Part shown: positions 1 to 64,000 of the stretch, in pieces
Numbering within the stretch: the first letter of the stretch is position 1
How the letters are laid out: every line of letters begins with the position of its first letter
Made by a program: the position numbers and the translations under genes
The notes under the pieces: model-generated
Seen by the model: only the letters and a program-made list of their open reading frames with translations
The model's database searches: none
Told to the model about the DNA's origin: nothing
Assembly (NCBI GenBank): GCA_913055605.1
Contig: CAJXKJ010000005.1
Coordinates: forward strand, 1-64,000
Length of the DNA: 64,000 nucleotides
Source of the DNA: an uncultured Euryhalocaulis sp.
Lineage (GTDB): Bacteria > Pseudomonadota > Alphaproteobacteria > Caulobacterales > Maricaulaceae
Direction: 5' to 3'

Positions 1-123
1 CGCCTTGACGAATTCCGCCTCCATCTGCCGTCCGTCCACGGATGTCCAGGTGCGGGATTCGACCGCGAACGCGGCGGTGGCGAAAAGTGCAAGCGTGAGG
101 AGAATGGAAGCGAATCGTTGCAT
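1..123 (-). CDS. Secreted protein, SHD1-like N-terminus (partial)
   Basis: This minus-strand reading frame starts at the ATG at 121-123 and runs off the left edge of the window, so only about 41 residues are seen. It begins with a clear Sec signal peptide (MQRFASILLTLALFATAAFA). The mature start contains RTWTSVDGRQMEAEFVKA, which fits the R-x-W-T-x-x-D-G-R-x-x-E-A-x-F pattern of SHD1-type (Sla1 homology 1) domains found in bacterial periplasmic proteins. It is divergent from the dprA-like gene at 250. Family assignment from so short a piece is tentative; the signal peptide is the firm part. Confidence 0.6.
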   Translation of the reverse strand, partial: MQRFASILLTLALFATAAFAVESRTWTSVDGRQMEAEFVKA

Positions 124-249
124 GGGTCTTTCGCCGTCCAAGAAACGCAGGCGGCATTGGGCGTCAAGGGCTTTGTTGGTCGGCAAACGGCGGGTTTTCC
201 ACACTTCCGGTTTTGACGTCCCCACGGCCGGCCGCCAGTCTATCCGCCA

Positions 250-1896
250 ATGACTCCCCTCGAAGCCCTCGTCGCACTCAACATGTTGCCAAGAATCGGT
301 CCCGTGCGGGTGCGGCGCCTGCTGGAGGCCTTCGGCGACGCGGCTGCCGTGCTGGGCGCCCCGACCGACCGCCTGATGCGCATCGACGGCATCGGCGAGG
401 AAACCGCGAAAATCCTCCGCGGCTGGCAGGATCACTCTGATCCTGCGGCGGAAATCCGCGAAGCCACCGAGCGCGGCATCGCCATCGTGACGCAGGACGA
501 CGAAGGCTATCCCGCGCCGCTGCGCGAGGCCTACGACCCGCCGCTATTGCTCTACGTCTGGGGCAAACTGGAAACGCGGGACCGCCACGCGCTGGGAGTC
601 GTCGGCTCGCGCCGGGCGACGGTGTATGGCCGGCAGGCGACGAAGAAGCTTTCCTATCAGCTCGCGCAGGCGGGTTTCACCATCGTTTCCGGGCTCGCGC
701 GCGGGATCGACACCGCGGCGCACGAGGCTGCCATCGCCGCGAGCGGCCGCACCATCGCGGTGATCGGCGGCCGCGTGGCGCCCGCCGGCCCCGCCGCGCC
801 GGCCCTGCCCATGGGCTACGCCCCGCCGCCCGAGGCTGCTGTCTCCGCCTATCCGCCTCCGCCGGAATTTTCGGCCGCCGCCTATGGCCCGCCGCCGGGC
901 ATCACGGGGCCGGAAAGCGGCTTCCCGCCGCCGGACGCCGAATATGTCTACGCCCCGGATTCCTCGCCGCCCCCGCCGCCGGCCTTCGACGGCTATGTCG
1001 CGGTGCAGGGGCAGGGCCAGATGCAGCCGCCGGGAACCTTCGCCTACGCCTATGAAAGCGCGGACGGCGGCGCCTTCGCCTGGCGCTACGACACGCCGAA
1101 CGGCCCGGCCTGGGCCTATGCCTATGAAACGCCGGAGGGCTGGGCCTACGCCTATGCCTACGACACCGCGCCGGAGGGTCCGCCCCCGGCCGCCATCCCG
1201 GTCCCGGCCCCCGAAATCCATCACGAGCATCATGGCGGCCCCTATCGCGGCCCCTATGTGGAATACGCCGAACACGGCCACGCCGGCTTCCACGCCGACC
1301 GCCGCTATACGGACGAGCTCCGCCTCTACGGCGAATCCTATCCGCGCATGCTCTATCTGGTTCAGACCTATTACCGCGAAAGCGAATGGCGCACCGTCTC
1401 GGCCGTGCCGGGCCGCGCCTATATCGGCGCGGCGGGCGGATGCGGCGCCTGCGGCGGCGCGCGCGTTGTCTATCCGGCCGACATGGCCCGCCCGCGCGGC
1501 GTCTTCTATGGCGGCGGCTCTGCTGGCGGGTATGGCGGCGCGATCGGCTTCAACAGGGGCTACGCCTCCGGCGCGGCGCTGACCGGGCGTTTCTCGGGGC
1601 CCCAATCTGGCGATGTCGCCTATGGCGGCGGATATGGCGGCGGCGCGGTCAGCGACAGCGCATCCTTCAACGTCTCCAACACGGCCAGCCAGACCGCGGA
1701 AAACTACGCCATGGCCACGGGCAACCAGACCGTCACCGTCGGGGGCGCCTTCGCCCCGCCTTCCGGCGCCCCGATCCCGCCCTGGGGCCCGCCCGCCCAG
1801 ATCAGCGGCGGAAACACCGCCAACGCCTATGGCCGCGCGAACGCCAACGTCATGTCCAATGGCGCAGCCAACGTGACGGCGGGGCGTCCGTTTTAG
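250..1896 (+). CDS. Chimeric DprA N-terminal half fused to Tyr/Pro/Gly-rich protein
   Basis: Residues 1-174 are DprA (Smf), the loader of RecA on incoming single-stranded DNA. They include a helix-hairpin-helix N-terminus (LPRIGPVRVRRLLEAFG) and the start of the Rossmann-like fold (GVVGSRRATVYGRQATKKL, then IVSGLARGIDTAAHEAA and TIAVIGG). DprA normally continues with a G-x-D-x-x-YP-x-x-N segment and ends near 360 residues. Here residue 175 switches in frame to an unrelated 374-residue sequence. That part is rich in Pro, Tyr, Ala and Gly, with WAYAYAYD-like repeats, a Gly/Tyr-rich centre and a C-terminus of N/T/A-rich motifs (SNTASQTAENYAMATGN). No signal peptide precedes the second part, although its composition looks like a surface protein. 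The nucleotide-binding half of DprA is missing, so DprA function is unlikely. This may be a true deletion fusion or an assembly join. Confidence 0.75.
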   Translation: MTPLEALVALNMLPRIGPVRVRRLLEAFGDAAAVLGAPTDRLMRIDGIGEETAKILRGWQDHSDPAAEIREATERGIAIVTQDDEGYPAPLREAYDPPLLLYVWGKLETRDRHALGVVGSRRATVYGRQATKKLSYQLAQAGFTIVSGLARGIDTAAHEAAIAASGRTIAVIGGRVAPAGPAAPALPMGYAPPPEAAVSAYPPPPEFSAAAYGPPPGITGPESGFPPPDAEYVYAPDSSPPPPPAFDGYVAVQGQGQMQPPGTFAYAYESADGGAFAWRYDTPNGPAWAYAYETPEGWAYAYAYDTAPEGPPPAAIPVPAPEIHHEHHGGPYRGPYVEYAEHGHAGFHADRRYTDELRLYGESYPRMLYLVQTYYRESEWRTVSAVPGRAYIGAAGGCGACGGARVVYPADMARPRGVFYGGGSAGGYGGAIGFNRGYASGAALTGRFSGPQSGDVAYGGGYGGGAVSDSASFNVSNTASQTAENYAMATGNQTVTVGGAFAPPSGAPIPPWGPPAQISGGNTANAYGRANANVMSNGAANVTAGRPF

Positions 1897-1958
1897 GACG
1901 TTCGATTCTCTGCAGTGCGGTGACGGACGTTCTGAAGTCGGGTGTCTGACAAATCGAC

Positions 1959-2282
1959 TTATTCTTCAGGTTGCATGTCATCTGGCCACGGGGCTCGACT
2001 CACCAGTGCCCAAGAACGTGGGTTTGCGAGCGACGCGCGAGCATCAATTTCTATCAGCAGCTCCAACGTCGCCGATTCATCCGCTCCTACCGCCGAAGAT
2101 AATTGATCAAGGGAGCGCCACTTGTACTTCGTGCCATTCAGCATCTGAAGCAGCCGCTTTTTCCGGGTTTTAGCCAAGCATCTCGCCCGCTGTCCTCCCA
2201 AGTATTGAACAAACCAGCCCCCACCCCCCGTGATGACAGCTCCGACCACGGCACCGATCACAACAGCTAAGCCTTCATCCAT
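1959..2282 (-). CDS. Small membrane-anchored hypothetical protein
   Basis: A 107-residue protein of unknown function. The ATG at 2280-2282 is preceded by a strong GGGAGGG ribosome-binding site, so I prefer it to the TTG one codon upstream. Residues 2-26 form one Gly/Val/Ile-rich membrane helix (LAVVIGAVVGAVITGGGGWFV). The rest is a basic stretch (RARCLAKTRKKRLLQML) followed by a short helical region (WRSLDQLSSAVGADESATLELLIEI) reminiscent of a winged-helix fragment. The gene and its flanks are visibly richer in A+T than the surroundings, which suggests recent acquisition. No neighbour shares its strand, so context gives no function. Confidence 0.6.
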   Translation of the reverse strand: MDEGLAVVIGAVVGAVITGGGGWFVQYLGGQRARCLAKTRKKRLLQMLNGTKYKWRSLDQLSSAVGADESATLELLIEIDARASLANPRSWALVSRAPWPDDMQPEE

Positions 2283-2387
2283 CAAACCCTCCCGGCTGCT
2301 CCATCTATGTTACTAGACATATTCGCTAGCCCGTAGTCGCCTCGTCCTTTCAACATATAGGACTTTATTCCTTTAGGAAAATCATCC

Positions 2388-2399
2388 TATAATGGCGGC
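2388..2399 (+). promoter_or_regulatory. Extreme -10 box for a possible leaderless transcript
   Basis: A perfect TATAAT lies at 2388-2393 and is separated by only six bases from the ATG at 2400 of the nuclease gene. Transcription would begin at or next to the start codon, giving a leaderless mRNA. No Shine-Dalgarno sequence fits between them. The -35 is not obvious. Confidence 0.5.
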
Positions 2400-2834
2400 A
2401 TGGTTCGCCGCCTCGCGCTTCTGCTCGCCTGCCTTCTGACGCCCTTCGCGGCGCAGGGCGAGCGGCTGTCCGGCCCCGTCCCGGCGCAGATCCTGCGCGT
2501 GGTGGATGGCGACACGCTGGAGCTGCGCGTGCGCATCTGGCTGGATCAGGAGCTGATCGTGAAAGCGCGGCTGGCGGATGTGGACGCGCCGGAGCTGTTC
2601 CGCCCGGACTGTCCCGCCGAGCGCGCTTTGGCCGAACGCGCCCGCGACTTCGTCCTGGCCGAGGCCGGGCGCGACGTGACGCTGACATCGGTGGAGCACG
2701 ACAAATACGCCGGCCGCGTCGTCGCCCATGTCGCTGACGACAAGGGCCGCGATCTCTCCGCCCTGCTGCTGTCCGCCGGCCTCGCCGCGCCTTACGGCGA
2801 CAGGACCGGCTGGTGCGCGGACGGGGAGGGCTAG
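2400..2834 (+). CDS. Secreted thermonuclease (SNase) family protein
   Basis: A 144-residue protein with a signal peptide (residues 1-20, ending near FAAQG) followed by a staphylococcal-nuclease-like OB fold. The visible family motifs are VVDGDTLELRV, the ARLADVDAPELF segment carrying the catalytic Arg and metal-binding Asp/Glu, and DKYAGRVVA with the second catalytic Arg. Proteins of this family hydrolyse DNA or RNA with calcium and are exported. The domain is close to the minimal family size. The start codon follows a TATAAT box by six bases, so the message is probably leaderless. The stop codon overlaps the stop of the convergent pyrF gene. Confidence 0.87.
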   Translation: MVRRLALLLACLLTPFAAQGERLSGPVPAQILRVVDGDTLELRVRIWLDQELIVKARLADVDAPELFRPDCPAERALAERARDFVLAEAGRDVTLTSVEHDKYAGRVVAHVADDKGRDLSALLLSAGLAAPYGDRTGWCADGEG

Positions 2835-3523
2835 GCCGGAACGGCCGCCATCTCGTCCGCGATGGCCTTCGCCGCCGCCGCCGGGTCGTCCGCCGCCGTG
2901 ATCGGGCGGCCGACCACCAGATGGCTGGCGCCGGCCTGCAGCGCTTCGGCCGGCGTGGCCGCGCGTTTCTGGTCGTCCATCGCCGCGCCCCTGGGCCGCA
3001 CGCCGGGTGTCACGATCAGGAAGTCCTTGCCGAATTCGGCGCGCAGCATTTCGGCTTCCAGCGGGCTCGCCACCACGCCGTCCATGCCGGCCTCCAGCGC
3101 CTGTCCGCAGCGCCGCTTCACCAGGTCGCGCGCGCCATAGCGCAGGCCGATCGCCTCCAGCATCGCGTCGTCGTACGAGGTCAGCACGGTCACCGCCAGC
3201 AGCTTCAGCCCGCTGTCGCCGCGCCCCCGCACGGCGGCCTTCATCGCCTCCGGCTCCGCATGCACGGTCACCATATGCGCGCCGGTCGCCGCGATGCTGC
3301 GCGTGGCCTTTTCCACCGTCGCGCCGATATCCAGCAGCTTGTAGTCCAGGAACACGCCCTTCTTCTGGGCGCGCAGGCCCTGGGCCAGGTCCATCCCGCC
3401 GACCGGGATCAGCTGCAGCCCGATCTTGTAGAAGCTGACGGCCTCGCCCAGCCCGTCGGCCAGCGTCTGGGCGGCGTGCGGCGTCGGCAGGTCCAGCGCG
3501 ACGATCAGGCGCGGATCGCTCAT
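2831..3523 (-). CDS. pyrF: Orotidine 5'-phosphate decarboxylase
   Basis: The protein has 230 residues and converts OMP to UMP, the last step of de novo pyrimidine synthesis. It opens with DPRLIVALDLPT (substrate-binding Asp). It carries the signature around VFLDYKLLDIGATVEKA, where family members have the catalytic D-x-K-x-x-D array, and ends with VTPGVRPRGA and the phosphate-binding segment SHLVVGRPITAA. The start is the ATG at 3521-3523, which overlaps the stop of the upstream SDR gene in an ATGA arrangement, so the two are translationally coupled. Together with pyrE nearby it forms a pyrimidine cluster on this strand. Its stop overlaps the nuclease stop in a shared CTAG. Confidence 0.95.
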   Translation of the reverse strand: MSDPRLIVALDLPTPHAAQTLADGLGEAVSFYKIGLQLIPVGGMDLAQGLRAQKKGVFLDYKLLDIGATVEKATRSIAATGAHMVTVHAEPEAMKAAVRGRGDSGLKLLAVTVLTSYDDAMLEAIGLRYGARDLVKRRCGQALEAGMDGVVASPLEAEMLRAEFGKDFLIVTPGVRPRGAAMDDQKRAATPAEALQAGASHLVVGRPITAADDPAAAAKAIADEMAAVPA

Positions 3524-4344
3524 CTGCGTGACTCCCCTTTTGCGGCCGTCAGGGTCTTCCCCGACGCGGCCGCCATAAGCTCCATCCCCGCCCCCGCGGG
3601 CAAGAGGCGGAACAGCGCCACCCCGATCCTGTTGTGCCAGCCCGGAATCCGCATCGCCGCGTCCGCCTCGCACGCCTCGTATCCGGCGCGCGCGACCGTT
3701 TCGGCGTCCTGCCAGACGAATCGAGGCAGGCCGGAAAGTTGCGCCTCCATGCCCGCCACGGCGTGGAATTCGGTGCGGGTCAGGCCGGGGCAGAGCGCGG
3801 TGACATGCACGCGGGTCCCCTCCGCCTCCAGCGTCATGGCGCGCGAGGCCTCGATCAGGAATCCCTTGGCCGCGCCATAGAGCGACTGCCCCCGCGCCGG
3901 CGGCATCATCCCGGCGATGGAGGCGACGTTCAGCACCCGGCCATAGCCCCGCTCGATCATCCCCGGCATCACCAGATGCGCCAGTTCCACGGGCGCATTC
4001 ACCATCACCTGCAGGAAATTCGCGTGATCGGCCCAGGGGGCGGACAGGAATCCGCTGGCCCCGCCATAGCCGGCATTGTTCACCAGCCCGTCCAGCGGCC
4101 GGCCCGCCGCCTCGATCTCCCCCACGATGCGCCGCGGCGCGGCCGGGTCGGCGAGGTCGGCGGGAAAAATCCCGCATTGCGTCCCGTAGGCGGCGGTCAG
4201 CTCACCCGCCAGCGCCTCCAGCCGCTCGGCCCGCCGCGCGGTCAGCACCAGATCCCAGCCGGTCTGCGCATAGATGCGCGCCAGCGCCGCGCCGATCCCG
4301 GCGGACGCCCCGGTGACGAGGCAAAGGCGTCTGGCGCCGCTCAT
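3520..4344 (-). CDS. SDR family NAD(P)-dependent oxidoreductase
   Basis: A classical short-chain dehydrogenase of 274 residues. It has the nucleotide-binding TGASAGIGAALA near the N-terminus, the structural NNAGYGG, the catalytic Ser in NVASIAG, and the catalytic YGAAK (Tyr and Lys both present). A C-terminal extension rich in Arg and Leu is similar to that of membrane-associated SDRs of the DltE/YqjQ group. The substrate cannot be told from sequence. It lies between pyrE and pyrF and overlaps pyrF by an ATGA junction, so it is probably co-transcribed with pyrF. A pyrimidine role is not implied by the family. Confidence 0.85.
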   Translation of the reverse strand: MSGARRLCLVTGASAGIGAALARIYAQTGWDLVLTARRAERLEALAGELTAAYGTQCGIFPADLADPAAPRRIVGEIEAAGRPLDGLVNNAGYGGASGFLSAPWADHANFLQVMVNAPVELAHLVMPGMIERGYGRVLNVASIAGMMPPARGQSLYGAAKGFLIEASRAMTLEAEGTRVHVTALCPGLTRTEFHAVAGMEAQLSGLPRFVWQDAETVARAGYEACEADAAMRIPGWHNRIGVALFRLLPAGAGMELMAAASGKTLTAAKGESRR

Positions 4345-4420
4345 GCTGGTCTGCTCATGCGGCGCAGACTGCGCGATTCGTCCCCTCCGGTCCCGCCTTG
4401 GGCGGGAGGAAGGGAAAGGG

Positions 4421-4978
4421 TCAGGCGAAATCCTTCGCCGTCAGCACCGATCTCAGGGCCAGCCCGGCCTCTTTCAGCGCGTCTTCCGCGCCTTCCTGCC
4501 GGTCCAGCACGGTGATCACCGTGTCCACCGTCCCGCCGGCCTCACGCACCATGTTGGCGGCCTTGATCACCGATCCGCCGGTCGTGGTGACGTCCTCCAG
4601 CATCGCGACTGTCTTGCCGTCCAGGCTTTCGTCGTCGGACAGGCCCTCGACCAGCGCGTTGGCGCCGTAACCCTTGGCCTGTTTGCGCACGAAGAAGGCG
4701 CGCACGGGCCGGCTCTCGATATGGCTCACCGCCGCGCAGAAGGCGGCCAGCGGCACCGCCCCCATCTCCAGCCCGCCGACATAGTCCGTGCCTTCCGGAA
4801 TCCGGTCCAGCAGCAGGCTGGCCATCAGATGCGCCCCTTCGGGGTCCATCATCGTCGGCTTCAAATTGAAATACAGGCTGCTCTTGCGCCCGGACGCCAG
4901 CGTGAAGTCGCCGCGGCGGAAGCTGCGCGCGGCGACGATCTCGATCAGCCGCGCCCGGTCTTTCTCGGCGACATTCAT
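4421..4978 (-). CDS. pyrE: Orotate phosphoribosyltransferase
   Basis: A 185-residue enzyme that transfers orotate to PRPP to give OMP, the reaction just before PyrF. The PRPP-binding loop is visible as VAMLEDVTTTGGSVIKAA. The flexible catalytic loop with basic residues is at VRAFFVRKQAKGYGANALVEG. SGRKSSLYFNLKPTMMDPEG is typical of alphaproteobacterial PyrE. The ATG overlaps the TGA of the upstream secreted-protein gene (ATGA), so both are probably read from one transcript. The gene is separated from the downstream SDR by about 75 bases. Confidence 0.95.
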   Translation of the reverse strand: MNVAEKDRARLIEIVAARSFRRGDFTLASGRKSSLYFNLKPTMMDPEGAHLMASLLLDRIPEGTDYVGGLEMGAVPLAAFCAAVSHIESRPVRAFFVRKQAKGYGANALVEGLSDDESLDGKTVAMLEDVTTTGGSVIKAANMVREAGGTVDTVITVLDRQEGAEDALKEAGLALRSVLTAKDFA

Positions 4979-5400
4979 TCGGACGGCACGCCCACGCCCG
5001 GCGTCGCCTCGTCGCCGGTCGCCCCGTCCGGATCGGGGACCAGGCCCGTATCGTCGCAGCGTTCCTCGACCACGCCGGCGTATTCGAAGACCTTCTGCAT
5101 CACGCCCGCGAATTCGGAGGGGGAGAAGCCCTTCTCGGCGGCGATCTCCGGCGCCTTGATCAGCGCCTCGCCCAGATCGGTCTCGCCCGACAGAGACGGG
5201 CCGACCTCGGCCATCAGAGACACCTCGCGCGGGGTCATCAGCTCGCGCGCCATTTCAATGCCGCAGGCGCATTCGTCCGTGCTGCCGCCATGGGCCAGGC
5301 AGTGTTCGGCCAGGACCTCCTCGTCCGCCGACAGCGGCGCGTCCATGGCCAGCGCGGTGAGGGCAAGCGGGGCGAGCAGCGAAGAAAGACTAAAAAACAT
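4975..5400 (-). CDS. Secreted hypothetical protein
   Basis: About 141 residues with a hydrophobic signal sequence (MFFSLSSLLAPLALTALA). The mature part is acidic and has three spaced cysteines near its start (EHCLAHGGSTDECACGIEMARELM), a fourth near CDDTG, and a Gly/Val/Pro-rich tail. A TTG directly before the ATG could also be used. A GGGAGA sequence lies 7 bases before the TTG and 10 before the ATG, so the start is not decided. The gene overlaps pyrE by an ATGA junction. I do not recognise the family; the CxC pattern suggests a disulfide or metal site in the periplasm. Confidence 0.7.
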   Translation of the reverse strand: MFFSLSSLLAPLALTALAMDAPLSADEEVLAEHCLAHGGSTDECACGIEMARELMTPREVSLMAEVGPSLSGETDLGEALIKAPEIAAEKGFSPSEFAGVMQKVFEYAGVVEERCDDTGLVPDPDGATGDEATPGVGVPSE

Positions 5401-5494
5401 CAAGATACCGTCTCCCGAAAAGCGCAGTCCGTCCCTTCAAGAGTCCTGCTAGCACAGCCATATTAACCCTGCGAGGACCTGATGGAGTGATCGA

Positions 5495-6037
5495 ATGCTA
5501 CGGACCATCGTTGCAGCGGCTTCGCTTGCGGTGCTCGCCGCGTGCGCGACCGCGACCCCCTATCAGCCGGCCGGGCTCGACGGCACGCCCTATGGCTATT
5601 CCGAACGGCCGATCGAACAGGACCGCTTCCGCGTCACGTTTTCGGGCAACTCCCTGACCGACCGGGAGACGGTGGAGAATTATCTCCTCTACCGCGCCTC
5701 GGAGCTGACGCTGCAGAGCGGCTATGACTATTTCATCGTCGCCGACCGCGGCACGGATGCGGAGCGCCGCTACCGCTCGTCCAGCTTCGGCGCCTATCGC
5801 TCGCCCTTCGGCTTCTACCCGTACTACTCGTTCTATGACCCCTATCGGGGCTGGTATGACCCGTGGGCGCCCTTCGCCGGCCATTACAGCGATTTCGATA
5901 TCCGTGAGACGACGCGCTATGTCGCCAGCGCGGAGATCAAGATGGGCCGCGGCCCGGTCCCGAACGACCCGAACGTCTTCGACGCCCGCCAGGTGCAGAA
6001 TTATCTGGGCGCGGTGACCCTGCCGCCGCGGGCCTGA
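5495..6037 (+). CDS. CC0125/CC1285 family lipoprotein
   Basis: A 180-residue lipoprotein with the lipobox LAAC (residues 13-16) at the end of a short signal peptide. The following segment (TPYQPAG-x-x-x-TPYGYSERPIEQDRFRVTFSGNS) and the central E-x-Y-x-L-YRASELTLQSGYDYFIVADR match the small alphaproteobacterial lipoprotein family named after Caulobacter CC0125/CC1285. Its role is unknown; it is thought to sit in the outer membrane. A Tyr/Phe/Pro-rich stretch (about residues 98-130) precedes the C-terminal beta-rich end. It is followed within 25 bases by a YkvA gene on the same strand. Confidence 0.85.
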   Translation: MLRTIVAAASLAVLAACATATPYQPAGLDGTPYGYSERPIEQDRFRVTFSGNSLTDRETVENYLLYRASELTLQSGYDYFIVADRGTDAERRYRSSSFGAYRSPFGFYPYYSFYDPYRGWYDPWAPFAGHYSDFDIRETTRYVASAEIKMGRGPVPNDPNVFDARQVQNYLGAVTLPPRA

Positions 6038-6060
6038 CAGGGACCGGCGGAACGCACGGG

Positions 6061-6468
6061 ATGGCCATGGACGCCTCGCACGGCAAGGGAGAGCTGACCC
6101 CGGCGCAAAATACCGCGCCGGCGCCCGTGCGCGGCGGCCTGCCCGCGCCGATCGTCCAGCGCCGCCAGATGAAGCGGTTCTGGCCCAAATTCTGGCGCAA
6201 TGTCGGGAAGATCCCGTTTTCGGAGGAACTGGTGGCCGCCTGGTATTGCTGGGCCGACCCCAAGACCCCGAAACGGGTGAAGGCGGTGCTGGCCGGCGCC
6301 ATGGTCTATTTCGTCGTGCCCGCCGACATGATCCCGGACTTCGTCGCGGGCCTGGGCTTCACCGACGACGCCACGGTGCTGGCCACCGCGCTCGGCGTCG
6401 CCGGCGCCTATGTGAAGCGCCGCCACAAGGCCGCCGCCCGCACCTTGCTGAACAAGTCCCGCGACTGA
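6061..6468 (+). CDS. YkvA family (DUF1232) protein
   Basis: A 135-residue protein with a disordered, Pro-rich N-terminus of about 30 residues and then the DUF1232/YkvA core. The core includes the family hallmark AVYFVVPADMIPDF-like segment (here AMVYFVVPADMIPDFV) and the following GFTDDATVL. YkvA proteins are small, probably membrane-associated proteins of unknown function. It lies 23 bases after the lipoprotein gene and 33 bases before the RNA methylase gene, all on the same strand. Confidence 0.88.
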   Translation: MAMDASHGKGELTPAQNTAPAPVRGGLPAPIVQRRQMKRFWPKFWRNVGKIPFSEELVAAWYCWADPKTPKRVKAVLAGAMVYFVVPADMIPDFVAGLGFTDDATVLATALGVAGAYVKRRHKAAARTLLNKSRD

Positions 6469-6501
6469 CGCTTCCGCGCCGGCGCCGCTATAAACCGCCG
6501 C

Positions 6502-7032
6502 ATGAGTCGGTTTTCGGGCAGCAAGGGCTGGTTCGCCGTCGGGGCGGAGGGAATCTCCAAGCCGATGAATCTGGGCGCCATCCTGCGCACCGCCCACGCC
6601 TTCGGCGCCTCCTACGCCTTCACCGTCGACGCCGCGCACAAGGTGCGCGACGTGCGCCTGTCCGATACGTCGGGGACGGCCGAGAACATGCCGCTCTTCG
6701 CCTATGACAGCGTGGAGGACTTCTCCCTGCCGCCGAAATGCGTCCTGGTTGGGGTGGAGTTGACCGACGACGCGATCGACCTGCCGACCTTCCGCCACCC
6801 CAAGGCCGCCGCCTATGTGCTGGGGCGGGAGCGGGGATCGCTGTCGGACGCGATGCAGGCGCGCTGCGACTATCTGGTGAAAATCCCCACCCGGTTCTGC
6901 GTGAACGTGTCGGTGGCCTGCGCCATCGTCCTGTACGACCGCACCCGCGTCATGGGCGGCTGGCCGGACCGCCCGGTCCGCCCCGGCGGGCCGGAGCTGG
7001 GCGCGCCGGAGGGCTGGCCCCCGCGCGGCTGA
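6502..7032 (+). CDS. SpoU/TrmH family RNA 2'-O-methyltransferase
   Basis: A 176-residue member of the SPOUT superfamily, which methylates ribose 2'-OH groups of tRNA or rRNA with S-adenosylmethionine. The motifs are visible in order: motif 1 at PMNLGAILRTAHAFGA, motif 2 at AAAYVLGRERGSLSD, and motif 3 at VKIPTRFCVNVSVACAIVLYDR. These form the knotted cofactor site. The C-terminus is a Pro/Gly-rich tail. TATAAA at 6489-6494 ends seven bases before the ATG and no Shine-Dalgarno sequence is present, so the mRNA may be leaderless. The exact RNA target cannot be inferred. Confidence 0.88.
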   Translation: MSRFSGSKGWFAVGAEGISKPMNLGAILRTAHAFGASYAFTVDAAHKVRDVRLSDTSGTAENMPLFAYDSVEDFSLPPKCVLVGVELTDDAIDLPTFRHPKAAAYVLGRERGSLSDAMQARCDYLVKIPTRFCVNVSVACAIVLYDRTRVMGGWPDRPVRPGGPELGAPEGWPPRG

Positions 7033-7145
7033 GGCGTAACTGCGTGCATTAACGGGGTTTCACGTCTTGGACGTGTCGCCTTTACCGGCTCATAACCCGG
7101 CGACGCCTAGGCTCGGCGTCCAGTTTCGCCCCGGCCCGTACATTC

Positions 7146-8345
7146 ATGTTTGCAATCGCGACCGCCCATAGTCTGGAGTCCGAGCCAGAGATTGCGGCCC
7201 GCCAGGCCGCGGACGGCCTGCGCGCGCGTCTCGGACGGGCCCCGGATTTCGTCGTCGCCTTCGCCACCGAACATCTGGCCCGGCCGGGCTTCGCCGCCGC
7301 GCTTTCCGAGGCGCTGCCGGGCGCCGCGGTATTCGGCGGCACGTCCTGCCGCGGCGTCCTGACCGAACAGGGCTTCCATACCGGCCCGGATGGCGCGGCC
7401 GCGCTGCTGGGGATTTGCGACGAAGAGGGCGATTACGGCGTCGGCGCCGCATCGCTGGACGGCGATCCCGCCGCCGCCGCGGCCGCCGCCCTGTCCGCGG
7501 CGCTGGAGCAGGCGGGCCGTCCCTTCGAGTCGCCGTCCCTCATCATGGTGATCCAGCCCCCGGGCGAGGAGGAGGCGATCCTGGAGGGGCTGACCCGCAT
7601 CGCCGGTCCGCACTGCCCGGTGCTGGGCGGATCGTCCGCGGACGAGGCGCTGGCCGGAAACTGGCGCCAGTTCGCCGGCGGCGCGGTGCTGCAGGACCAT
7701 GTCGTGGTCGCCGCGCTGTTCCATTCGGTGGAGACCGGCCGCGCCTTCCAGAGCGGCTATGTGCCGACCGAAATGACCGGCTGCGTCACCGAATGCGAGG
7801 GCCGCACGATCGGCCGGATCGACGGCCGCCCGGCGGCGGAGGTGTTCGCCGAATGGAGCGGCGGCGCGGTCCGCGCGGACGCCCCGGGCGTCATCCTGCC
7901 GGAGGCGACCTGGACCCCGCTCGGCCGGCGGGTGGAGGAACGCTCCGCCTATGACGAATTCATCCTGAGCCATCCCTCCGAAATCACGGCGGACGGCGCG
8001 CTGCGCGTGTTTTCCGACATCGCGGTCGGCGACCGGCTGGTCGCCATGGCCGGCGACCGGGACAGCCTGGTCGGGCGCGGCGCGCGTGTGGCCTCCGACG
8101 CGATGGAGATCGCGGGCCTGGCGCCGGACAGCGCGGCCGGCGCGCTGATGATCTTCTGCGGCGGCTGCATGATGGCGGTGCAGGACCGCGTGCCGGAGGT
8201 CGGCGGCCAGCTGTCCGGCGCGCTCGGCGGCAAGCCTTTCCTCTGCGCCTTCACCTTCGGGGAGCAGGGCGCGCTGGTGTCGCGCCAGAACCGGCACGGC
8301 AATCTGATGGTCGCCGCCGCGGTCTTCGGCGCGGACAATGCCTGA
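7146..8345 (+). CDS. FIST domain sensory protein
   Basis: A 399-residue protein with a FIST N-terminal domain. The family pattern is seen in FVVAFATEHLARPGFAAALSEALPGAAVFGGTSCRGVL and in HCPVLGGSSADEA. A FIST C-terminal domain ends in GGQLSGALGGKPFLCAFTFGEQG. FIST domains are predicted ligand-binding sensors, possibly for amino acids, that feed into chemotaxis or two-component signalling. The stop overlaps the start of the next gene, a histidine kinase, by 8 bases. This strongly suggests that the FIST protein is the sensory partner of that kinase. No membrane segment or signal peptide is visible, so sensing would be cytoplasmic. Confidence 0.87.
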   Translation: MFAIATAHSLESEPEIAARQAADGLRARLGRAPDFVVAFATEHLARPGFAAALSEALPGAAVFGGTSCRGVLTEQGFHTGPDGAAALLGICDEEGDYGVGAASLDGDPAAAAAAALSAALEQAGRPFESPSLIMVIQPPGEEEAILEGLTRIAGPHCPVLGGSSADEALAGNWRQFAGGAVLQDHVVVAALFHSVETGRAFQSGYVPTEMTGCVTECEGRTIGRIDGRPAAEVFAEWSGGAVRADAPGVILPEATWTPLGRRVEERSAYDEFILSHPSEITADGALRVFSDIAVGDRLVAMAGDRDSLVGRGARVASDAMEIAGLAPDSAAGALMIFCGGCMMAVQDRVPEVGGQLSGALGGKPFLCAFTFGEQGALVSRQNRHGNLMVAAAVFGADNA

Positions 8346-9651
8346 GACCCGGCTGAAAGAAGAACTCGCCTCGCTCCGCCGCCGGCATGAGGCCGCCGCC
8401 GCGCGCGCCGGGGAGACCGACGGCATCCTGTCGGCGCTGGAGGCGATCCTCAGCGCCGACGACCCGGCCCGGATCGGCGAGACGATTTTCGACAGTTTCC
8501 GCGGCCTGGTGGAGTTCGACGCCGCCTTCGTCCTGACGCTCGACGAGGCGGGCGTGGCGCGCACGCGCTTTTCCACCCATCCGCCGCGCGTGGAATGCGT
8601 CACCAATCCGGATCTGGCGCGCGTCGCCTCGGGCCGCGCGGCGTCCCTGCCGGACGGACGGCGCGCCAGCTTCCTCTGGCCCTTCCTGCCCTCGGGCGAG
8701 GATCCGGTCTCGGTGATGATGGTGCCGTTCGCCCCGCGCGCCGGCGGCGGCCTCCTGCTGTTCGTCAGCCGCGGCTTCGGCCTGTACCAGGCCGACGAGG
8801 CCCGCCGGCTGAAGCGGTTCGGCATCGTCGCCGCGCAGGGCCTCTCGGCGCTGGAGGAAATCCGCCTGGCGCGCGATTTCGACCGGATGGAGCGGGACCG
8901 GGAGGTCGCCCACGCCGCCAATGTCGCCAAGTCGCGCCTGCTCGGCCGCGTCAGCCACGAGCTGCGCACGCCGCTGAACGGCGTACTGGGCAGCGCGCTG
9001 CTGCTGCGCATGAAGGCGCTGCCGGAGGATTGCATGCGCACCATCGCGGACATTGAGGCCTGCGGTCAGGAAATGCTGCGCCTGGTCTCCGACCTGATCG
9101 AATTCGCCGGCGCCGCCGCCAATGACGGCAACGGCGCGCACGACCGCCCGCTATCGGTCATCGTCGGCGCGGTGGCGGACGAGTTCCGCTATCAGGCCTC
9201 GGCCCAGGGCATGACCATCGAGACGTCCATCGACCCGCGCGCCGCCGCCCTGGTCCTGCCGGGCGGTTCGGCCATCCGGCGCGTCCTGACCATCCTGATC
9301 GACAACGCCGTAAAATACGCTGGCGCCGGGATCGTGCGCGTGGAAGCGGTCGCGGAGGGCGGCGTGTGCCGCCTCTGGGTCGCCGATTCCGGTCCGGGCA
9401 TGAGCGCCGATCTCGCCGCCGCGGTGTTCGAACCGTTCCGGCGCGGCGATTCCTCGCGCACCACCCCGGTGGACGGGCTCGGCCTCGGCCTTCCCCTCGC
9501 CGCGCGTCTGGCGGGGGATATGGGCGGCCGGATCGAAATCGACACCGCGCCCGGCGAGGGCGCGCGCATCGGCCTGACGCTGCCGCTTCCGGACGGGGCG
9601 ATAGACGAGGCGGCGGATGATGCGGCTGCGCGGCAGAACCGCTACGCCTGA
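8338..9651 (+). CDS. Sensor histidine kinase, partner of the FIST protein
   Basis: A soluble 437-residue kinase. Residues 1-25 are probably coiled coil, and residues about 35-190 look like a GAF-type domain. A dimerisation/phosphoacceptor domain follows with His207 in RVSHELRTPLNG, and then an ATPase domain with the N box (LIDNAVKYAGAG), G1 (DSGPGMS), an F-like box (EPFRRGD) and G2 (DGLGLGLPLAARLAGDMGG). There are no membrane helices. The ATG overlaps the end of the FIST gene, so the two are translationally coupled. No response regulator is encoded next to them: the following gene is convergent glutamate dehydrogenase. The output partner must therefore be elsewhere. Confidence 0.9.
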   Translation: MPETRLKEELASLRRRHEAAAARAGETDGILSALEAILSADDPARIGETIFDSFRGLVEFDAAFVLTLDEAGVARTRFSTHPPRVECVTNPDLARVASGRAASLPDGRRASFLWPFLPSGEDPVSVMMVPFAPRAGGGLLLFVSRGFGLYQADEARRLKRFGIVAAQGLSALEEIRLARDFDRMERDREVAHAANVAKSRLLGRVSHELRTPLNGVLGSALLLRMKALPEDCMRTIADIEACGQEMLRLVSDLIEFAGAAANDGNGAHDRPLSVIVGAVADEFRYQASAQGMTIETSIDPRAAALVLPGGSAIRRVLTILIDNAVKYAGAGIVRVEAVAEGGVCRLWVADSGPGMSADLAAAVFEPFRRGDSSRTTPVDGLGLGLPLAARLAGDMGGRIEIDTAPGEGARIGLTLPLPDGAIDEAADDAAARQNRYA

Positions 9652-9663
9652 TCCCGCTGGCCC

Positions 9664-12600
9664 TCAGGGCCGGGCCAGTTCCGCGAATTCCCGGTACAGC
9701 GTTTCGGCGATCGCCACCTTGGACAGGGTCCAGCCGCCGGCCTGGCTCAGGTCGCCAATGGCCGCGTCCGCGCGCCGCGCCTCATAGGCGTTGTGCTGGA
9801 TCCAGGCGTCCAGCAGGGCGCCCGCCCATTTCGCGCTGGGCGTCTTGGCGCCCTCAGCGTGCGCGCCGCCTTCCTGTTTGGCGAAATCGATCACCGACGC
9901 CGTCAGGCCCTGCTGGGCGCTGTACAGCGCCTCGATCATCCGCCGCGCGGCCAGCCGGCTCCAGTGCTCTTTCGGCGCCTGCTCGTCGGCGCCGGCGCGC
10001 ACCTTGTCCAGCGCGAACCGCCCGCCGACCCGGTGATACAGGAAGGCCGTCGCCTCGATGCTCCACTCGGCCTTGGCGGCCAGGTCCACGATGTCCGTCG
10101 CCGCGGTCAGGGCCAGCAGGGCGGCGGCGTCCTCGGCCAAATCCTGCGGCGCGCCGGCCTTCACGAACATCGCCACGCGCGCCCGCATCCGCCGCCGCTG
10201 GAAGTCGGACATCGTGTCGGACAGGATCGTCTTCAGCGTGTCCACGCCGCCGCGATAGGCCGCGATGGTCTCGTCCACCGGGCGCGGGGCGTCGCGCTCG
10301 AACCCGCGCCCGCGCCGGGCCAGCCACTGGGTCTGGCGGCGCAGCAGGCGCAGCGTGTCGCGGTGCAGCAGGGTCTGCGCCTCCGCCGGGGCGTCATTGT
10401 CCAGCGCGTTGATCCGGTCGGTCAGCGCGTCATAGCCGAAGATGCGGCGCGCCGACTCGAAGGCGCGCGCGATGTCGCCGCTTTCGGCGCCGGTCATCTC
10501 GCGAACCCGGTTGGCGAAGGTCGCTCCGCCCAGATTGATCATGTCGTTGGCCAGCGTCGTGGAGATGATCTCCCGGTGCAGGCGGTGCGCCTCCATCTGG
10601 TCTTCGAACTTGCCCAGCTGGTGCGGGAAATACGCCGTCAGCATGGTCTCGAAATGCGGGTCGTCCGGCACGGTCGACCCGACCAGCTCGTCGAACAGCG
10701 TGATCTTGGCGTAGGCGATCAGCACCGCGATCTCCGGGCGCGTCAGGCCCTTGCCCGCCTCGCGCAGGGCCGCGATCTCCTCGGTCGTCGGCAGGTTCTC
10801 GACCGCGCGGTTCAGAAGGCCGGCCTCCTCCAGGCGCAGCATCAGCCGCTCGTGCGCGTCCAGATCCTCCGCCGCCCGGTCCTCGGACAAAGAGATCGCC
10901 AGCGTCTGGTCGTAATTGTGCGCAAGGACGTGCCGGGCGACCTCTTCGGTCATGTCTTCCAGCAGGGCGTTGCGCTTGTCCTTCGCCAGCTTGCCGTCGT
11001 CGATCGCGCCGTTCAGCAGGATCTTGATGTTCACCTCGTGGTCGGAGGTGTCGACGCCCGCCGAATTGTCCACCGCGTCGGTGTTGATCCTGCCGCCGGC
11101 GCGGGCGAACTCGATCCGCCCGCGCTGGGTCACGGCCAGATTGGCGCCTTCGCCGATCACCCGCGCGCGCACCTGTTCGCCGTCCACGCGCACCGCGTCA
11201 TTCGCCTTGTCCCCGGCCTGCCAGTTCTGCTCGCCGGAGGCCTTCACATAGGTGCCGATGCCGCCGAACCACAAAAGCTCGCACGGCGATTTCAGCAAAG
11301 CGTGCATCAGCTCCGCCGGCGTCACCGCATCGGCGGTCAGCCCCGTGATGCCCTTGATCTCGGCGGTCAGGGCGATCTTCTTCTCGCTGCGCGAGAACAC
11401 GCCGCCGCCCTGGGAGATCAGGGCCTTGTCATAGTCCTGCCAGCTCGACCGCGGCAGGTCGAACAGACGCTTGCGCTCGGCCCAGCTCGCCTCGGGGTCC
11501 GGCTCGGGGTCGATGAAGATGTCGCGGTGGTCGAAGGCGGCGATCAGCTTGATGCATTTGGACAGCAGCATGCCGTTGCCGAACACGTCGCCCGACATGT
11601 CGCCGACGCCGATCACGCTGAACGGCTCGCTCTGGATGTTCTTGCCCAGTTCGCGGAAATGCCGCTTCACCGCTTCCCACGCCCCGCGCGCGGTGATGCC
11701 CATCGCCTTGTGGTCGTATCCGGCCGACCCGCCGCTGGCGAAGGCGTCGCCCAGCCAGAAGCCGTATTCGGCCGCAACGCCGTTGGCGATGTCGCTGAAG
11801 GTCGCCGTGCCCTTGTCGGCGGCGACGACCAGATAGGGATCGTCGTCGTCCCACATCACCACGCGCTCGGGATGGGTGATCTCCCCGCCCTCGATATTGT
11901 CGGTGATGTCCAGCAGCGAGCGGATGAAGGTCTTGTAGGCGCGCACCGCCTCCTCGCGGATCGCGTCGCGGTCGCCGGTTTTGGGCAGGCGCTTGGGATA
12001 GAAGCCGCCTTTGGCGCCCACCGGCACGATCACCGCGTTCTTCACCTGCTGCGCCTTCACCAGGCCCAGCACCTCGGTGCGGAAATCGTCGCGCCGGTCC
12101 GACCAGCGCAGGCCGCCGCGCGCCACCGGGCCGAAGCGCAGATGCACCCCCTCCACATGCGGCGCCCAGACGAAAATCTCCCGGAACGGCTTGGGCTCGG
12201 GCAGCGCCTCGATCTCGCGGCTGGCGATCTTGATGCTGATATAATTGGCCGGCCCGCCGTCTTCTCCGATCTGGAAATAATTGGTGCGCAGCGTCGCCTG
12301 CAGCACGCGCAGGAAGCGGCGCAGCACCCGGTCGAAATCCAGGCTCTCCACCGCGTCCAGCGCCTGCTCGATGGATTGGGCGATCTCGCCGGCCTTCTCC
12401 CGGCGGGCGTCCATGTCCAGGCCGGAATCCGGATCCAGCCGCGCGTCGCGCAGCGCCAACAGCAGGCGCGCGATCTCCGGATTCTCGCCCAGCGCCTCTT
12501 CCTGCACGGTCTGGCTGGTCTCCAGCCCGGTCTGGCGCCGATAGCCCGCGATGGTCCGCAGGAAGGCCGCGTCGCGCCATGTCGCCCCGGCGCTCAGGAT

Positions 12601-14580
12601 CAGCGCGTTGAACCGGTCGGCCTCCGAATAGCCGCGCCAGACCGCCACGAAGGCGTCCTCGAACCGCGTGCGCAGATCGTCTTCGGCGGTCACGCCTTCG
12701 GGCAAATGCACCTCGAAATCGTGGATCCAGACGCACTGGCCGGGCGCGTCCGCCCCTTCCTCGGCGTCGCAGGCCACGCGGTGGCCCTGCTCCCAGATCA
12801 CGTTCAGCCCCACCGTCTCCAGGATCGGCATGACCCGGGACAAAGGCAGAGGCTCTTCGCGGTGATAGATCTTGAACCGCATCACGCCGCCGGCGTCTTC
12901 GCTGCGCGTCCAGGCCTTCACCCCGATGTCCGGCGCCGGACCCAGATCCTCCATCGCCAGGATGTCGGCCAGCGCCTCTTCCGGCGTGAAGGCTTCCTTA
13001 TAGCCGGCGGAGAAATGCGGGATGTAGCGCGCCGCCGCGGTGCGCACCCCGGCGTCGGCGCTCTGGTTGCGCAGATGCTGCTCGAACTCGTCCTCCCAGG
13101 TCCGCGCCAGCAGCGTGATCGCGCGCTCCAGCTGTTGCGGATCGGGTTCGGGATGCTCGCCGGGCTCCAGCCCGATGATGATCTGCACGCGCGCCAGCGG
13201 CCCGTCGGAGAAATGCGGGTAATAGGCCGACAGCCGGCCGTCATAGGCCTCGCGCAGCAGCTCCCCGATCTCGGCGCGCAGGTCGGCCGTGTAGCGTTCG
13301 CGCGGCAGATAGACGAGGGCGGAGATGAAGCGGTCGAACCGGTCGCGGCGCAGGAACAGGCGCGGCCGCGGCCGGTCCTCCAGATGCAGCACGCCCAGCG
13401 CGATCTTCAGCAGATTGTCGTGGCTGATCTGGAACAGCTCGTCGCGCGGATAATTCTCGACGATATTCCGCAGCGCCTTTTCGTTATGGCTGCCGGGCAG
13501 TTTCGCCGCGCGCTCCAGAACGTACTGAACCTTCTGGCGCACCAGCGGCACGTCGCGCGCCATGCGATTATAGGCCTCAGCGGTGAACAGGCCGATGAAG
13601 CGGCGCTCGCCCACCACGTCCCCGTCGGGGGAATAGCGCTTCACGCTGATATAATCGGCGATGGCGCGCCGGTGCACGCGCGAGCGCAGATTGGATTTGG
13701 CCACCACGACCGGCGTCGGCTGGCTCAGGAAATCCTCGGTCAGCACCGGCTCGGATTTCGGGCGCAGGATATGCCGCTCCGGATCGCGCAGCACGCCCAG
13801 GCTGGAGCCGTCCTCCATCTCCGGGGTCGGCGCGCCGCCCTTCTTCGCGCGGACGAAGCGGTAGGTGCGCGCGCCCAGAAAGGCGAAATGGTCGTCGCGC
13901 AGCCAGCGCAGGAATTCCAGCGCCTCGTCCAGCGCCGCCTTCGGCGCGGGGGCGTTGGCGCTTTCCAGCTCCTCGATGGCGGCTTCCATTTCCGCCCGCA
14001 TCGGGCGCCAGTCCTCGACCGCCGCGCGCACGTCGGCCAGCGTCTCGCGGACCGAGGCCTCCAGCGCCGCGCTCTGCTCCTCGTTCAGCGGCGCCAGATG
14101 CACCTGGATCATCGATTCCGCGCGCGCCTGCCCGCCGTCGATCCGCTCCCCGGCGTCGCTGCGCGCGGTCATCACGATCGGGTGGAACATGGCCAGCACG
14201 TCGAAGCCGTGCGCGGCGATGTCGGCCATCACCGAGTCGACCAGGAAGGGCCGGTCGTCGCCGACGATCTCCAGAATGTCGCGGTCCAGCGTCCGCCCGT
14301 CCGCGCCGGTCCCGGTGCGGATGCGGACCTGCGCGCCATCGCCGTCGCGCGTGCGGGCGAAGGCCCAGAAATCGGCGGCCAGCTGCAGCACGTCGTCCTG
14401 CGACAGGCCTTCCAGGTCGTCGCCGACCGCGTCCTCGCAGAATTGCTCCAGATAGGAATCCAGAACCGGCCGCAGGGATTCGTTGTTGAATTCCGGCCAG
14501 CCTCCGGCGTGCGCCGCCTTCAGGAACGCCTCTTCCTCAAACGCAAAGTCGAGGCTGATGACCGCTTCGTCTGCGGACAC
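9664..14580 (-). CDS. NAD-specific glutamate dehydrogenase, large (GDH-180) type
   Basis: The protein has 1638 residues, typical of the bacterial large NAD-GDH class. It oxidises glutamate to 2-oxoglutarate and ammonia. The long N-terminal half carries ACT-like regulatory regions (DRDILEIVGDDRPFLVDSVM near residue 100). The catalytic part (about residues 720-1230) includes GPVARGGLRWSDRRDDFRTE, the substrate-lysine region PVGAKGGFYPK, and GVGDMSGDVFGNGML before the NAD-binding fold. The start is a GTG at 14578-14580 with GGAG about 8 bases upstream. In Caulobacter the homologue GdhZ links glutamate metabolism to FtsZ; whether that applies here is inference. The strand opposite is open over most of its length, but that is codon-bias shadow. 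Confidence 0.95.
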   Translation of the reverse strand: MSADEAVISLDFAFEEEAFLKAAHAGGWPEFNNESLRPVLDSYLEQFCEDAVGDDLEGLSQDDVLQLAADFWAFARTRDGDGAQVRIRTGTGADGRTLDRDILEIVGDDRPFLVDSVMADIAAHGFDVLAMFHPIVMTARSDAGERIDGGQARAESMIQVHLAPLNEEQSAALEASVRETLADVRAAVEDWRPMRAEMEAAIEELESANAPAPKAALDEALEFLRWLRDDHFAFLGARTYRFVRAKKGGAPTPEMEDGSSLGVLRDPERHILRPKSEPVLTEDFLSQPTPVVVAKSNLRSRVHRRAIADYISVKRYSPDGDVVGERRFIGLFTAEAYNRMARDVPLVRQKVQYVLERAAKLPGSHNEKALRNIVENYPRDELFQISHDNLLKIALGVLHLEDRPRPRLFLRRDRFDRFISALVYLPRERYTADLRAEIGELLREAYDGRLSAYYPHFSDGPLARVQIIIGLEPGEHPEPDPQQLERAITLLARTWEDEFEQHLRNQSADAGVRTAAARYIPHFSAGYKEAFTPEEALADILAMEDLGPAPDIGVKAWTRSEDAGGVMRFKIYHREEPLPLSRVMPILETVGLNVIWEQGHRVACDAEEGADAPGQCVWIHDFEVHLPEGVTAEDDLRTRFEDAFVAVWRGYSEADRFNALILSAGATWRDAAFLRTIAGYRRQTGLETSQTVQEEALGENPEIARLLLALRDARLDPDSGLDMDARREKAGEIAQSIEQALDAVESLDFDRVLRRFLRVLQATLRTNYFQIGEDGGPANYISIKIASREIEALPEPKPFREIFVWAPHVEGVHLRFGPVARGGLRWSDRRDDFRTEVLGLVKAQQVKNAVIVPVGAKGGFYPKRLPKTGDRDAIREEAVRAYKTFIRSLLDITDNIEGGEITHPERVVMWDDDDPYLVVAADKGTATFSDIANGVAAEYGFWLGDAFASGGSAGYDHKAMGITARGAWEAVKRHFRELGKNIQSEPFSVIGVGDMSGDVFGNGMLLSKCIKLIAAFDHRDIFIDPEPDPEASWAERKRLFDLPRSSWQDYDKALISQGGGVFSRSEKKIALTAEIKGITGLTADAVTPAELMHALLKSPCELLWFGGIGTYVKASGEQNWQAGDKANDAVRVDGEQVRARVIGEGANLAVTQRGRIEFARAGGRINTDAVDNSAGVDTSDHEVNIKILLNGAIDDGKLAKDKRNALLEDMTEEVARHVLAHNYDQTLAISLSEDRAAEDLDAHERLMLRLEEAGLLNRAVENLPTTEEIAALREAGKGLTRPEIAVLIAYAKITLFDELVGSTVPDDPHFETMLTAYFPHQLGKFEDQMEAHRLHREIISTTLANDMINLGGATFANRVREMTGAESGDIARAFESARRIFGYDALTDRINALDNDAPAEAQTLLHRDTLRLLRRQTQWLARRGRGFERDAPRPVDETIAAYRGGVDTLKTILSDTMSDFQRRRMRARVAMFVKAGAPQDLAEDAAALLALTAATDIVDLAAKAEWSIEATAFLYHRVGGRFALDKVRAGADEQAPKEHWSRLAARRMIEALYSAQQGLTASVIDFAKQEGGAHAEGAKTPSAKWAGALLDAWIQHNAYEARRADAAIGDLSQAGGWTLSKVAIAETLYREFAELARP

Positions 14581-14696
14581 GGCTGGCGGCTCCGGCGTTT
14601 CTTCCCGAATCGATCATACAGGGACGGGGCTTTGAAAACGAACGCCCGCTTTATGTTCCGCCCGGAAGTCCTGGCGGACGGCCCGAACGGCCCCTG

Positions 14697-14742
14697 AAAC
14701 GGGAAACGGCGCCGCTCACCCGGGGGAGGGGAGAGGGCGCCG
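14697..14742 (-). terminator. Possible terminator of the 43-residue gene
   Basis: On the minus strand, CGGCGCC (14736-14742) pairs perfectly with GGCGCCG (14707-14713) and is followed by TTTCCCGTTTC. The loop is long (22 bases), so the structure is less certain than the other terminators in this window. Confidence 0.4.
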
Positions 14743-14807
14743 CTTCGGTGCAAAGGAAGGGGGGATTGGGGGAGGGATCCTTTGCGACGTCTGGTTCTGG
14801 CCGGGGA

Positions 14808-14939
14808 TCAGCCCAGCGCCGGGCTGGCCTCCATGGCCGTGGAGTCGAAGAAGACCGGCTTGCTCTGCGCGGTCGCCACAAAGGACGCCGCCATCAGCAG
14901 CACGCCGGCCGCGATGAAGATGGAAAGAGTACGCGCCAT
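14808..14939 (-). CDS. 43-residue secreted or membrane micro-protein
   Basis: A short gene. The ATG at 14937-14939 is preceded by GAGGGAT at good spacing, and the frame ends with TGA at 14808-14810. The product begins MARTLSIFIAAGVLLMAASF and continues VATAQSKPVFFDSTAMEASP. It therefore has a signal peptide or single membrane helix followed by a mature peptide of only about 19 residues. It lies downstream of the AI-2E-type exporter on the same strand but about 170 bases away, with an inverted repeat between them, so it probably has its own promoter. Function is unknown. Confidence 0.6.
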   Translation of the reverse strand: MARTLSIFIAAGVLLMAASFVATAQSKPVFFDSTAMEASPALG

Positions 14940-15019
14940 GATGATCCCTCGAAACTCCGGTTTCCGGCTTCCCGGCGGGGCCGGAAAGCAATGTTCGGTG
15001 TCGGGGAAGAAAACGCGCT

Positions 15020-15040
15020 GCGCGGAATAAGTTTCCGCGC
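15020..15040. repeat. Perfect 8-bp inverted repeat upstream of the micro-protein gene
   Basis: GCGCGGAA and TTCCGCGC flank a 5-base spacer. The repeat sits about 80 bases upstream of the 43-residue gene (minus strand) and has no T-run, so it looks more like an operator or RNA hairpin than a terminator. Confidence 0.45.
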
Positions 15041-15108
15041 CAATGGCGTCTTGTGCAGATGCAGCGAAATCCGTCGCCTGCGGAATCCCGCCCGGCGGCA
15101 GGGCGGAT

Positions 15109-16167
15109 TTACATGGACGGGCGCGCCGCGCGCCGCATCCCGGCCTCCGGCTTTCCTTCCGCCGACAGCAGCACCGCCAGCCAGCGGGTGGAGGGGAATT
15201 GCGCCAGGATGATCATCGCCATCACGGTCAGCGGCGCGGACAGGAACATGCCCACCAGCCCCCAGATCGCCCCCCACAGCGCCAGCGACAGCAGCACGAC
15301 CAGCGTCGACAGATTCATCGACTGGCCCTGCATTCTGGGCTGCGCGAAATTGCCCAGCAGGAACTGCCACACGCTGATCCCGGCGAAGACCGCCCCGGCG
15401 CGCCACAGCTCGGGAAACTGGACCAGCGCGAACATGGTCGGCAGCACGGTCGACACCAGCGGGCCGATCGTCGGCACATAGGACATCAGCGCGATGACGA
15501 AGGCCCAGAACAGCGGGTTGTCCAGGCCCAGCGCCAGCAGCGTGAAATAGCACAGCACCCCTGCGGCCAGCGCCAGGACGGTCTGCACCCACAGATAGAT
15601 CTGGATGCTCTCGCGGATCGAATAGGCGACCGAGCGCGCCTGTTCGCGATTGGCCTCGTTGGTGAAGACCCCGCGCATCCGCTTGGAGAAGCTGGCCTGC
15701 GCCGCGAACAGGAAGGCGACATAGATCAGCACGAACAGCGTGTCGGCCAGGACGCCCTGCAGGGCGCTGGCCACCTGGCCCAGGAACCGGCCCGGATTGG
15801 CGCTGCGCAGGATTTCGGCCAGCGGCGGCGGCTGGTCCGCCCCCACCATGTCATAGGCGCCGGCGATGATCGCGCTGATCCGCTCCTGATAGTCCGGCGC
15901 GCGCTCGGCCACCGCGCCGGCGGTGTCGACCACCACGAACACCATCGCGGCGAACCCGACCAGAACCACCACGATGGCCAGCGGCAGCGCCACCCAGCGG
16001 GGCAGGAAGCTGACCCGGTCGTGCAGCGCCCGGGCAAACCCGTCCATCACCAGCCACAGGAACACCGCCAGCGCGAACGGGGCCAGAATGTCCCGGAACC
16101 AGTACAGGCCCGCGATCACGACGCCGGTGGCGATAATGACAAGGCTGACGCGGGAGGTGGTGTCCAT
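15109..16167 (-). CDS. AI-2E family transporter (PerM/TqsA-like)
   Basis: A 352-residue integral membrane protein of the AI-2 exporter superfamily (formerly UPF0118). It has two N-terminal membrane helices (LVIIATGVVIAGLYW, ILAPFALAVFLWLVM) and a soluble region with amphipathic helices. The remaining helices include the conserved ALMSYVPTIGPLVST segment and the family end LVGMFLSAPLTVMAMIIL. Members export small molecules or ions; the substrate of this one is unknown. Its ATG overlaps the stop of the upstream 193-residue gene (ATGA), which suggests they are co-translated. Confidence 0.88.
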   Translation of the reverse strand: MDTTSRVSLVIIATGVVIAGLYWFRDILAPFALAVFLWLVMDGFARALHDRVSFLPRWVALPLAIVVVLVGFAAMVFVVVDTAGAVAERAPDYQERISAIIAGAYDMVGADQPPPLAEILRSANPGRFLGQVASALQGVLADTLFVLIYVAFLFAAQASFSKRMRGVFTNEANREQARSVAYSIRESIQIYLWVQTVLALAAGVLCYFTLLALGLDNPLFWAFVIALMSYVPTIGPLVSTVLPTMFALVQFPELWRAGAVFAGISVWQFLLGNFAQPRMQGQSMNLSTLVVLLSLALWGAIWGLVGMFLSAPLTVMAMIILAQFPSTRWLAVLLSAEGKPEAGMRRAARPSM

Positions 16168-16748
16168 CAGTCGCTCAGCAATTTGGCTTCATCCATCCAG
16201 GCCTCGAACCGCCAGGTCCGGTACTGCTTCTGCGCGTTATCCCAGAATGCAAACAGATAGACGTCCGAATCTGCGGCAATGGGCGATGTGCGGATGTGAT
16301 GCTCTAGCATTTCGCGCGTCGCAGTTTCAGGGGTCTGGAATACGACCGCGCGGACGAGCGCGCGGCTGGCCATCAGTTTTTCCAGCTCATAGACCACTTC
16401 CCGCTGGTCGCGATGATATTCGCTCTCAATCGCCAGCGGCATGGCCAGCATTTCGCCTTTGCGCGAGTACTGAATCCACGTGAAGTCGTAGAGCCATTCG
16501 CCGCCAGCCTGAAAGCGGCAGTCGCTCCGGGGCGTCTTGTCTCTGTGGCCATAGCCGACCCAGTTGCGGCACTCGGCGTCCTCGCCACGGCATCGATCCT
16601 CGATCAGGCGGCGAAGATCGGTGAACTGCTCTTTGGTCCAGCCGGGCCCATCGTCAGGAAACATGTCCGCCCGGCCGGCTGTTTGATCCAGCGCTTCCCG
16701 GAACAGCCCAATAATTTCGTCCTTGCTGGGGGGCCGCCACGCATCCAT
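16167..16748 (-). CDS. Hypothetical cytoplasmic protein upstream of the AI-2E gene
   Basis: The 193-residue reading starts at the ATG at 16746-16748 (MDAWRPPSKDEIIGLFREAL). It has no signal peptide or membrane helix. It is mixed alpha/beta with two Cys near residue 60 (DRCRGEDAECRNWVGYGHRD) and many aromatic residues. I do not recognise the family. The same frame stays open upstream but crosses into the antisense of mutM, so the start is placed at the first ATG that clears the divergent mutM gene. The base composition is a little less G+C-rich than the neighbours. It couples to the exporter gene by an ATGA overlap. Confidence 0.65.
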   Translation of the reverse strand: MDAWRPPSKDEIIGLFREALDQTAGRADMFPDDGPGWTKEQFTDLRRLIEDRCRGEDAECRNWVGYGHRDKTPRSDCRFQAGGEWLYDFTWIQYSRKGEMLAMPLAIESEYHRDQREVVYELEKLMASRALVRAVVFQTPETATREMLEHHIRTSPIAADSDVYLFAFWDNAQKQYRTWRFEAWMDEAKLLSD

Positions 16749-16805
16749 GCAGAAAACTGGCGGCGTCGCGGAGCCGGCGTCAAGGCGAGGCGTAGATAAG
16801 GGTCG

Positions 16806-17675
16806 ATGCCCGAGCTTCCCGAAGTCGAGACGGTCAGACGCGGCCTCGCCCCCGCCATGGAGGGGCGGCGGATCGTGCGCGCGGTCGCCAACCGGGCCGA
16901 TCTGCGCTTCCCGCTGCCGAAGGATTTCGCAAAGCGCCTGACCGGGGCGCGCGTCGAAAGCCTGCGCCGCCGCGCCAAATATCTGCTGGCCGGGCTGGAT
17001 ACGGGCGAGACGCTGCTGATGCATCTGGGCATGTCCGGCCGCTTCACGGTCGAACAGGCCGCGCCGAAAACCCCCGGCGCCTTCGCCCACGCCCGAATCC
17101 CCGACGCGAAACACGACCATGTCGTGTTCGAGATGGAAGCCGGAAAGGGCGGAACGCCCGCGCGCATCGTCTTCAACGATCCGCGCCGTTTCGGCTTTAT
17201 GGACCTGATCCCGACCGCGACGCTGGAGAACAGCCGCTGGCTGAAGGATCTGGGGCCGGAGCCGCTGGGCAACGCCTTCTCCCCCGCCTGGCTGGACGAG
17301 GTGCTGGCCGGCAAGGCGACCTCCGCCAAGGCGGCGCTGATGGACCAGCATGTCGTCGCCGGCCTCGGCAATATCTATGTGTGCGAGGCGCTGTTCCGCG
17401 CCCGCATCAGCCCGCGCCGCATGGCCCGCACTTTGCCCGGAAAGCGCGCCGCGCGCCTGGCCTCCGCCGTGCGCGCGGTGCTGGAGGACGCGATCGCCGC
17501 CGGCGGCTCGTCCCTGCGCGACTACGCCAATACCGAGGGCGATCTCGGCTATTTCCAGCATAGCTTCCAGGTCTATGGGCGGGAGGGACAGCCCTGTCCC
17601 GGATGCGGCGGCGTGGTCCGGCGGATCGTGCAATCGGGCCGCTCCACCTTCTTTTGCCCGTCCTGCCAGCGCTAG
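16806..17675 (+). CDS. mutM: Formamidopyrimidine-DNA glycosylase
   Basis: The enzyme (289 residues) excises 8-oxoguanine and formamidopyrimidines and nicks the strand by beta/delta elimination. The mature N-terminus [13 protein letters not shown] carries the catalytic Pro2 and Glu3. [10 protein letters not shown] contains the conserved HLGMSG motif. A helix-two-turn-helix segment contains [17 protein letters not shown]. The C-terminal zinc finger is complete (CPGCGG ... FFCPSCQR). The ATG lies seven bases after TAGATA, which may be a -10 box; an AAGGG in between could also act as a ribosome-binding site. Confidence 0.96.
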
Positions 17676-17685
17676 AGTGCGCGCC

Positions 17686-18564
17686 ATGACTCGCTGCCTG
17701 ACTCGCTGGCTGCACATTATCGCCGTCTGGCTCTGCCTCGCCGCGCCCGCCGCGGCCGAGCCCGCTCTGTGGCGCGTCGCGGACGACGACACACAGATGT
17801 ATCTGTTCGGCACCGTCCACATCCTGCATCCGGACGCTGACTGGCTGGCCCCCGAAACCGCCGCGGCGCTGGACGCCGCCGATACGCTGGTGCTGGAGAC
17901 AGAGCTGGACCCCGCCGCCCAGCGCAGCGCCGCGCGGCTGGCGGAGGAGCATTCCTATCTGCCGCAGGGCGAGACCCTGTCGGGCCTGATGTCCAACGCC
18001 GATTACGACCTGTTCCGCCGCGCCGCGGACTCGGTGAATCTGAACGCGGCGCACATGGACACGCTGCGCCCCTGGATGGCCAGCCTGTCCCTGTCCCTCA
18101 TCTTCGCCCAGCTGCAGGGCCAGGACGCGGAGATCGGCGCCGACCGGGTGCTGATGCGCCGGGCGCAGGAAAGCGGGGCCGACCTCGTCTTCCTGGAGTC
18201 GCCGGAAGACCAGATCGCCATCTTCGCCGGCCTGTCGCGGCAGGGGGAGCTCGACATGCTGGCCGCCACCGCGGTCGAGATCGTGATGACGCCGGACATT
18301 CTGGACACGCTGGACGAGGCCTGGCTCGGCGGCGATGTCGAGACGCTGTCGGACCTCGCCGCCGAGGGCATGCGCAAGGACGCGCCGGAGCTCTACGAGG
18401 CCGCGCTCGCCGAGCGCAATCGCAACTGGACCGGAGCGCTTACCGCCCTGATGGGAACCCCCGGCACGGTGTTCGTGGCGGTCGGCGCGGCGCACCTGGC
18501 CGGGCCGGACAGTCTGCAGATTCTGCTGGAAGAGCAGGGGCTCGCCGTGGAACGGGTGCGGTAA
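17686..18564 (+). CDS. TraB/GumN family secreted protein
   Basis: A 292-residue protein with a signal peptide (residues 1-25, ending AAPAAAEPAL). The TraB/GumN (ChaN-superfamily-like) core begins with LWRVADDDTQMYLFGTVHIL, the G-T-x-H hallmark. Later conserved elements are VLETELDP, the MDTLRPWMASLSLS segment, FLESPEDQIAIF, and near the C-terminus FVAVGAAHLAGPDSL, which supplies the second His. Family members are predicted metallo-peptidases of unknown substrate. The ATG is 10 bases after the mutM stop, and a TAGAGT box lies close to it. Confidence 0.88.
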   Translation: MTRCLTRWLHIIAVWLCLAAPAAAEPALWRVADDDTQMYLFGTVHILHPDADWLAPETAAALDAADTLVLETELDPAAQRSAARLAEEHSYLPQGETLSGLMSNADYDLFRRAADSVNLNAAHMDTLRPWMASLSLSLIFAQLQGQDAEIGADRVLMRRAQESGADLVFLESPEDQIAIFAGLSRQGELDMLAATAVEIVMTPDILDTLDEAWLGGDVETLSDLAAEGMRKDAPELYEAALAERNRNWTGALTALMGTPGTVFVAVGAAHLAGPDSLQILLEEQGLAVERVR

Positions 18565-18716
18565 GCTCCGGCCCGGACTGGGCTTTTCGCAGGTGCAGCG
18601 ATACCCCCTCGCGCCCCTTGTGCGTTTGCGTTATAGCGGCGCCCCTGCGGGCCGGGAGACGGCCGGGCAGGGACCCGAAAGGCCGTCCGCCGGCAGGCGG
18701 GAAAGGATGTTCGCCA

Positions 18717-19493
18717 TTGGCCTACGAAACCATCGAAGTGAAAACCGAAGGCGGCGTAGGCGTCATCACGCTGGAGCGCGCGAAATCGCTGAACGCGCTG
18801 ACCGCGAAGATGACGTCGGAAATCGCCGCCGCGCTGGCGGACTTCAACGCCAATGACGAGATCCGCTGCGTAGTGCTGACCGGCTCCAAGAAAGCCTTCG
18901 CCGCCGGCGCGGACATCAAGGAAATCAAGGACCGGGAATATCCCGAAATCTATCTGGCCGACCCGATCGCCGAGACGTGGGAGGCGGTCGCCCGCTTTCG
19001 CAAGCCGATCATCGCGGCGGTGTCCGGCTACGCCCTGGGCGGCGGCTGCGAGCTCGCCATGATGTGCGACTTCATCATCGCCTCGGAGACCGCCAAGTTC
19101 GGCCAGCCGGAAATCACGCTCGGCATCATTCCGGGCGCCGGCGGCACCCAGCGCCTGCCGCGCTCCATCGGCAAGGCGAAGGCCATGGATATGGTCCTCA
19201 CCGGCCGCATGATGGACGCCAAGGAGGCCGAGCGCTGCGGCCTGGTCTCCCGCCTGGTGCCGGAGGACGACGTGATGGAGGAGGCGATGAGCGCGGCGCG
19301 CAAGATCGCGTCCTTCTCCCGCCCCGTGACCATCATGGCGAAGGAGGCGGTGAACGCCGCCTTCGAGACCACGCTGGACCAGGGCGTGCGGTTCGAGCGC
19401 CGGGTTTTCCACGCCATGTTCGCGCTGGAGGACCAGTCCGAGGGCATGGCGGCCTTCGCCGAAAAGCGCGCCCCGCATTTCAAGAACAAATAG
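18717..19493 (+). CDS. Enoyl-CoA hydratase
   Basis: The enzyme (258 residues) hydrates trans-2-enoyl-CoA in beta-oxidation. I place the start at the TTG at 18717-18719, because the product then begins (M)AYETIEVKTEGGVGVITLER as in the family and AAAGGA lies about nine bases upstream. The oxyanion hole is built by AAGADIKE and by ALGGGCELAMMCDF. The two catalytic glutamates are Glu112 (GGGCE) and Glu132 (GQPEITLG). Length and motifs are those of short-chain crotonase-type hydratases. rpsT follows with its own leader. Confidence 0.93.
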   Translation: MAYETIEVKTEGGVGVITLERAKSLNALTAKMTSEIAAALADFNANDEIRCVVLTGSKKAFAAGADIKEIKDREYPEIYLADPIAETWEAVARFRKPIIAAVSGYALGGGCELAMMCDFIIASETAKFGQPEITLGIIPGAGGTQRLPRSIGKAKAMDMVLTGRMMDAKEAERCGLVSRLVPEDDVMEEAMSAARKIASFSRPVTIMAKEAVNAAFETTLDQGVRFERRVFHAMFALEDQSEGMAAFAEKRAPHFKNK

Positions 19494-19601
19494 CCGGGTT
19501 TCCTTTGTCGCAGCGGGGCTGTTGACCTTCCGCCCGCATGCGGCTATCTGCCCGCCTTCGCGCGCCCGAAGGGGGCCCGCGCCTTTCTGAGACAGAGTGA
19601 C

Positions 19602-19868
19602 ATGGCCAATACCCGTTCGGCGAAAAAGATGGTTCGTAAGATCGAGGCTCGCACCGCGGTCAACAAGTCGCGCCGTTCGCGTATGCGTTCCGCCGTGCGT
19701 GAGGTCGAGGAAGCGATCGCCGCCGGCGACGCCGCCGCCGCCCGCGCCGCCATGGGCGCCGCGGAGCCGGCCCTGATGCACGCCGCCAGCCAGGGCGTCG
19801 TCCACCGCAACGCCGCCTCGCGGAAAATCTCGCGCCTCAATGCGCGCGTGAAAGCGATGTCCGCCTAG
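19602..19868 (+). CDS. rpsT: 30S ribosomal protein S20
   Basis: The protein (88 residues) binds 16S rRNA in the body of the small subunit. The sequence [30 protein letters not shown] and the later [19 protein letters not shown] are diagnostic of bS20. Its position just upstream of dnaA on the same strand is usual for Caulobacter-like genomes. A strong terminator follows at 19881-19914, so rpsT and dnaA are probably separate transcription units. Confidence 0.97.
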
Positions 19869-19880
19869 GGCGGGTTTTGC

Positions 19881-19914
19881 GCCGCGGACGGCTTCGCCGC
19901 GGCATTCGTTTTTT
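19881..19914 (+). terminator. Rho-independent terminator after rpsT
   Basis: GCCGCGG (19881-19887) pairs perfectly with CCGCGGC (19897-19903) across a 9-base loop. A run of six T at 19909-19914 follows. It begins 12 bases after the rpsT stop codon. Confidence 0.85.
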
Positions 19915-20015
19915 CTCTGAAATCTGCCGGTCATACCCGCGTCATGCGGGCTCGCTAGCGTGCGCGCCATCGTGGCCGGAGCCGCGCCCCCCGGTGCTTC
20001 CGGTCGTCCTTCCAG

Positions 20016-20050
20016 CCCTCTTTCGTGCGCGAAAGGGGGCTGTATTTTTT
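20016..20050 (+). terminator. Second terminator-like hairpin in the dnaA leader region
   Basis: CCCTCTTTCG (20016-20025) pairs with CGAAAGGGGG (20030-20039), with one G-T wobble, around a TGCG loop. It is followed by TGTATTTTTT. No gene lies between it and the rpsT terminator. It therefore acts either as a backup terminator or, if the dnaA promoter lies upstream of it, as an attenuator of dnaA. Confidence 0.65.
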
Positions 20051-20109
20051 CTGATAGATTTCCGTCTTATTGCAGTTGGGTAAGTGCGCGTCGCGTTTCG
20101 CGTTTCAGA

Positions 20110-20326
20110 GAGTCAACAGCAAATACCCCTGACGCGGGAGATTTGATCTGTTGATTCCACCCCGGCCATGGACCACTCTCGGGGCGTTCCAAACGTGATC
20201 AACGGCAAGCGGGAACGGACAAGCGGTGGCGCTCCAGGCGCCGGCGGGCGGGATTAGTTTGCCTTAAAAAATCAAATGCTTGGGGGGCGTGCATGCGCCC
20301 ATTCAAGGGGGGTGTTACATTGACTC
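20110..20326. promoter_or_regulatory. dnaA leader with three GANTC (CcrM-type) methylation sites
   Basis: GAGTC at 20110, GATTC at 20153 and GACTC at 20322 lie within 217 bases in the dnaA promoter/start region. In Caulobacter, CcrM methylation of GANTC in the dnaA leader couples dnaA transcription to replication. The sites are seen; the regulation is inferred from that precedent. No cluster of DnaA boxes is visible here. Confidence 0.5.
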
Positions 20327-21792
20327 TGGAAGGCCAGGACGGGCCCTCGAGCCCGTCGGTGAAAGACCTGTGGCTCGCGCTCAAAGATCGGCTCCGTCGG
20401 GAGATGGAGCCCGCCGCGTTTCAATCGTGGGTTGAGAGGCTGGAAGCCATCGAGGACGGCGCGGTGATCGTGATCGCGGCGCCCAACCGCTTCATCGCGC
20501 AATGGGTGAGCGCGAATCTCGGCTATCGCATCCGCACGCTGTGGGGCGAGCTGGATCCCGAAGGCCGCCCGGTTGAGTTCGGCGTCCGCCCGGCTTCCGT
20601 GGCCGGCGAGGGCGCCGCGCCCGAAGCCGCATCCGGGGCCGCTTCGGCCGCCCCCGTTGATGCTGCGTCCGCGAAGCGCGAGAGCGTCGCTCCGGCGCCG
20701 TCTGGCGTCGGCGCGACGCCGCAGCCGGCGGCCTCGGCCGAGCCCGGCCGCGGCCAGAAGCTGGGCTTCGGCGGGCGTCTGTCGACCTTCGAGAATTTCA
20801 TTCCCGGCGCCGCCAACGAGTTCGCGCTGAGCGCCGCCCGCGCCGTGGCGCGCGGCGCGGGGCCGGAGCTGAACCCGCTCTTCCTTCACGGGCCCTACGG
20901 CTTCGGCAAGACGCATCTGATGCACGCCATCCAGCATGAGGTGGACCGTCAGGGCGTGCGCCAGGCGCTGTATTTCAGCGGCGAGCGTTTCACCTCAGAA
21001 TTCGTCGAGGCGTGCCAGCGGCGGGACACCGCGGCCTTCAAGGCGCGCGTGCGCGGCGCGGACGTGCTGCTGATCGACGATATCCAGATGGTCGAAGGCA
21101 AGAAGGCGACCCAGGAAGAATTCTTCCACACCGTCGCCGACCTCGTGCATTCGGGCCGTCAGGTCGTGGTCACCGCCGCCTGCCCGCTGTCGGACCTGGA
21201 GGGTCTGGACGACCGCACCCGCTCGCTGCTGGCCGGCGGCGTGCGCTGCGACATCGGCCCGGCGGACCTCGACCTGCGCCGCCGCATCCTGGACCGGGTG
21301 CTGGCCGATTTGCAGAACCGCCATGCCTGGATCGACATGCCGTCGGACGCGCGCGGCTTCCTCGCCGCCCGCATCACCACCAGCCCGCGGGAGCTTCTGG
21401 GCGCGCTCAACACGCTGATCGCCCGCGCCGCGGTGCACAAGAAGCGCATGACGGTCGAATGGGTGACCGAGGTCCTGGCCAAGCATGTCGCGCCGGAGCA
21501 GAAGCGCGTCAGCGTCGACCAGATCCAGCGCGCGGTGGCCCAGTTCTTCGATCTGCGCCTGGCGGAGCTTCTGTCCCGCCGCCGTACCCGCGCCATCGCC
21601 GTGCCGCGCCAGATCGCCATGTATCTGTCCAAGGAGATGACGACCCGGTCCTATCCCGACCTCGCAAAGCGGTTCGGCGGGCGGGACCACACCACGGTCA
21701 TCCATGGCGTGCGCCGGGTCGCGGCCCTGATGGAGTCGGACGCCGACTTCGCCCGGACGGTCGCCGAAATCCGGCGGTCGCTGGAAAATTGA
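20293..21792 (+). CDS. dnaA: Chromosomal replication initiator DnaA
   Basis: The reading has 499 residues. Domain I is at residues 20-90, followed by a long Ala/Pro-rich domain II linker (95-160). The AAA+ domain has Walker A GPYGFGKTHL near residue 200 and Walker B DVLLIDDIQ near 257. Domain IV contains the DnaA-box reader YLSKEMTTRSYPDLAKRFGGRDHTTVIHG. Several ATPase-domain motifs differ from the usual form. Box VII reads DDRTRSLLAGG, so the position of the arginine finger (Arg285 in E. coli) is Leu312. Two starts are possible: the ATG at 20293 or the TTG at 20320, the latter with AAGGGGGG upstream. Confidence in identity is high; the start is uncertain. Confidence 0.95.
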   Translation: MRPFKGGVTLTLEGQDGPSSPSVKDLWLALKDRLRREMEPAAFQSWVERLEAIEDGAVIVIAAPNRFIAQWVSANLGYRIRTLWGELDPEGRPVEFGVRPASVAGEGAAPEAASGAASAAPVDAASAKRESVAPAPSGVGATPQPAASAEPGRGQKLGFGGRLSTFENFIPGAANEFALSAARAVARGAGPELNPLFLHGPYGFGKTHLMHAIQHEVDRQGVRQALYFSGERFTSEFVEACQRRDTAAFKARVRGADVLLIDDIQMVEGKKATQEEFFHTVADLVHSGRQVVVTAACPLSDLEGLDDRTRSLLAGGVRCDIGPADLDLRRRILDRVLADLQNRHAWIDMPSDARGFLAARITTSPRELLGALNTLIARAAVHKKRMTVEWVTEVLAKHVAPEQKRVSVDQIQRAVAQFFDLRLAELLSRRRTRAIAVPRQIAMYLSKEMTTRSYPDLAKRFGGRDHTTVIHGVRRVAALMESDADFARTVAEIRRSLEN

Positions 21793-21899
21793 TCCGCACG
21801 GCGTTGAAAATTCGCCCCTTCGCTGGGGGCCGTGTTGCGCTATGGTCTCCGGCCCCGCGCCATGCGCGGACCTGATTCTCAGCCCGAACGGTCACGCAG

Positions 21900-23015
21900 A
21901 TGAAGCTTTCGATCGAACGCGCCGCCCTCCTGAAGACGCTCGGCCACGTCCAGAACGTGGTCGAGCGCCGCAACACGATCCCGATCCTGGCCAATGTCCT
22001 GCTGTCGGCCGAGGACGGCGGGCTGAAATGCGCCGCCACGGACCTCGATCTGGAAATCACCGAGACCGCGCCGGCCAGCGTTTCCTCGCCAGGGTCCGCG
22101 ACCGCGCCGGCCCACACGCTCTATGAGATCGTGCGCAAGCTGCCCGACGGGGCGGAGGTGGAGATCGCCCTGGCCAGCGGCGACCCGCGGCTGGAGATCA
22201 CCGCCGGCCGCTCCCGCTTCCAGCTGCCCTCGCTGCCGCCCTCCGACTTCCCGGTGCTGAGCGCCGAGGGGCTGGCGCACAGCTTCACCATGTCCGGCGC
22301 GGACCTTGCGCGCCTGATCGACCGCACGCGCTTCGCCATCTCCACCGAAGAGACGCGCTATTATCTGAACGGCATCCATCTGCACGCCCAGGACGGCGAC
22401 GCGAAACTGCTGCGCGCCGTGGCCACCGACGGCCACCGTCTGGCGCTGGCGGAAATGGATCTGCCGGAGGGCGCGGCGGGCATGCCGGCGGTCATCGTGC
22501 CGCGCAAGACGGTGGCGGAGGTCCGCCGCCTGCTCGACGACGCCGAGGACGACGTGAATGTCTCGGTCTCCGACGCCAAGATAAGGTTCGAGGTCGGCGC
22601 CGCCGTCCTCACCTCAAAGCTGATCGACGGGTCCTTCCCGGACTATGAGCGCGTCATCCCGCGCGGCAACGACCGGGAGCTGGTGCTGGACAACAAGGTC
22701 TTCGCCGAGGCCGTGGACCGCGTCGCCACCGTGTCGGTCGAAAAATCGCGCAGCGTGAAACTCTCCATCGGGCAGGACACGCTGACCCTCGTCGCCAACA
22801 ACCCGGAATCGGGTCAGGCGACGGAAGAAATCGGCGTCGATTTCAGCGCCGAGCCGCTCGATATCGGCTTCAACGCCCGATACCTGCTGGACGTCTCGTC
22901 CCAGATCCAGGGCGACGAGGCGACCTTCTGGTTCAACGACACCGCCTCGCCGGCGCTGGTGAAGGACTCCTCGGACGAACACGCCCTCTACGTCCTGATG
23001 CCGCTGCGGGTGTAG
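21900..23015 (+). CDS. dnaN: DNA polymerase III sliding clamp (beta subunit)
   Basis: The clamp (371 residues) forms a ring that tethers the replicative polymerase. Three clamp domains are evident from MKLSIERAALLKTLGHVQNVVERRNTIPILANVLL at the start, the central TRFAISTEETRYYLNGIHLH, and the C-terminal GFNARYLLDVSSQI. It ends with EHALYVLMPLRV, which contributes to the protein-binding groove. It lies about 107 bases after dnaA on the same strand. recF and gyrB, its usual companions, follow only after 7 kb of other genes. Confidence 0.97.
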   Translation: MKLSIERAALLKTLGHVQNVVERRNTIPILANVLLSAEDGGLKCAATDLDLEITETAPASVSSPGSATAPAHTLYEIVRKLPDGAEVEIALASGDPRLEITAGRSRFQLPSLPPSDFPVLSAEGLAHSFTMSGADLARLIDRTRFAISTEETRYYLNGIHLHAQDGDAKLLRAVATDGHRLALAEMDLPEGAAGMPAVIVPRKTVAEVRRLLDDAEDDVNVSVSDAKIRFEVGAAVLTSKLIDGSFPDYERVIPRGNDRELVLDNKVFAEAVDRVATVSVEKSRSVKLSIGQDTLTLVANNPESGQATEEIGVDFSAEPLDIGFNARYLLDVSSQIQGDEATFWFNDTASPALVKDSSDEHALYVLMPLRV

Positions 23016-23167
23016 GTGTCTTTCCCGCCCCGATCGTGACTGTCAGTGCGTGCCGCTTTCCAATCGGAGAGTCAGTTGTCAATATCGCGCTAAAGTTGTC
23101 GACGCCCTTCAATTCCCGTGCTTGGGTACTTTGTTGAACTTTGCCCTACGTGCATCGGGAGGGTCGT

Positions 23168-23917
23168 ATGAAACAGCTGATTGCGGTCTGTGCCGCTGTG
23201 GGGGCGCTGCTTTTTTCCAGTGGCGCGTTTGCCCAGAACCTGACGATCGAAATCAAACGTGCATCCTACAACGCCAATTCGATCACTGGAGAATTGTTCG
23301 TGAATGGAGCTTTTGTCTCCCACACTCTCGAACTGCCTTGGCGGAATAATGAAAGCTACGTGAGTTCAATTCCGGCGGGCGATTATGGGGCGCTGCTAAG
23401 GTATGACAAGAACGACCAATGGCGTCTTCAACTTACGGGCGTGCCAGGGCGGGGTGGCATCCAGATTCATGTCGGTAATTGGCCCAACCAGATCGAAGGC
23501 TGCGTCCTTGTTGGGACTACTGTCAATAACGTGTCCGACGAACTCGAACCCAAGACTAGCGTACCTGCCTATAACAGTCTTAAAACCGCATTCTACGGGA
23601 CACCCAACCCTGTCTCGACACCTGACGTAGATATCATCGTCAGGGTCTCTCACTATCCGCAACGAACAAAATTCACAGGCGGTGGCGTGCAACTCGACTA
23701 CCAAGACAAAGGCCGGTGGTCGATCCGATTTCAAGGACAGACTATTTCCCTGACCGAAGAACGCCGTGACCTCCAACATATCGTTTTGCGCGGCACCGTT
23801 GATGGGGATACGGCCTATATCCGAGTACCTCTGTTTGGTGGGAAGCTAGCGGAATCCGACTCTCCTTCCGGACCGTGGGATTCTTCGGATGCTCCCACAG
23901 TGACCCGGTCGAACTGA
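23168..23917 (+). CDS. Secreted DUF5675 family protein
   Basis: The 249-residue product starts at the ATG at 23168 behind a good GGGAGGG site and has a signal peptide (MKQLIAVCAAVGALLFSSGAFAQ). Residues about 40-115 match the DUF5675 pattern, with LELPWRNNESYVSSIPAGDY and a later GIQIHVGNWPNQIEGCVLVG; the His/Gly-Asn-x-x-x-x-x-x-GC core recalls L,D-transpeptidase-like folds. The C-terminal half has no recognised domain. DUF5675 genes are often found in phage or mobile regions. The gene is markedly richer in A+T than its neighbours and sits between dnaN and the next block, which suggests horizontal acquisition. Confidence 0.75.
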   Translation: MKQLIAVCAAVGALLFSSGAFAQNLTIEIKRASYNANSITGELFVNGAFVSHTLELPWRNNESYVSSIPAGDYGALLRYDKNDQWRLQLTGVPGRGGIQIHVGNWPNQIEGCVLVGTTVNNVSDELEPKTSVPAYNSLKTAFYGTPNPVSTPDVDIIVRVSHYPQRTKFTGGGVQLDYQDKGRWSIRFQGQTISLTEERRDLQHIVLRGTVDGDTAYIRVPLFGGKLAESDSPSGPWDSSDAPTVTRSN

Positions 23918-23935
23918 TACGCGGCGGACTCCACG

Positions 23936-24301
23936 ATGCGCGACCGCGAACCTTGGTTCGAACCCAAAACCTACGGCTTTGGCGCCGGCTTGCCGATCCA
24001 CCGCAATGGCTGGATCGCGCTCGGCGCCTATATCGGCGGCATGCTGCTGGCGGGCTTCGTCTTCACGCTCGCTCTGCCGGCCGCGTTCGATCTGCTGGTC
24101 CCGAAAACCTATGGCGTCGGCTACACGATGGCGCCCGGTCCCACGGCGCTGTTTATGGGTCTGTATCTGCTGCTCGCCGTCCTGCCCTTGACGCTCCTCC
24201 TCACCGCCGTCGCAAAGCGCCATACGCGCGGGGACTGGCGCTGGCGCTGGGGCCGGACGCCCCCGGACAGCGGTTCGGACACCAACGAGCCTCGCTCGTG
24301 A
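23936..24301 (+). CDS. Small inner-membrane protein, two helices
   Basis: A 121-residue protein with two clear membrane segments (WIALGAYIGGMLLAGFVF and TALFMGLYLLLAVLPLTLLL). The N-terminus contains WFEPKTYGFGAGLPI, and the Arg/Trp-rich cytoplasmic tail is hydrophilic (RGDWRWRWGRTPPDSGSD). The family is not recognised. The stop TGA overlaps the GTG start of the next small membrane protein gene, so the two are coupled and probably act together. Confidence 0.7.
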   Translation: MRDREPWFEPKTYGFGAGLPIHRNGWIALGAYIGGMLLAGFVFTLALPAAFDLLVPKTYGVGYTMAPGPTALFMGLYLLLAVLPLTLLLTAVAKRHTRGDWRWRWGRTPPDSGSDTNEPRS

Positions 24302-24486
24302 CCGAACGCAAACCCGCCTCCAACCTGACCGTCGGCGCGGCCATCGCCATCGGCATCGGGATCGGCGCCGCCCTCGGCGCGGCGATGGACAATATGGCGC
24401 TCGGCGTGGGCTTAGGAATCGCCATCGGCGCCGCGGTCGGCGTCACGCTCGGGTCGCGCCGCCGCGGACCGGACGATCCGGAATAG
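24298..24486 (+). CDS. Glycine-zipper membrane micro-protein
   Basis: A 62-residue protein starting at a GTG in a GTGA overlap with the previous gene. After a short polar start (VTERKPASN) it has two Gly/Ala-rich helices (VGAAIAIGIGIGAALGAAM and LGVGLGIAIGAAVGVTLG) with G-x-x-x-G spacing, typical of glycine zippers that oligomerise in the membrane. It ends in a basic/acidic tail. The function is unknown; context ties it to the 121-residue protein. Confidence 0.65.
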   Translation: MTERKPASNLTVGAAIAIGIGIGAALGAAMDNMALGVGLGIAIGAAVGVTLGSRRRGPDDPE

Positions 24487-24507
24487 GCCTGAAGGACCAA
24501 TCTTTTC

Positions 24508-24813
24508 ATGACCGGAAACAGCCCCGTCCTCGAAGTCGCCTTTATCGCCGTGAAGCCCGGGGCGGAGTCCGATTTCGAAATCGCCTTCGCGGAGGCCCGC
24601 AAACTGCCGGAGGCCATCGCGGGCTTCCGGGGGCTGGAGCTGCGCCGCGGGGTGGAGGAGCCCTCCCGCTACGTCCTGCTCGCCTGGTGGGACAGCGTGG
24701 AAAACCACACCACGGATTTCCGGGAATCGCCCCAGTTCGGCAAATGGCGCGAACTGCTCGGCCCCTATTTCGACGGCCTGCCGCAAGTCAGCCACGCCTC
24801 TGCTCCGCTGTAG
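24508..24813 (+). CDS. Antibiotic biosynthesis monooxygenase (ABM) domain protein
   Basis: The 101-residue protein is a ferredoxin-like alpha/beta barrel. The pattern is VLEVAFIAVKPGAESDFEIAFAEA, then GFRGLELRRGVEEPSRYVLLAWWDSVENHTTDFRESPQF, the typical ABM layout in which the W-x-S-x-x-x-H segment closes the cavity. Family members act on polyketides, haem or quinones, or have only a cofactor-independent oxygenase fold. No specific substrate can be named. It is 22 bases after the micro-protein gene and convergent with the ABC permease gene. Confidence 0.82.
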   Translation: MTGNSPVLEVAFIAVKPGAESDFEIAFAEARKLPEAIAGFRGLELRRGVEEPSRYVLLAWWDSVENHTTDFRESPQFGKWRELLGPYFDGLPQVSHASAPL

Positions 24814-24834
24814 GGGCCGTCCCCGGATAGGGGG

Positions 24835-25581
24835 TCAGCGCATCTCGCGCCGGCTGAGATGCAGCGTCATGGCGATCAGCACGGCCAGCCCGCCCGCGAG
24901 GCCATAGAGGGCCAGCCGCTGCGCGCTCTGCGGATATTCCTCGATCGTCAGCGCGATCCACATCGGCATGCCCCAGGGCCACAGCTCGATCCTGTCGACC
25001 TGGCGGAAGATCATCCCGGCCAGCGTCACCGCCACCCCGCCAAAGCCCAGCAGCACCGGCGCGATAAAGCTGGCGAAGCGCAGCGACGCCCAGATCTGGA
25101 TCGCCGTCAGGCACAGGCCCGCCGCCGCGCCCAGCACGATCAGGCGATAGAACGCGGCCAGCCCCACCTGTCCGGTCAGCGGTCCGCCGGCCCCGATCTG
25201 CCCGCCCAGCCAACCGCCCGCCGCGACCGCCAGCGGGAACAGCGCGGTCATCACCCACAGCCCCAGGATCACGACCGCGGCCTTCACCGCGAACGTCATC
25301 CATTTCGGCGCGGGCAGCATCAATTGATGGTCCCAGCCGCGCGCCCGGTGCTCGATCTGCGCGGCGAAGGCGGCGAAGGCCGTGGCCGACAGCGGCGCCA
25401 GCAACAGCATCCAGAACCCGGTCATCCCCTCCCACACGTCGGCCCATTCCGGCGCGCGCTCGCCCGCCGCGATCCCGGCGAACATCAGCGCCCCGGCCAG
25501 CATCGGCGCCGCGAACAGCGCCAGCAGCGTGACCGGTTCGCGCAGCTTGCGCAGCTCGGCGCTAAACAGGCGGATGAGCAT
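24835..25581 (-). CDS. ABC-2 type transporter permease
   Basis: A 248-residue integral membrane protein. I start it at the ATG at 25579-25581 (MLIRLFSAELRKLREPVTLL), because the N-terminal F-x-x-E-L-x-K-L motif is the usual beginning of ABC-2 permeases. About six hydrophobic segments follow. Like other lantibiotic- or bacitracin-exporter-type permeases it has no cytoplasmic ATPase of its own. It overlaps the upstream ATPase gene by 20 bases, so the two form an exporter operon. The substrate is unknown. Confidence 0.85.
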   Translation of the reverse strand: MLIRLFSAELRKLREPVTLLALFAAPMLAGALMFAGIAAGERAPEWADVWEGMTGFWMLLLAPLSATAFAAFAAQIEHRARGWDHQLMLPAPKWMTFAVKAAVVILGLWVMTALFPLAVAAGGWLGGQIGAGGPLTGQVGLAAFYRLIVLGAAAGLCLTAIQIWASLRFASFIAPVLLGFGGVAVTLAGMIFRQVDRIELWPWGMPMWIALTIEEYPQSAQRLALYGLAGGLAVLIAMTLHLSRREMR

Positions 25582-26512
25582 CGCCGCCTCCCGTCGCGTG
25601 GGCGCCGGCATGGCGCATATAGACGTCCTCCAGCCGGCGCGTGGCCGGCGCGATGCGGAACACCGTGACCCCCGCGTTCACCAGCGCCGCGTTGATCGCC
25701 CCGGCGTCCGCATCCGCATCGGCGCCGGGCGAAAGGCGCACGCGGATCTCGCCGCCGCCCGTCTCCACGGTCTCCCGCCGCGCTGCGCCCAGCGCCGCGG
25801 CGGCGCGCGGCGGGTCGTCAACGCCGAACCGGATCGTCGCCTCGCCCGCGCCCAGCAATTCCGCCAGCCGGTCCTGCAGCACCAGCCGCCCCTTGCTGAT
25901 CAGGCCCACATGCGTGGCGGTCTGCTCCACTTCGGACAGCAGATGGCTGGACAGGAACACGGTCGCGCCGGTCCGCTCCGGCAGGCTGCGGATAAAGCCG
26001 CGCATCTCCTGAATCCCGTCCGGGTCCAGCCCGTTGGTCGGCTCGTCCAGCAACAGCAGGCGCGGGCTGCCCAGCAGCGCCCGCGCCAGGCCCAGCCGCT
26101 GGCGCATGCCCAGCGAATATCCCCCCGCGCGCCGCCGCTGCGCGCCCGTCAGCCCGGTCAGCTCCAGCACCCGGTCCGTCTCGCTGCGCTTCAGGCCCAG
26201 AACCCCGCGCGTGATCTCCAGATTCTCGCGCCCGGACAGATGGTCGTACAGGGCCGGCGTCTCGATCACCGCGCCCACCGCGCGCAGCGCCGCCAGACGC
26301 GCGCGCCTTATGTCATGGCCGAAAATGCGCGCGGTCCCGGCCGTCGGGCGCAGCAGGCCCAGGATCAGCCGGATCGTCGTCGTCTTGCCGGACCCGTTCG
26401 GGCCCAGGAATCCGTACACGCTGCGCTCCGGCACGCGCAGGGCCACGCCGCTCACCGCCTCCACCGCGCCGAAGCGTTTGGTCAGGTCCTCCGTCGCGAT
26501 CGCGTCGCCCAT
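25562..26512 (-). CDS. ABC transporter ATP-binding protein
   Basis: The 316-residue product starts at the ATG at 26510-26512 (MGDAIATEDLTKRFGAVEAV). It has Walker A GPNGSGKTTTIRLI, a signature motif degenerate to YSLGMRQRLGLARAL, Walker B LLLLDEPTNGLD, and the H-loop FLSSHLLSE. A C-terminal region after residue 220 (about 95 residues, RLVLQDRLAELL onward) is typical of BcrA/YxlF-type ATPases that pair with ABC-2 permeases. It is divergent from a membrane protein and a wHTH regulator gene; two operator-like palindromes lie between the two transcription units. Confidence 0.93.
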   Translation of the reverse strand: MGDAIATEDLTKRFGAVEAVSGVALRVPERSVYGFLGPNGSGKTTTIRLILGLLRPTAGTARIFGHDIRRARLAALRAVGAVIETPALYDHLSGRENLEITRGVLGLKRSETDRVLELTGLTGAQRRRAGGYSLGMRQRLGLARALLGSPRLLLLDEPTNGLDPDGIQEMRGFIRSLPERTGATVFLSSHLLSEVEQTATHVGLISKGRLVLQDRLAELLGAGEATIRFGVDDPPRAAAALGAARRETVETGGGEIRVRLSPGADADADAGAINAALVNAGVTVFRIAPATRRLEDVYMRHAGAHATGGGDAHPPV

Positions 26513-26541
26513 CCCAGCGCCTCCCCAATCTGGTCCAATTG

Positions 26542-26573
26542 ACTTTCGAATCGAAAGTAATTTCGATACGAAA
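26542..26573. promoter_or_regulatory. Twin palindromic operator between ABC exporter and regulator operon
   Basis: Two copies of TTTCG-N3-CGAAA lie at 26544-26556 and 26561-26573, exactly 17 bases apart. The first is extended to a perfect 17-base palindrome (26542-26558, ACTTTCGA-A-TCGAAAGT). They fill the gap between the divergent ABC operon and the membrane protein/regulator operon. The region is A+T-rich, as expected for overlapping promoters, and TTGACT at 26539-26544 could serve as a -35 for the plus strand. Confidence 0.7.
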
Positions 26574-26595
26574 AGAGTCAACACGGAGGTCCGCT

Positions 26596-27246
26596 GTGAT
26601 CCGGAGCGACATCGACGACATTCGCGACCTGCGGGACAATGTGTCCTTCCTCACCCGCCTCGCCGCGGGGGGCAGCGGCCGGCCCGCGCCCATGGCGCCG
26701 CTTCTGGCCGCGTTCGGACTGATCTATGGCGCGCTCTGCCTGCTGGACTATCTGTGCCTGAAGCTGATCGGCGCGGGCGCCATCGATCTGGCGGGCTATC
26801 GCGCGGTCGTCGTTCCGGCCTCCTATATCGGACACGCCGCTTTCCTGCTCTGCTTCGCGGGCTGGGCCGTCTGGGCGGTGCGCACGCGCGACCGCGCCGC
26901 GCCGGTCAATGTCTGGGCCAGCGCCGGCTGGACCATCGCCGCCCTGGCGCTGGCCGCGACCATCGCCAGCTTCGCCATCTTCGGGTCCCGCAATCAGAAT
27001 TTCACGGTCCTGGCCCTGCTGCCGTCCGTCGTGATGGCGCTCTACGCCGCGCCCTGCTGGATCGCCGGGGCGGTCACCGGCCGGCCCTGGCTGCGCGTTG
27101 TCGCGGTCGCCAGCCTGATCTTCGCCATGGTCTGGGCCGCCGCGCTCTCCACCCACGCGCTGATGCTGGTCGCCGGGTTCTGGCTGGTCGGGGCGGTCGG
27201 CGTTCCGGGCGTGGTCCTGTGGCGCGTCCCCGAACGCCGCGCGTGA
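26596..27246 (+). CDS. Multi-pass membrane protein divergent from ABC exporter
   Basis: The 216-residue reading starts at the GTG at 26596 behind GGAGGT (product begins VIRSDIDDIRDLRDNVSFLTRLAAGG). After a soluble helix it has about six hydrophobic segments (for example LLAAFGLIYGALCLLDYL, ASYIGHAAFLLCFAGWAVWAV and LIFAMVWAAALSTHALMLV). I do not recognise the family. It is followed within 11 bases by a wHTH regulator gene, and a twin operator lies in front. A role as immunity, sensor or accessory protein of the ABC exporter is inferred from this arrangement. Confidence 0.75.
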   Translation: MIRSDIDDIRDLRDNVSFLTRLAAGGSGRPAPMAPLLAAFGLIYGALCLLDYLCLKLIGAGAIDLAGYRAVVVPASYIGHAAFLLCFAGWAVWAVRTRDRAAPVNVWASAGWTIAALALAATIASFAIFGSRNQNFTVLALLPSVVMALYAAPCWIAGAVTGRPWLRVVAVASLIFAMVWAAALSTHALMLVAGFWLVGAVGVPGVVLWRVPERRA

Positions 27247-27256
27247 GGACGCTCCG

Positions 27257-27559
27257 GTGAGGAATTTCGACGTCAGCCATGTCGACGAAATCATCCATGG
27301 CCGGGTGCGGCTTGGGGTGATGGCCTATCTGTCCGCCCAAGGCCGCGCTGATTTCACGGAGCTGCGCGACGCCCTGTGCAGCGCCGAAGGCGCGCTCTCC
27401 ATCCATCTGCGGAAGCTGGAGGACGCGGGCTATGTGAAGATCGAAAAGGGCTTCAAGGGCCGCCGCCCGCGCACCCGCGTCGCGCTCACCGCCGCCGGCC
27501 GCGCCGCCTATCAGGACTATCTGCGCACGCTCAGCGACATGCTCGGCGCGAAATTCTGA
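27257..27559 (+). CDS. Winged-helix transcriptional regulator
   Basis: A 100-residue protein starting at a GTG. It is a single wHTH domain of the kind annotated as HTH_34 or ArsR-like. The lead-in is VDEIIHGRVRLGVMAYLSAQGRADFTELRDAL, the recognition region SAEGALSIHLRKLEDAGYVKIEKGF, and the basic wing KGRRPRTRVALTAAGRAAY. No metal-binding cysteine pattern is seen. Its genomic position downstream of the twin TTTCG-N3-CGAAA operator makes autoregulation and control of the divergent ABC exporter the most likely job. Confidence 0.85.
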   Translation: MRNFDVSHVDEIIHGRVRLGVMAYLSAQGRADFTELRDALCSAEGALSIHLRKLEDAGYVKIEKGFKGRRPRTRVALTAAGRAAYQDYLRTLSDMLGAKF

Positions 27560-27581
27560 TCATGGACCGGGGGAAGACGCC

Positions 27582-29852
27582 ATGACCCGCATCCGCAACA
27601 TCGCCGTCGCCGCAATCGCCGCGCTGCTCCTGGCGCCCGGCTGCTCCGAAGACGGTCCGGACGCCGCCCGGACGCAGGACGAACAGGCCCCGGCGCAGAC
27701 GCTCGCCGACAATCCGGTCACGAACCCCGGCTTCGAGGAGGGCGCGGACGGCGATGCGCCGCCGGGCTGGGCGGTCAACGGCGCCGCTGAGGGCGCGTCC
27801 AGCGCGGAGGCCGCGCGCACCGGCGCGCTCGGCCTCGCGGTCCGGTCGCTTGGCGGCGCCGGGCCGGGCCCCGGCGTCCTGGTGCAGACTGCGGACGCCG
27901 CGGCCTTTCGTGGCCAGCGCGTCCGCCTCTCCGTCTCGGGCCGCGCGGTCTCCGCCGAGGGACCGGCGCGCCCGCAATTATGGCTGCGCGCTGACGGGCC
28001 GGACGGCGTGCTCGGCATCTCGAACAGCGACCCGGCGGGCCGCATCGACGGGCCGGACTGGTCGGACTACGCGATTGTCGCCGCCGTTCCGGAGGCGGCC
28101 CAGCGCATCGCCTTCGGCGTGATCTTCGCCGGCCAGGGCGAGACGCATCTGGACGATTTCGCGATTGCGGCCGCCGGCCCGCTGTCGGAGGGACAGCAGC
28201 TCCCCGCGCCGCTGGCCGCGCGGGGCGTGGACAATCTGGCCGCCTTCGCGCGCCTGTACGGCTATGTCCGCTTCTTCCATCCCAGCGACCAGGCCGCCGC
28301 CGCCGACTGGGACGCCGTCGCTTTGGCCGGGGTGCAACGCGTGGAAGGCGCGGCGGACGCGGAAGCCCTGCGCATCGCGTTGCTGGAGGTCTTCTCCCCG
28401 CTGGCCCCCACGCTGCGCATCCTGCCGGCGGGCGGCCCCGCGCCGGACATGGATTTCGCCCCGGATGCGGACCTTGTCGCCTGGCGCCGCACCGGCCTCG
28501 GCCAGAACCCCAGCCCGAACGTCTATAACGGCGCGCGCGAGGCGCCGCTGGCCGGTCTGCCGGACCTCGCGCCGCTGGATCTGGGCGACGGGCTCACCGC
28601 CTATGTGCCGCTGAAAGCCGCGCGGGACGCTGACGGGCGCACGCTTCCGGCGGCGTCCGGCGCGCCGCCCGCGCCGGCAAAGCCGGACGGCTTCCTGCCC
28701 TCCGGCGACGACCGCGCCTCGCGTCTGGCCTCGGTCGTGATCGCCTGGAACGTGTTCCAGCATTTCTATCCCTATTGGGACGTCGCTGTTGTCGACTGGC
28801 CGGACCAGCTTCGCCGGTCCCTGCGCCGCGCGGCGCAGGACCCGGACGCCGCGGCGTTCGACGAAACCATGGACCGCCTGGTCGCCGCGCTGGGCGACGG
28901 CCACGGAAACGCCTTCCGCACGGGACCGAATGGCGTCCTGCCGCTGGAATGGGCCTGGATCGAGGACTCGCTGGTCGTCACGCGCGCGGACCCCGGCGGC
29001 GCAACCCGGCCCGGCGATGTCGTCACCGAAATCGGCGGCGAGCCCGTGGCCGCCCTCATCGCGCAATGGGAGGCGCGCTCCAGCGCCGCCACGCCGCAAT
29101 TCCTCCGCGTCCGCGCGCTGCAACGCCTCGCCCAGGGGCCGGCGGGCCGGACGGTCACGCTGACCCTCGCGCGCGATGGCGGCGCGGTGGAAGCGGCCGA
29201 GCTCGCCTTCGCCCCGGCGACCGGCGCGCTCCGCTATGAGGCGCGGCCCGAGCCGATCACGGAGCTCGCGCCCGGCATTCTCTATGTCGACCTGACGCGC
29301 CTGGCGGACGAGGCCTTCGACCCGGCGCTGGACCGGATGGCGGCCGCCGAGGGCCTCATCTTCGACATGCGCGGCTATCCGGCTGGCAACGCCGCGATCC
29401 GGGTCCTGCCGCATCTGGCGGACGGGCCGATCACCTCGCACCCCTTCAACCTGCCAATCTATTGGCGGCCGGATCAGGCGGACGCCGAATTCCGCAACAG
29501 CAGCTGGAACCTGACCCCCCAGGCGCCGCGCTTCTCGGCGGACCGCGTGGTCTTCCTCACCGACGGGCGCGCCATCTCCTATGCCGAGTCGGTGATGGGC
29601 GTGGTCGATGGCAACGATCTGGGCCTCATCGTCGGATCGCCCACGGCCGGCACCAACGGCAATATCGACCGCTACGTCCTGCCCACCGGCCACAACCTGA
29701 TCTGGACGGGGATGCAGGTGGTCCGCCATGACGGCTCGCCCCACCACGGCGTCGGCGTGCTGCCGGACATTCCCGTCGCGCCCACCATCGCCGGCGTGCG
29801 CGCCGGGCGGGACGAGGTGCTGGAGGCGGGCCTGCGCGCCGCCGGCGGCTGA
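27582..29852 (+). CDS. Lipoprotein S41 family peptidase with carbohydrate-binding-like N-terminus
   Basis: The protein (756 residues) has a lipobox (LLLAPGC, Cys at about residue 21). Residues 40-200 look like a beta-sandwich binding domain (VTNPGFEEGADGDAPPGWAVNG ... LDDFAIAAAG), followed by an alpha-helical region and an S41 tail-specific protease domain. A PDZ-like segment (ADPGGATRPGDVVTEIGGEPVAAL) precedes the catalytic part. The probable nucleophile is Ser666 in GRAISYAESVMG, followed by the family motif LIVGSPTAGTNG. It would act in the periplasm or outer membrane. It starts 22 bases after the regulator gene. Confidence 0.88.
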   Translation: MTRIRNIAVAAIAALLLAPGCSEDGPDAARTQDEQAPAQTLADNPVTNPGFEEGADGDAPPGWAVNGAAEGASSAEAARTGALGLAVRSLGGAGPGPGVLVQTADAAAFRGQRVRLSVSGRAVSAEGPARPQLWLRADGPDGVLGISNSDPAGRIDGPDWSDYAIVAAVPEAAQRIAFGVIFAGQGETHLDDFAIAAAGPLSEGQQLPAPLAARGVDNLAAFARLYGYVRFFHPSDQAAAADWDAVALAGVQRVEGAADAEALRIALLEVFSPLAPTLRILPAGGPAPDMDFAPDADLVAWRRTGLGQNPSPNVYNGAREAPLAGLPDLAPLDLGDGLTAYVPLKAARDADGRTLPAASGAPPAPAKPDGFLPSGDDRASRLASVVIAWNVFQHFYPYWDVAVVDWPDQLRRSLRRAAQDPDAAAFDETMDRLVAALGDGHGNAFRTGPNGVLPLEWAWIEDSLVVTRADPGGATRPGDVVTEIGGEPVAALIAQWEARSSAATPQFLRVRALQRLAQGPAGRTVTLTLARDGGAVEAAELAFAPATGALRYEARPEPITELAPGILYVDLTRLADEAFDPALDRMAAAEGLIFDMRGYPAGNAAIRVLPHLADGPITSHPFNLPIYWRPDQADAEFRNSSWNLTPQAPRFSADRVVFLTDGRAISYAESVMGVVDGNDLGLIVGSPTAGTNGNIDRYVLPTGHNLIWTGMQVVRHDGSPHHGVGVLPDIPVAPTIAGVRAGRDEVLEAGLRAAGG

Positions 29853-29904
29853 TCCCGCTCCTCCTCTTTGGAACCTGGGCGAACGCGCCGATAGTGCGCC
29901 GCTC

Positions 29905-31026
29905 ATGCCCGCGCCCGCGCTTTCCCTCCGCCGTCTGCGTCTCAGCGATTTCCGCAATTACGCGGCGCTGGATCTGGACTTCGACGGCCGCTGCGTCGCC
30001 TTCGCCGGGGCCAACGGCGCGGGCAAGACCAATCTGCTGGAGGCGGTGTCCCTGCTCGCGCCCGGCCGCGGCCTGCGTCGCGCGCCTCTGGCCGACCTTG
30101 CGCGCACCGGCGCCCCGGCCTGGGGCGTGCGCGCGGTGCTGGACCGGGCAGGGGAGGGCGTAGAGGTCGCCACCGGCGTCGCCCCGGAATCCCCGAACAG
30201 CCGCATTGTGCGCATCGACGACGCGCCCGCGCCGCAGACCGCGCTCGGCCCTCTCGCGCCTATGGTCTGGCTGACCCCGGCCCAGGACCGACTGTTCACC
30301 GGCCCGCCTGGCGACCGCCGCCGCTTCATCGACCGTTTCGCGCTCGCCGCCTTCCCGGACCATGCGACCGCCAGCAACCGCTATGAGCGCGCCCTGCGCG
30401 AGCGCACCCGCGTGCTGGAGGAAGGCCGCGCCGACCCCGCCTGGCTGGACGGGCTGGAGGCGGAGATGGCCGCGCGGGGCGCCGAGATCGCGCAGGCCCG
30501 CGCCGAGACCGTGCGTCGGCTGGAGGCCGCCATTGCCGCCCGGCCGGAGGGCGCCTTCCCCCGCGCCCGCCTGACCCTCGCCGGCGCGCTGGAGCAGCGG
30601 CTTATGGAGGGGGCGTCGCTGGAGGACACGGAAGCCGAATTCCGCGCCGCACTCGCCCGCGCCCGCCCGCGCGACGCCGCGGCCGGCCGCGCGCTGGAGG
30701 GCCCGCACCGTTCCGATCTGGACGTGGTCTATGCGGCGAAGGACCAGCCCGCCGCGCTCTGTTCGACGGGGGAGCAAAAAGCGCTGCTGACCGGCCTGGT
30801 CCTGGCCCAGGCCGCCGCCATCTCGGATGCCGGCCCGCCGCCGCTGGTTCTCTTGGACGAGGCCGCCGCGCATCTGGACCCGGACCGCCGCGCGGCGCTG
30901 GCCGGGGAGCTTCTGGCCCTCGGCGTCCAGGCCTTCCTCACCGGCGTCGAGCCGCGCCTGTTCGACGGCTTCGCCGACGCCGTCCAGAGTTTCGCGGTGG
31001 AAGCGGGAACGGCGACGGAGATTTAG
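29905..31026 (+). CDS. recF: DNA replication and repair protein RecF
   Basis: The SMC-like ATPase (373 residues) loads RecA at gaps with RecO and RecR. Visible are the start LSLRRLRLSDFRNYAALDLDF, Walker A GANGAGKTNLLEAVS, the arm region with coiled-coil character, the signature LCSTGEQKALLTGLVLAQA, and Walker B PLVLLDEAAAHLDPDRR. A GATAGT box lies close to the ATG. In many relatives recF directly follows dnaN; here 7 kb of accessory genes intervene. Confidence 0.95.
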   Translation: MPAPALSLRRLRLSDFRNYAALDLDFDGRCVAFAGANGAGKTNLLEAVSLLAPGRGLRRAPLADLARTGAPAWGVRAVLDRAGEGVEVATGVAPESPNSRIVRIDDAPAPQTALGPLAPMVWLTPAQDRLFTGPPGDRRRFIDRFALAAFPDHATASNRYERALRERTRVLEEGRADPAWLDGLEAEMAARGAEIAQARAETVRRLEAAIAARPEGAFPRARLTLAGALEQRLMEGASLEDTEAEFRAALARARPRDAAAGRALEGPHRSDLDVVYAAKDQPAALCSTGEQKALLTGLVLAQAAAISDAGPPPLVLLDEAAAHLDPDRRAALAGELLALGVQAFLTGVEPRLFDGFADAVQSFAVEAGTATEI

Positions 31027-31051
31027 GGCGCGACTTTAGAGGTGCGCGCCC

Positions 31052-32152
31052 CTACCCGAAAAACGCGTGCTTCGTCTTCTTCATCGGCGCGCGGTCCTTG
31101 CGCGCCCAGTCGACCAGCGTCTTGGCGTGCATGGCGTAGCGCCGCGCCATCAGCGCGGTCAGCGCCACGCCGCCCACCGCCGCCACGATCCGCCCGGTCT
31201 TGCTGGTCTGGAATTGCGTATAGGGGCTGGCCGGCACGACGGAGCGGTGCTGGCCCCGCGTCCGCCCGTCGGTCGAGGGCTGGTGCAGGCTGTCCTCGCT
31301 GCCGGCCGCTTCGCTGCGGCTCTGCATCAGGTTTCGCATCGTGGCGGCGTAGACCCGGTCGGCCAGGCGCGGGGTCAAATTCGCCGCCGCGCTCATCACC
31401 GCCCCGCCCAGGCCCACCGTGATCTCCCGGTGGCGGTGCGACGCGGCGGCCAGGATGGCGTTGGCCACCGCCTCGGGCTTGTACACCGGCGGCGGCACGC
31501 GCGCGGCGCGCTCCAGCGTGTTCTTGGCGTGGCTGGCGAACGGCGTGTCGATGCTCGACGGCTTGATCAGCGTCACGCTCACCGGCGCGTCCATCAGCTC
31601 CATCCGCAGCGCGTTCGTATAGCCCTTCACCGCGTGCTTGGCGGCCGAATAGGCGCCCTGCACCGGCGCCGACATGTCCGACAGCACCGATCCGATATTG
31701 ATCAGCGCCCCGCCATCGGACTTGGTCTTCAGGTGCCGCACCGCGACCTGCGATCCGTGCACCACGCCGAAATAGACCGTGTCGAACAAGCGGCGATGGT
31801 CCGCGTCGCTCACGTCCTCCAGATTCTGATAGATGCTGACCCCGGCGCAGTTCACCCAGGTGTCGAACCCGCCCATCAGCGCGATCGCCGCATTGGCCGC
31901 GCTCTCGGCCTGCTCCTCCACGCCCATGTCGGCGGCGTAGTAGTCCGCCTCGCCGCCCGCCGCCGCGATCTCGCCGCACACCTCTTTCAGCGCCTCTTCA
32001 TTGCGCGCGATCAGGAAGACGCGCGCGCCCCGGTCCGCCGCCCGCCGCGCGGTCTCCAGCCCGATGCCGGAGCTCGCGCCGGTGATCACGATGGACTGGT
32101 CCTTGACGGGCTTCAGGGCCGGCGTGGTGCGGCGGATTTTCGGGCGTTTCAT
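31052..32152 (-). CDS. SDR family oxidoreductase with C-terminal extension
   Basis: The 366-residue reading starts at the ATG at 32150-32152 (MKRPKIRRTTPALKPVKDQS). The SDR core has TGASSGIGLETARRAA, a central NCAGVSIYQ (in place of NNAG), the catalytic Ser in NIGSVLSDM, and YSAAKHAVKG with both catalytic Tyr and Lys. After the core, about 100 residues form a low-complexity linker and a hydrophobic stretch (IVAAVGGVALTALMARRY) that may anchor it to the membrane. The organisation resembles the large SDRs seen with quinone or sugar substrates; the substrate is unknown. It is convergent with recF. Confidence 0.83.
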   Translation of the reverse strand: MKRPKIRRTTPALKPVKDQSIVITGASSGIGLETARRAADRGARVFLIARNEEALKEVCGEIAAAGGEADYYAADMGVEEQAESAANAAIALMGGFDTWVNCAGVSIYQNLEDVSDADHRRLFDTVYFGVVHGSQVAVRHLKTKSDGGALINIGSVLSDMSAPVQGAYSAAKHAVKGYTNALRMELMDAPVSVTLIKPSSIDTPFASHAKNTLERAARVPPPVYKPEAVANAILAAASHRHREITVGLGGAVMSAAANLTPRLADRVYAATMRNLMQSRSEAAGSEDSLHQPSTDGRTRGQHRSVVPASPYTQFQTSKTGRIVAAVGGVALTALMARRYAMHAKTLVDWARKDRAPMKKTKHAFFG

Positions 32153-32271
32153 GCGGGCGGCCTCCGGTCTGGTGTCTCTGCCCTGCTCAATCGCCGGGCG
32201 CCCCCGCCGGTTCCCCTGCACGCCTCCGCGCGCGCACGGGAACCGGGCGCGGGGAGCGCCGTTTCGCTGTC

Positions 32272-32439
32272 ATGCAGACCCAGTCTCCATCCCATGCGCC
32301 GCGGCGGACCTATGACGCCGGCAAGGCGCGCCAGGGCGATGTCGTGCTGCGCCATCGCTGGGCGCGGGCGGTGTTTTTCGGCGCGCTGGCGGGGCTTGTG
32401 ATCCTCGCCCTCGTGCGCGGCGTCGTGCTCGCCGCCTAG
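32272..32439 (+). CDS. Single-helix membrane micro-protein upstream of gyrB
   Basis: A 55-residue product starting at the ATG at 32272. It has a polar N-terminus with YDAGKARQGDVVLRHRWARA, then one membrane helix (VFFGALAGLVILALVRGVVLAA) to the end. Similar small proteins with a K-A-R-Q-G-x-x-x-L-R pattern and a single helix occur near gyrB and recF in alphaproteobacteria. This likeness is from memory and not checked. Function is unknown. It lies between the convergent SDR gene and gyrB. Confidence 0.65.
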   Translation: MQTQSPSHAPRRTYDAGKARQGDVVLRHRWARAVFFGALAGLVILALVRGVVLAA

Positions 32440-32522
32440 GCGGCTAACCCCCCGGAATCGCAGGCGATTCTGGCTGCGGAAAAGCGTGCGCGCCCATGGC
32501 TTCGCACCCCGCGATCGGCTAG

Positions 32523-34931
<2,409 letters not shown>

Positions 34932-34984
34932 ACTCTCGTCTCCCGGTCCGCGCTACGCGCAGCCCGGAAGCCGGTCCACTAGGA

Positions 34985-35224
34985 TCAAGCGGGTATTCCG
35001 AACAGAAGTTTGATCACGCCGTAAATGAAGGCGATGGCGCCGGCGACGCCGGCAATCCAGACGAGGAACATCCACCAGCGCCGGGGCGGCTCCACGGTGA
35101 AGCGGGCATACCCTGCGCTTTGGTTGAGTTGGGCGGTCGATCGGAACTGACCCGACCCCGCTCCATAAGTGCGGCTGGTCAGCTTGCTCGACCCTAATCG
35201 TCTCACGCTCCTTCGGCGCGGCAT
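34985..35224 (-). CDS. Basic small protein with C-terminal membrane helix
   Basis: The 79-residue reading starts at the ATG at 35222-35224 (MPRRRSVRRLGSSKLTSRTYGAGSGQFRST). It ends in one membrane helix (WWMFLVWIAGVAGAIAFIYGVIKLLFG). The frame is open further upstream, but an exact TATAAT (35231-35236 on the minus strand) stands six bases before this ATG, which favours it and suggests a leaderless message. The gene is convergent with gyrB. The family is not recognised. Confidence 0.6.
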   Translation of the reverse strand: MPRRRSVRRLGSSKLTSRTYGAGSGQFRSTAQLNQSAGYARFTVEPPRRWWMFLVWIAGVAGAIAFIYGVIKLLFGIPA

Positions 35225-35413
35225 GGGCCGATTATAGCGCGAAGCCGTTCGGTTTTGGGGGGAATCCGCCCTCCGTCCTAAGCCGCTGAATCGTCCAGCG
35301 CGCCGCACGCCGGTCAGACAGCCGCATCCAGCCAGCGCCAACTTACTTTCCGTTGTTCCCCGGAAATCGCGCAGCGATTATCCGGGGCCCAGAAAGCCAT
35401 CTCCACCAACCAC

Positions 35414-35535
35414 CACCCTCACCCTGAGGGCCCGCTTGCGGGCGTCTCGAAGGGTGACTCCAGCTGGACCATCCTTCGAGACGCCCGAAGCCGGAGCAAA
35501 AGCTCCGCCTCCGGCCCCTCAGGATGAGGGGTGAG
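35414..35535. repeat. Palindromic intergenic repeat (REP/cruciform-type)
   Basis: Two imperfect arms face each other. The left arm (35414-35456) contains CACCCTCACCCTGAGGG and GGGCGTCTCGAAGGGTG. The right arm (35470-35534) contains ATCCTTCGAGACGCCCG and CCCTCAGGATGAGGGGTG, the reverse complement apart from point differences. Inside each arm is a further small hairpin. The CCTCATCCTGAGG...CTCGAAGGATG theme is typical of dispersed palindromes between genes in many alphaproteobacterial genomes. Only this copy is seen in the window. Confidence 0.75.
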
Positions 35536-36013
35536 AACAGGAAACTGCGGGGAAACCCGCCCCGTCATCCCACACTACGCTTGGAGCCCCATACTCCCTC
35601 CCGTCTCCCCCGCCGGAGGGACTTGGCTAATCACTAGGGCGGAGGGGATTGCGTGGCGCGTCCGGCGAAGCGGGTGATTTCCGCGGAGCCCGGCGCGGCC
35701 TTCGGGAAGGGCCGGCGGCACTAAACGCCAGACCGCCGCATCTCCCGGATTGGAAACGCGGGGCGAGAGCCTTCGGGAAATCCACGCAGCGGAGCGCCTG
35801 GCTCGAACCACGGACCAGAGCGCTAAAAACACTCAGGGTTCGAGGAGCCCCGGCGCCGCGTCGAAAGACGCGGATCCGGGTTCAGGCGCTCCGCTCCCTC
35901 CATTCTCTGCATCCCGCCTCAAAGGAGCGGCCGCTTTCGCGCGCCTTGGCGCCAGCGGTCCGGCCCCCGATACTCCGGCCAGCCCCGCAAAGAGGGCCAA
36001 GGGAGGGCCTTCG
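35536..36013. other. 478-base intergenic stretch without a recognised gene
   Basis: Between the palindromic repeat and the PQQ dehydrogenase start. Short frames exist on both strands but none has a ribosome-binding site with sensible protein features, and the plus-strand frame in phase with the dehydrogenase has no signal-like start before 36014. Several short inverted segments (for example around 35690-35715) hint at RNA structure. I could not match them to a tRNA, tmRNA or known riboswitch. Confidence 0.5.
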
Positions 36014-38161
36014 ATGATCCGCAAAGTCTCAGCGCCCCGCGCGCGCCTCGCCGCCGCGCTCGCGCTCGCCGCATCGCCCGCGCTGGCCCAAAACGCTGAC
36101 CAGGACGCGGGGCGGGACATTGCCTTCACGCAGGCTCAGGCCGAGGCCGGCGCACAGACCTGGGCCGTCCAGTGCGCGGCCTGCCACGGGCCGGACGCCG
36201 GCGGCGCCTCCATCGGTCCGGCGCTGAAAGGCGCGGTCTTCCTGAACCGCTGGGGCGGCGCGCCGCTGGACGAGCTCTACGCCTATATGCGCGCCTCCAT
36301 GCCCCCCGGCGCCCCGGGCGCGCTGGACGATCCGGCCTATGTGGAATTGCTGGCGTATCTGATGGCCGAAAACGGCGCGGCGCCCGGCGCCGCCGCCATG
36401 CCCGCCGACGAAATCCTGCTCGCCGGGATGACCGCGCCCGCGCCGCCGCCGGCGCGCGGCCGCCCCTATCTCGGCATCGAGGGGCTGGAGCAGGCCGCCC
36501 CGCCCGCGCCGGAGCACCCGGACCGCTTCGCGGACTGGACCCCGGTGACCGACGCCATGCTGGACGACCCCGCGCCCGGAAACTGGCTCGGCTGGCGCCG
36601 CGGCCACAAGGCGCAGGGCTATTCCCCGCTGGACCAGATCACGGCGGACAATGTGGACGGCCTCACCGTCGCCTGGATGCAGGCGCTGCCGCTCGGCCCC
36701 AATATGAACGAGCCGCTGGTGAAGGACGGCGTGCTCTTCGTCCACGCCTATGGCGACGAGGTCTTCGCCCTGGACGGCGCCGACGGCCGCGTGCTGTGGC
36801 GCTATGCGCGCCATCAGGCCGAGGGCGCCGCGCAGGCCTCGAAAAAGACGATGGCGCTCTATGGCGGCAATCTCTATGTCGCCACCGCCGACCTGCATCT
36901 GGTCGCGCTGGACGCGCGCACCGGCCGCCCCGTATGGGACCGTCCGATCACCGACCGCCCCGGCTTCCGCAATCCCGGCGGGCCGCTGGCGGCCGACGGC
37001 GTCATCCTTCAGGGCATGACGACCCAGGCGCCCGGCGGCGGCCTGATCGCCGGCTTCGACGCGGCGACCGGCGACCGGCTCTGGACCTTCAACACCGTGG
37101 CCCAGGGCGACGACCCGAACGCCGATACCTGGAACGGCATGCCGGATGATGAGCGCAGCGGCGGCTCCTCCTGGACCTCCGGCTCCTACGACTCGCAATC
37201 GGGCCTCGCCTATTTCGGCGTCGCCCCGACCTACGACACCGCGCCCCTGCGCGTTCTGAAGGAGGGGGAAAACAACGACGCGCTCTATACCGACGCCACG
37301 CTCGCCCTCGACCCCCATACCGGCGAACTGGTCTGGTTCTACCAGCACATGAAGAACGACCAGTGGGACCTCGACTGGGTGTTCGAACGCACCGTCGCCG
37401 ATCTTCAGGTCGACGGCGAAATGCGCCGCGTCGTGATGACCGCCGGCAAGCCCAGCGTGTTCGACATTCTGGACGCCGCCACGGGCGCCTATCTCGGCTC
37501 CTTCGACATGGGGCTCCAGAATTTCATCACCGATATCGATCCGCAGACGGGGGAGAAGACCTACGACGCGGACCTGATCCCCGGCGGGCCGAACGGCGCC
37601 ATGACGGTCTGTCCCAATGGCGGCGGCGGCCGCAACTGGCCGCCCACCGCCTTCAATCCCGAAACGAAGACCATGTTCGTCACCGCGCGCGACGTCTGCA
37701 TGGCGCTGGTCCCCACCGGCGACGGATCCGGCCTGCTCACCACCGGAATTTCCCTGCGCGCCGTGCCCTCGGACCGCAGCGCGCAGGACGGGCTCTACGG
37801 CCTGATCCAGGCCATCGACATGGAGACGCTGGAAACGAAATGGGAGGCGCGCCAGCGCGCCGTCCCCTCCACCGGCGCCCTGGTCACCGCCGGGGGCCTG
37901 GTCTTCGCCGGCGACGTCGACCGCAAATTCACCGCCTATGACCAGCAGACCGGCGACATCCTCTGGCGCACTGCTTTGATCGACGGCCCGAACGGCGCCC
38001 CGGTCGCCTATGAGGCGGACGGAAAACAATATGTCGCCATGGTCGTCGGCCACGGAAACCCGCTCGCCGCCGGCAACGCCCTGACGCCGGAATTCGAACC
38101 CGCCCCCATCGGCGCGGCGGCGGTTACGGTGTTCGCTTTGCCGGACTCCCTGGCGGACTGA
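36014..38161 (+). CDS. PQQ-dependent quinohaemoprotein dehydrogenase, N-terminal haem
   Basis: The protein (715 residues) starts at the ATG at 36014 with GGGAGG eight bases before it. A signal peptide (ending SPALAQ) leads it to the periplasm. Residues 45-130 are a cytochrome c domain with the haem motif CAACH (Cys54, Cys57, His58). The rest is a PQQ-type beta-propeller with repeated W-docking blades (for example GRVLWRY, GRPVWDRPI, GDRLWTF, GDILWRT). WYQHMKNDQWDLDWVFE-like (here FYQHMKNDQWDLDWVF) is the conserved PQQ/calcium region. Most quinohaemoproteins carry the haem at the C-terminus; here it is at the N-terminus. It probably oxidises an alcohol or sugar. Confidence 0.9.
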   Translation: MIRKVSAPRARLAAALALAASPALAQNADQDAGRDIAFTQAQAEAGAQTWAVQCAACHGPDAGGASIGPALKGAVFLNRWGGAPLDELYAYMRASMPPGAPGALDDPAYVELLAYLMAENGAAPGAAAMPADEILLAGMTAPAPPPARGRPYLGIEGLEQAAPPAPEHPDRFADWTPVTDAMLDDPAPGNWLGWRRGHKAQGYSPLDQITADNVDGLTVAWMQALPLGPNMNEPLVKDGVLFVHAYGDEVFALDGADGRVLWRYARHQAEGAAQASKKTMALYGGNLYVATADLHLVALDARTGRPVWDRPITDRPGFRNPGGPLAADGVILQGMTTQAPGGGLIAGFDAATGDRLWTFNTVAQGDDPNADTWNGMPDDERSGGSSWTSGSYDSQSGLAYFGVAPTYDTAPLRVLKEGENNDALYTDATLALDPHTGELVWFYQHMKNDQWDLDWVFERTVADLQVDGEMRRVVMTAGKPSVFDILDAATGAYLGSFDMGLQNFITDIDPQTGEKTYDADLIPGGPNGAMTVCPNGGGGRNWPPTAFNPETKTMFVTARDVCMALVPTGDGSGLLTTGISLRAVPSDRSAQDGLYGLIQAIDMETLETKWEARQRAVPSTGALVTAGGLVFAGDVDRKFTAYDQQTGDILWRTALIDGPNGAPVAYEADGKQYVAMVVGHGNPLAAGNALTPEFEPAPIGAAAVTVFALPDSLAD

Positions 38162-38168
38162 TGCGCGC

Positions 38169-39419
38169 TCAGACGCGCCCGTCCAGATGCCGCGCCTTGC
38201 GCAGCGCCGGGAACGCCCTGGCCCAGATCGCGGCGACCGCGACCGTCCCCGCCCCGCCGATCATCACCGTGGCCTTCGCCCCGATCAGCGCCGCCATCAC
38301 CCCGGCGCGGAATTCGCCCAGCTCGTTGGAGGCGCCGATGAACACCATGTTCACCGCGTTCACCCGGCCGCGCACCCGGTCCGGCGTCCACAGCTGGATC
38401 AGCGTCTCGCGCACATAGACGCTGATCATGTCGGTCGCGCCCATCCCGGCCAGCGCCAGCACCGAAATCCAGGCCGTGCTGCTGGCCCCGAACACCACGG
38501 TCAGCATCCCGAACAGGGCGACGAAGATGAACATGTACAGGCCCGCATGGTCGCGGATGCCGCGCGTGGCCAGGTACAGCGCCACGGTGATCGCGCCGAA
38601 GCCCGGCGCGGCGCGCAGCATGCCGAGGCCGAGCGGCCCGACGTCCAGAATGTCGCGCGCATAGACCGGCAGCATCGCCGTCGCCCCGCCCAGCAGCACC
38701 GCGAACAGGTCCAGGCTGATCGCGCCGAACACGATCTTCTCGCTCCAGATATATTTGAAGCCGGCGACCATGGTCTCCCAGCCCGGCGGCTCGGTCTCCC
38801 GCTTCTGGTCGGGCCGCGGCACCAGCAGGATCAGGAAACCCGAGATGACCAGGAAGGCCGTGGCCGTGCCATAGGCGATCAGCGGCGACACGCCGTACAG
38901 CAGCCCGCCCGCCACCGGGCCGCAGATCGCCGACAGCTGCCAGATCGTGGAATTCAGGGCGATCGCGTTGGAGAGAAGACTCTTCGGCACGATATTGGGC
39001 AGCAGCGAGCGCGAGGCTGGCTGCAAAAAGGCGCGCGCCACCCCGAACAGCGCCAGCAGGGCGAAGATCAGCCCGATCCGCCCCTCCGCCGCCGTCAGGA
39101 CCAGCAGCGACCCGGCGATGGCCGCCTGCGCGGCCAGGCAGATCGACATGATGCGCCGCCGCGGAAACCGGTCCGCCACCGCCCCGGTGACCAGAACCAG
39201 CAGCAGCGAGGGCAGGAATTGCGACAGGCCGACAAAGCCCAGATAGAGCGGATTGCGCGTGGTGTCGTAGATCTGCCAGCCGATGGAGACGGTCTGGATC
39301 TGGATCGCGAACAGCGCGAAGGCGCGCGATCCGAAATAGCGCAGGAACGGCCCGTGCGTCAGCGCCGCCCAGCGCTCCGTCGGCGCCGCGGTATCCGCGC
39401 CGGGATCAGTCTCGGTCAT
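38169..39419 (-). CDS. MFS transporter, MFS_3/EntS-like
   Basis: A 416-residue, 12-helix transporter. The N-terminus (PFLRYFGSRAFALFAIQIQTVSIGWQIYDTTRNPLYLGFVGLSQFLP) and the loop ADRFPRRRIM between helices 2 and 3 are typical of the MFS_3 branch that includes enterobactin exporters. The duplicated loop in the second half reads TPDRVRGRVNAV. It is convergent with the PQQ dehydrogenase with 7 bases between stops. The substrate cannot be predicted; no siderophore genes are nearby. Confidence 0.85.
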   Translation of the reverse strand: MTETDPGADTAAPTERWAALTHGPFLRYFGSRAFALFAIQIQTVSIGWQIYDTTRNPLYLGFVGLSQFLPSLLLVLVTGAVADRFPRRRIMSICLAAQAAIAGSLLVLTAAEGRIGLIFALLALFGVARAFLQPASRSLLPNIVPKSLLSNAIALNSTIWQLSAICGPVAGGLLYGVSPLIAYGTATAFLVISGFLILLVPRPDQKRETEPPGWETMVAGFKYIWSEKIVFGAISLDLFAVLLGGATAMLPVYARDILDVGPLGLGMLRAAPGFGAITVALYLATRGIRDHAGLYMFIFVALFGMLTVVFGASSTAWISVLALAGMGATDMISVYVRETLIQLWTPDRVRGRVNAVNMVFIGASNELGEFRAGVMAALIGAKATVMIGGAGTVAVAAIWARAFPALRKARHLDGRV

Positions 39420-39504
39420 GGGGCCGGTATGGGAAGGGGGCGCATGTCATGCGGGCCGGTCTGCATATCCCGCCCGCGCCCCTGCGTCCAACCTGCGGGC
39501 GCAT

Positions 39505-39536
39505 CCCCCTACTGGCTGACCCCCCTACTGGCTAAC
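39505..39536. repeat. 16-bp tandem duplication at the S24 gene end
   Basis: CCCCCTACTGGCTGAC (39505-39520) and CCCCCTACTGGCTAAC (39521-39536) are tandem copies with one difference. The second copy contains the stop codon and last residues of the S24 repressor gene on the minus strand; the first is its echo just downstream. Confidence 0.8.
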
Positions 39537-40154
39537 CCAGAGCACCCGGCCGACCCATTCCACGTCCGCCATCTTCACCGTGCGGTCCTCATAGGCCGGA
39601 TTGACGGAGGCGAGCGTCAGCGCGGTGCGGGTCTGGCGCTTCAGCTCCTTGACCAGGACCTCGCCCTCCTTGGTCTTCACCACGACCCGGTCCTTGGGCC
39701 GCACCGTGGCCCCCGGCGACACGATGATCTTGTCCCCGGGGCGGAAGACCGGCGCCATGGAGTCGCCGGAAATTTCCAGCGCATAGGCGTGCGGGTCGCT
39801 GACCCCCGGCACCTGGATCTGGTCCCAGCCCGCGCCGACCGGAAATCCGGAATCGTCGAAATAGCCGGCGTTGCCCGCCTCCGCGAAGCCGATCAGGGGG
39901 GTGGCCTTGCGCTGGGGGGCGACGGCCTCCTGCACCATCGCGGCGAATTCCTCGAAACTGGCGCCGGTGGCCTCCAGGATTTTCGCCAGGCTCTCGGTGG
40001 ACGGCCAGCGCGGCTTGCCGCCCGGCGCGGTGCGCTTGGATTTGTTGAATACGGTGGGGTCCAGCCCGGCATGGCGCGCCAGCGCGGACGGCGACAGGCC
40101 ATAGCGCGCCGCCAGCCGGTCGATCCCGGCCCAGACTTGCCGATGGGTCAGCAC
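39525..40154 (-). CDS. S24/LexA-like repressor with HTH domain
   Basis: The 209-residue reading starts at the GTG at 40152-40154, because AAGGGGG lies 6-7 bases upstream and the frame further up has no good start. The N-terminal HTH (about residues 3-65) contains LAARYGLSPSALARHAGLDPTVFNKSKRT. The C-terminal S24 peptidase-like domain has the catalytic Ser in ISGDSMAPVFRPGD and the Lys in GEVLVKELKRQ. An EAGNAGY segment sits where a cleavage site could be. Such proteins are phage-type or stress-responsive repressors. It is divergent from the DUF952-pyrD operon. Confidence 0.85.
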   Translation of the reverse strand: MLTHRQVWAGIDRLAARYGLSPSALARHAGLDPTVFNKSKRTAPGGKPRWPSTESLAKILEATGASFEEFAAMVQEAVAPQRKATPLIGFAEAGNAGYFDDSGFPVGAGWDQIQVPGVSDPHAYALEISGDSMAPVFRPGDKIIVSPGATVRPKDRVVVKTKEGEVLVKELKRQTRTALTLASVNPAYEDRTVKMADVEWVGRVLWVSQ

Positions 40155-40247
40155 GGGCGACCCCCTTCGACCGCGTAGGAATTTACACCTATTCTGTCGG
40201 CCCGCTCCCGTCTTGTCCAGCGCGCGCGCGCGGTTTACGCCGCCCTC

Positions 40248-40616
40248 ATGACCACGCCCCCGATCCCGCCGTCCGACGCTATCGTCTACCGCCTCGCCGA
40301 CCGCGCCGCCTGGGACGTGGCGGAGGCGGCGGGCGTCTATGAGGGCGCTGAGATCGATTTCCGCGACGGCTATATTCACCTGTCCACCGCCGCGCAGGCG
40401 GCGGAGACCGCACGGCTGTATTATCGCGGCCGGGACCAGGTCGTGCTGGTCGCGGTCGACGCCGCTGCCGTCGCGTCGGACCTGAAGTGGGAGGCATCGC
40501 GCGGCGGCGATCTGTTCCCGCACCTCTATGCGCCGCTGCCGCTCACCGCCGTGCTGTGGGCGAGGGACGTTCCGAACGACGCGGACGGCGTGCCGCAGCT
40601 GGACGGGCTTTTGTGA
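40248..40616 (+). CDS. DUF952 domain protein
   Basis: A 122-residue protein that is almost entirely the DUF952 fold: YRLADRAAWDVAEAAGVYEGAEIDFRDGYIHLSTAAQA, then YYRGRDQVVLVAVD, LKWEASRGGDLFPHLYAPLPL. The fold resembles glutathione-S-transferase-like or RNA-binding modules, but the function is not known. The stop overlaps the GTG start of pyrD (GTGA), as in many alphaproteobacteria where DUF952 precedes pyrD. Confidence 0.88.
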   Translation: MTTPPIPPSDAIVYRLADRAAWDVAEAAGVYEGAEIDFRDGYIHLSTAAQAAETARLYYRGRDQVVLVAVDAAAVASDLKWEASRGGDLFPHLYAPLPLTAVLWARDVPNDADGVPQLDGLL

Positions 40617-41671
40617 GCGTCTACGACCTCGCCGCCCGCGCCGTCCGCCTGCTGCCGCCCGAGGCGGCGCACGAGGCGACGCTCGCGGCGCTGGAGGCGG
40701 GGCTGGGTCCGAAGAGCGGGGAGGCCGACGACCCGGTCCTGCGCACGCGCATCGCCGGGCTGGACCTGCCCAATCCGGTCGGCATCGCCGCGGGCTTCGA
40801 CAAGGACGCCCGCGTCCCGGACGCGCTGCTGGCCGCGGGCTTCGGCTTCGTGGAGGCCGGCACCGTCACGCCGCGCCCGCAGCCGGGCAATCCCAAGCCG
40901 CGCCTGTTCCGCCTGACCGCCGACCGCGCGGTCATCAACCGGATGGGGTTCAACAATCGGGGCCACGACGCCGCGCGGGCGCGGATGGAGCGCCGGGCCG
41001 GGCGGCCGGGCGTGGTCGGGATCAATCTCGGCGCCAACAAGGACAGCGCCGACCGCAACGCGGACTATGTCGCCGGGCTGCGCGCCTTCTGGGGGCTGGC
41101 GTCCTATTTCACGATCAATATCTCGTCCCCCAACACGCCCGGCCTGCGCGACCTGCAGTCCGCCGGCGCGCTGGACGACCTGCTGCACGCGCTGGACGAT
41201 GCGCGCGGCGCGCTGGCCGGCGACGCGGCCGCGCCGCCGCTCTTCCTGAAGATCGCGCCGGATCTGGATGAGGACGATCTGGAGCGGATCGCGGGCGCCG
41301 CGCGCGCCGGCGGCGTGCAGGGCCTGATCGTGTCCAACACCACGACCGGCCGGCCGGCCGGCCTGTCCGATCCGCAGCAGGGCGAAAAAGGCGGCCTGTC
41401 CGGCGCGCCGCTTATGGCGGCCTCGACGCGCATGCTGAGACTTGCGCGTCAGGCGGCCGGGCCGAACCTGACCCTGATCGGGACCGGCGGGATCGCCAGC
41501 GGCGCGGACGCCTTCGCCAAGATCCGCGCCGGGGCGAACGCGGTCCAGCTCTATACGGCGCTGGTCTTCGAGGGGCCGGGCCTGGTGCGCCGGATCAAGC
41601 AGGACCTCGCCGCGCGGCTGAAATCCGAAGGCTTCGCATCGGTCGCCGAGGCCGTGGGCGCGGGGCGCTAA
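40613..41671 (+). CDS. pyrD: Dihydroorotate dehydrogenase (quinone), class 2
   Basis: The enzyme (352 residues) oxidises dihydroorotate to orotate with a quinone at the inner membrane. It starts at the GTG at 40613 in a GTGA overlap. The N-terminal amphipathic helix region (SVYDLAARAVRLLPPEAAHEATLAALEAGLG) is the membrane-binding and quinone tunnel part of class 2 enzymes. Visible are IAAGFDKDARVPDALL, EAGTVTPRPQPGNPKPRLFRL, NRMGFNN, NISSPNTPGLRDLQ (catalytic Ser) and the FMN-binding LIGTGGIASGADAFAKIRAGANAVQLYTA. It works with pyrE and pyrF elsewhere in the window. Confidence 0.96.
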   Translation: MSVYDLAARAVRLLPPEAAHEATLAALEAGLGPKSGEADDPVLRTRIAGLDLPNPVGIAAGFDKDARVPDALLAAGFGFVEAGTVTPRPQPGNPKPRLFRLTADRAVINRMGFNNRGHDAARARMERRAGRPGVVGINLGANKDSADRNADYVAGLRAFWGLASYFTINISSPNTPGLRDLQSAGALDDLLHALDDARGALAGDAAAPPLFLKIAPDLDEDDLERIAGAARAGGVQGLIVSNTTTGRPAGLSDPQQGEKGGLSGAPLMAASTRMLRLARQAAGPNLTLIGTGGIASGADAFAKIRAGANAVQLYTALVFEGPGLVRRIKQDLAARLKSEGFASVAEAVGAGR

Positions 41672-41678
41672 CGGCGCG

Positions 41679-43055
41679 CTAGCCCAGGCTGCGCTCCAGC
41701 CGCGGATAGAACACCGCCAGCGTCAGAGCGCGCAGCGCGTAATAGATCAGGAAGCCGCCCCACAGGCCGTGCACGCCGAAGGCCGGCCGCAGCATCATGT
41801 CGACGCCGACATAGATCGCCGCCGCGGCGATCGAGGCCACGGCCAGTTCGCGATTGCGCGTCGCGCCGATGAAGATGCCGTCCAGCTGCCAGGCGAAGAC
41901 GCCGACAGCCGGCGCCAGCGCGCACCAGGGCAGCAGGCGCCCGGCCAGCGCCCGCACCGCCTCGTCGCGCACCACCGCCTCCAGCACGAACGGGCCGACA
42001 AGCAGCGTCGCCAGCGCGAACACGATGGCGCAGACCACGGCGACCTCGCTGGTCAGGCGCACCGCGCGGCGCAAATCGTCGCGCGAGCCGCGCCCGACCG
42101 CCGCGCCGACCTGCGCCTCCGCGGTGAAGGCGAAGGAGTCCAGCACGAAGGCCCAGAGCGTGACGAATTGCAGCAGCACCTGATCGGCGGCGATCACCAG
42201 ATCGCCCATCCGCGCCCCGGCGTTCTGGAACCAGCCAAAGCCGAACACCAAACCGGCGGTGCGAATGAACAGCGCGGCCGACACCGAGCACAGGCGCGAC
42301 AACGCCGCGATGTCCGACAGGCGCGACCATGTGAACGTCTCCGCCGTCCAGCCGCCGCGCGCGGCGATGGCGAGCAGGACGAAACCCCCGGCGGTCGCCG
42401 CGCCGCACCATTCGGCGAGCGCGGTCGCCGCGCCGACCCCGCCCGGCCCCATGTCCAGCGCCAGCACGAACCACAGGTCGAGCGCGATATTCACGCTGGC
42501 CATGACGCCGGACGAGGCGAGCATCGGGCGCGTGCGCCCGATGCCGATCAGCCAGCCGGTGAAGACGAAATTCAGGAACGCCGCCGGCGCGCCCCACATG
42601 CGCGCGGCGAAATAGTCCGCGCCCGCGCCCTCCACCTCCGCCGAGCCCTGCAGGATGGCGAAGGCCAGCATCGCCACCGGACGGGCCAGCGATACGGCGA
42701 CCGCGCCGAAGACCAGCGCCAGAACGAGGCCGCGGATCAGCGTGCGCTGCAGCGCCGGCTCGTTCTCGGCGCCCGACGCCTGGGCGGCGAGGCCCGTCGT
42801 GCCCATGCGCAGGAAATAGAAGCTCCAATAGACCGGCGAATAGGCGACAAGGCCCAGGCCCACCCCGCCGATCTGCGCCGCCCCGCCGGTCAGGCTGATC
42901 ACCGCGGTGTCGGCCATCGCCGCCAGCGGCAGCGCCGCCATGGCGAACGCCATGGGCCAGGACTGGGCCACGACCAGCCGGCGCGACAGCGCTGGCGGCG
43001 CCGGTTTCGGGGAAGGGGAGTCCGATTCGACCATGGGCGCCGGGTTAGGCGCCAC
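41679..43055 (-). CDS. MATE family efflux transporter
   Basis: A 458-residue, 12-helix membrane protein; the ATG at 43055 is used, though a second ATG seven residues later (MVESD) is possible. The DinF/NorM-type pattern is visible in PMAFAMAALPLAAMADTAVISLTGGAAQIGGVGLG, VYWSFYFLRMGTTGLAAQASGAEN, and in the second half FAFTAEAQVGAAVGRGSR. It most resembles the DinF branch. It would export drugs or toxic organic cations in exchange for H+ or Na+. It is convergent with pyrD, with only 7 bases between the stops. Confidence 0.87.
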   Translation of the reverse strand: MAPNPAPMVESDSPSPKPAPPALSRRLVVAQSWPMAFAMAALPLAAMADTAVISLTGGAAQIGGVGLGLVAYSPVYWSFYFLRMGTTGLAAQASGAENEPALQRTLIRGLVLALVFGAVAVSLARPVAMLAFAILQGSAEVEGAGADYFAARMWGAPAAFLNFVFTGWLIGIGRTRPMLASSGVMASVNIALDLWFVLALDMGPGGVGAATALAEWCGAATAGGFVLLAIAARGGWTAETFTWSRLSDIAALSRLCSVSAALFIRTAGLVFGFGWFQNAGARMGDLVIAADQVLLQFVTLWAFVLDSFAFTAEAQVGAAVGRGSRDDLRRAVRLTSEVAVVCAIVFALATLLVGPFVLEAVVRDEAVRALAGRLLPWCALAPAVGVFAWQLDGIFIGATRNRELAVASIAAAAIYVGVDMMLRPAFGVHGLWGGFLIYYALRALTLAVFYPRLERSLG

Positions 43056-43239
43056 GGGCGCCGGCGTGTCCAGTCACCCCGCCGACCGGGGGCGGAAAGC
43101 CGCCGACGGGGCAGGGGGCGAACCCGCCGATCGCCAGCAATGGCGGGCGATTCCGCGATTCCTGCAACAAAAGTGTCATATAAAATTCATGGCCAAATGG
43201 CTGTGATTTCGTTGACCTGAAAGGACTCCGGGATCGAGT

Positions 43240-44100
43240 ATGACAGTCATGAAACAAACTCTGCGTCAAACTGTCGCAGCAATGGTCATCGCCGGCGCTG
43301 CGTTCGCCGGGCCGGCCTTCGGGGAGGAAGCAGGCGCGACCTGCACGATTTCCGAGGGCGGCCTTCCTGCAACCCTGGACCGCTTCATTCCGGCCGCGCA
43401 CGCCTGTCTCCAGGCGCCGCCCGCCGGCGTGACGCTGCGCGCCGATCTCGAGGCGCAGGCGCTGGCGGACCTTAACGCCGAGCGCCGCGCGGCGGGCCTG
43501 AAGCCGCTGACGCTTCGCCCGGCTCTGTCCGAAGCGGCGTCCCTGCACACGATCGATATGGCCGCGCGCGGCTACGCCGCCCATGTCGACCCGGAAGGGC
43601 GGGACCATCTGGACCGCATCCGGGCGCTGGACCGCACCGGCCTGATCGGATCGGCCGGCGGCAATGTCGCCATCCTGACCGGGGCGGACGCCGATGCGGC
43701 GGCCGCCAGCCTGTCGCGTGAGGGCGTCGACCGGGACAATGTCCTGCGCGCCGACTTCACCGATGTCGGGATCGGCATGGCCGAATCCGGCGGCCGCCTG
43801 TTCGCCGTGGCGCTGTTCGCGCGCGTCGACGGCGAGCTGGACAGCCCGCTGCCGGTGACGGCCGGGCGCATCGCCCAGATCGGCACCGATCTGGATGAGC
43901 GCATGGCGCCGTTCGCGGCCATTCCGCAATCGCCGGTCAGCGGCCTGCGTCTGTCGTCGGTCGACGGCGACGTGCTGGCCGAAAGCTTCGGCCACAGCAT
44001 CAGCGCCCCGGGCGCCGGCGACGTCTATCTCGATGTCGCGGTCGATCGCGGCGACTCCACCCTCTATCTGCGCGGCCCGGCGACCCACGCCGGCGGCTAG
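43240..44100 (+). CDS. Secreted CAP-domain protein
   Basis: A 286-residue protein with a signal peptide (about residues 1-29, AAFAGPAFGEEAG) and a CAP/SCP-PR1 domain. The family features are ALADLNAERRAAGLKPLTLRPALSEAASLHTIDMAARGYAAHVDPEGRDHLDRI, where the His pair and Glu would form the CAP cavity, then VLRADFTDVGIGMAESGGRLFAVALFA. About 90 residues at the C-terminus form an extra beta-rich domain. CAP proteins are widely secreted and their activities vary; no catalytic role can be claimed. A good terminator follows. Confidence 0.87.
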   Translation: MTVMKQTLRQTVAAMVIAGAAFAGPAFGEEAGATCTISEGGLPATLDRFIPAAHACLQAPPAGVTLRADLEAQALADLNAERRAAGLKPLTLRPALSEAASLHTIDMAARGYAAHVDPEGRDHLDRIRALDRTGLIGSAGGNVAILTGADADAAAASLSREGVDRDNVLRADFTDVGIGMAESGGRLFAVALFARVDGELDSPLPVTAGRIAQIGTDLDERMAPFAAIPQSPVSGLRLSSVDGDVLAESFGHSISAPGAGDVYLDVAVDRGDSTLYLRGPATHAGG

Positions 44101-44124
44101 CCAGACCCTGATCGAAAGGCGGCG

Positions 44125-44158
44125 CGGCCGGGCCCTCAGGCCCGGCCGTTTCGTTTCT
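44125..44158 (+). terminator. Rho-independent terminator after the CAP gene
   Basis: CGGCCGGGCC (44125-44134) pairs perfectly with GGCCCGGCCG (44139-44148) around a CTCA loop and is followed by TTTCGTTTCT. It sits 24 bases after the CAP stop and just before the convergent SDR stop. Confidence 0.8.
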
Positions 44159-44167
44159 GGCGAGACC

Positions 44168-44965
44168 CTATTCGTCGGTGTCGAGCGTGGTGTGCAGGGC
44201 CATGCGCCCGCCATCGGCCACGATGACTTCGCCGGTGATGTAGGACGCGGCGGGCGAGGCGAGGAAGGCCACCACGCTGGCGATCTCGTCCGCGTCGGCC
44301 AGCCGGCCGAGCGGGGTGCGCGACAGGATGCGGTTCATCGCCGCCCGGTCGTCCTTCAGCTCGCTGGCCATGCCGGTGTTCACCGTGCCCGGGGCCACGG
44401 CGTTGACCCGGATATGATAGGGCGCGAGCGCCAGCGCCGCGGCGCGCGTCAGCTGCGCCAGCCCGCCCTCGGCGACCGAATAGGCCAGCTGGTCGGCCAT
44501 CGCCACCTGGGCCACGACCGAGGTCACATTGACGATGGCGTGGCGCAGGCGCAGGTCGCGCTGACGCTCCTCCGACGTCTCGATCTGTTCGATCATCTGC
44601 CGCGCCACGGCCTGGGACAGCAGATAGGGGCCCTTCAGATTGACCGCCATCACGCGGTCGAAATCCTCTTCGCTCTGGGTCAGCAGGTCGCCGCTGGCCA
44701 TGATGCCGGCGTTGTTCACCAGGATGTCGATCCGGTCGAAGGCGGAGATCGTCTCGGCCACCAGATTATGGACCGACAGGCGCGAGCCGACGTCGCAGGG
44801 CACGAACAACGCGCTCTCGCCCAGTTCCTCGGCCACCTCGCGGCCGGCCTCCGCATCGCGGTCGGCGACCACGACGCGGCAGCCGTCGGCGGTGAAGCGG
44901 CGCGCGCAGGCCAGCCCGATGCCGTGCGCGGCGCCGGTGACGACGGCGACCTTGTCTTCAGCCAT
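44168..44965 (-). CDS. SDR family protein with altered catalytic Lys (YxxxE)
   Basis: A 265-residue FabG-like short-chain dehydrogenase. It has TGAAHGIGLACARRF, NNAGIMASGDLL, the catalytic Ser149 in NVTSVVAQ, and Tyr162. The residue four after Tyr162 is Glu166 (YSVAEGG) instead of the Lys of the YxxxK motif. The two other SDRs in this window keep that Lys. The cofactor site appears intact. Loss of the Lys that lowers the Tyr pKa and binds the nicotinamide ribose would cripple normal catalysis, so this may be a regulatory or altered-function SDR. The codon is GAG. It could also be a sequencing error (AAG to GAG). Confidence 0.85.
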   Translation of the reverse strand: MAEDKVAVVTGAAHGIGLACARRFTADGCRVVVADRDAEAGREVAEELGESALFVPCDVGSRLSVHNLVAETISAFDRIDILVNNAGIMASGDLLTQSEEDFDRVMAVNLKGPYLLSQAVARQMIEQIETSEERQRDLRLRHAIVNVTSVVAQVAMADQLAYSVAEGGLAQLTRAAALALAPYHIRVNAVAPGTVNTGMASELKDDRAAMNRILSRTPLGRLADADEIASVVAFLASPAASYITGEVIVADGGRMALHTTLDTDE

Positions 44966-45044
44966 GTCGGAATTCGGTCATAAACGGTTCCGTTCGCGCG
45001 GAGCGGGCCGCGCGTGAGCCCAAATCAGCCTTGCTCGCCCGGCT

Positions 45045-45215
45045 CTAGTGAATCCGGCGCAGGGATTCGATCTGATCCTTCAGCGCCAGTTTCTGTCGCT
45101 TGAGCGTTGCGAGTTGAAGATCGTCCGACCCTGGCCGCGACAATTCGGTGCGGATCATCTCGTCCAGCGCCTCATGTCTGTCTTCCAATGTCCCGAGACG
45201 GTCTTCAATGGCCAT
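45045..45215 (-). CDS. YdcH family (DUF465) small protein, copy 1
   Basis: The 56-residue protein starts at the ATG at 45213-45215 (MAIEDRLGTLEDRHEALDEMI). It is one long amphipathic hairpin ending QLATLKRQKLALKDQIESLRR, the conserved K-R-x-K-L-x-x-K-D-x-I pattern of YdcH/DUF465 proteins. The family has a coiled-coil hairpin; the function is unknown. A second copy lies 630 bases away on the opposite strand, with a TIGR02444 gene between them. Confidence 0.85.
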   Translation of the reverse strand: MAIEDRLGTLEDRHEALDEMIRTELSRPGSDDLQLATLKRQKLALKDQIESLRRIH

Positions 45216-45324
45216 GGCGGCCCTCCATGAATGACTCTTCCCTCGCACATGACGGCCCCGGAAACCGGCTCCCGCTTTCCGGGATCATGCTCTAGAAGCC
45301 CCCATAGTGAACCACAGGGGCGCA

Positions 45325-45846
45325 ATGCTGTCACATCACAAAGGCGGCGCGGATCGGACCGGATTCCGCGAATTTTCGGAGGCGCTGTGGGCCAGCCCGC
45401 AGCTTCGCGGCGCCTGTCTGGACCTGCAGGATTCGGCCGGAATCGACGTGAATCTGGTGCTGCTGGCGCTGTTTCTGGCCGCGCACGGCCGCGCCGCGGA
45501 CGCCGATGTCGCCGCCCGGGCCGGTGCGGCGTCGCAGGACTGGACCCGTCCGGTGACCGACAATCTGCGCGCTGCGCGCCGCGCCATCAAAGGCCAGGAC
45601 GACGCGCTGTACGAAAAGGCGCTGTCGCTGGAGCTGGAGGCCGAAGCCGTGCTGCAGGACCGGCTGGCGGCGATCGCGGAGGGCGCGCCCGCCGCGCCGG
45701 CCGATACCGGCCTGGCGGCGGCCAATCTGGCGGCGCTGATCGGGGCGGCGGTGGCCAGCGACGCGGCGCGGGCGCTGCTCGCCGCCTGGCGGCGTTTCAC
45801 GGAGGCGGGCGGGCCTGTAGGCTCCGGTCCGGCGCGGGGACTCTGA
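45325..45846 (+). CDS. TIGR02444 family protein
   Basis: The 173-residue reading starts at the ATG at 45325, preceded by AGGGGC at 5 bases; an upstream GTG at 45307 is less well supported. The region GFREFSEALWASPQLRGACLDLQDSAGIDVNLVLLALFLAAHG matches the TIGR02444 family, all-alpha proteins of unknown function that are common in proteobacteria. The C-terminal third is Ala-rich and helical. The next YdcH gene begins directly after its stop codon, so both are probably co-translated. Confidence 0.8.
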   Translation: MLSHHKGGADRTGFREFSEALWASPQLRGACLDLQDSAGIDVNLVLLALFLAAHGRAADADVAARAGAASQDWTRPVTDNLRAARRAIKGQDDALYEKALSLELEAEAVLQDRLAAIAEGAPAAPADTGLAAANLAALIGAAVASDAARALLAAWRRFTEAGGPVGSGPARGL

Positions 45847-46053
45847 ATGGATTCAGATTTCGACGAAGCGGAAGCCCTCCAGACGCTGCAGGCGCTCCGC
45901 GCCGAACACCGCGCGCTGGACAATGAGGTCGCGGCGATCACGGCCCAGGGCGGCGATCAGCTGAAGCTGATGCGGCTGAAGCGTCAGAAACTGGCGCTGA
46001 AAGACCGGATCTCGCGCCTGGAAGACGCGATCCACCCTGACATCATCGCTTAG
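45847..46053 (+). CDS. YdcH family (DUF465) small protein, copy 2
   Basis: The 68-residue product has the DUF465 pattern ALRAEHRALDNEVAAITAQGGDQLKLMRLKRQKLALKDRISRLEDAI, a coiled-coil hairpin. The ATG is the base right after the TGA of the TIGR02444 gene. It is longer and more acidic at the N-terminus than copy 1, so the two are paralogues, not a recent duplication. Function is unknown. Confidence 0.85.
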   Translation: MDSDFDEAEALQTLQALRAEHRALDNEVAAITAQGGDQLKLMRLKRQKLALKDRISRLEDAIHPDIIA

Positions 46054-46062
46054 GAAGCCGCG

Positions 46063-46737
46063 CTAGCGGGCGTTGGCGACGGCGGCGCGCGCCGGCTTGC
46101 CGGCGTACATTTCCGAATCCGCGCGGTCCATCAGGGCCTCGGCGGTTTCGCCCCGCCGGTGGGCGCAGGCGCCCCACGCCGCGCCGACCGAATGGGTCTG
46201 GCCGTCCACCTCGGCGGGCGTGGACTGGATCATGTCGGCCAGCTGGCGCGCCTTGGCCCGCGCCGCCGGCAGGTCGGAGCGCAGCAGGATGACGCCGAAC
46301 TCGTCGCCGCCCAGCCGCCCGACAATGTCGGAATCGCGGACATGGGTGCGCAGCACCTCGGCCACATGCGCCAACACCGCGTCGCCCGCCGCATGGCCAT
46401 GGGAGTCGTTGACCGCCTTGAACCCGTTCAGGTCGAAAAACACCAGCGACAGCGGCTCGTCATAGCGTTCGGCCAGCGACACCGCGCGCGCCAGCTCGCG
46501 GCCGAAGGCGCGGCGGTTAAACAGCGGCAGCAGCGGATCGGCGTCGGCCAGCGCCTCCAGCTCCCGGATCCGGCCGCGCAACCGGTCGGTCTCCCCGCGC
46601 AGGCGGTCGATCTCCGCCAGCATGTCGGTGATGGAGGTCTCGGGGTCGTCGCTGGATGCGGCCAGCGTCAGGCGCGGCCGCGGCGCCGGCTGGTCCGGCG
46701 CCGGCTGCGGGACGGGGCGATCGGGGTCAGACCCCAT
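46063..46737 (-). CDS. GGDEF diguanylate cyclase with short coiled-coil
   Basis: A 224-residue protein. Residues 1-30 are Pro-rich and disordered, and residues 35-68 are a coiled coil (MLAEIDRLRGETDRLRGRIRELEAL) that could dimerise the enzyme. A GGDEF domain follows with LVFFDLNGFKAVNDSHGHAAGDAVLAHVA and the active site VGRLGGDEFGVILL. The core motif is intact (GGDEF), so cyclic-di-GMP synthesis is expected. No RxxD inhibitory site is visible upstream of the motif. There is no sensor or membrane domain in this chain. Confidence 0.9.
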   Translation of the reverse strand: MGSDPDRPVPQPAPDQPAPRPRLTLAASSDDPETSITDMLAEIDRLRGETDRLRGRIRELEALADADPLLPLFNRRAFGRELARAVSLAERYDEPLSLVFFDLNGFKAVNDSHGHAAGDAVLAHVAEVLRTHVRDSDIVGRLGGDEFGVILLRSDLPAARAKARQLADMIQSTPAEVDGQTHSVGAAWGACAHRRGETAEALMDRADSEMYAGKPARAAVANAR

Positions 46738-46966
46738 GCGGTACGTCTCCAGCCGGTTGGCGCTAAGGTTAAGGCTTCCCGAATTTTTTGCCGGTTTCGG
46801 TTAACAAAGGGTCAAGGCCGGGCGCTTGACCTGCCTATCGCGCCCCGTATTCTCGCGCGCTTCCTTCGGAGCCGGGGTCCGGCTCCGGCAACGAAATCGG
46901 GCGGATCGCCCGGCCCGAACGCGCGGACAACCGCGCCGGACCGGCCGCCCCAACCGGACGCGAGTT

Positions 46967-47458
46967 ATGACCGACGCGCCGCTGGTCGCCATCATCATGG
47001 GCTCGACCTCGGACTGGCCGACCCTTTCCAAGGCCGCCGAGGCGCTGGACGCGCTGGGCGTGGCCTATGAGAAAAAGGTCGTGTCCGCCCACCGCACGCC
47101 GGAGCGGCTGTACGAGTTCGCGCGCGAGGCCAAGGGCCGGGGGATCAAGGTGATCATCGCCGGCGCCGGCGGCGCGGCGCATCTGCCCGGCATGGCGGCC
47201 TCCATGACGCCGCTGCCGGTTCTGGGCGTGCCGGTGGAGTCGCGCGCCCTGAAGGGGCTCGATTCCCTGTTGTCCATCGCCCAGATGCCCGCGGGCGTGC
47301 CGGTCGGCACGCTGGCGGTGGGAGCGCCCGGCGCGGCGAACGCCGGCCTCCTGGCCGCCGCGATCCTGGCCCTGTCCGATGAGGCGCTGGCGGCGCGCCT
47401 GGACGAATGGCGCGCGCGGCAGACCGAGTCGGTGCCGCTGGAGCCGGCGGCGGACTGA
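46967..47458 (+). CDS. purE: N5-carboxyaminoimidazole ribonucleotide mutase
   Basis: The class I PurE (163 residues) converts N5-CAIR to CAIR in purine synthesis. Visible are [17 protein letters not shown] (phosphate-binding GSTSDW), [15 protein letters not shown] with the active-site Ser-Ala-His, and the class I signature [30 protein letters not shown]. The start is the ATG at 46967. purK follows four bases after the stop, so the two form the usual purEK operon. Confidence 0.96.
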
Positions 47459-47462
47459 CGGC

Positions 47463-48560
47463 ATGGCGATGGAGCCGCTCGCTCCCGGCGCGACCATAGG
47501 GATACTGGGCGGCGGCCAGCTGGGCCGCATGCTGGCCTTCGCGGCCGGCGCGCTCGGCTTCGACACCCATATCTATACGCCGGAACAGGACAGCCCCGCG
47601 GCGCGCGCCGCCTCGGCCGTCACCCTCGGCGACTATGACGACGCGGGCGCCGTGGCCGAATTCGCGCGCGCCTGCGACGTTGTCACCTATGAGTTCGAAA
47701 ACGTGCCGGCGGACACGGCGCTTGCGGTGATCGAGGCCGGCGCCCTGCTGCGCCCCGGCGCGCGGGCGCTGGAGGTGGCGCAGGACCGCTTCATCGAAAA
47801 GACCTTCGCTCAGAGCATCGGGGTGGAGGTCGCGCCCTTCCTTCCCGTCGGCGACGCCGAGGAGCTGGCCGAAGCGGCGCGCAGCCTGCCGCGCGCGGGC
47901 AGGGGCGTGCTGAAGACACGGCGCGAGGGCTATGACGGCAAGGGCCAGCGCATGGTGGACAGCGCCGAGGCGCTGGCGGCCGCCTGGGACGAGCTCGGCC
48001 GCAAGGACTGCGTGCTGGAGGCGTTCATCCCGTTCCGGCGCGAGCTGTCGGTGATCGCCGCGCGCGGCGCGGACGGCGCGGTCGCGGCCTTCCCCTTGAA
48101 CGAGAACATCCACCGCGACCACATCCTGCATCTGACCAAGTCGCCGGCCGAGGCGCCGGACGATGTGCGGGCCCGGGCCGAGGCCATCGCGCGGGCGCTG
48201 CTGGACGGGCTGGACTATGTCGGCGTGCTGACCGCCGAGCTGTTCCAGACCGAGGACGGCAAGCTGCTGCTCAATGAGTTCGCGCCGCGCGTCCATAATT
48301 CCGGCCACTGGACGATCGAGGGCGCGGCCGCCAGCCAGTTCGAACAGCATATCCGCGCCGTCGCCGGCTGGCCGCTGGGCGATCCGTCCGCCCTGTTCCG
48401 GTGCGAGATGACCAATCTGATCGGCGAGGACGCGAACGCCTGGCCCATGCTCGCCGCCGAACCCGGCGCGCATCTGCACCTGTACGGCAAGCGCGAGGTC
48501 CGCGCCGGCCGCAAGATGGGCCATGTCACCCGGCTCTACCCGTTCTCGTCCTCGTCATAG
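47463..48560 (+). CDS. purK: N5-carboxyaminoimidazole ribonucleotide synthase
   Basis: The ATP-grasp enzyme (365 residues) carboxylates AIR to N5-CAIR, the substrate of PurE. It has GATIGILGGGQLGRMLAFAA at the start, VTYEFENVPADTA, the ATP-grasp segment VLKTRREGYDGKGQRMV, and ELFQTEDGKLLLNEFAPRVHNSGHWTIEGA. It starts at the ATG at 47463 (product MAMEPLAPGA). Its last 25 bases overlap the stop of the convergent XRE gene at 48536. Confidence 0.95.
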   Translation: MAMEPLAPGATIGILGGGQLGRMLAFAAGALGFDTHIYTPEQDSPAARAASAVTLGDYDDAGAVAEFARACDVVTYEFENVPADTALAVIEAGALLRPGARALEVAQDRFIEKTFAQSIGVEVAPFLPVGDAEELAEAARSLPRAGRGVLKTRREGYDGKGQRMVDSAEALAAAWDELGRKDCVLEAFIPFRRELSVIAARGADGAVAAFPLNENIHRDHILHLTKSPAEAPDDVRARAEAIARALLDGLDYVGVLTAELFQTEDGKLLLNEFAPRVHNSGHWTIEGAAASQFEQHIRAVAGWPLGDPSALFRCEMTNLIGEDANAWPMLAAEPGAHLHLYGKREVRAGRKMGHVTRLYPFSSSS

Positions 48561-48766
48561 AAAAACACCTCCGTCAGCGGCGCGCCGAAGGCCCGCGCGG
48601 TGCGGAACGCCACTTCCAGCGACGGCGAATAGCGGCCCTGCTCCATCGCGATCACGGTCTGGCGGGTGACGCCGACCGTCTCCGCCAGCTCCGCCTGCGT
48701 CATCCCGCCGGCATGGAAGCGGTGCTCCCGGATGCGGTTGGAAATGCGGTTGCGGCCCTTGCCCAT
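48536..48766 (-). CDS. XRE/Cro family regulator of membrane-protein module A
   Basis: The 76-residue HTH protein has MTQAELAETVGVTRQTVIAMEQGRYSPSLEVAFRTARAFGAPLTEVFFY, the small Cro-type helix-turn-helix class (like YgzD/YozG) that is normally encoded next to a small membrane protein. It is 3 bases downstream of such a gene (48770-49189). Two ATGTC-N10-GACAT repeats lie in front of that operon. Autorepression is inferred. Confidence 0.9.
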   Translation of the reverse strand: MGKGRNRISNRIREHRFHAGGMTQAELAETVGVTRQTVIAMEQGRYSPSLEVAFRTARAFGAPLTEVFFYDEDENG

Positions 48767-48769
48767 GAC

Positions 48770-49189
48770 TCAGACGCCGCGCCGGTACAGGACCAGCTGG
48801 GTCGCCAGCTTGGCGACCTCGCTCAGCACCAAAGCGAGCAGCAGCAGGTGCACCACCTGCACCGCCCCCATCTCCCGCAACAGGGCCAGCATGGCCGCCG
48901 TCGCGCCGGCCGCGGCGACATAGCCGCCATTGCGGTCCCCGATCAGGGCGATGGTGCGGTCGCGCTCGTCCTCGGTTGTGTCTTCGCCGGCCATCGTGGT
49001 CAGCACGCTCAGAAGGATCTGCGCGAAGATCAGCAGGACGCACAGCCCGATCACCGTGCCGATCAGCCCCGCATCCACCGCATCGATGGTGGGCAGGTCG
49101 CGCCAGTCGCCCAGCCGCCAGAAATAGCCGCCATAGACGAACGCGATCACGGCCAGCGTCACCGCGGCGCTTTTTTCCCGAAATGTCAT
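48770..49189 (-). CDS. Membrane protein of module A (XRE partner)
   Basis: The 139-residue reading starts at the ATG at 49187-49189 with GGAGGGG upstream (MTFREKSAAVTLAVIAFVYGGYFW). It has four membrane segments: the N-terminal one, then VDAGLIGTVIGLCVLLIFAQILLSVLTTMAG, GYVAAAGATAAMLALL and VVHLLLLALVLSEVAKLA. The pairing of a four-helix protein of this type with a small XRE regulator is common in bacteria; the function is unknown. It is probably co-transcribed with the XRE gene. Confidence 0.78.
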   Translation of the reverse strand: MTFREKSAAVTLAVIAFVYGGYFWRLGDWRDLPTIDAVDAGLIGTVIGLCVLLIFAQILLSVLTTMAGEDTTEDERDRTIALIGDRNGGYVAAAGATAAMLALLREMGAVQVVHLLLLALVLSEVAKLATQLVLYRRGV

Positions 49190-49199
49190 GACCCCTCCA

Positions 49200-49240
49200 A
49201 TGTCATAAAAACTAGACATGATGTCCGTTTTTCACGACAT
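49200..49240. promoter_or_regulatory. Two 20-bp inverted repeats upstream of XRE module A
   Basis: ATGTC-N10-GACAT occurs at 49200-49219 and again at 49221-49240, 21 bases (two helical turns) apart. An extra half-site GACAT is at 49263-49267. TGTCAA at 49249-49254 reads as TTGACA on the minus strand, a good -35 for the module. The first repeat lies just upstream of the module's ribosome-binding site. They are probably the operator of the XRE protein. Confidence 0.75.
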
Positions 49241-49305
49241 GGCGGGCGTGTCAAGTTTTTCGGACATAGTATTCGGCCCGCGGCTTGCATCGGGGAGGCC
49301 AAGTG

Positions 49306-49605
49306 GTGGCCAACACCGAGACAAAGGCTCGAAACATGTCGGAATCCGCGAACGTGCCCGAGGTCCTGGACAATCTGTCCGCCCCGACTCTGGTCGGGAT
49401 GGACATCATGTCCTCCACCCTGCGCAGCCGGACGCTGGTCGTCACGCTGACCCTTCCCGAAGGGCGCGCCGACGGCACCACCACGCACCGCATCAGCGGC
49501 CGCCTGGTCCTGCCCATCGATACCGCCGTGCGCCTGCTGCAGCAGGTCGACGCGCTGGTGAAGAAGGCGCACGCCCAGGGCCAGCTGGCCGAGCCGAAGG
49601 CCTAA
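49306..49605 (+). CDS. Small protein of unknown function
   Basis: The 99-residue reading starts at the GTG at 49306 because GGGGAGG lies seven bases upstream; an ATG at 49336 is an alternative. The sequence is mainly beta-rich (VLDNLSAPTLVGMDIMSSTLRSRTLVVTLTLPEGRADGTTTHRISGRLVLPIDTAVRLLQQVDALV) with a helical, Lys/Ala-rich end. No signal peptide or membrane segment is present. The family is not recognised. It is divergent from XRE module A and convergent with the DUF817 gene. Confidence 0.6.
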   Translation: MANTETKARNMSESANVPEVLDNLSAPTLVGMDIMSSTLRSRTLVVTLTLPEGRADGTTTHRISGRLVLPIDTAVRLLQQVDALVKKAHAQGQLAEPKA

Positions 49606-49608
49606 GGA

Positions 49609-50394
49609 TCAGTCCCGGTCCGGGACAGGTTTTGCGTCCGGCTCCGGCCGGGGGCGGCGGACCAGCGAGACCAGGACGACGCTGATCATCATCAGCAGAT
49701 ACCAGCTGCCCAGCTTGGCCAGCGACACCGGCGTCCATCCCGATTCCTGGCCGGGATAGACCCAGGCGCGCGCGAACGTGCCCAGATTCTCCGCGAACCA
49801 GATGAACAGGGCGACCAGAAGGAAGCCTAGCAGGATCGGCATGGACAGCCGCCGCCGGTCCGGCGTGAAATAGAACCATCCTCGCCCGAACAGCACGAAA
49901 CTGGCCGCGAACAGGACCAGCCGCACGTCCGGCAGCCAGTGATGGGCGAAGAAATTCACATAGATCGCCGCGGCCAGCGCCCAGGTCGTCCATTCCGGCG
50001 GATAATTGCGGAAGCGGATGTCGAAGATCCGCCAGATGCGCGCGATATAGGAACCGACCGCCGCGTACATGAAGCCGCTGAACAGCGGCACGTCCCCGAT
50101 GCGCAGCAGGCTGTCCTCCGGATACAGCCAGGAGCCATGGGCGGTCTTGAACAGCTCCATGACCGTGCCGGCGATGTGGAACAGCAAGATGACCACCGCC
50201 TCGTCCCGGCTCTCCAGCCGGAAGGCCAGCATGCTGGCCTGGATGACGAGCGCGCCAAGGACCAGGAAGTCATAGCGCGCCAGCGGCGCATCGCCGCCGC
50301 GCCAGGCGTCCGGCCACAACAGATGCGTGCCGACCAGCAGGGCCAGCATCAGGCCGCCGAACAGGCAGGCCCAGCCCTGCTTGATCCCGAACAT
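49609..50394 (-). CDS. DUF817 family membrane protein (start probably further upstream)
   Basis: The 261-residue reading from the first ATG is a DUF817 protein with seven or eight helices and the conserved FHIAGTVMELFKTAHGSWLYPE and YVNFFAHHWLPDVR segments. The family's N-terminal motif, however, begins in front of this ATG: the in-frame upstream codons give WRGYAFEFLMFGIKQGWA. No ATG, GTG or TTG occurs in this frame between 50394 and the stop near 50620. Only CTG or ATT codons are available, or there is a base error. The true start is therefore unresolved. Confidence 0.8.
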   Translation of the reverse strand: MFGIKQGWACLFGGLMLALLVGTHLLWPDAWRGGDAPLARYDFLVLGALVIQASMLAFRLESRDEAVVILLFHIAGTVMELFKTAHGSWLYPEDSLLRIGDVPLFSGFMYAAVGSYIARIWRIFDIRFRNYPPEWTTWALAAAIYVNFFAHHWLPDVRLVLFAASFVLFGRGWFYFTPDRRRLSMPILLGFLLVALFIWFAENLGTFARAWVYPGQESGWTPVSLAKLGSWYLLMMISVVLVSLVRRPRPEPDAKPVPDRD

Positions 50395-50606
50395 CAGGAA
50401 TTCGAAGGCGTAGCCGCGCCACCGGCCCCGGTCCGCCCAGGCTTGCAGGTCGGACAGCCAGCGCCGCCCCCAGCGTTCGAGGGGCAGGCGGCGCGGCGCG
50501 CCCGCAGGCGGCGGCGCGGAGGGCAGGGTCAGCCGCTGCCCGGCCGGAATCCGGCGCGGCGCTCCGTCACCGGCGGCGCGCGGTCCGTCCGGCGGCCGCC
50601 GCGGAC

Positions 50607-51305
50607 CTAGGACTTGCGCTCATAGAAATAGAAATCGGCCCAGGAGGTGTGGTCCGGATTGTCGGTGTCTTCCGGATAGGGATTGTCGATCTTGGAGATC
50701 AGCGCCCATTCCGGCCGGTTCTTCTCGATCCAGTCCGAGAAGCAGCGGTGCCGCACATGCACGGCCGGGCCGGGCTTGTCGACATTGCTGCTATAGACCC
50801 CGACGAACCGGTCCGCCGCGGCGAACAGCTTCTGCATATAGTCGTCGAAAATCGCGTCCTCGACGAGGTGGTAGATGACGTCCAGCGACAGGGCCAGGTC
50901 GCATCGCGTGGCGGGGTCCAGATTGGCCAGCGTCACGAACTGCTTCGTCGGATCGTCCGCAAAGCTTTCGGAGCCGATCTTCACAGCCGTCTCGGACACG
51001 TCGACGCCGATATAGCTGGGATAGCGCGCCAGGCCGAGCTGGGCGCCGTCGCCGCTGCCGAATTCGATCACGCTTTTGACGCCGTGCTCCTCCACGAAGC
51101 GGTTCAGCACCTCCGCCTTGAATTCGGCCAGCCGGCCATAGGACCCGGCGCCGGAATTCCCCCCGACCCTGTACCGGTCCTCCCAATACTGGGACGAGCG
51201 TTCGAACTGCAGGCTCTTTTGCGGGAAGAGGCGGCGATAGACGGCCCGCGCCACGCTGTTCACGACGGGGGTGTTGGAAATCACTTTGCGGATGGCGCTA
51301 GCCAT
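50607..51305 (-). CDS. Class I SAM-dependent methyltransferase
   Basis: A 232-residue protein. After a helical N-terminus it has the SAM-binding motif VIEFGSGDGAQLGLARYPSYIGVDVSETAV, a CDLALSLDVIYHLVED post-I region and LFAAADRFVGVYSSNVD. Length and fold fit single-domain Rossmann methyltransferases of the SAM-binding 2 family, often found in glycan or small-molecule modification. No glycan cluster is present and the substrate is unknown. It precedes the DUF817 gene on the same strand. Confidence 0.85.
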   Translation of the reverse strand: MASAIRKVISNTPVVNSVARAVYRRLFPQKSLQFERSSQYWEDRYRVGGNSGAGSYGRLAEFKAEVLNRFVEEHGVKSVIEFGSGDGAQLGLARYPSYIGVDVSETAVKIGSESFADDPTKQFVTLANLDPATRCDLALSLDVIYHLVEDAIFDDYMQKLFAAADRFVGVYSSNVDKPGPAVHVRHRCFSDWIEKNRPEWALISKIDNPYPEDTDNPDHTSWADFYFYERKS

Positions 51306-51450
51306 TGGTCATCGTCCCCGAATTCAAACACCGGAAAAGGCCCTCGCACATGTCCGCAAGGCCTGTTGCAGGTGCGAATTCTGGCAAGAAGTTCCGCCAA
51401 AGGCGAGAGGCGGTTTGTAAATGTTTGCCAACGGCGCGCGCGGGCGCCCC

Positions 51451-51771
51451 TCAGTCGCCCCTTCCATAGGCCATGACCGGGTGCGGGGGCTGGACCTTTT
51501 TCAGCGCCTCCAGCGCGGCCGCGTCCAGCGACCATTCGGCCGTCGCCTCGCTCAGCGCCTCCGCGATGCCGTGGAAATAATGCCGCGCCAGCGGGATCAG
51601 GCTGGCGTCGTCATACTCGCCGGGGTCCAGATGCCAGGCCATCGTGATCATCGGCTCGATGTCCTCGCGCGGATAGAAGGCCAGCACCACGCGTTTGCGC
51701 GGGCCGTGCTTCTCGTCCAGCTCGTTGGTGATCTCGATCAGGCGGACGCGATGCAGCAGGCTGGTGGTCAT
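51451..51771 (-). CDS. Hypothetical protein
   Basis: The 106-residue reading starts at the ATG at 51769-51771 (MTTSLLHRVRLIEITNELDE). It contains RKRVVLAFYPREDIEPMITMAWHLDPGEYDDASLIPLARHYFHGIAEALSEATAEWSLDAAALEAL, mixed alpha/beta with no signal peptide. Family not recognised. The frame is open upstream, but the ATG chosen begins the conserved-looking part. It stands alone between the methyltransferase and the lysyl-tRNA synthetase gene. Confidence 0.6.
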   Translation of the reverse strand: MTTSLLHRVRLIEITNELDEKHGPRKRVVLAFYPREDIEPMITMAWHLDPGEYDDASLIPLARHYFHGIAEALSEATAEWSLDAAALEALKKVQPPHPVMAYGRGD

Positions 51772-51839
51772 CGGACGGGGCTCCTCGGCGGGGCGGAATA
51801 CCTCCCCGGGGCCACCCAATATCGCGTTAAAAAACCCGG

Positions 51840-53468
51840 TTACGCAGGGGTTTCCCGCCCCAGCGCCGTCTCGATCATGTTGGCGGTCTCGCGCACGCCA
51901 TAGATGGCGGCGAAGCCGCCGAAGCGCGGCCCCTGGCTCTGGCCGAACAGCACCTCGTACAGCGCCTTGAACCAGTCGCGCAGGTTTTCGAATGGCTGGG
52001 TCTTTCCGGCGGCGTAGACCTCGTTCTGGATCAGCTCGGGGTCGGTCTCCGCCGGGTCCAGCGCGCGCAGGCGCGCCAGCAAATCCTCCATCGCCGCGCG
52101 CTCCATGTCGGTCGGGGCGCGGCGCATCTGGGTCGGGGCGACGAAGTCGCGGTAATAGGCCAGCGCATTGTCCACCAGCCCGTCCAGGAAGGGATGGGTC
52201 TCCGGCCCGGCGCCCGGCGCATAGCGCTCGATAAAGCCCCAGATCGTCTCCTTGTCCGGCGCGCCGGCGGCCGACACCAGGTTCAGCAGCAGGCCGAAGG
52301 AGACGGGGGAGACCCCGCCCGGCGCCTGGCCGGCGTTTCCGTGCGGCGGCAGGCCGCCATGGATGTGCCAGACCGGGTTCTCGATCCGCTGCGCCGGCTC
52401 CTGCCCCTCATAGGCGGCCAGCTGTTGCAGATATTCGTCCACCGCGCGCGGAATCTGGTCGAAATACAGCCGCTTGGCCGTCTTCGGCTTGCCGAACATG
52501 AAATAGGACAGGCTCTCCTGCGGGCCGTAATCCAGCCATTCCTCGACCGACAGGCCGTTGCCCTTGGACTTGGAGATTTTCTCGCCCTGTTCGTCCAGGA
52601 ACAGCTCGTATGCGAAGCCCTCTGGCGGCTTGCCGCCCAGCACCTTGGCGATGCGGGAGGACACCTGGACCGACGGCGTCAAATCCTTGCCGGCCATTTC
52701 GTAATCGACGCCCAGTGCGGTCCAGCGCAGCGCCCAGTCCGGCTTCCACTGCACCTTCACATTGCCGCCGGTGACCGGGACCTCCACCTTCGATCCGTCC
52801 TCGTCCTCGAACACGATCGTGCCGGCGGCGGCGTTCCGCTCCAGCGTCGGGACCTGCAGGACGTGACCCGTCTTCGGGCTGACCGGCAGGAAGGGCGAAT
52901 AGGTCGCGCGCCGTTCCTCACCGAGGGTCGGCAGCATGATGTCCATCACGTCGTCGAACCGCTCCAGCATGCGCAGCAGCACCTCGTCGAACGCGCCGGA
53001 CGTATATTGCTCGGTCGCCGAATAGAATTCGTATTCGAAGCCGAACGAATCCAGAAAGTCGCGCAGGCGCGCATTGTTGTGGTGGGCGAAGCTCTCATGC
53101 GTGCCGAATGGGTCCGGCACCTTGGTCAGCGGCTTGCCCAGATGCTCGGCCAGCATGTCCTGCTCCGGCAGGTTGGTGGGCACTTTGCGGAACCCGTCCA
53201 TGTCGTCGGAAAAGGCGATCAGGCGCGTGAGCCGCGCCCCGTCGGTCAGCTGTTCGAAGGCGCGCCGCACCATGGTGGTGCGCGCGACCTCCCCGAACGT
53301 GCCGATATGCGGCAGGCCGGACGGGCCATAGCCGGTCTCGAAGATCACCGGCGCCTCGGGGTCGCGCTTCTCCACGCGCTTCAGCACGGCGCGGGCCTGT
53401 TCGAACGGCCAGGCCTTGGCGTTTGCGGCGAGGGCGGAAAGCGTTGCGTCTGCGTCGGTGATCGTCAT
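51840..53468 (-). CDS. lysK: Lysyl-tRNA synthetase, class I
   Basis: The 542-residue enzyme is the class I (Rossmann-fold) form found in archaea, many alphaproteobacteria and some others in place of the usual class II LysS. It has the HIGH-type motif HIGT (residues 54-57, in [10 protein letters not shown]) and the KMSKS-type motif KISKSKGNG. The C-terminal part is the alpha-helix-bundle anticodon-binding region. It charges tRNA-Lys. Its class is itself a clue to an alphaproteobacterial host. Confidence 0.94.
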
Positions 53469-53599
53469 GGCGGCCTTCTAGAGCAGGACGCGGCGGCGCG
53501 GAACCGAAAGCCGCCGCTGACGGCGCCCAGATGCTGCACCTGCGAACAAAACGCGCTAGGCTGGCCCTGTTCTCGCCTGGCGAGGCTCAGGAGGCGCTG

Positions 53600-54154
53600 A
53601 TGCGATCGCTTTCACTGCTCGTACCGCTTTGTTTCGTGCTCGCCGCGTGCGGCGACCCCGCCGTGCGGGGCGCACCGCAATTGCCGCGCGACGCCGAACT
53701 GACCGCCCCGCTGGCGCCCTATGACGAGGGCGCGGACGCCCAGGCGGCGGTGGATGCCGCCTTCGCCCGAGCCGGGGACAGCGGCAAGCGCGTCCTGGTC
53801 AATTTCGGCGGCAACTGGTGCGGGGACTGCCGCATCCTGGCCGGGATGATGGAGATCCCCGAATTCGCGGACTTCATGGAAGCGCACTACGAGCTGGTGA
53901 AAGTCGATGTCGGGGATTTCGACCGCAACGACGCGGTCGTCGCCCGCATGGGCCTGGCGCCGGACGCCGACGGCCTCGTGGGCGTGCCCACGGTCGTTGT
54001 CACGACGCCGGACGGGCGCATCGTGAATTCCGGCGACGCCTCCGAGTGGACCACGGCGCGGGAGCGCGATCCGCAGGACGCGATGGATTATTTCTACCGC
54101 TACGCCTTCGCGGAGCCTGCGGCGGACGCCGGCCAGGTCGCGATTTCGCGCTAG
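53600..54154 (+). CDS. Lipoprotein with thioredoxin-like domain (WCGDC)
   Basis: The 184-residue reading starts at the ATG at 53600 with AGGAGG upstream. It has a lipobox LAAC (Cys17) and a thioredoxin-like domain (KRVLVNFGGNWCGDCRILAGMMEIPEF) with the active site Cys74-Gly75-Asp76-Cys77. It continues with VKVDVGDFDRNDAVVARMGL and cis-Pro region VGVPTVVVTTPDG. It is anchored in the inner or outer membrane and probably reduces or isomerises disulfides in the periplasm. The WCGDC form is a less common variant of WCGPC. Confidence 0.87.
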   Translation: MRSLSLLVPLCFVLAACGDPAVRGAPQLPRDAELTAPLAPYDEGADAQAAVDAAFARAGDSGKRVLVNFGGNWCGDCRILAGMMEIPEFADFMEAHYELVKVDVGDFDRNDAVVARMGLAPDADGLVGVPTVVVTTPDGRIVNSGDASEWTTARERDPQDAMDYFYRYAFAEPAADAGQVAISR

Positions 54155-54600
54155 GCCGCGGCGGACGTGTCCGCGCCCTTCGCCATCACCGGCGCGCCCG
54201 GCGCCCGCGACTTGTAGAAGAACAGGAAGTAGCCGGTCCCGAACCACAGGCCGATCAGCATGACATTGGCGAAGATCGCGCCCCCATAGGCCAGCCAGCT
54301 GCTGTTCAGGGCGGAGATCAGGGACAGCACGCCGCTTTCCGCGCCGGCCGCCAGGCGCCGGTCCGCGGCGGCGTCGATCCAGTAGGCGATGACCGAGGCC
54401 AGCAGCGACAGGGACAGGAAGGTGCCGTAGCTGACCGTGTAGACGAAGAAGGCGAACAGCTTCAGCCCGATCCCGGCGCGGCCGAGGAAATAATAGATGC
54501 CGACGATCATGGCGAGATGCAGCGCCACGATCTGGGACAGCAGCGTGATCTGCGCGTCCATCGTGGTCTGAAACGCTTCCAGCAACTGGGCTTCGGTCAT
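54151..54600 (-). CDS. Small inner-membrane protein
   Basis: A 149-residue protein with about three to four membrane helices (IVALHLAMIVGIYYFLGRAGIGLKLFAFFVYTVSYGTFLSLSLLASVIAYW and WLAYGGAIFANVMLIGLWFGTGYFLFFY). The N-terminus is an amphipathic helix (EAQLLEAFQTTMDAQITLLS). The family is not recognised. It overlaps the end of the convergent thioredoxin gene by four bases and is followed on the same strand by the XRE gene of module B, about 35 bases away. Confidence 0.68.
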   Translation of the reverse strand: MTEAQLLEAFQTTMDAQITLLSQIVALHLAMIVGIYYFLGRAGIGLKLFAFFVYTVSYGTFLSLSLLASVIAYWIDAAADRRLAAGAESGVLSLISALNSSWLAYGGAIFANVMLIGLWFGTGYFLFFYKSRAPGAPVMAKGADTSAAA

Positions 54601-54636
54601 TCTGTGTCCCTCCCCGTGGGCGAATCCCGGCCCGCC

Positions 54637-54849
54637 CTATTCGGGCGTTACCGGGCCTTCGCCGTCGTCGAAAATATCCTCGATCCGCATCTCGAACAGG
54701 CGCGCGATCTTGAAGGCCAGCGGCAGAGACGGGTCATAGCGCCCGGCTTCCAGCGCGTTGATCGTCTGGCGCGAGACATAGAGGCGCAGCGCCAGGTCGG
54801 CCTGCGTCCAGCCGCGCTCGGTGCGCAGATCGCGCAGACGATTCTTCAT
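54637..54849 (-). CDS. XRE/Cro family regulator of membrane-protein module B
   Basis: The 70-residue HTH starts at the ATG at 54847-54849 (MKNRLRDLRTERGWTQADLALRLYVSRQTINALEAGRYDPSLPLAFKIARLFEMRIEDIF). It is the same type of small Cro-like regulator as the one in module A. The ATG overlaps the stop of the upstream membrane gene. Operator-like repeats lie in front of the operon (55922-56000), which fits autoregulation. Confidence 0.9.
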   Translation of the reverse strand: MKNRLRDLRTERGWTQADLALRLYVSRQTINALEAGRYDPSLPLAFKIARLFEMRIEDIFDDGEGPVTPE

Positions 54850-55652
54850 CCCGCGCCGCCGCCTTCGGCCGAGATCGCGATCCCGTAGGCGACCGCCCAT
54901 GCCGGCGCCAGCAGAAGCGGCGGCAGCGGCGGCCAGCCCAGCATCATCTGGACAACATTCCATGCGACCGCGCCGGCCAGAACCGCGCCGCAGGATATGG
55001 CCAGCGCGCGATGCTGTATCGCGCGCACCATTTCGTCCGCGCGGCGCAGCATCAGCGTGAATTCCCAGATCCAGGCCGCAAGGATCACGATTGGCAGGGC
55101 CGCCGCGGCGATGTCGATCAGGCCTTCGCCCCGGCGCGCCAGACGCGCCCCGATCCACACCGCGGCGACAAAGCCGACGACGAAGGGCGCATGGACGGTC
55201 AGGAATCGTTTCTGCGCGGCGTCCGGCGGGCTCAGCGGCTGGGGCCGCCCGGCGTCCGGCGCCGCGCTCAGCCAGACATGGTACAGGGCCAGCGAGCCGG
55301 CCCACATCGCCGCCGCGCCAAGGCCGAAAACGGCCCAGACAACCGAATTGCCGGCGACATAGCCCCAGGCGGACAGGAAAACGGAGGCCACCATCAGGAC
55401 CAGCATCGCCGCCAGCACGCGCACGCGGCCGCCGGAGATCGCGGCGGCCGTTCCGCCCTCCGCATCCGCCCGCTGCGCGCGCGCGGCCATGGCGAGCCAG
55501 CCGAGCCACAGCGCTAGGCTGAGCGCCGCCGCCCCGATGCGCGCCGGCCAGGACAGGCCCCAGCCGAACGCCAGCACCGTTCCGTTCAGGCTGACGATGG
55601 CCAGGACCAGCAGGATGATTGCGGCGGGGCTGCTGGGCTGATCGCTGTTCAC
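54846..55652 (-). CDS. Multi-pass membrane protein of module B
   Basis: The 268-residue reading starts at the GTG at 55650-55652 with GGAGGA upstream (product VNSDQPSSPAAIILLVLAIVS). About seven membrane helices are visible (for example IILLVLAIVSLNGTVLAFGWG, VVWAVFGLGAAAMWAGSLALYHVWL, FVVGFVAAVWIGARLA, AAALPIVILAAWIWEFTLML). The family is not recognised. It sits between an 85-residue membrane protein gene and the XRE gene with GTGA and ATGA overlaps, so the three are a coupled operon. Confidence 0.78.
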   Translation of the reverse strand: MNSDQPSSPAAIILLVLAIVSLNGTVLAFGWGLSWPARIGAAALSLALWLGWLAMAARAQRADAEGGTAAAISGGRVRVLAAMLVLMVASVFLSAWGYVAGNSVVWAVFGLGAAAMWAGSLALYHVWLSAAPDAGRPQPLSPPDAAQKRFLTVHAPFVVGFVAAVWIGARLARRGEGLIDIAAAALPIVILAAWIWEFTLMLRRADEMVRAIQHRALAISCGAVLAGAVAWNVVQMMLGWPPLPPLLLAPAWAVAYGIAISAEGGGAG

Positions 55653-55906
55653 GCCTGTCCTCCAAACCGCGCCGTAACGCGTTCCCACAGGCGACGGCGG
55701 TTTGCAAACGCCGCCCAGCCCAGCGTGAACGCGCCGGTCCAGATCATGATTTCCGTGGCGATGGCGGAAACGGTCACCATGGCCGTCCATTCCGCCACGC
55801 TCGGCCGCCCGCTGATCGCCAGCGTGCCGAACGTATAGGCCCAGCACGCTGCACAGGCCGCCGCCGCCAGACCGAAAACCGCCCGCCGAACCAGTTTGCC
55901 GTTCAT
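55649..55906 (-). CDS. Small two-helix membrane protein of module B
   Basis: An 85-residue protein with membrane helices FGLAAAACAACWAYTFGTLAI and AMVTVSAIATEIMIWTGAFTLGWAAF. A basic N-terminus (MNGKLVRRAV) and a C-terminal ANRRRLWERVTARFG mark the cytoplasmic ends. It overlaps the next gene by a GTGA junction. Unknown family; the first gene of the module B operon. Confidence 0.72.
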   Translation of the reverse strand: MNGKLVRRAVFGLAAAACAACWAYTFGTLAISGRPSVAEWTAMVTVSAIATEIMIWTGAFTLGWAAFANRRRLWERVTARFGGQA

Positions 55907-55921
55907 GTCGTCCCCTTCTTA

Positions 55922-56000
55922 GGAAAGCTAGCTTTACATATAACGCGAATTTTCGGCTTGTAAAGCAAGGTTGACATTTGGAAAGCTCGCTAGACATATG
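55922..56000. promoter_or_regulatory. Direct repeats and divergent promoter of XRE module B
   Basis: The repeat GGAAAGCTAGCTTTACATATA (55922-55942, split here as GGAAAGCT-AGCT-TTACATATA) recurs as GGAAAGCT-CGCT-AGACATATG at 55980-56000, 17 of 21 positions equal. The first contains the 12-bp palindrome AAAGCTAGCTTT. An exact TTGACA (55971-55976) lies 17 bases before ACATAT and would drive the amidohydrolase gene. The second repeat overlies that promoter, so one regulator may control both directions. Confidence 0.65.
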
Positions 56001-56050
56001 GAAAGGGAATTTTCCATTCGCGGCGGGGGCCGCACAGACCGGGGAGTGAC

Positions 56051-57538
56051 ATGACCGTTCGAAATAATCTCTTCTATCTCATTGGCTTGGCGTCGGCCGC
56101 GGCCGTGTCGGGATGTATCGCGGAGCGCCCGAAGGCGGAGTATGTGGACGCATCGCTCTATTCGGGTTTCACCCTGGTGGACCCGGAGGCGCGGACCAGC
56201 ACGCCCGAATCCTGGCTGATCGTGCGGGGCGGGAACATCGCCGAAATCGGGACCGGCGCGCCGCCTGCGGGCGAGTTCGCGGCGGTCCACGACATGACGG
56301 GCCGCTACGCCCTACCGGGGATGATCGACGCGCACGGCCACATCACCGGCGGGCCCCAGCGGGTGAGCATGACCGATGACGGCCTGCTGATCGAACTCAC
56401 GACCGGCGATGAATACACGCGCTCCAACGCCGCGATCGCCCTGTCGTCCGGCGTCACCACGGTCCGTAATCCGGGCGGCGGGCCGGTCGCCGCGTCGCGC
56501 TATGACGCCATGCTGGAAAGCGGCGAATGGACCGGGCCGCAGGCGCTGCACGCCGGCGCCGTCCACCAGCCGCCGCCTTTTGGCGGGGAGTCCATCTCCC
56601 ACCCGCAGACGCCGGAGGAATGGGACCGGGACGCCGCATCCGAGGCGGCCCTCGGGATGACCTATTACAAGCTCTATACGGATCTGACCGAGGCCGAGGT
56701 GGCCGAAGGCGTCCGCGCGGCGAAGGCGCACGGCCTGATCCCCATCGCGCATCTGAACGCGGTCAGCTGGACGCGCGCGGCGGAGCTGGGCGTCCAGCAA
56801 TTCGAGCACGCTTTGCCGACCAGCCCCGACCTGTTGGAGCCCGAAGCCCGCGCCGAGTACGCGATGGGGCCGGATTTCATGACCCGCTGGTGGGAGCTGG
56901 CGGACCTGGACGGGCCGGTGATGGCGCAGATGATTGAAACGCTGGAGGCGAACGGCGCGGCCGTCGACCTGACCCTGCAGGTGAACGAGATCATCTATTT
57001 CGCCGATCAGCTGGAGACCACTTTCCCGGAAATGGGCGGCGGCGAGGTGCCGGACTATTTCCACCCGGACGTCGCGGCCTCGCTGGAGCCGAATTACGCC
57101 GCCATGGCCGCGATGCCGGCCGAACAGCTGGCGCGCGGCAAGGCGGTGTGGCCCAAAGTGCTGGCGTTCGCGAAGCTGCTGCATGAGTCCGATATCGGCC
57201 TGATGATCGGCACCGACGGCACGGGCGGCGGCGCCACCTATGCGCACGAGCTGAAAAACCATGTCCTGGCCGGCATCCCGGAATGGGAGGTGCTGCGCAT
57301 GGCGACCTCCGGCAACGCGGACCTGATGGGGCTGGGCGAACAGACCGGCCGCATCGCGGAAGGCTATGAGGCCGACCTGGTCTTCCTCGCCGCCGACCCC
57401 GTGGCGGAAGTGGAGCATGTGCGGGACGTGGCGCTGGTCGTCGCCGATGGACAGGCGCACGAACCCGAAGCCCTGCTGGACATCGCGCGCGGCATCGCCG
57501 CGACGGCCCGGGCGCGCAGCGCAGCCGCGGCTGACTGA
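56051..57538 (+). CDS. Lipoprotein amidohydrolase family enzyme
   Basis: The protein (495 residues) has a lipobox (VSGC, Cys at residue 22) and an amidohydrolase fold. The HxH metal motif is His95-Gly-His97 in MIDAHGHITGG. YYKLYTDLTEAE may provide the carboxylated Lys. PIAHLNAVSW and QQFEHALPTS give the next two His, and LMIGTDGTGGGAT the catalytic Asp. This set fits a binuclear Zn enzyme of the imidazolonepropionase/prolidase-like group. The substrate is unknown. It is divergent from XRE module B, whose operator repeats overlap its promoter. Confidence 0.88.
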   Translation: MTVRNNLFYLIGLASAAAVSGCIAERPKAEYVDASLYSGFTLVDPEARTSTPESWLIVRGGNIAEIGTGAPPAGEFAAVHDMTGRYALPGMIDAHGHITGGPQRVSMTDDGLLIELTTGDEYTRSNAAIALSSGVTTVRNPGGGPVAASRYDAMLESGEWTGPQALHAGAVHQPPPFGGESISHPQTPEEWDRDAASEAALGMTYYKLYTDLTEAEVAEGVRAAKAHGLIPIAHLNAVSWTRAAELGVQQFEHALPTSPDLLEPEARAEYAMGPDFMTRWWELADLDGPVMAQMIETLEANGAAVDLTLQVNEIIYFADQLETTFPEMGGGEVPDYFHPDVAASLEPNYAAMAAMPAEQLARGKAVWPKVLAFAKLLHESDIGLMIGTDGTGGGATYAHELKNHVLAGIPEWEVLRMATSGNADLMGLGEQTGRIAEGYEADLVFLAADPVAEVEHVRDVALVVADGQAHEPEALLDIARGIAATARARSAAAAD

Positions 57539-57550
57539 GCCATACCGGCA

Positions 57551-57587
57551 AAAAGAAAAAGGGCGCGGGAGGGTATCTCCCGCGCCC
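57551..57587 (-). terminator. Terminator for the peroxiredoxin gene
   Basis: GGGCGCGGGAG (57561-57571) pairs perfectly with CTCCCGCGCCC (57577-57587) around GGTAT. On the minus strand the stem is followed by TTTTTCTTTT, a good U-tract, so it ends transcription of the peroxiredoxin gene. It may also serve the convergent amidohydrolase gene weakly. Confidence 0.85.
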
Positions 57588-57610
57588 TGATTGTTCGCGC
57601 TGCCCGGCGC

Positions 57611-58246
57611 CTATTTGTTCGGCTGGGGCGTGGTGCGCAGATACGGCTTGATCTTCGTGTAGCCCTTCGGGAACAGCGTGTCGGCGTCCGCGTCCGCCAC
57701 GCTCGGCACGATGATCACGTCGTCGCCGGCCCGCCAGTTCGCCGGCGTCGCCACCTTGTAATTGTCGGTCAGCTGCAGCGAGTCGATCAGGCGCAGGACC
57801 TCGTCGAAATTCCGACCGGCGCTGGGCGGATAGGCGAAGAAGGCGCGGATCTTCTTGTTCGGGTCGATGATGAAGACCGTCCGCACCGTCACCTTGGCGT
57901 CCGCCTTGGGATGGATCATCCCGTATTTGTTGGCGACGTCCTGGTTCTCGTCCGCGATGATCGGAAAATTCACCGCGCAGCCCTGGGTCTCCTCGATGTC
58001 GCCGATCCAGCCTTTGTGATCGGCCAGCGGGTCGACGGAGACAGCTATCGCCTTGACATTACGGGCGGAAAACTCGTCTTTCAGCTTCGCGGTCGCGCCC
58101 AGTTCGGTGGTGCAGACCGGGGTGTAATCCTTCGGGTGGCTGAACAGAACGACCCAGTTGTCGCCAATCCAGTCATGGAATTTGATCTTGCCGGCCGTGG
58201 TTTCGGCCTCGAAATCCGGTGCGATATCGCCGATTTGCAGGCTCAT
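57611..58246 (-). CDS. 1-Cys peroxiredoxin (AhpC/TSA, Prx6 type)
   Basis: The 211-residue reading starts at the ATG at 58244-58246 (MSLQIGDIAPDFEAETTAG). The peroxidatic Cys45 is in the motif YTPVCTTE. No resolving Cys with the usual spacing is present, and the C-terminus is long (KGYTKIKPYLRTTPQPNK), as in Prx6/1-Cys enzymes. It reduces peroxides with an external thiol. The gene carries its own terminator and is divergent from sixA. Confidence 0.92.
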   Translation of the reverse strand: MSLQIGDIAPDFEAETTAGKIKFHDWIGDNWVVLFSHPKDYTPVCTTELGATAKLKDEFSARNVKAIAVSVDPLADHKGWIGDIEETQGCAVNFPIIADENQDVANKYGMIHPKADAKVTVRTVFIIDPNKKIRAFFAYPPSAGRNFDEVLRLIDSLQLTDNYKVATPANWRAGDDVIIVPSVADADADTLFPKGYTKIKPYLRTTPQPNK

Positions 58247-58335
58247 GGCGTGTCTCCGTGGGGGTGAACGGCATGGCGGACATGGCCTTGGCGTACGCCA
58301 ATTGCAAGGCGTGAATTGAACGATTGGGACCTGCG

Positions 58336-58839
58336 TTGAAACTGATCCTGTTGCGCCACGCCAAGGCCGAGCCGTTCGAGTCGGAACAGACCGACATGGA
58401 CCGCCGGCTGGAGCCCGCCGGACGCCGGCGCGCATGGGCGAACGCCCAGGCGTTGGCGCGTCTGGACGTCGCGCCGGACATCGCGCTGGTCTCCCCCGCC
58501 GCCCGCACGGTCGAGACCTGGGAAACCGTGGAGCCGGTCCTGGGCGGCCGGATGCAGACCGTGCCGGCGCTGTATCACGCCAGCCCGGCGGCGATCATGG
58601 CCGCGGTGGCCGAGGCCGCGAAGCCGGAGATCAGCCTGATGGTCGTCGGCCATAATCCCGGCCTGCACGACCTGGCCCTGAATCTGGCCCGCGCCGGCGA
58701 CGCCCCGCGGGAGGTGCTGACGGGCCTCGCCAGCGGATTCCCCACCGCCTCTGCGGCGGTCTTCGACTGGTCGCAGAAGACCGACCAGCCCAGCTTCCTG
58801 GCCCTGATCGTCAAGGGACGGACCCTTACCGCCGACTGA
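58336..58839 (+). CDS. SixA-type histidine phosphatase
   Basis: The protein (167 residues) starts at a TTG at 58336, chosen because GGGA lies eight bases before it and the product then begins LKLILLRHAKAEPF. The RHG-like motif has catalytic His8 in RHAK. SPAARTVETWE and VVGHNPGLHDL supply the other active-site Arg and His. SixA dephosphorylates phosphohistidine on phosphotransfer proteins and so tunes two-component or PTS signalling. It could have wider small-phosphatase activity. Confidence 0.85.
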   Translation: MKLILLRHAKAEPFESEQTDMDRRLEPAGRRRAWANAQALARLDVAPDIALVSPAARTVETWETVEPVLGGRMQTVPALYHASPAAIMAAVAEAAKPEISLMVVGHNPGLHDLALNLARAGDAPREVLTGLASGFPTASAAVFDWSQKTDQPSFLALIVKGRTLTAD

Positions 58840-58942
58840 TTTTCGGCTGACTCCCGGTCAATGGACTCGCCACAGGCGTGCGCCTCCGCTTAAATACCCG
58901 CCGATCTGCACAGACCCGGGCTTTTGGGGGGCTTTGGGCGAT

Positions 58943-60517
58943 ATGGTTGGGGCTGAAACCGCTCAGGCGGCGCGCGTGCGCGCGTCCGCCATGGGGGGCA
59001 AGCGTGACGATGACGGGGGGCAGGGCGACCGGCGGGGCGCCCGGTCGGCCCGCATCCTCGATTCCGCGATCCATGACCTGGCCCGGCGGGCGCCGCACTG
59101 GTCTGCGGCCCGCCGCATTACGCCCGGCCAGGCGCGCGCTTTGGGTATCGGCGCGGCGATCGCGGCGCTGCTGGGGGTCCTCGCGCCTTTGCCGGCCGGG
59201 GCGGCGGCGGTCTTCATCGTCACGCTCGGCTTCTCCTCGCTGATCCTGTTCCGGCTGTGGGCCGCGCTGGTCGCGCGTCCCTTGCCGCCGCCGGAGCCGG
59301 TCTCCGGCGACCTGCCCGTCTACACCATCCTCGCCCCCCTCTACCGGGAGGCGCGGGTGGCTCCTGCGCTGGTCGCCGCGCTGGAGGCGCTGGACTATCC
59401 GCGCGCGCTGCTGGACGTGAAGCTGGTCGTGGAGGCCGACGACGCGGAGACGCTGGCCGCGGTCCGCGCCTGCGCCCCGGCCGATTTCGAGATTGTGGAG
59501 ACGCCCGCCGGCGGTCCGCGCACCAAGCCAAAGGCGCTGACCTATGCGCTCGCCTTCGCGCGGGGCGAATTGCTGGCCATCTATGACGCGGAGGACCGGC
59601 CGCACCCGGCCCAGCTGCGCGCCGCCGTCGCCGCCTTCGCGCGCGGCGGGCGCGATCTGGTCTGCGTGCAGGCGCCGCTGGCTTTCTATAACGCCAACGA
59701 AAATTTCCTGACGCGCAGCTTCGCGCTGGAATACGCCATCCATTTCCGGCTCGTCCTGCCGGCGCTGCTGCGCATGGGCGCGCCGATCCCGCTCGGCGGC
59801 ACGTCCAATCATTTCCGCACCGGCGCGCTGCGCGCCGCGGGCGGCTGGGATCCCTATAATGTGACGGAGGACGCCGATCTCGGCCTGCGCATGGCGGCGA
59901 TGGGCGGGCGGCTGGGCATGATCGCCCCGCCGACGCTGGAGGAGGCGACCTGCCGCCTCGGTCCCTGGATCCGCCAGCGCTCGCGCTGGCTGAAGGGCTA
60001 CGCCCAGACCGTGCTGGTCCACACCCGCGCCCGGCCGGGCCGGCCGAATTTCCGGAAGGCCGCGACGCTGTGGCTGACCCTGGGCGGGGCGCTGGCCGCC
60101 GCGACGATGCACGGCCCGACCCTGATCTGGCTCGCCGCCATGCTGGCCTGGAGTTCCGACGCGCATCTTCTGGCGCCGGCCCTGCTGTCCGCCGGCTATT
60201 GCGCGACGCTGGTCGGCGCCCTGCGGGCCGCCAGCCTGTCGGGCGACCGCACGCTGATCTTCGCCGCGCTGCTGACGCCCTTCTACTGGCCGCTGCAGAC
60301 CGTCGCCGCGGCGATCGCCTTCCGCCAGCTCTGGAGCGCGCCCTATCGCTGGGAAAAGACCGAGCACGGCGTCAGCCGCGCCGTGACCGGGAATGCGGAC
60401 ACGAAAAAGGCGGCGCGGGGGGAGGGCCGCGCCGCCTTTCCGGATCGTTCGGCCGCGCCTGCGGCCGGGTTCGCGGGAGGGGCGCCGGCTGCGGAGCCCT
60501 CCGTCCCGAAGGCCTAG
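58943..60517 (+). CDS. Membrane glycosyltransferase family 2
   Basis: The 524-residue reading starts at the ATG at 58943; ATG at 58991 is an alternative. After a basic N-terminus there are two membrane helices (about residues 70-120). The GT2 catalytic domain has YTILAPLYREARVAPALVAALEALDYP, the DAED metal/nucleotide motif in IYDAEDRPHPAQL, TED in NVTEDADLGLRM, and QRSRWLKGYAQT (QxxRW). More helices follow, so it is a processive or membrane-embedded transferase of the cellulose/chitin synthase group, with no PilZ domain. The C-terminal tail (about residues 490-524) is Ala-rich. No polysaccharide operon is next to it. Confidence 0.88.
   Translation: MVGAETAQAARVRASAMGGKRDDDGGQGDRRGARSARILDSAIHDLARRAPHWSAARRITPGQARALGIGAAIAALLGVLAPLPAGAAAVFIVTLGFSSLILFRLWAALVARPLPPPEPVSGDLPVYTILAPLYREARVAPALVAALEALDYPRALLDVKLVVEADDAETLAAVRACAPADFEIVETPAGGPRTKPKALTYALAFARGELLAIYDAEDRPHPAQLRAAVAAFARGGRDLVCVQAPLAFYNANENFLTRSFALEYAIHFRLVLPALLRMGAPIPLGGTSNHFRTGALRAAGGWDPYNVTEDADLGLRMAAMGGRLGMIAPPTLEEATCRLGPWIRQRSRWLKGYAQTVLVHTRARPGRPNFRKAATLWLTLGGALAAATMHGPTLIWLAAMLAWSSDAHLLAPALLSAGYCATLVGALRAASLSGDRTLIFAALLTPFYWPLQTVAAAIAFRQLWSAPYRWEKTEHGVSRAVTGNADTKKAARGEGRAAFPDRSAAPAAGFAGGAPAAEPSVPKA
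60404..60439 (-). terminator. Terminator of hsp20 lying inside the glycosyltransferase gene
   Basis: AAAGGCGGCGCGG (60406-60418) pairs perfectly with CCGCGCCGCCTTT (60427-60439) with an 8-base loop. On the minus strand it is followed by TTTTTCG. It is about 80 bases downstream of the hsp20 stop and antisense to the last 40 codons of the GT2 gene. Confidence 0.8.
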
Positions 60518-60518
60518 A

Positions 60519-60977
60519 TCAGGCGGCCTTCTTGGAGTCGATCAGCTTGCCGCCGCCGGCGGACTCGATCGCGATCTTCCGGGGCTTCAGCGCCTCGGGC
60601 ACTTCGCGGGCGAGCTCGACGGACAGCAGGCCGTTTTCGAGCCGCGCGCCCTTCACGACGACATGGTCGGCGAGGTGGAAGCGGCGCTCGAAGGCGCGCT
60701 CGGCGATGCCGCGATGCAGGTAGGTGCGGCCCTCGTCGTTCGGCTCCTTGCGGCCGGAAATCGTCAGGACATTGTCCCGGACCTCGAGCTCGATTTCGTC
60801 CTGGCCGAAACCGGCCACGGCGAGATCGATGCGATAGGCGTCTTCGCCGGTCTGCTCGATATTATACGGGGGATATCCCGCGCCGGCGTCGCCGCCCGAG
60901 GCGGCGTCGATCAGATTGGCCAGCCGGTCGAAGCCGACAATGGTCCGGTACAGCGGGGAATAATCGGAACTGCGCAT
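60519..60977 (-). CDS. Small heat-shock protein (Hsp20/IbpA type)
   Basis: The 152-residue chaperone has the alpha-crystallin domain: GYPPYNIEQTGEDAYRIDLAVAGFGQDEIELEVRDNVLTISGRKE, then TYLHRGIAERAFERRFHLADHVVVKGARLENGLLSVELAREVPEALKP. The A-x-x-x-N-G-x-L signature is present as LENGLLSV. It holds unfolded proteins during heat stress. Its leader has a RpoH-like promoter and a ROSE-like hairpin, which indicate heat control at both transcription and translation. Confidence 0.93.
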   Translation of the reverse strand: MRSSDYSPLYRTIVGFDRLANLIDAASGGDAGAGYPPYNIEQTGEDAYRIDLAVAGFGQDEIELEVRDNVLTISGRKEPNDEGRTYLHRGIAERAFERRFHLADHVVVKGARLENGLLSVELAREVPEALKPRKIAIESAGGGKLIDSKKAA

Positions 60978-61030
60978 TTCACGTCCTCCATCAGAAGCAA
61001 CATGGGCGCCCGCGATCCGGCGGGCGCTTT
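60978..61030 (-). promoter_or_regulatory. ROSE-like RNA thermometer in the hsp20 leader
   Basis: In the minus-strand 5' UTR the Shine-Dalgarno GGAGGA (60984-60989) is faced by TTGCTTCT just upstream, with loop GAT, the U-U-G-C-U type anti-SD motif of ROSE elements. A second hairpin upstream pairs GCGCCCGC with GCGGGCGC (61006-61027, six-base loop). More hairpins can be drawn up to the start of transcription near 61098, giving a leader of about 120 nt as in known ROSE elements. Heat would melt the SD hairpin. Confidence 0.65.
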
Positions 61031-61104
61031 CCGGTTTTCAGGCCCGCCCGCCATCATGGCCGGACGCGCCGGAAGGCCCGCTCGGGGCGCCTTCCACGGG
61101 TTGA

Positions 61105-61131
61105 GGTAGGGGCGGGGCGGACCGGTTCAAG
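61105..61131 (-). promoter_or_regulatory. RpoH (sigma-32)-type promoter of hsp20
   Basis: Reading the minus strand, CTTG (61131-61128) is followed after exactly 17 bases by CCTACC (61110-61105). This fits the alphaproteobacterial heat-shock consensus CTTG-N17/18-CYTATNT in its core, with CCTA-CC. It also reads CTTGAA ... CCCCTA in the E. coli style. The predicted start near 61098 fits the thermometer length. Confidence 0.65.
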
Positions 61132-61251
61132 ACCCGGAGTCGCCGCCCCGTGCGGCGCACGGGCGCTTGCCTGAACCCGGCCGCCGCGCTTGATTGCTGC
61201 GCCGCGCATACGGCTTCCGTCATCCATCGCCGCACAGGACCGACAGCCGCC

Positions 61252-61569
61252 ATGGCGGACATCACCGTGGAAAAAATCACCGACCGCCTGCGCCGGGAGG
61301 CGCATCGCGCCGACGGGCTCGGCAAGGCGGTGAAGCTCGATTTCGGCGCCGAGGGTCTGGTCCGCGTCGACGCGGCCCAGTCGCCGCCCGAGGTCAGCAA
61401 CGAGGACGGCCCCGCCGACACGGTGCTGCGGGTCAGCCTGTCCGACTTCGCGCGGATCGCGCGCGGCGACCTGGACCCGATGCGGGCGGTGCTGACGCGC
61501 AAGCTGAAGATCGGCGGCGACATGGGCGCGGCGATGAAGCTGGCCCAGCTGTTCCGGGAGAGCCGGTGA
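61252..61569 (+). CDS. SCP2 sterol-binding domain protein
   Basis: The 105-residue protein starts at the ATG at 61252 (MADITVEKITDRLRREAHRADGLGKAVKLDFGAEGLVRVD). It has the SCP2 pattern, in particular TVLRVSLSDFARIARGDLDPMRAVLTRKLKIGGDMGAAMKLAQLF, in which the MRA-x-x-x-x-KLK-x-x-G-x-M segment lines the hydrophobic cavity. Such proteins bind or carry lipids or acyl-CoA. The stop overlaps the start of the hydrolase gene (GTGA), which points to a joint job in lipid metabolism. Confidence 0.9.
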   Translation: MADITVEKITDRLRREAHRADGLGKAVKLDFGAEGLVRVDAAQSPPEVSNEDGPADTVLRVSLSDFARIARGDLDPMRAVLTRKLKIGGDMGAAMKLAQLFRESR

Positions 61570-62504
61570 AACAGGACACGCCGGGCGGCGCGCCGATCGT
61601 CCATCTGAACGCCGATCCGCCGCCCGCCGGTCTGGAAGCGCGCTGGCTGACCATGGCGGACGGCGCCCGCCTGCGCGCGGCGGCCTGTCCGCCGGCGGCC
61701 GGCTCGGTCCTGATCGCGCCCGGCCGCACCGAGACGGTGGAGAAATATTTCGAGACGATGCGCGATCTGGCGGGCCGGGGCTTTGCCTGTTTCGCCATCG
61801 ACCATCGCGGCCAGGGCCTGTCGGACCGGCCAGCCAAGGGCGGGCGCGGCCATATCGACCGCTTTCGCACCTACGGGATGGATTTCGCGGAGGCCGTGGG
61901 GGCGTTCGAGCCCATGCTGCCCCGGCCCTGGCTCGGCCTCGGCCACTCGATGGGCGGGCTGGTGATGCTGGAGCTGCTGCTGGACCGGCGTCTGGATCTG
62001 TCAGGCGCGATCCTGAGCGCGCCGATGACGGGCCTGGTCCTGGTCACCGACGCGCATCTGGTCGCCGCCTCGGTGCTGTCGCGCCTGGGCCTGTCGAAGA
62101 AATTCGTGCCGGGCGGCCATCTGCATCCCGCCCCGCCGTTCGAGGAAAACGAGGTCACGCACGACCGGCGGCGCTATCAGCACATTATCGATCGGCTGCA
62201 TGTCGCGCCGGAACTGGGGCTGGGGGATCCGACCATCGGATGGACCGCGGCCGCGCACCGCGCCATGCGCCGGGTGCTGGCCTCACGCGCGCTTCGCGCG
62301 CTGGACACGCCGCTGCTGATCCTGTCCGCCGGGGATGACCGTCTGGTCGATAACGACACCCATGCGCGCATCGCCCGGCTCGCGCCCAGCGCGGCGCGGG
62401 TCGAGGTCGCAGGCGCGGCGCATGAGATCCTGACCGAGAGCGATCCGGTGCGGGAGAAATTCTGGACGGCGTTCGACGCGTTCGTCTGCGGCCTCGGAAT
62501 CTAG
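61566..62504 (+). CDS. Alpha/beta hydrolase, lysophospholipase-like
   Basis: The 312-residue reading starts at the GTG at 61566. The nucleophile elbow is GHSMGG, with oxyanion region APGRTETVEKYFE and FAIDHRGQGLSDR. The Asp (LILSAGDDRLVDN) and His (VAGAAHEILTE) complete the triad. The overall pattern resembles PldB-type monoacylglycerol/lysophospholipases. It is coupled to the SCP2 gene by a 4-base overlap. Confidence 0.88.
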   Translation: MKQDTPGGAPIVHLNADPPPAGLEARWLTMADGARLRAAACPPAAGSVLIAPGRTETVEKYFETMRDLAGRGFACFAIDHRGQGLSDRPAKGGRGHIDRFRTYGMDFAEAVGAFEPMLPRPWLGLGHSMGGLVMLELLLDRRLDLSGAILSAPMTGLVLVTDAHLVAASVLSRLGLSKKFVPGGHLHPAPPFEENEVTHDRRRYQHIIDRLHVAPELGLGDPTIGWTAAAHRAMRRVLASRALRALDTPLLILSAGDDRLVDNDTHARIARLAPSAARVEVAGAAHEILTESDPVREKFWTAFDAFVCGLGI

Positions 62505-62541
62505 GCCGCGATCAGTACAGGGTGCGATACGCGGGCCGCGA

Positions 62542-62913
62542 TCAGGCGGCCGCGTCGCCGCCCTGCATCGCCTTGGCCAGATCGAGCAGCCGGCGGCGCG
62601 GCTGTTCGTCGAGCTGGTAATAGACGCGCACCAGCTCCAGCGTTTCCCGGCGGGTCAGCATGTCGGCGGCCGGAGCGGATTCGCCGCTCGGCTCGTCGCT
62701 CAGCCCTTCATAGAAATAGCCCACCGGAACGTTCAGGGATTCGGAGAGCTGGAAGAGCCGGGCGGCGCTGACGCGATTCGCCCCGCATTCGTATTTCTGG
62801 ATCTGCTGGAAGCGCACGCCGACCTTGTCGGCGAGCTGTTGCTGGGTCAGCCCCAGAAGCCGCCGGCGGCGGCGCAGCCGCTTTCCAACATGATAATCAA
62901 TTGCGCTGGTCAT
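62542..62913 (-). CDS. XRE family regulator, PraR-like
   Basis: The 123-residue protein begins DYHVGKRLRRRRRLLGLTQQQLADKVGVRFQQIQKYECGANRVSAARLFQLSESLNVPVGYFYEG, the alphaproteobacterial XRE type that includes PraR/PhrR regulators of Rhizobium. A C-terminal helical part (RRETLELVRVYYQLDEQPRRRLLDLAKAM) would dimerise it. It lies next to, and divergent from, the tandem sRNA genes whose promoters carry TTCGCA-N2-TGCGAA palindromes. Whether it binds these sites is untested. Confidence 0.9.
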   Translation of the reverse strand: MTSAIDYHVGKRLRRRRRLLGLTQQQLADKVGVRFQQIQKYECGANRVSAARLFQLSESLNVPVGYFYEGLSDEPSGESAPAADMLTRRETLELVRVYYQLDEQPRRRLLDLAKAMQGGDAAA

Positions 62914-63046
62914 GAGCCGCTACCTGCCCCTCTGCCAAATTCGAAGGGCTACCCAGCAAGCGGCGTGCCGGTCCGGTCTCGCGCCGGAACGTGCCATTCC
63001 GGGACGGGGCGCCTTACGCCCGCTATGCGGGAAAACATGGGCTCTT

Positions 63047-63087
63047 TGCGATTTCGCACTTGCGAATTGTGCGGTGCACCATATAGT
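63047..63087 (+). promoter_or_regulatory. Promoter and operator of candidate sRNA 1
   Basis: TTGCGA (63060-63065) and TATAGT (63082-63087) are 16 bases apart, a good -35/-10 pair. The 14-bp palindrome TTCGCACTTGCGAA (63053-63066) overlaps the -35. TGCGATTTCGCACTTGCGA (63047-63065) is repeated exactly in front of sRNA 2. Confidence 0.7.
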
Positions 63088-63094
63088 CAAAGGC

Positions 63095-63181
63095 GTTGCG
63101 GCGCGAGCCGCTTGCCCGGGTTCGGGCGTTTCCTCCCTATTGACTTCCGCCGCGCGGCCTACCGCGCGGCGGTTCTTTTTT
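63095..63181 (+). ncRNA. Candidate small RNA 1 of a tandem pair
   Basis: Predicted start G63095, about 7 bases after the -10; predicted length 87 nt. Two short hairpins come first (GCGGC-GCGA-GCCGC and GCCCG-GGTT-CGGGC). A single-stranded linker GTTTCCTCCCTAT follows, which contains CCTCC, the complement of a Shine-Dalgarno sequence. A terminator closes the gene: CCGCCGCGCGG (63147-63157), loop CCTA, CCGCGCGGCGG, then TTCTTTTTT. The first 46 nt are identical to sRNA 2. No convincing coding frame. Probably an antisense-type regulator of translation. Confidence 0.7.
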
Positions 63182-63262
63182 GTCCGCTAGTTGGCGGCTT
63201 TCAGCCCCTGGCGATTTCCGCGGGCGCGCGGGGATTTTCCACAGCCTGTCGCCGTCCGCGCC

Positions 63263-63311
63263 TTCGCACCTGCGATTTCGCACTTGCGAGAAATCCCGAT
63301 CACGATATAGT
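63263..63311 (+). promoter_or_regulatory. Promoter and twin operator of candidate sRNA 2
   Basis: TTGCGA (63284-63289) and TATAGT (63306-63311), again 16 bases apart. Two 14-bp units stand back to back: TTCGCACCTGCGAT (63263-63276) and TTCGCACTTGCGAG (63277-63290). The second overlaps the -35. Confidence 0.7.
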
Positions 63312-63317
63312 TGAGTT

Positions 63318-63403
63318 GTTGCGGCGCGAGCCGCTTGCCCGGGTTCGGGCGTTTCCTCCCTATGAACTCCGCCGCGCGGCATCCGCGCGGCGGTTTCTTT
63401 TTC
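63318..63403 (+). ncRNA. Candidate small RNA 2 of a tandem pair
   Basis: Predicted start G63318; about 86 nt. The core GTTGCGGCGCG...CCTCCCTAT (63318-63363) is identical to that of sRNA 1, including both hairpins and the CCTCC linker. The terminator has the same 11-bp stem (63369-63379 with 63383-63393) with a 3-base CAT loop and a T-run to 63402. The spacer after the linker differs (GAA versus TGACTT). Two separately promoted, conserved copies argue for a real sRNA family. Confidence 0.7.
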
Positions 63404-63451
63404 AGCGATGGAAATAATAAAGAGCGCGGCCCGCTGTCCGGCGGCCAGACT

Positions 63452-64000
63452 CTATTCGGCCGCCAGACTCTGGGCGCCGTCCCGGCCGTGCAGGAGCGCG
63501 GCCCAGTCGATCGCCGCCAGATCCTCCATCACCACGCTCAGCCGCGCGGCCAGCGCGTCGAACGCCCGGGGCAGAGGCTGGACCGCCCGCTCGTCGAGAT
63601 AGAGCGCGCGCGACAGCTCCACCTGGATGGCGTGAACCCCGGCGCGCGGCCGGCCGTAATGGGCGGTGGTGTAGCCGCCGGCATAGGGCACGTTGCGCTG
63701 GACCTGCAGGCCCTGCGCGGCGAAGGCGCGCTCCGCCGCGTCGCTGACCGCCGGATGGCAGGACGCGCCGAACCGGTCGCCCAGCACCACGTCCGGCGCG
63801 CCGCGATGGTCCGCCGCGGGCATGGAGTGGCAATCCACCAGAATGGCCAGGCCGAACCGGCGCCGCGCCGCCTCCAGCCGCGCGGCCAGCGCGCGGTGAT
63901 AGGGCGCGTGAAACCGGTCGACCCGGTCGACCACTTCGGCCAGCGACAGGCGGCGGCGGTGGATCGTCTCCCCGTCCACGGTCAGGCGGGGCGCCACGCC
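63452..64000 (-). CDS. N-formylglutamate amidohydrolase (partial, 5' end outside)
   Basis: The gene ends with TAG at 63452-63454 and continues past the right edge, so about 182 C-terminal residues are seen. Visible are FHAPYHRALAARLEA, ILVDCHSMPA, VLGDRFGASCHPAV, NVPYAGGYTTAHYGRPRAGVHAIQVELSRALYLDE, all characteristic of the FGase family (HutG-type deformylase, Zn enzymes). The enzyme splits N-formyl-L-glutamate to formate and glutamate at the end of a histidine degradation route. Confidence 0.9.
   Translation of the reverse strand, partial: GVAPRLTVDGETIHRRRLSLAEVVDRVDRFHAPYHRALAARLEAARRRFGLAILVDCHSMPAADHRGAPDVVLGDRFGASCHPAVSDAAERAFAAQGLQVQRNVPYAGGYTTAHYGRPRAGVHAIQVELSRALYLDERAVQPLPRAFDALAARLSVVMEDLAAIDWAALLHGRDGAQSLAAE

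Follow-up and report, generated by a model that had tools for sequence, protein, structure and literature searches.

A dprA fragment joined in frame to a Tyr/Gly-rich protein gene in a Euryhalocaulis sp. assembly: very probably a chimeric contig end

The window, that is, the whole 64,000-nucleotide stretch of DNA that was analyzed, begins at base 1 of its contig (C5; 104,951 bp, in an assembly of 98 contigs). Close to that end it carries a plus-strand open reading frame (ORF) of 548 codons (250-1896), open throughout according to the ORF list and the translation of the window. The frame is made of two parts. Codons 1-173 of a dprA of Akkermansiaceae type (250-768, plus strand), recognized by protein and DNA identity and by a tree, are cut at a junction within 768-781, and the 3′ part of a Tyr/Pro/Gly/Ala-rich protein gene (775-1896, plus strand), lacking a start and signal peptide of its own and attributed to the host from its place opposite pyrF, follows. 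The host pyrF (2834-3523, minus strand), which serves as the synteny anchor, is 71% identical to a pyrF of the same family and 69% identical to one of the same genus. On the other side of the dprA piece, the contig end cuts a minus-strand ORF and leaves its 5′ part (41 codons; 1-123); the encoded protein has a signal-peptide-like start and contains SRTWTSVDGRQMEAEFV. We take this ORF part to resemble an SHD1 domain. It is foreign and probably verrucomicrobial; its match to a single verrucomicrobial locus (L076) is weak (18 residues, 50%), and searching the genome for more verrucomicrobial DNA with the SHD1 family (PF03983) returned no match.

The Pfam profile DNA_processg_A (PF02481) matches residues 74-181 of the ORF (E 8e-34) over profile positions 4-113 of 212 only, and TIGR00732 is covered from positions 5 to 109 of 220 only, with 110.7 bits lying under the cut-off of 191.15. 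The ORF does not contain the complete Rossmann-fold domain across these profiles that would make it a DprA. In an alignment with ten dprA loci of the Akkermansiaceae group, Gly173 (bases 766-768) is the last residue that resembles DprA. At position 174 every one of these loci has Ser and the window has Gly, so Gly174 already lies on the other side of the join; the ten loci then continue with Leu or Met after Ser-Gly and with a Pro-Pro-Glu-Asn stretch, whereas the window reads Gly-Arg-Val-Ala-Pro after Gly173. A preliminary description of this DNA had DprA running to Gly174 and stopping abruptly; the abrupt stop holds, but the last DprA residue is Gly173.

At the DNA level, blastn alignments with close relatives end at 767-769 for most and at 779-781 for three. 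Ungapped identity to five Akkermansiaceae-group loci, scored across the junction in 40-base steps, is 0.85-0.88 over bases 730-769 and only 0.28-0.38 over bases 770-809. The drop is thus at base 770, with the exact base of the junction uncertain because of short chance matches. An octamer repeat had been proposed to lie behind the join. Both copies of GCGGCCGC are present, at 743 and 767, but the octamer is no special repeat: the window holds 26 copies where 23.1 are expected from dinucleotides. Since it is about as common as expected, recombination driven by this repeat gains no support and was rejected.

The origin of the DprA piece was approached by similarity and by phylogeny. In a scan with one genome per species, residues 1-174 reached up to 86% protein identity to Akkermansiaceae DprA; nearly all relatives of the piece were Verrucomicrobiota, the nearest being Akkermansiaceae/Verrucomicrobiaceae. 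DNA identity to Akkermansiaceae is up to 80% over about 520 bases, and identity to the genome's own DprA is only 31%. In a maximum-likelihood tree, 26 DprA proteins of the host order form one side of a branch with 100/100 support and the piece falls outside, among 18 verrucomicrobial rows in the Akkermansiaceae group (99/97). The complete DprA of this genome is paired with the protein of its genus-mate (99/85). The piece does not group with DprA of the host family or order, and by its sequence it is assigned to another phylum, Verrucomicrobiota.

The genome's own dprA, complete and encoding 375 aa, lies on another contig (C22), flanked by a plsY-like gene and topA, and behind a dihydroorotase-like gene (plsY and dihydroorotase were named by eye). 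The 25 relatives searched carry a single dprA each, and the host's single copy is likewise intact away from the contig end described here; no other dprA remnant was found in this genome that would account for the missing 3′ half. Loss of DprA function in this strain, as the preliminary description suggested, is therefore rejected, since an intact dprA stands beside topA and the piece in the window comes, on the tree, from another phylum. No 16S rRNA gene was found in the assembly, and the host was therefore placed by TopA: the ten best matches listed from the plasmid collection all come from alphaproteobacteria, and the host is on this basis judged to be an alphaproteobacterium. Assemblies without 16S rRNA are common among metagenome bins, and the absent gene would fit this genome being such a bin.

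The frame does continue into unrelated Tyr/Pro/Gly-rich sequence, as had been described: the second half (775-1896) has no match in 80 dprA loci from other genomes. A search of 136 further genomes of the host family also gave no close relative, and in the host order it has only weak matches. In the absence of close homologues, its origin is argued from its place beside pyrF, towards which it points in a convergent arrangement, and not from its sequence. A same-genus genome (G001) has a 357-aa Tyr/Gly-rich protein convergent with pyrF, whose start, MLRALLIAGSAGAALFAVPANAQQ, is a signal peptide by eye; over 93 residues it matches the second half weakly (33%, E 0.005). Similar Tyr/Gly-rich ORFs with signal-peptide-like starts (by eye), also convergent with pyrF, occur in G007, G026 and G030, and among the relatives such an ORF opposite pyrF was seen in these four only. 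The composition of the second half (Tyr 8.6%, Gly 15.5%) resembles that of these proteins. At its N-terminus, where a signal peptide would be expected, stands the DprA piece; start and signal peptide are missing because the join removes the 5′ end of the gene. The second half is most simply read as what is left, the 3′ part, of a fast-changing secreted-protein gene of the host.

Some further observations concern the same neighborhood. Four loci of relatives within the host order (L141, L142, L154 and L155) encode quickly diverging Tyr/Gly-rich secreted proteins in the same place opposite pyrF, with sequences that hardly align. Inside the Tyr/Pro-rich protein of the window, 1037-1160 is an imperfect 36-base tandem repeat of 3.4 copies that encodes AYAYETPEG-like units. 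The stretch 1897-2400 has 53% G+C against about 71% in its neighbors and is perhaps a small inserted element; it includes a 108-aa minus-strand ORF (1959-2285) with a membrane-type N-terminus.

As window and contig share base 1, the DprA piece lies within the outermost ~774 bases of C5, and the foreign DNA extends to the very end of the contig. These bases show no sign of a mobile element. Composition does not discriminate: bases 1-770 have a GC content of 67%, neither GC nor tetranucleotides are unusual for the window, and their tetranucleotide divergence of 0.100 compares with an average of 0.107 across the window. Tetranucleotide usage in the window is most unusual at 23141-23917 (770-bp chunk at 23101). 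This region codes for a 258-aa protein whose start looks like a signal peptide, and a gene named by eye as DNA polymerase beta-clamp-like (21900-23015) lies just upstream of it.

Several explanations can be put forward for the fused frame. Real and recent horizontal transfer, in which Akkermansiaceae DNA carrying the beginning of dprA recombined into the host chromosome in place of the start of the Tyr-rich gene and left either an expressed fusion or a pseudogene, would account for a frame that is open across the join on a contig that, as given, is continuous. We consider it improbable. The foreign DNA coincides exactly with the ~774 bases at the contig end, has no host sequence flanking it on the outer side and shows no sign of a mobile element, the arrangement occurs in no relative, and the assembly would have to have broken by chance within 800 bases of the join. 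A hybrid gene formed by recent cross-phylum recombination, with the start of an Akkermansiaceae dprA placed before a truncated secreted-protein gene, is accordingly just as doubtful.

The open frame is also all that speaks for a functional two-domain protein in which the N-terminal half of DprA and a Tyr/Pro/Gly-rich domain might together have a role in DNA uptake. With the Rossmann fold cut mid-way (profile position 113 of 212), halves that belong to different phyla, and the fusion seen in none of the 80 dprA loci and none of the 25 host relatives, this is hardly credible. Equally little weight can be given to a decayed second copy of the native dprA: two dprA matches do occur in one genome, but the piece shares only 31% identity with the native product and is refuted as a native copy by its place in the tree, outside the host-order clade at 100/100.

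A chimeric contig end explains all of these observations: two phyla meet at the end of a contig, the host's own dprA is complete, and the join is absent in relatives. The ORF is thus very probably an artificial in-frame join, produced by misassembly or by a chimeric library molecule, which the preliminary description had offered as its alternative and which the foreign-phylum DprA piece at the contig end and the complete dprA elsewhere now favor. Bases 1 to about 770 would come from a member of the Akkermansiaceae, presumably in the same sample or sequencing run, and from about base 770 on the contig would be that of the alphaproteobacterial host. The join would fall inside two coding sequences that happen to share a frame, for which the chance is about one in three, and the second half would be left over from an ordinary Tyr/Gly-rich secreted protein that lost its signal peptide at the join. 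We infer that the join arose during library preparation or assembly rather than in the cell. On the other hand, cross-lineage misassemblies in metagenome-assembled genomes (MAGs) have been described as relatively rare (GUNC paper, PMC8201837), and this rarity and the unremarkable composition of bases 1-770 both point against such an origin.

As a biological feature, the fusion gene is most likely not real but an artefact. The proposed gain of a cytoplasmic version of a surface-type protein is not supported, the second half being best read as a cut host gene. The chimeric ORF provides no evidence on loss of transformation in this organism. Its meaning is one of caution only: a foreign contig end of 774 bases, not betrayed by composition, yields a fusion protein that looks plausible and might find its way into databases as 'DprA'.

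Compared with known systems, residues 1-173 share up to 86% identity with intact Akkermansiaceae DprA proteins of 365 aa (PF02481, TIGR00732), but the Rossmann fold lacks its second half and there is no C-terminal domain. The second half of the ORF is like the secreted Tyr/Gly-rich proteins of relatives in its pyrF-convergent position, on the same side, and in composition; it differs from them in lacking a signal peptide and own start, and in that about 500 bp and a nuclease-like gene separate it from pyrF. As in the chimeric contigs of the GUNC paper (PMC8201837), fragments of two lineages stand on one contig, but here only about 774 bases are foreign, an amount that methods counting genes per lineage would be unlikely to notice.

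Follow-up and report, generated by a model that had tools for sequence, protein, structure and literature searches.

In a 64,000-nucleotide stretch of DNA from an uncultured Euryhalocaulis sp. (the window), two short units lie in tandem and raise the question of which kind of RNA they encode, and of why such an RNA would be present twice. A sequence-only reading had described them as twin small RNA (sRNA) genes joined by a CCUCC anti-Shine-Dalgarno linker, each unit with the same promoter, two hairpins and an 11-bp terminator, within surroundings that have diverged.

Architecture of the twin units

Self-comparison of the window confirmed this description. Positions 63095-63140 and 63318-63363 are identical over 46 nt without mismatch, at an offset of 223, and the similarity between both units drops on either side of this core. 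A 19-nt block, TGCGATTTCGCACTTGCGA, is common to both -35 regions at an offset of 224. The promoter pattern TTGCGA-N16-TATAGT was found twice in the real sequence, against a mean of 0.1 matches in the shuffled region. Both copies fold alike (z-scores of -3.3 and -4.4 for the two units), with two 5-bp hairpins, SL1 and SL2, followed by an 11-bp terminator ending in a U tail, while the CCUCC stretch is left unpaired. The proposal of twin sRNA genes with an anti-Shine-Dalgarno linker is thus supported. Coordinates of all features are given in Table 1.

Table 1. Features of the tandem sRNA locus and of its neighbor genes, in window coordinates.
Feature	Position	Strand	Basis
XRE-type HTH regulator gene, divergent neighbor, kept in several relatives	62542..62913	-	
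Palindrome TTCGCACTTGCGA over copy 1 -35	63053..63065	+	
Copy 1 promoter TTGCGA-N16-TATAGT, sigma-70-like	63060..63087	+	Pattern search
PhaR/AniA-type box TTGTGCGGTGCA in copy 1 -35/-10 spacer	63067..63078	+	Motif from PMC12542648
alphaR8 sRNA copy 1, from its inferred start through the U tract	63095..63181	+	Covariance match, fold
Copy 1 hairpin SL1, GCGGC-GCGA-GCCGC	63098..63111	+	Predicted fold
Copy 1 hairpin SL2, GCCCG-GGUU-CGGGC	63114..63127	+	Predicted fold
Copy 1 alphaR8 10-mer UUUCCUCCCU, anti-Shine-Dalgarno	63129..63138	+	
Copy 1 intrinsic terminator stem-loop, 11 bp	63147..63172	+	
Palindrome TTCGCACCTGCGA upstream of copy 2	63263..63275	+	
Palindrome TTCGCACTTGCGA over copy 2 -35	63277..63289	+	
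Copy 2 promoter TTGCGA-N16-TATAGT, sigma-70-like	63284..63311	+	Pattern search
alphaR8 sRNA copy 2	63318..63404	+	Covariance match, fold
Copy 2 hairpin SL1, GCGGC-GCGA-GCCGC	63321..63334	+	Predicted fold
Copy 2 hairpin SL2, GCCCG-GGUU-CGGGC	63337..63350	+	Predicted fold
Copy 2 alphaR8 10-mer UUUCCUCCCU	63352..63361	+	
Copy 2 intrinsic terminator stem-loop, 11 bp	63369..63393	+	
N-formylglutamate amidohydrolase (FGase, PF05013) gene, convergent, continues past the window; usual alphaR8 neighbor	63452..64000	-	

Assignment to the alphaR8 family

Copy 1 matched the RF00519 (suhB/MmgR) covariance model at 63107-63187 with 41.8 bits, above the gathering cut-off of 41 bits, and copy 2 at 63330-63407 with 39.6 bits, 1.4 bits under it (E=1e-6 in a 551-base stretch). 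The alphaR8 sRNAs are characterized by a single-stranded 10-mer, UUUCCUCCCU, located after a hairpin, by a Rho-independent terminator and by linkage to an FGase gene in most species (PMC12559287). All three traits were found here: in both copies the 10-mer lies downstream of a hairpin and is single-stranded by predicted fold, a Rho-independent terminator occupies the 3' end, and the convergent gene downstream encodes an FGase (PF05013, E=1.6e-45). On account of covariance score, 10-mer and synteny, both units are very probably alphaR8 sRNAs (RF00519 suhB/MmgR/SisA) with the general anti-Shine-Dalgarno mechanism. Regulatory RNAs of this family are known from throughout the Alphaproteobacteria. 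The RF00519 match begins inside the 3' half of SL1, which indicates that the Rfam model does not include the conserved 5' hairpin. Elsewhere in the genome, a third RF00519 match (C29, 29.7 bits) and a core match (C34:30276) were rejected, lacking the 10-mer, or the upstream hairpins and terminator.

The lead of the sequence-only reading was instead a new sRNA family of the cuckoo/CcsR type, which the CCUCC motif and the small size would fit. SorX and SorY likewise bear CCUCC, but their models scored far under their cut-offs (best 24.6 bits for SorX, RF02784, cut-off 46.6; best 26.9 bits for SorY, RF02651, cut-off 111). Cuckoo/CcsR-type RNAs sit downstream of a DUF1127 gene, and no such neighbor was found among the genes flanking this locus, which encode the XRE regulator and the FGase. 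RF00519 identity, the alphaR8 10-mer and FGase synteny also speak against this kinship; as to family, this reading is refuted, and it retains next to no probability.

The AbcR (alpha-r15) sRNAs, which are also paired and show partial homology with suhB, come closer in arrangement, AbcR1 and AbcR2 being tandem sRNAs with CU-rich anti-Shine-Dalgarno motifs like the window pair. They were set apart by the description of the Sinorhizobium meliloti RNAs, which carry two anti-Shine-Dalgarno motifs, measure 114-120 nt and lie beside lsrB (PMC7143759), whereas the window RNAs carry one such motif, measure about 87 nt and lie beside the FGase gene; Rfam matches within one clan collapse to the best. An AbcR identity is hence very improbable.

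Within alphaR8, SisA-D of Caulobacter crescentus resemble the window copies by the 10-mer UUUCCUCCCU, the upstream hairpin, the terminator and the presence of multiple copies per genome, and sisA also by its FGase neighbor (PMC12559287). However, the Caulobacter copies are dispersed and have unrelated promoters, whereas those of the window are adjacent and have promoter elements in common. MmgR of S. meliloti (alphaR8, RF00519) has a PhaR/AniA box, CAATTGTGCACCGCAGCATTA, in its promoter, but is present in a single copy vs two in the window.

Locus and conservation among relatives

The tandem pair occupies the usual slot of alphaR8, between a divergent XRE gene and a convergent FGase gene, with copy 1 as far from the XRE gene as an alphaR8 gene usually is, and copy 2 close to the FGase gene. 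Several relatives, the congener G001 among them, have retained this XRE(-)-alphaR8(+)-FGase(-) order, and the XRE-type regulator is conserved beside alphaR8 in part of the order. Among 80 FGase loci of named genomes, 48 have an alphaR8 core on the strand opposite FGase, 47 of them about 60-215 nt downstream of it; two cores were present at 0 of the 80.

A lack of conservation in sister species had been set beforehand as an observation that would refute a functional sRNA family; conservation was found. When 20 genes, 18 of them from relatives, were aligned, GGCGTTTCCTCCC proved almost invariant, and the hairpin-hairpin-10-mer-terminator layout, unrecognized in the sequence-only reading, is the normal alphaR8 layout, seen in nearly all of 82 relatives despite widely differing SL1 sequences. 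This count comes from individual folds, used instead of RNAalifold on a MAFFT alignment, which mis-paired the 10-mer because SL1 and SL2 were misaligned. In the bacterial family to which the window belongs, most genomes lack the exact alphaR8 core, including many with phaR (a gene present in 48 of 99 genomes of this family), which may reflect loss or divergence of the sRNA there.

Tandem alphaR8 arrays

Certain alphaR8 genes are direct neighbors of one another (PMC12559287). With a search limited to similar spacing, adjacent copies were detected in 4/385 genomes, belonging to two genera, one of which (g93) has triple arrays (L213-L215, in G452, G580 and G677) with spacings of about 290 and 230 nt. 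As in the window, the g93 copies are adjacent, roughly 230-290 nt apart, and their promoter boxes differ, but there are three of them, in another genus and family. Since the one congener compared, G001, has a single alphaR8 copy, the doubling would be lineage-specific, or the second copy may have been lost in the congener. The find is real, well supported and mostly ordinary, the pair belonging to a known family and being arranged in tandem, which is less common; what is unusual is the doubling itself and the different control elements before the two copies.

Promoter boxes of the two copies

AniA (PhaR) represses mmgR of S. meliloti; its binding to CAATTGTGCACCGCAGCATTA within the mmgR promoter was seen by EMSA, and the motif has the core YGCRNYGCR (PMC12542648). 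A box of this type, TTGTGCGGTGCA, sits at -55 in the copy 1 promoter, while a search for YGCRNYGCR returned none in the promoter spacer of copy 2. The motif occurs at a fixed place, -64 to -44 from the core, in 62/82 relatives vs 0.32/82 in shuffled upstream sequences, a ratio that is not a probability given the kinship shared by the relatives. New here are the fixed place of the box in most alphaR8 promoters and its presence before copy 1 and not copy 2. It can be proposed, tentatively, that the copies differ by PhaR control, copy 1 having the box and copy 2 being without it.

A wider palindrome, TTCGCA-N2-TGCGA, lies near both promoters, once at copy 1 and twice at copy 2, and a box of this wider spacing replaces the PhaR-type box in some relatives. 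These palindromes might bind PhaR or another regulator. As both copies carry them, the missing box of copy 2 need not mean that PhaR control was lost. In the genome, TTCGCA-N2-TGCGA has 15 strand matches at about ten places vs 0 in a reversed control (C2:21662, C4:23878, C5:63053/63263/63277, C15:8415, C34:14265, C60:1725 and others; L197-L211). Sites lie near genes for phaZ (TIGR01849, 611 bits), pyruvate carboxylase and 3-hydroxyacyl-CoA dehydrogenase, and also near FMN-dependent dehydrogenase and typA-like genes. The palindrome is a possible operator of a regulator of central carbon or polyhydroxybutyrate (PHB) metabolism. The same genome encodes PhaR, Hfq, phaZ, phaB-like and phasin-like genes; an acetoacetyl-CoA reductase gene is divergent from phaR with box-like sequences in between, and the phasin-like gene (a 90-aa fragment, Phasin_2 below cut-off) lies near another PhaR-type box.

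Two rival accounts of the doubling were considered. Redundant copies may have been kept just to raise sRNA output under the same control, as the identical 46-nt core, the same promoter hexamers, the common 19-nt -35 block and the equivalent terminators would suggest; yet the -35/-10 spacers of the two copies have diverged and the conserved PhaR-type box is kept in copy 1 only, so that dosage is a plausible account, if somewhat less than probable. Alternatively, only one copy would be functional and the other decaying. Copy 2 does lack the PhaR-type box and has a slightly lower RF00519 score, but its 46-nt core and promoter hexamers are unchanged and its 11-bp terminator is complete although the surrounding bases have diverged, which makes decay improbable.

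Proposed mode of action

In the proposed mechanism, a trans-acting alphaR8 (MmgR/SisA) sRNA gene would have been duplicated in tandem at its ancestral locus, in a lineage-specific manner. Each copy would be transcribed from its own promoter into an RNA of about 87 nt, predicted to consist of SL1, SL2, the single-stranded UUUCCUCCCU and the terminator with its U tail. By homology, the 10-mer, assisted by Hfq, would pair with purine-rich ribosome-binding sites and lower translation or stability of the mRNA; for SisA, target pairing was demonstrated by mutation and reporters (PMC12559287). Since the copies match exactly through their 5' part, 10-mer included, the same mRNAs should be targeted by either one. 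In Caulobacter, the most closely examined alphaR8 targets are TonB-dependent receptors. In the window genome, a search for GGGAGGAA-N-ATG returned 43 sites vs 2 in a reversed control, a count that mainly reflects strong Shine-Dalgarno sites, and hence no target is claimed.

The copies would probably differ in timing instead. Copy 1, if PhaR binds its box, would be repressed without PHB and released as granules form, and copy 2 has no such box. Most likely, the copies would differ in transcriptional control rather than in targets, the sRNA being tied to PHB or carbon status. A more specific version, in which the duplication split control so that PhaR (PHB granule state) governs copy 1 while a different regulator acts on copy 2 via TTCGCA-N2-TGCGA, is possible but rather unlikely; if true, two metabolic signals would drive one target set.

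These results place an apparent orphan in a characterized sRNA family, and the PhaR/AniA-type box of the alphaR8 promoter, known from EMSA in S. meliloti, recurs over many alphaproteobacterial genera. With identical pairing regions and different promoter boxes, the tandem pair offers a clean natural setting in which to test why sibling sRNAs are retained by bacteria.
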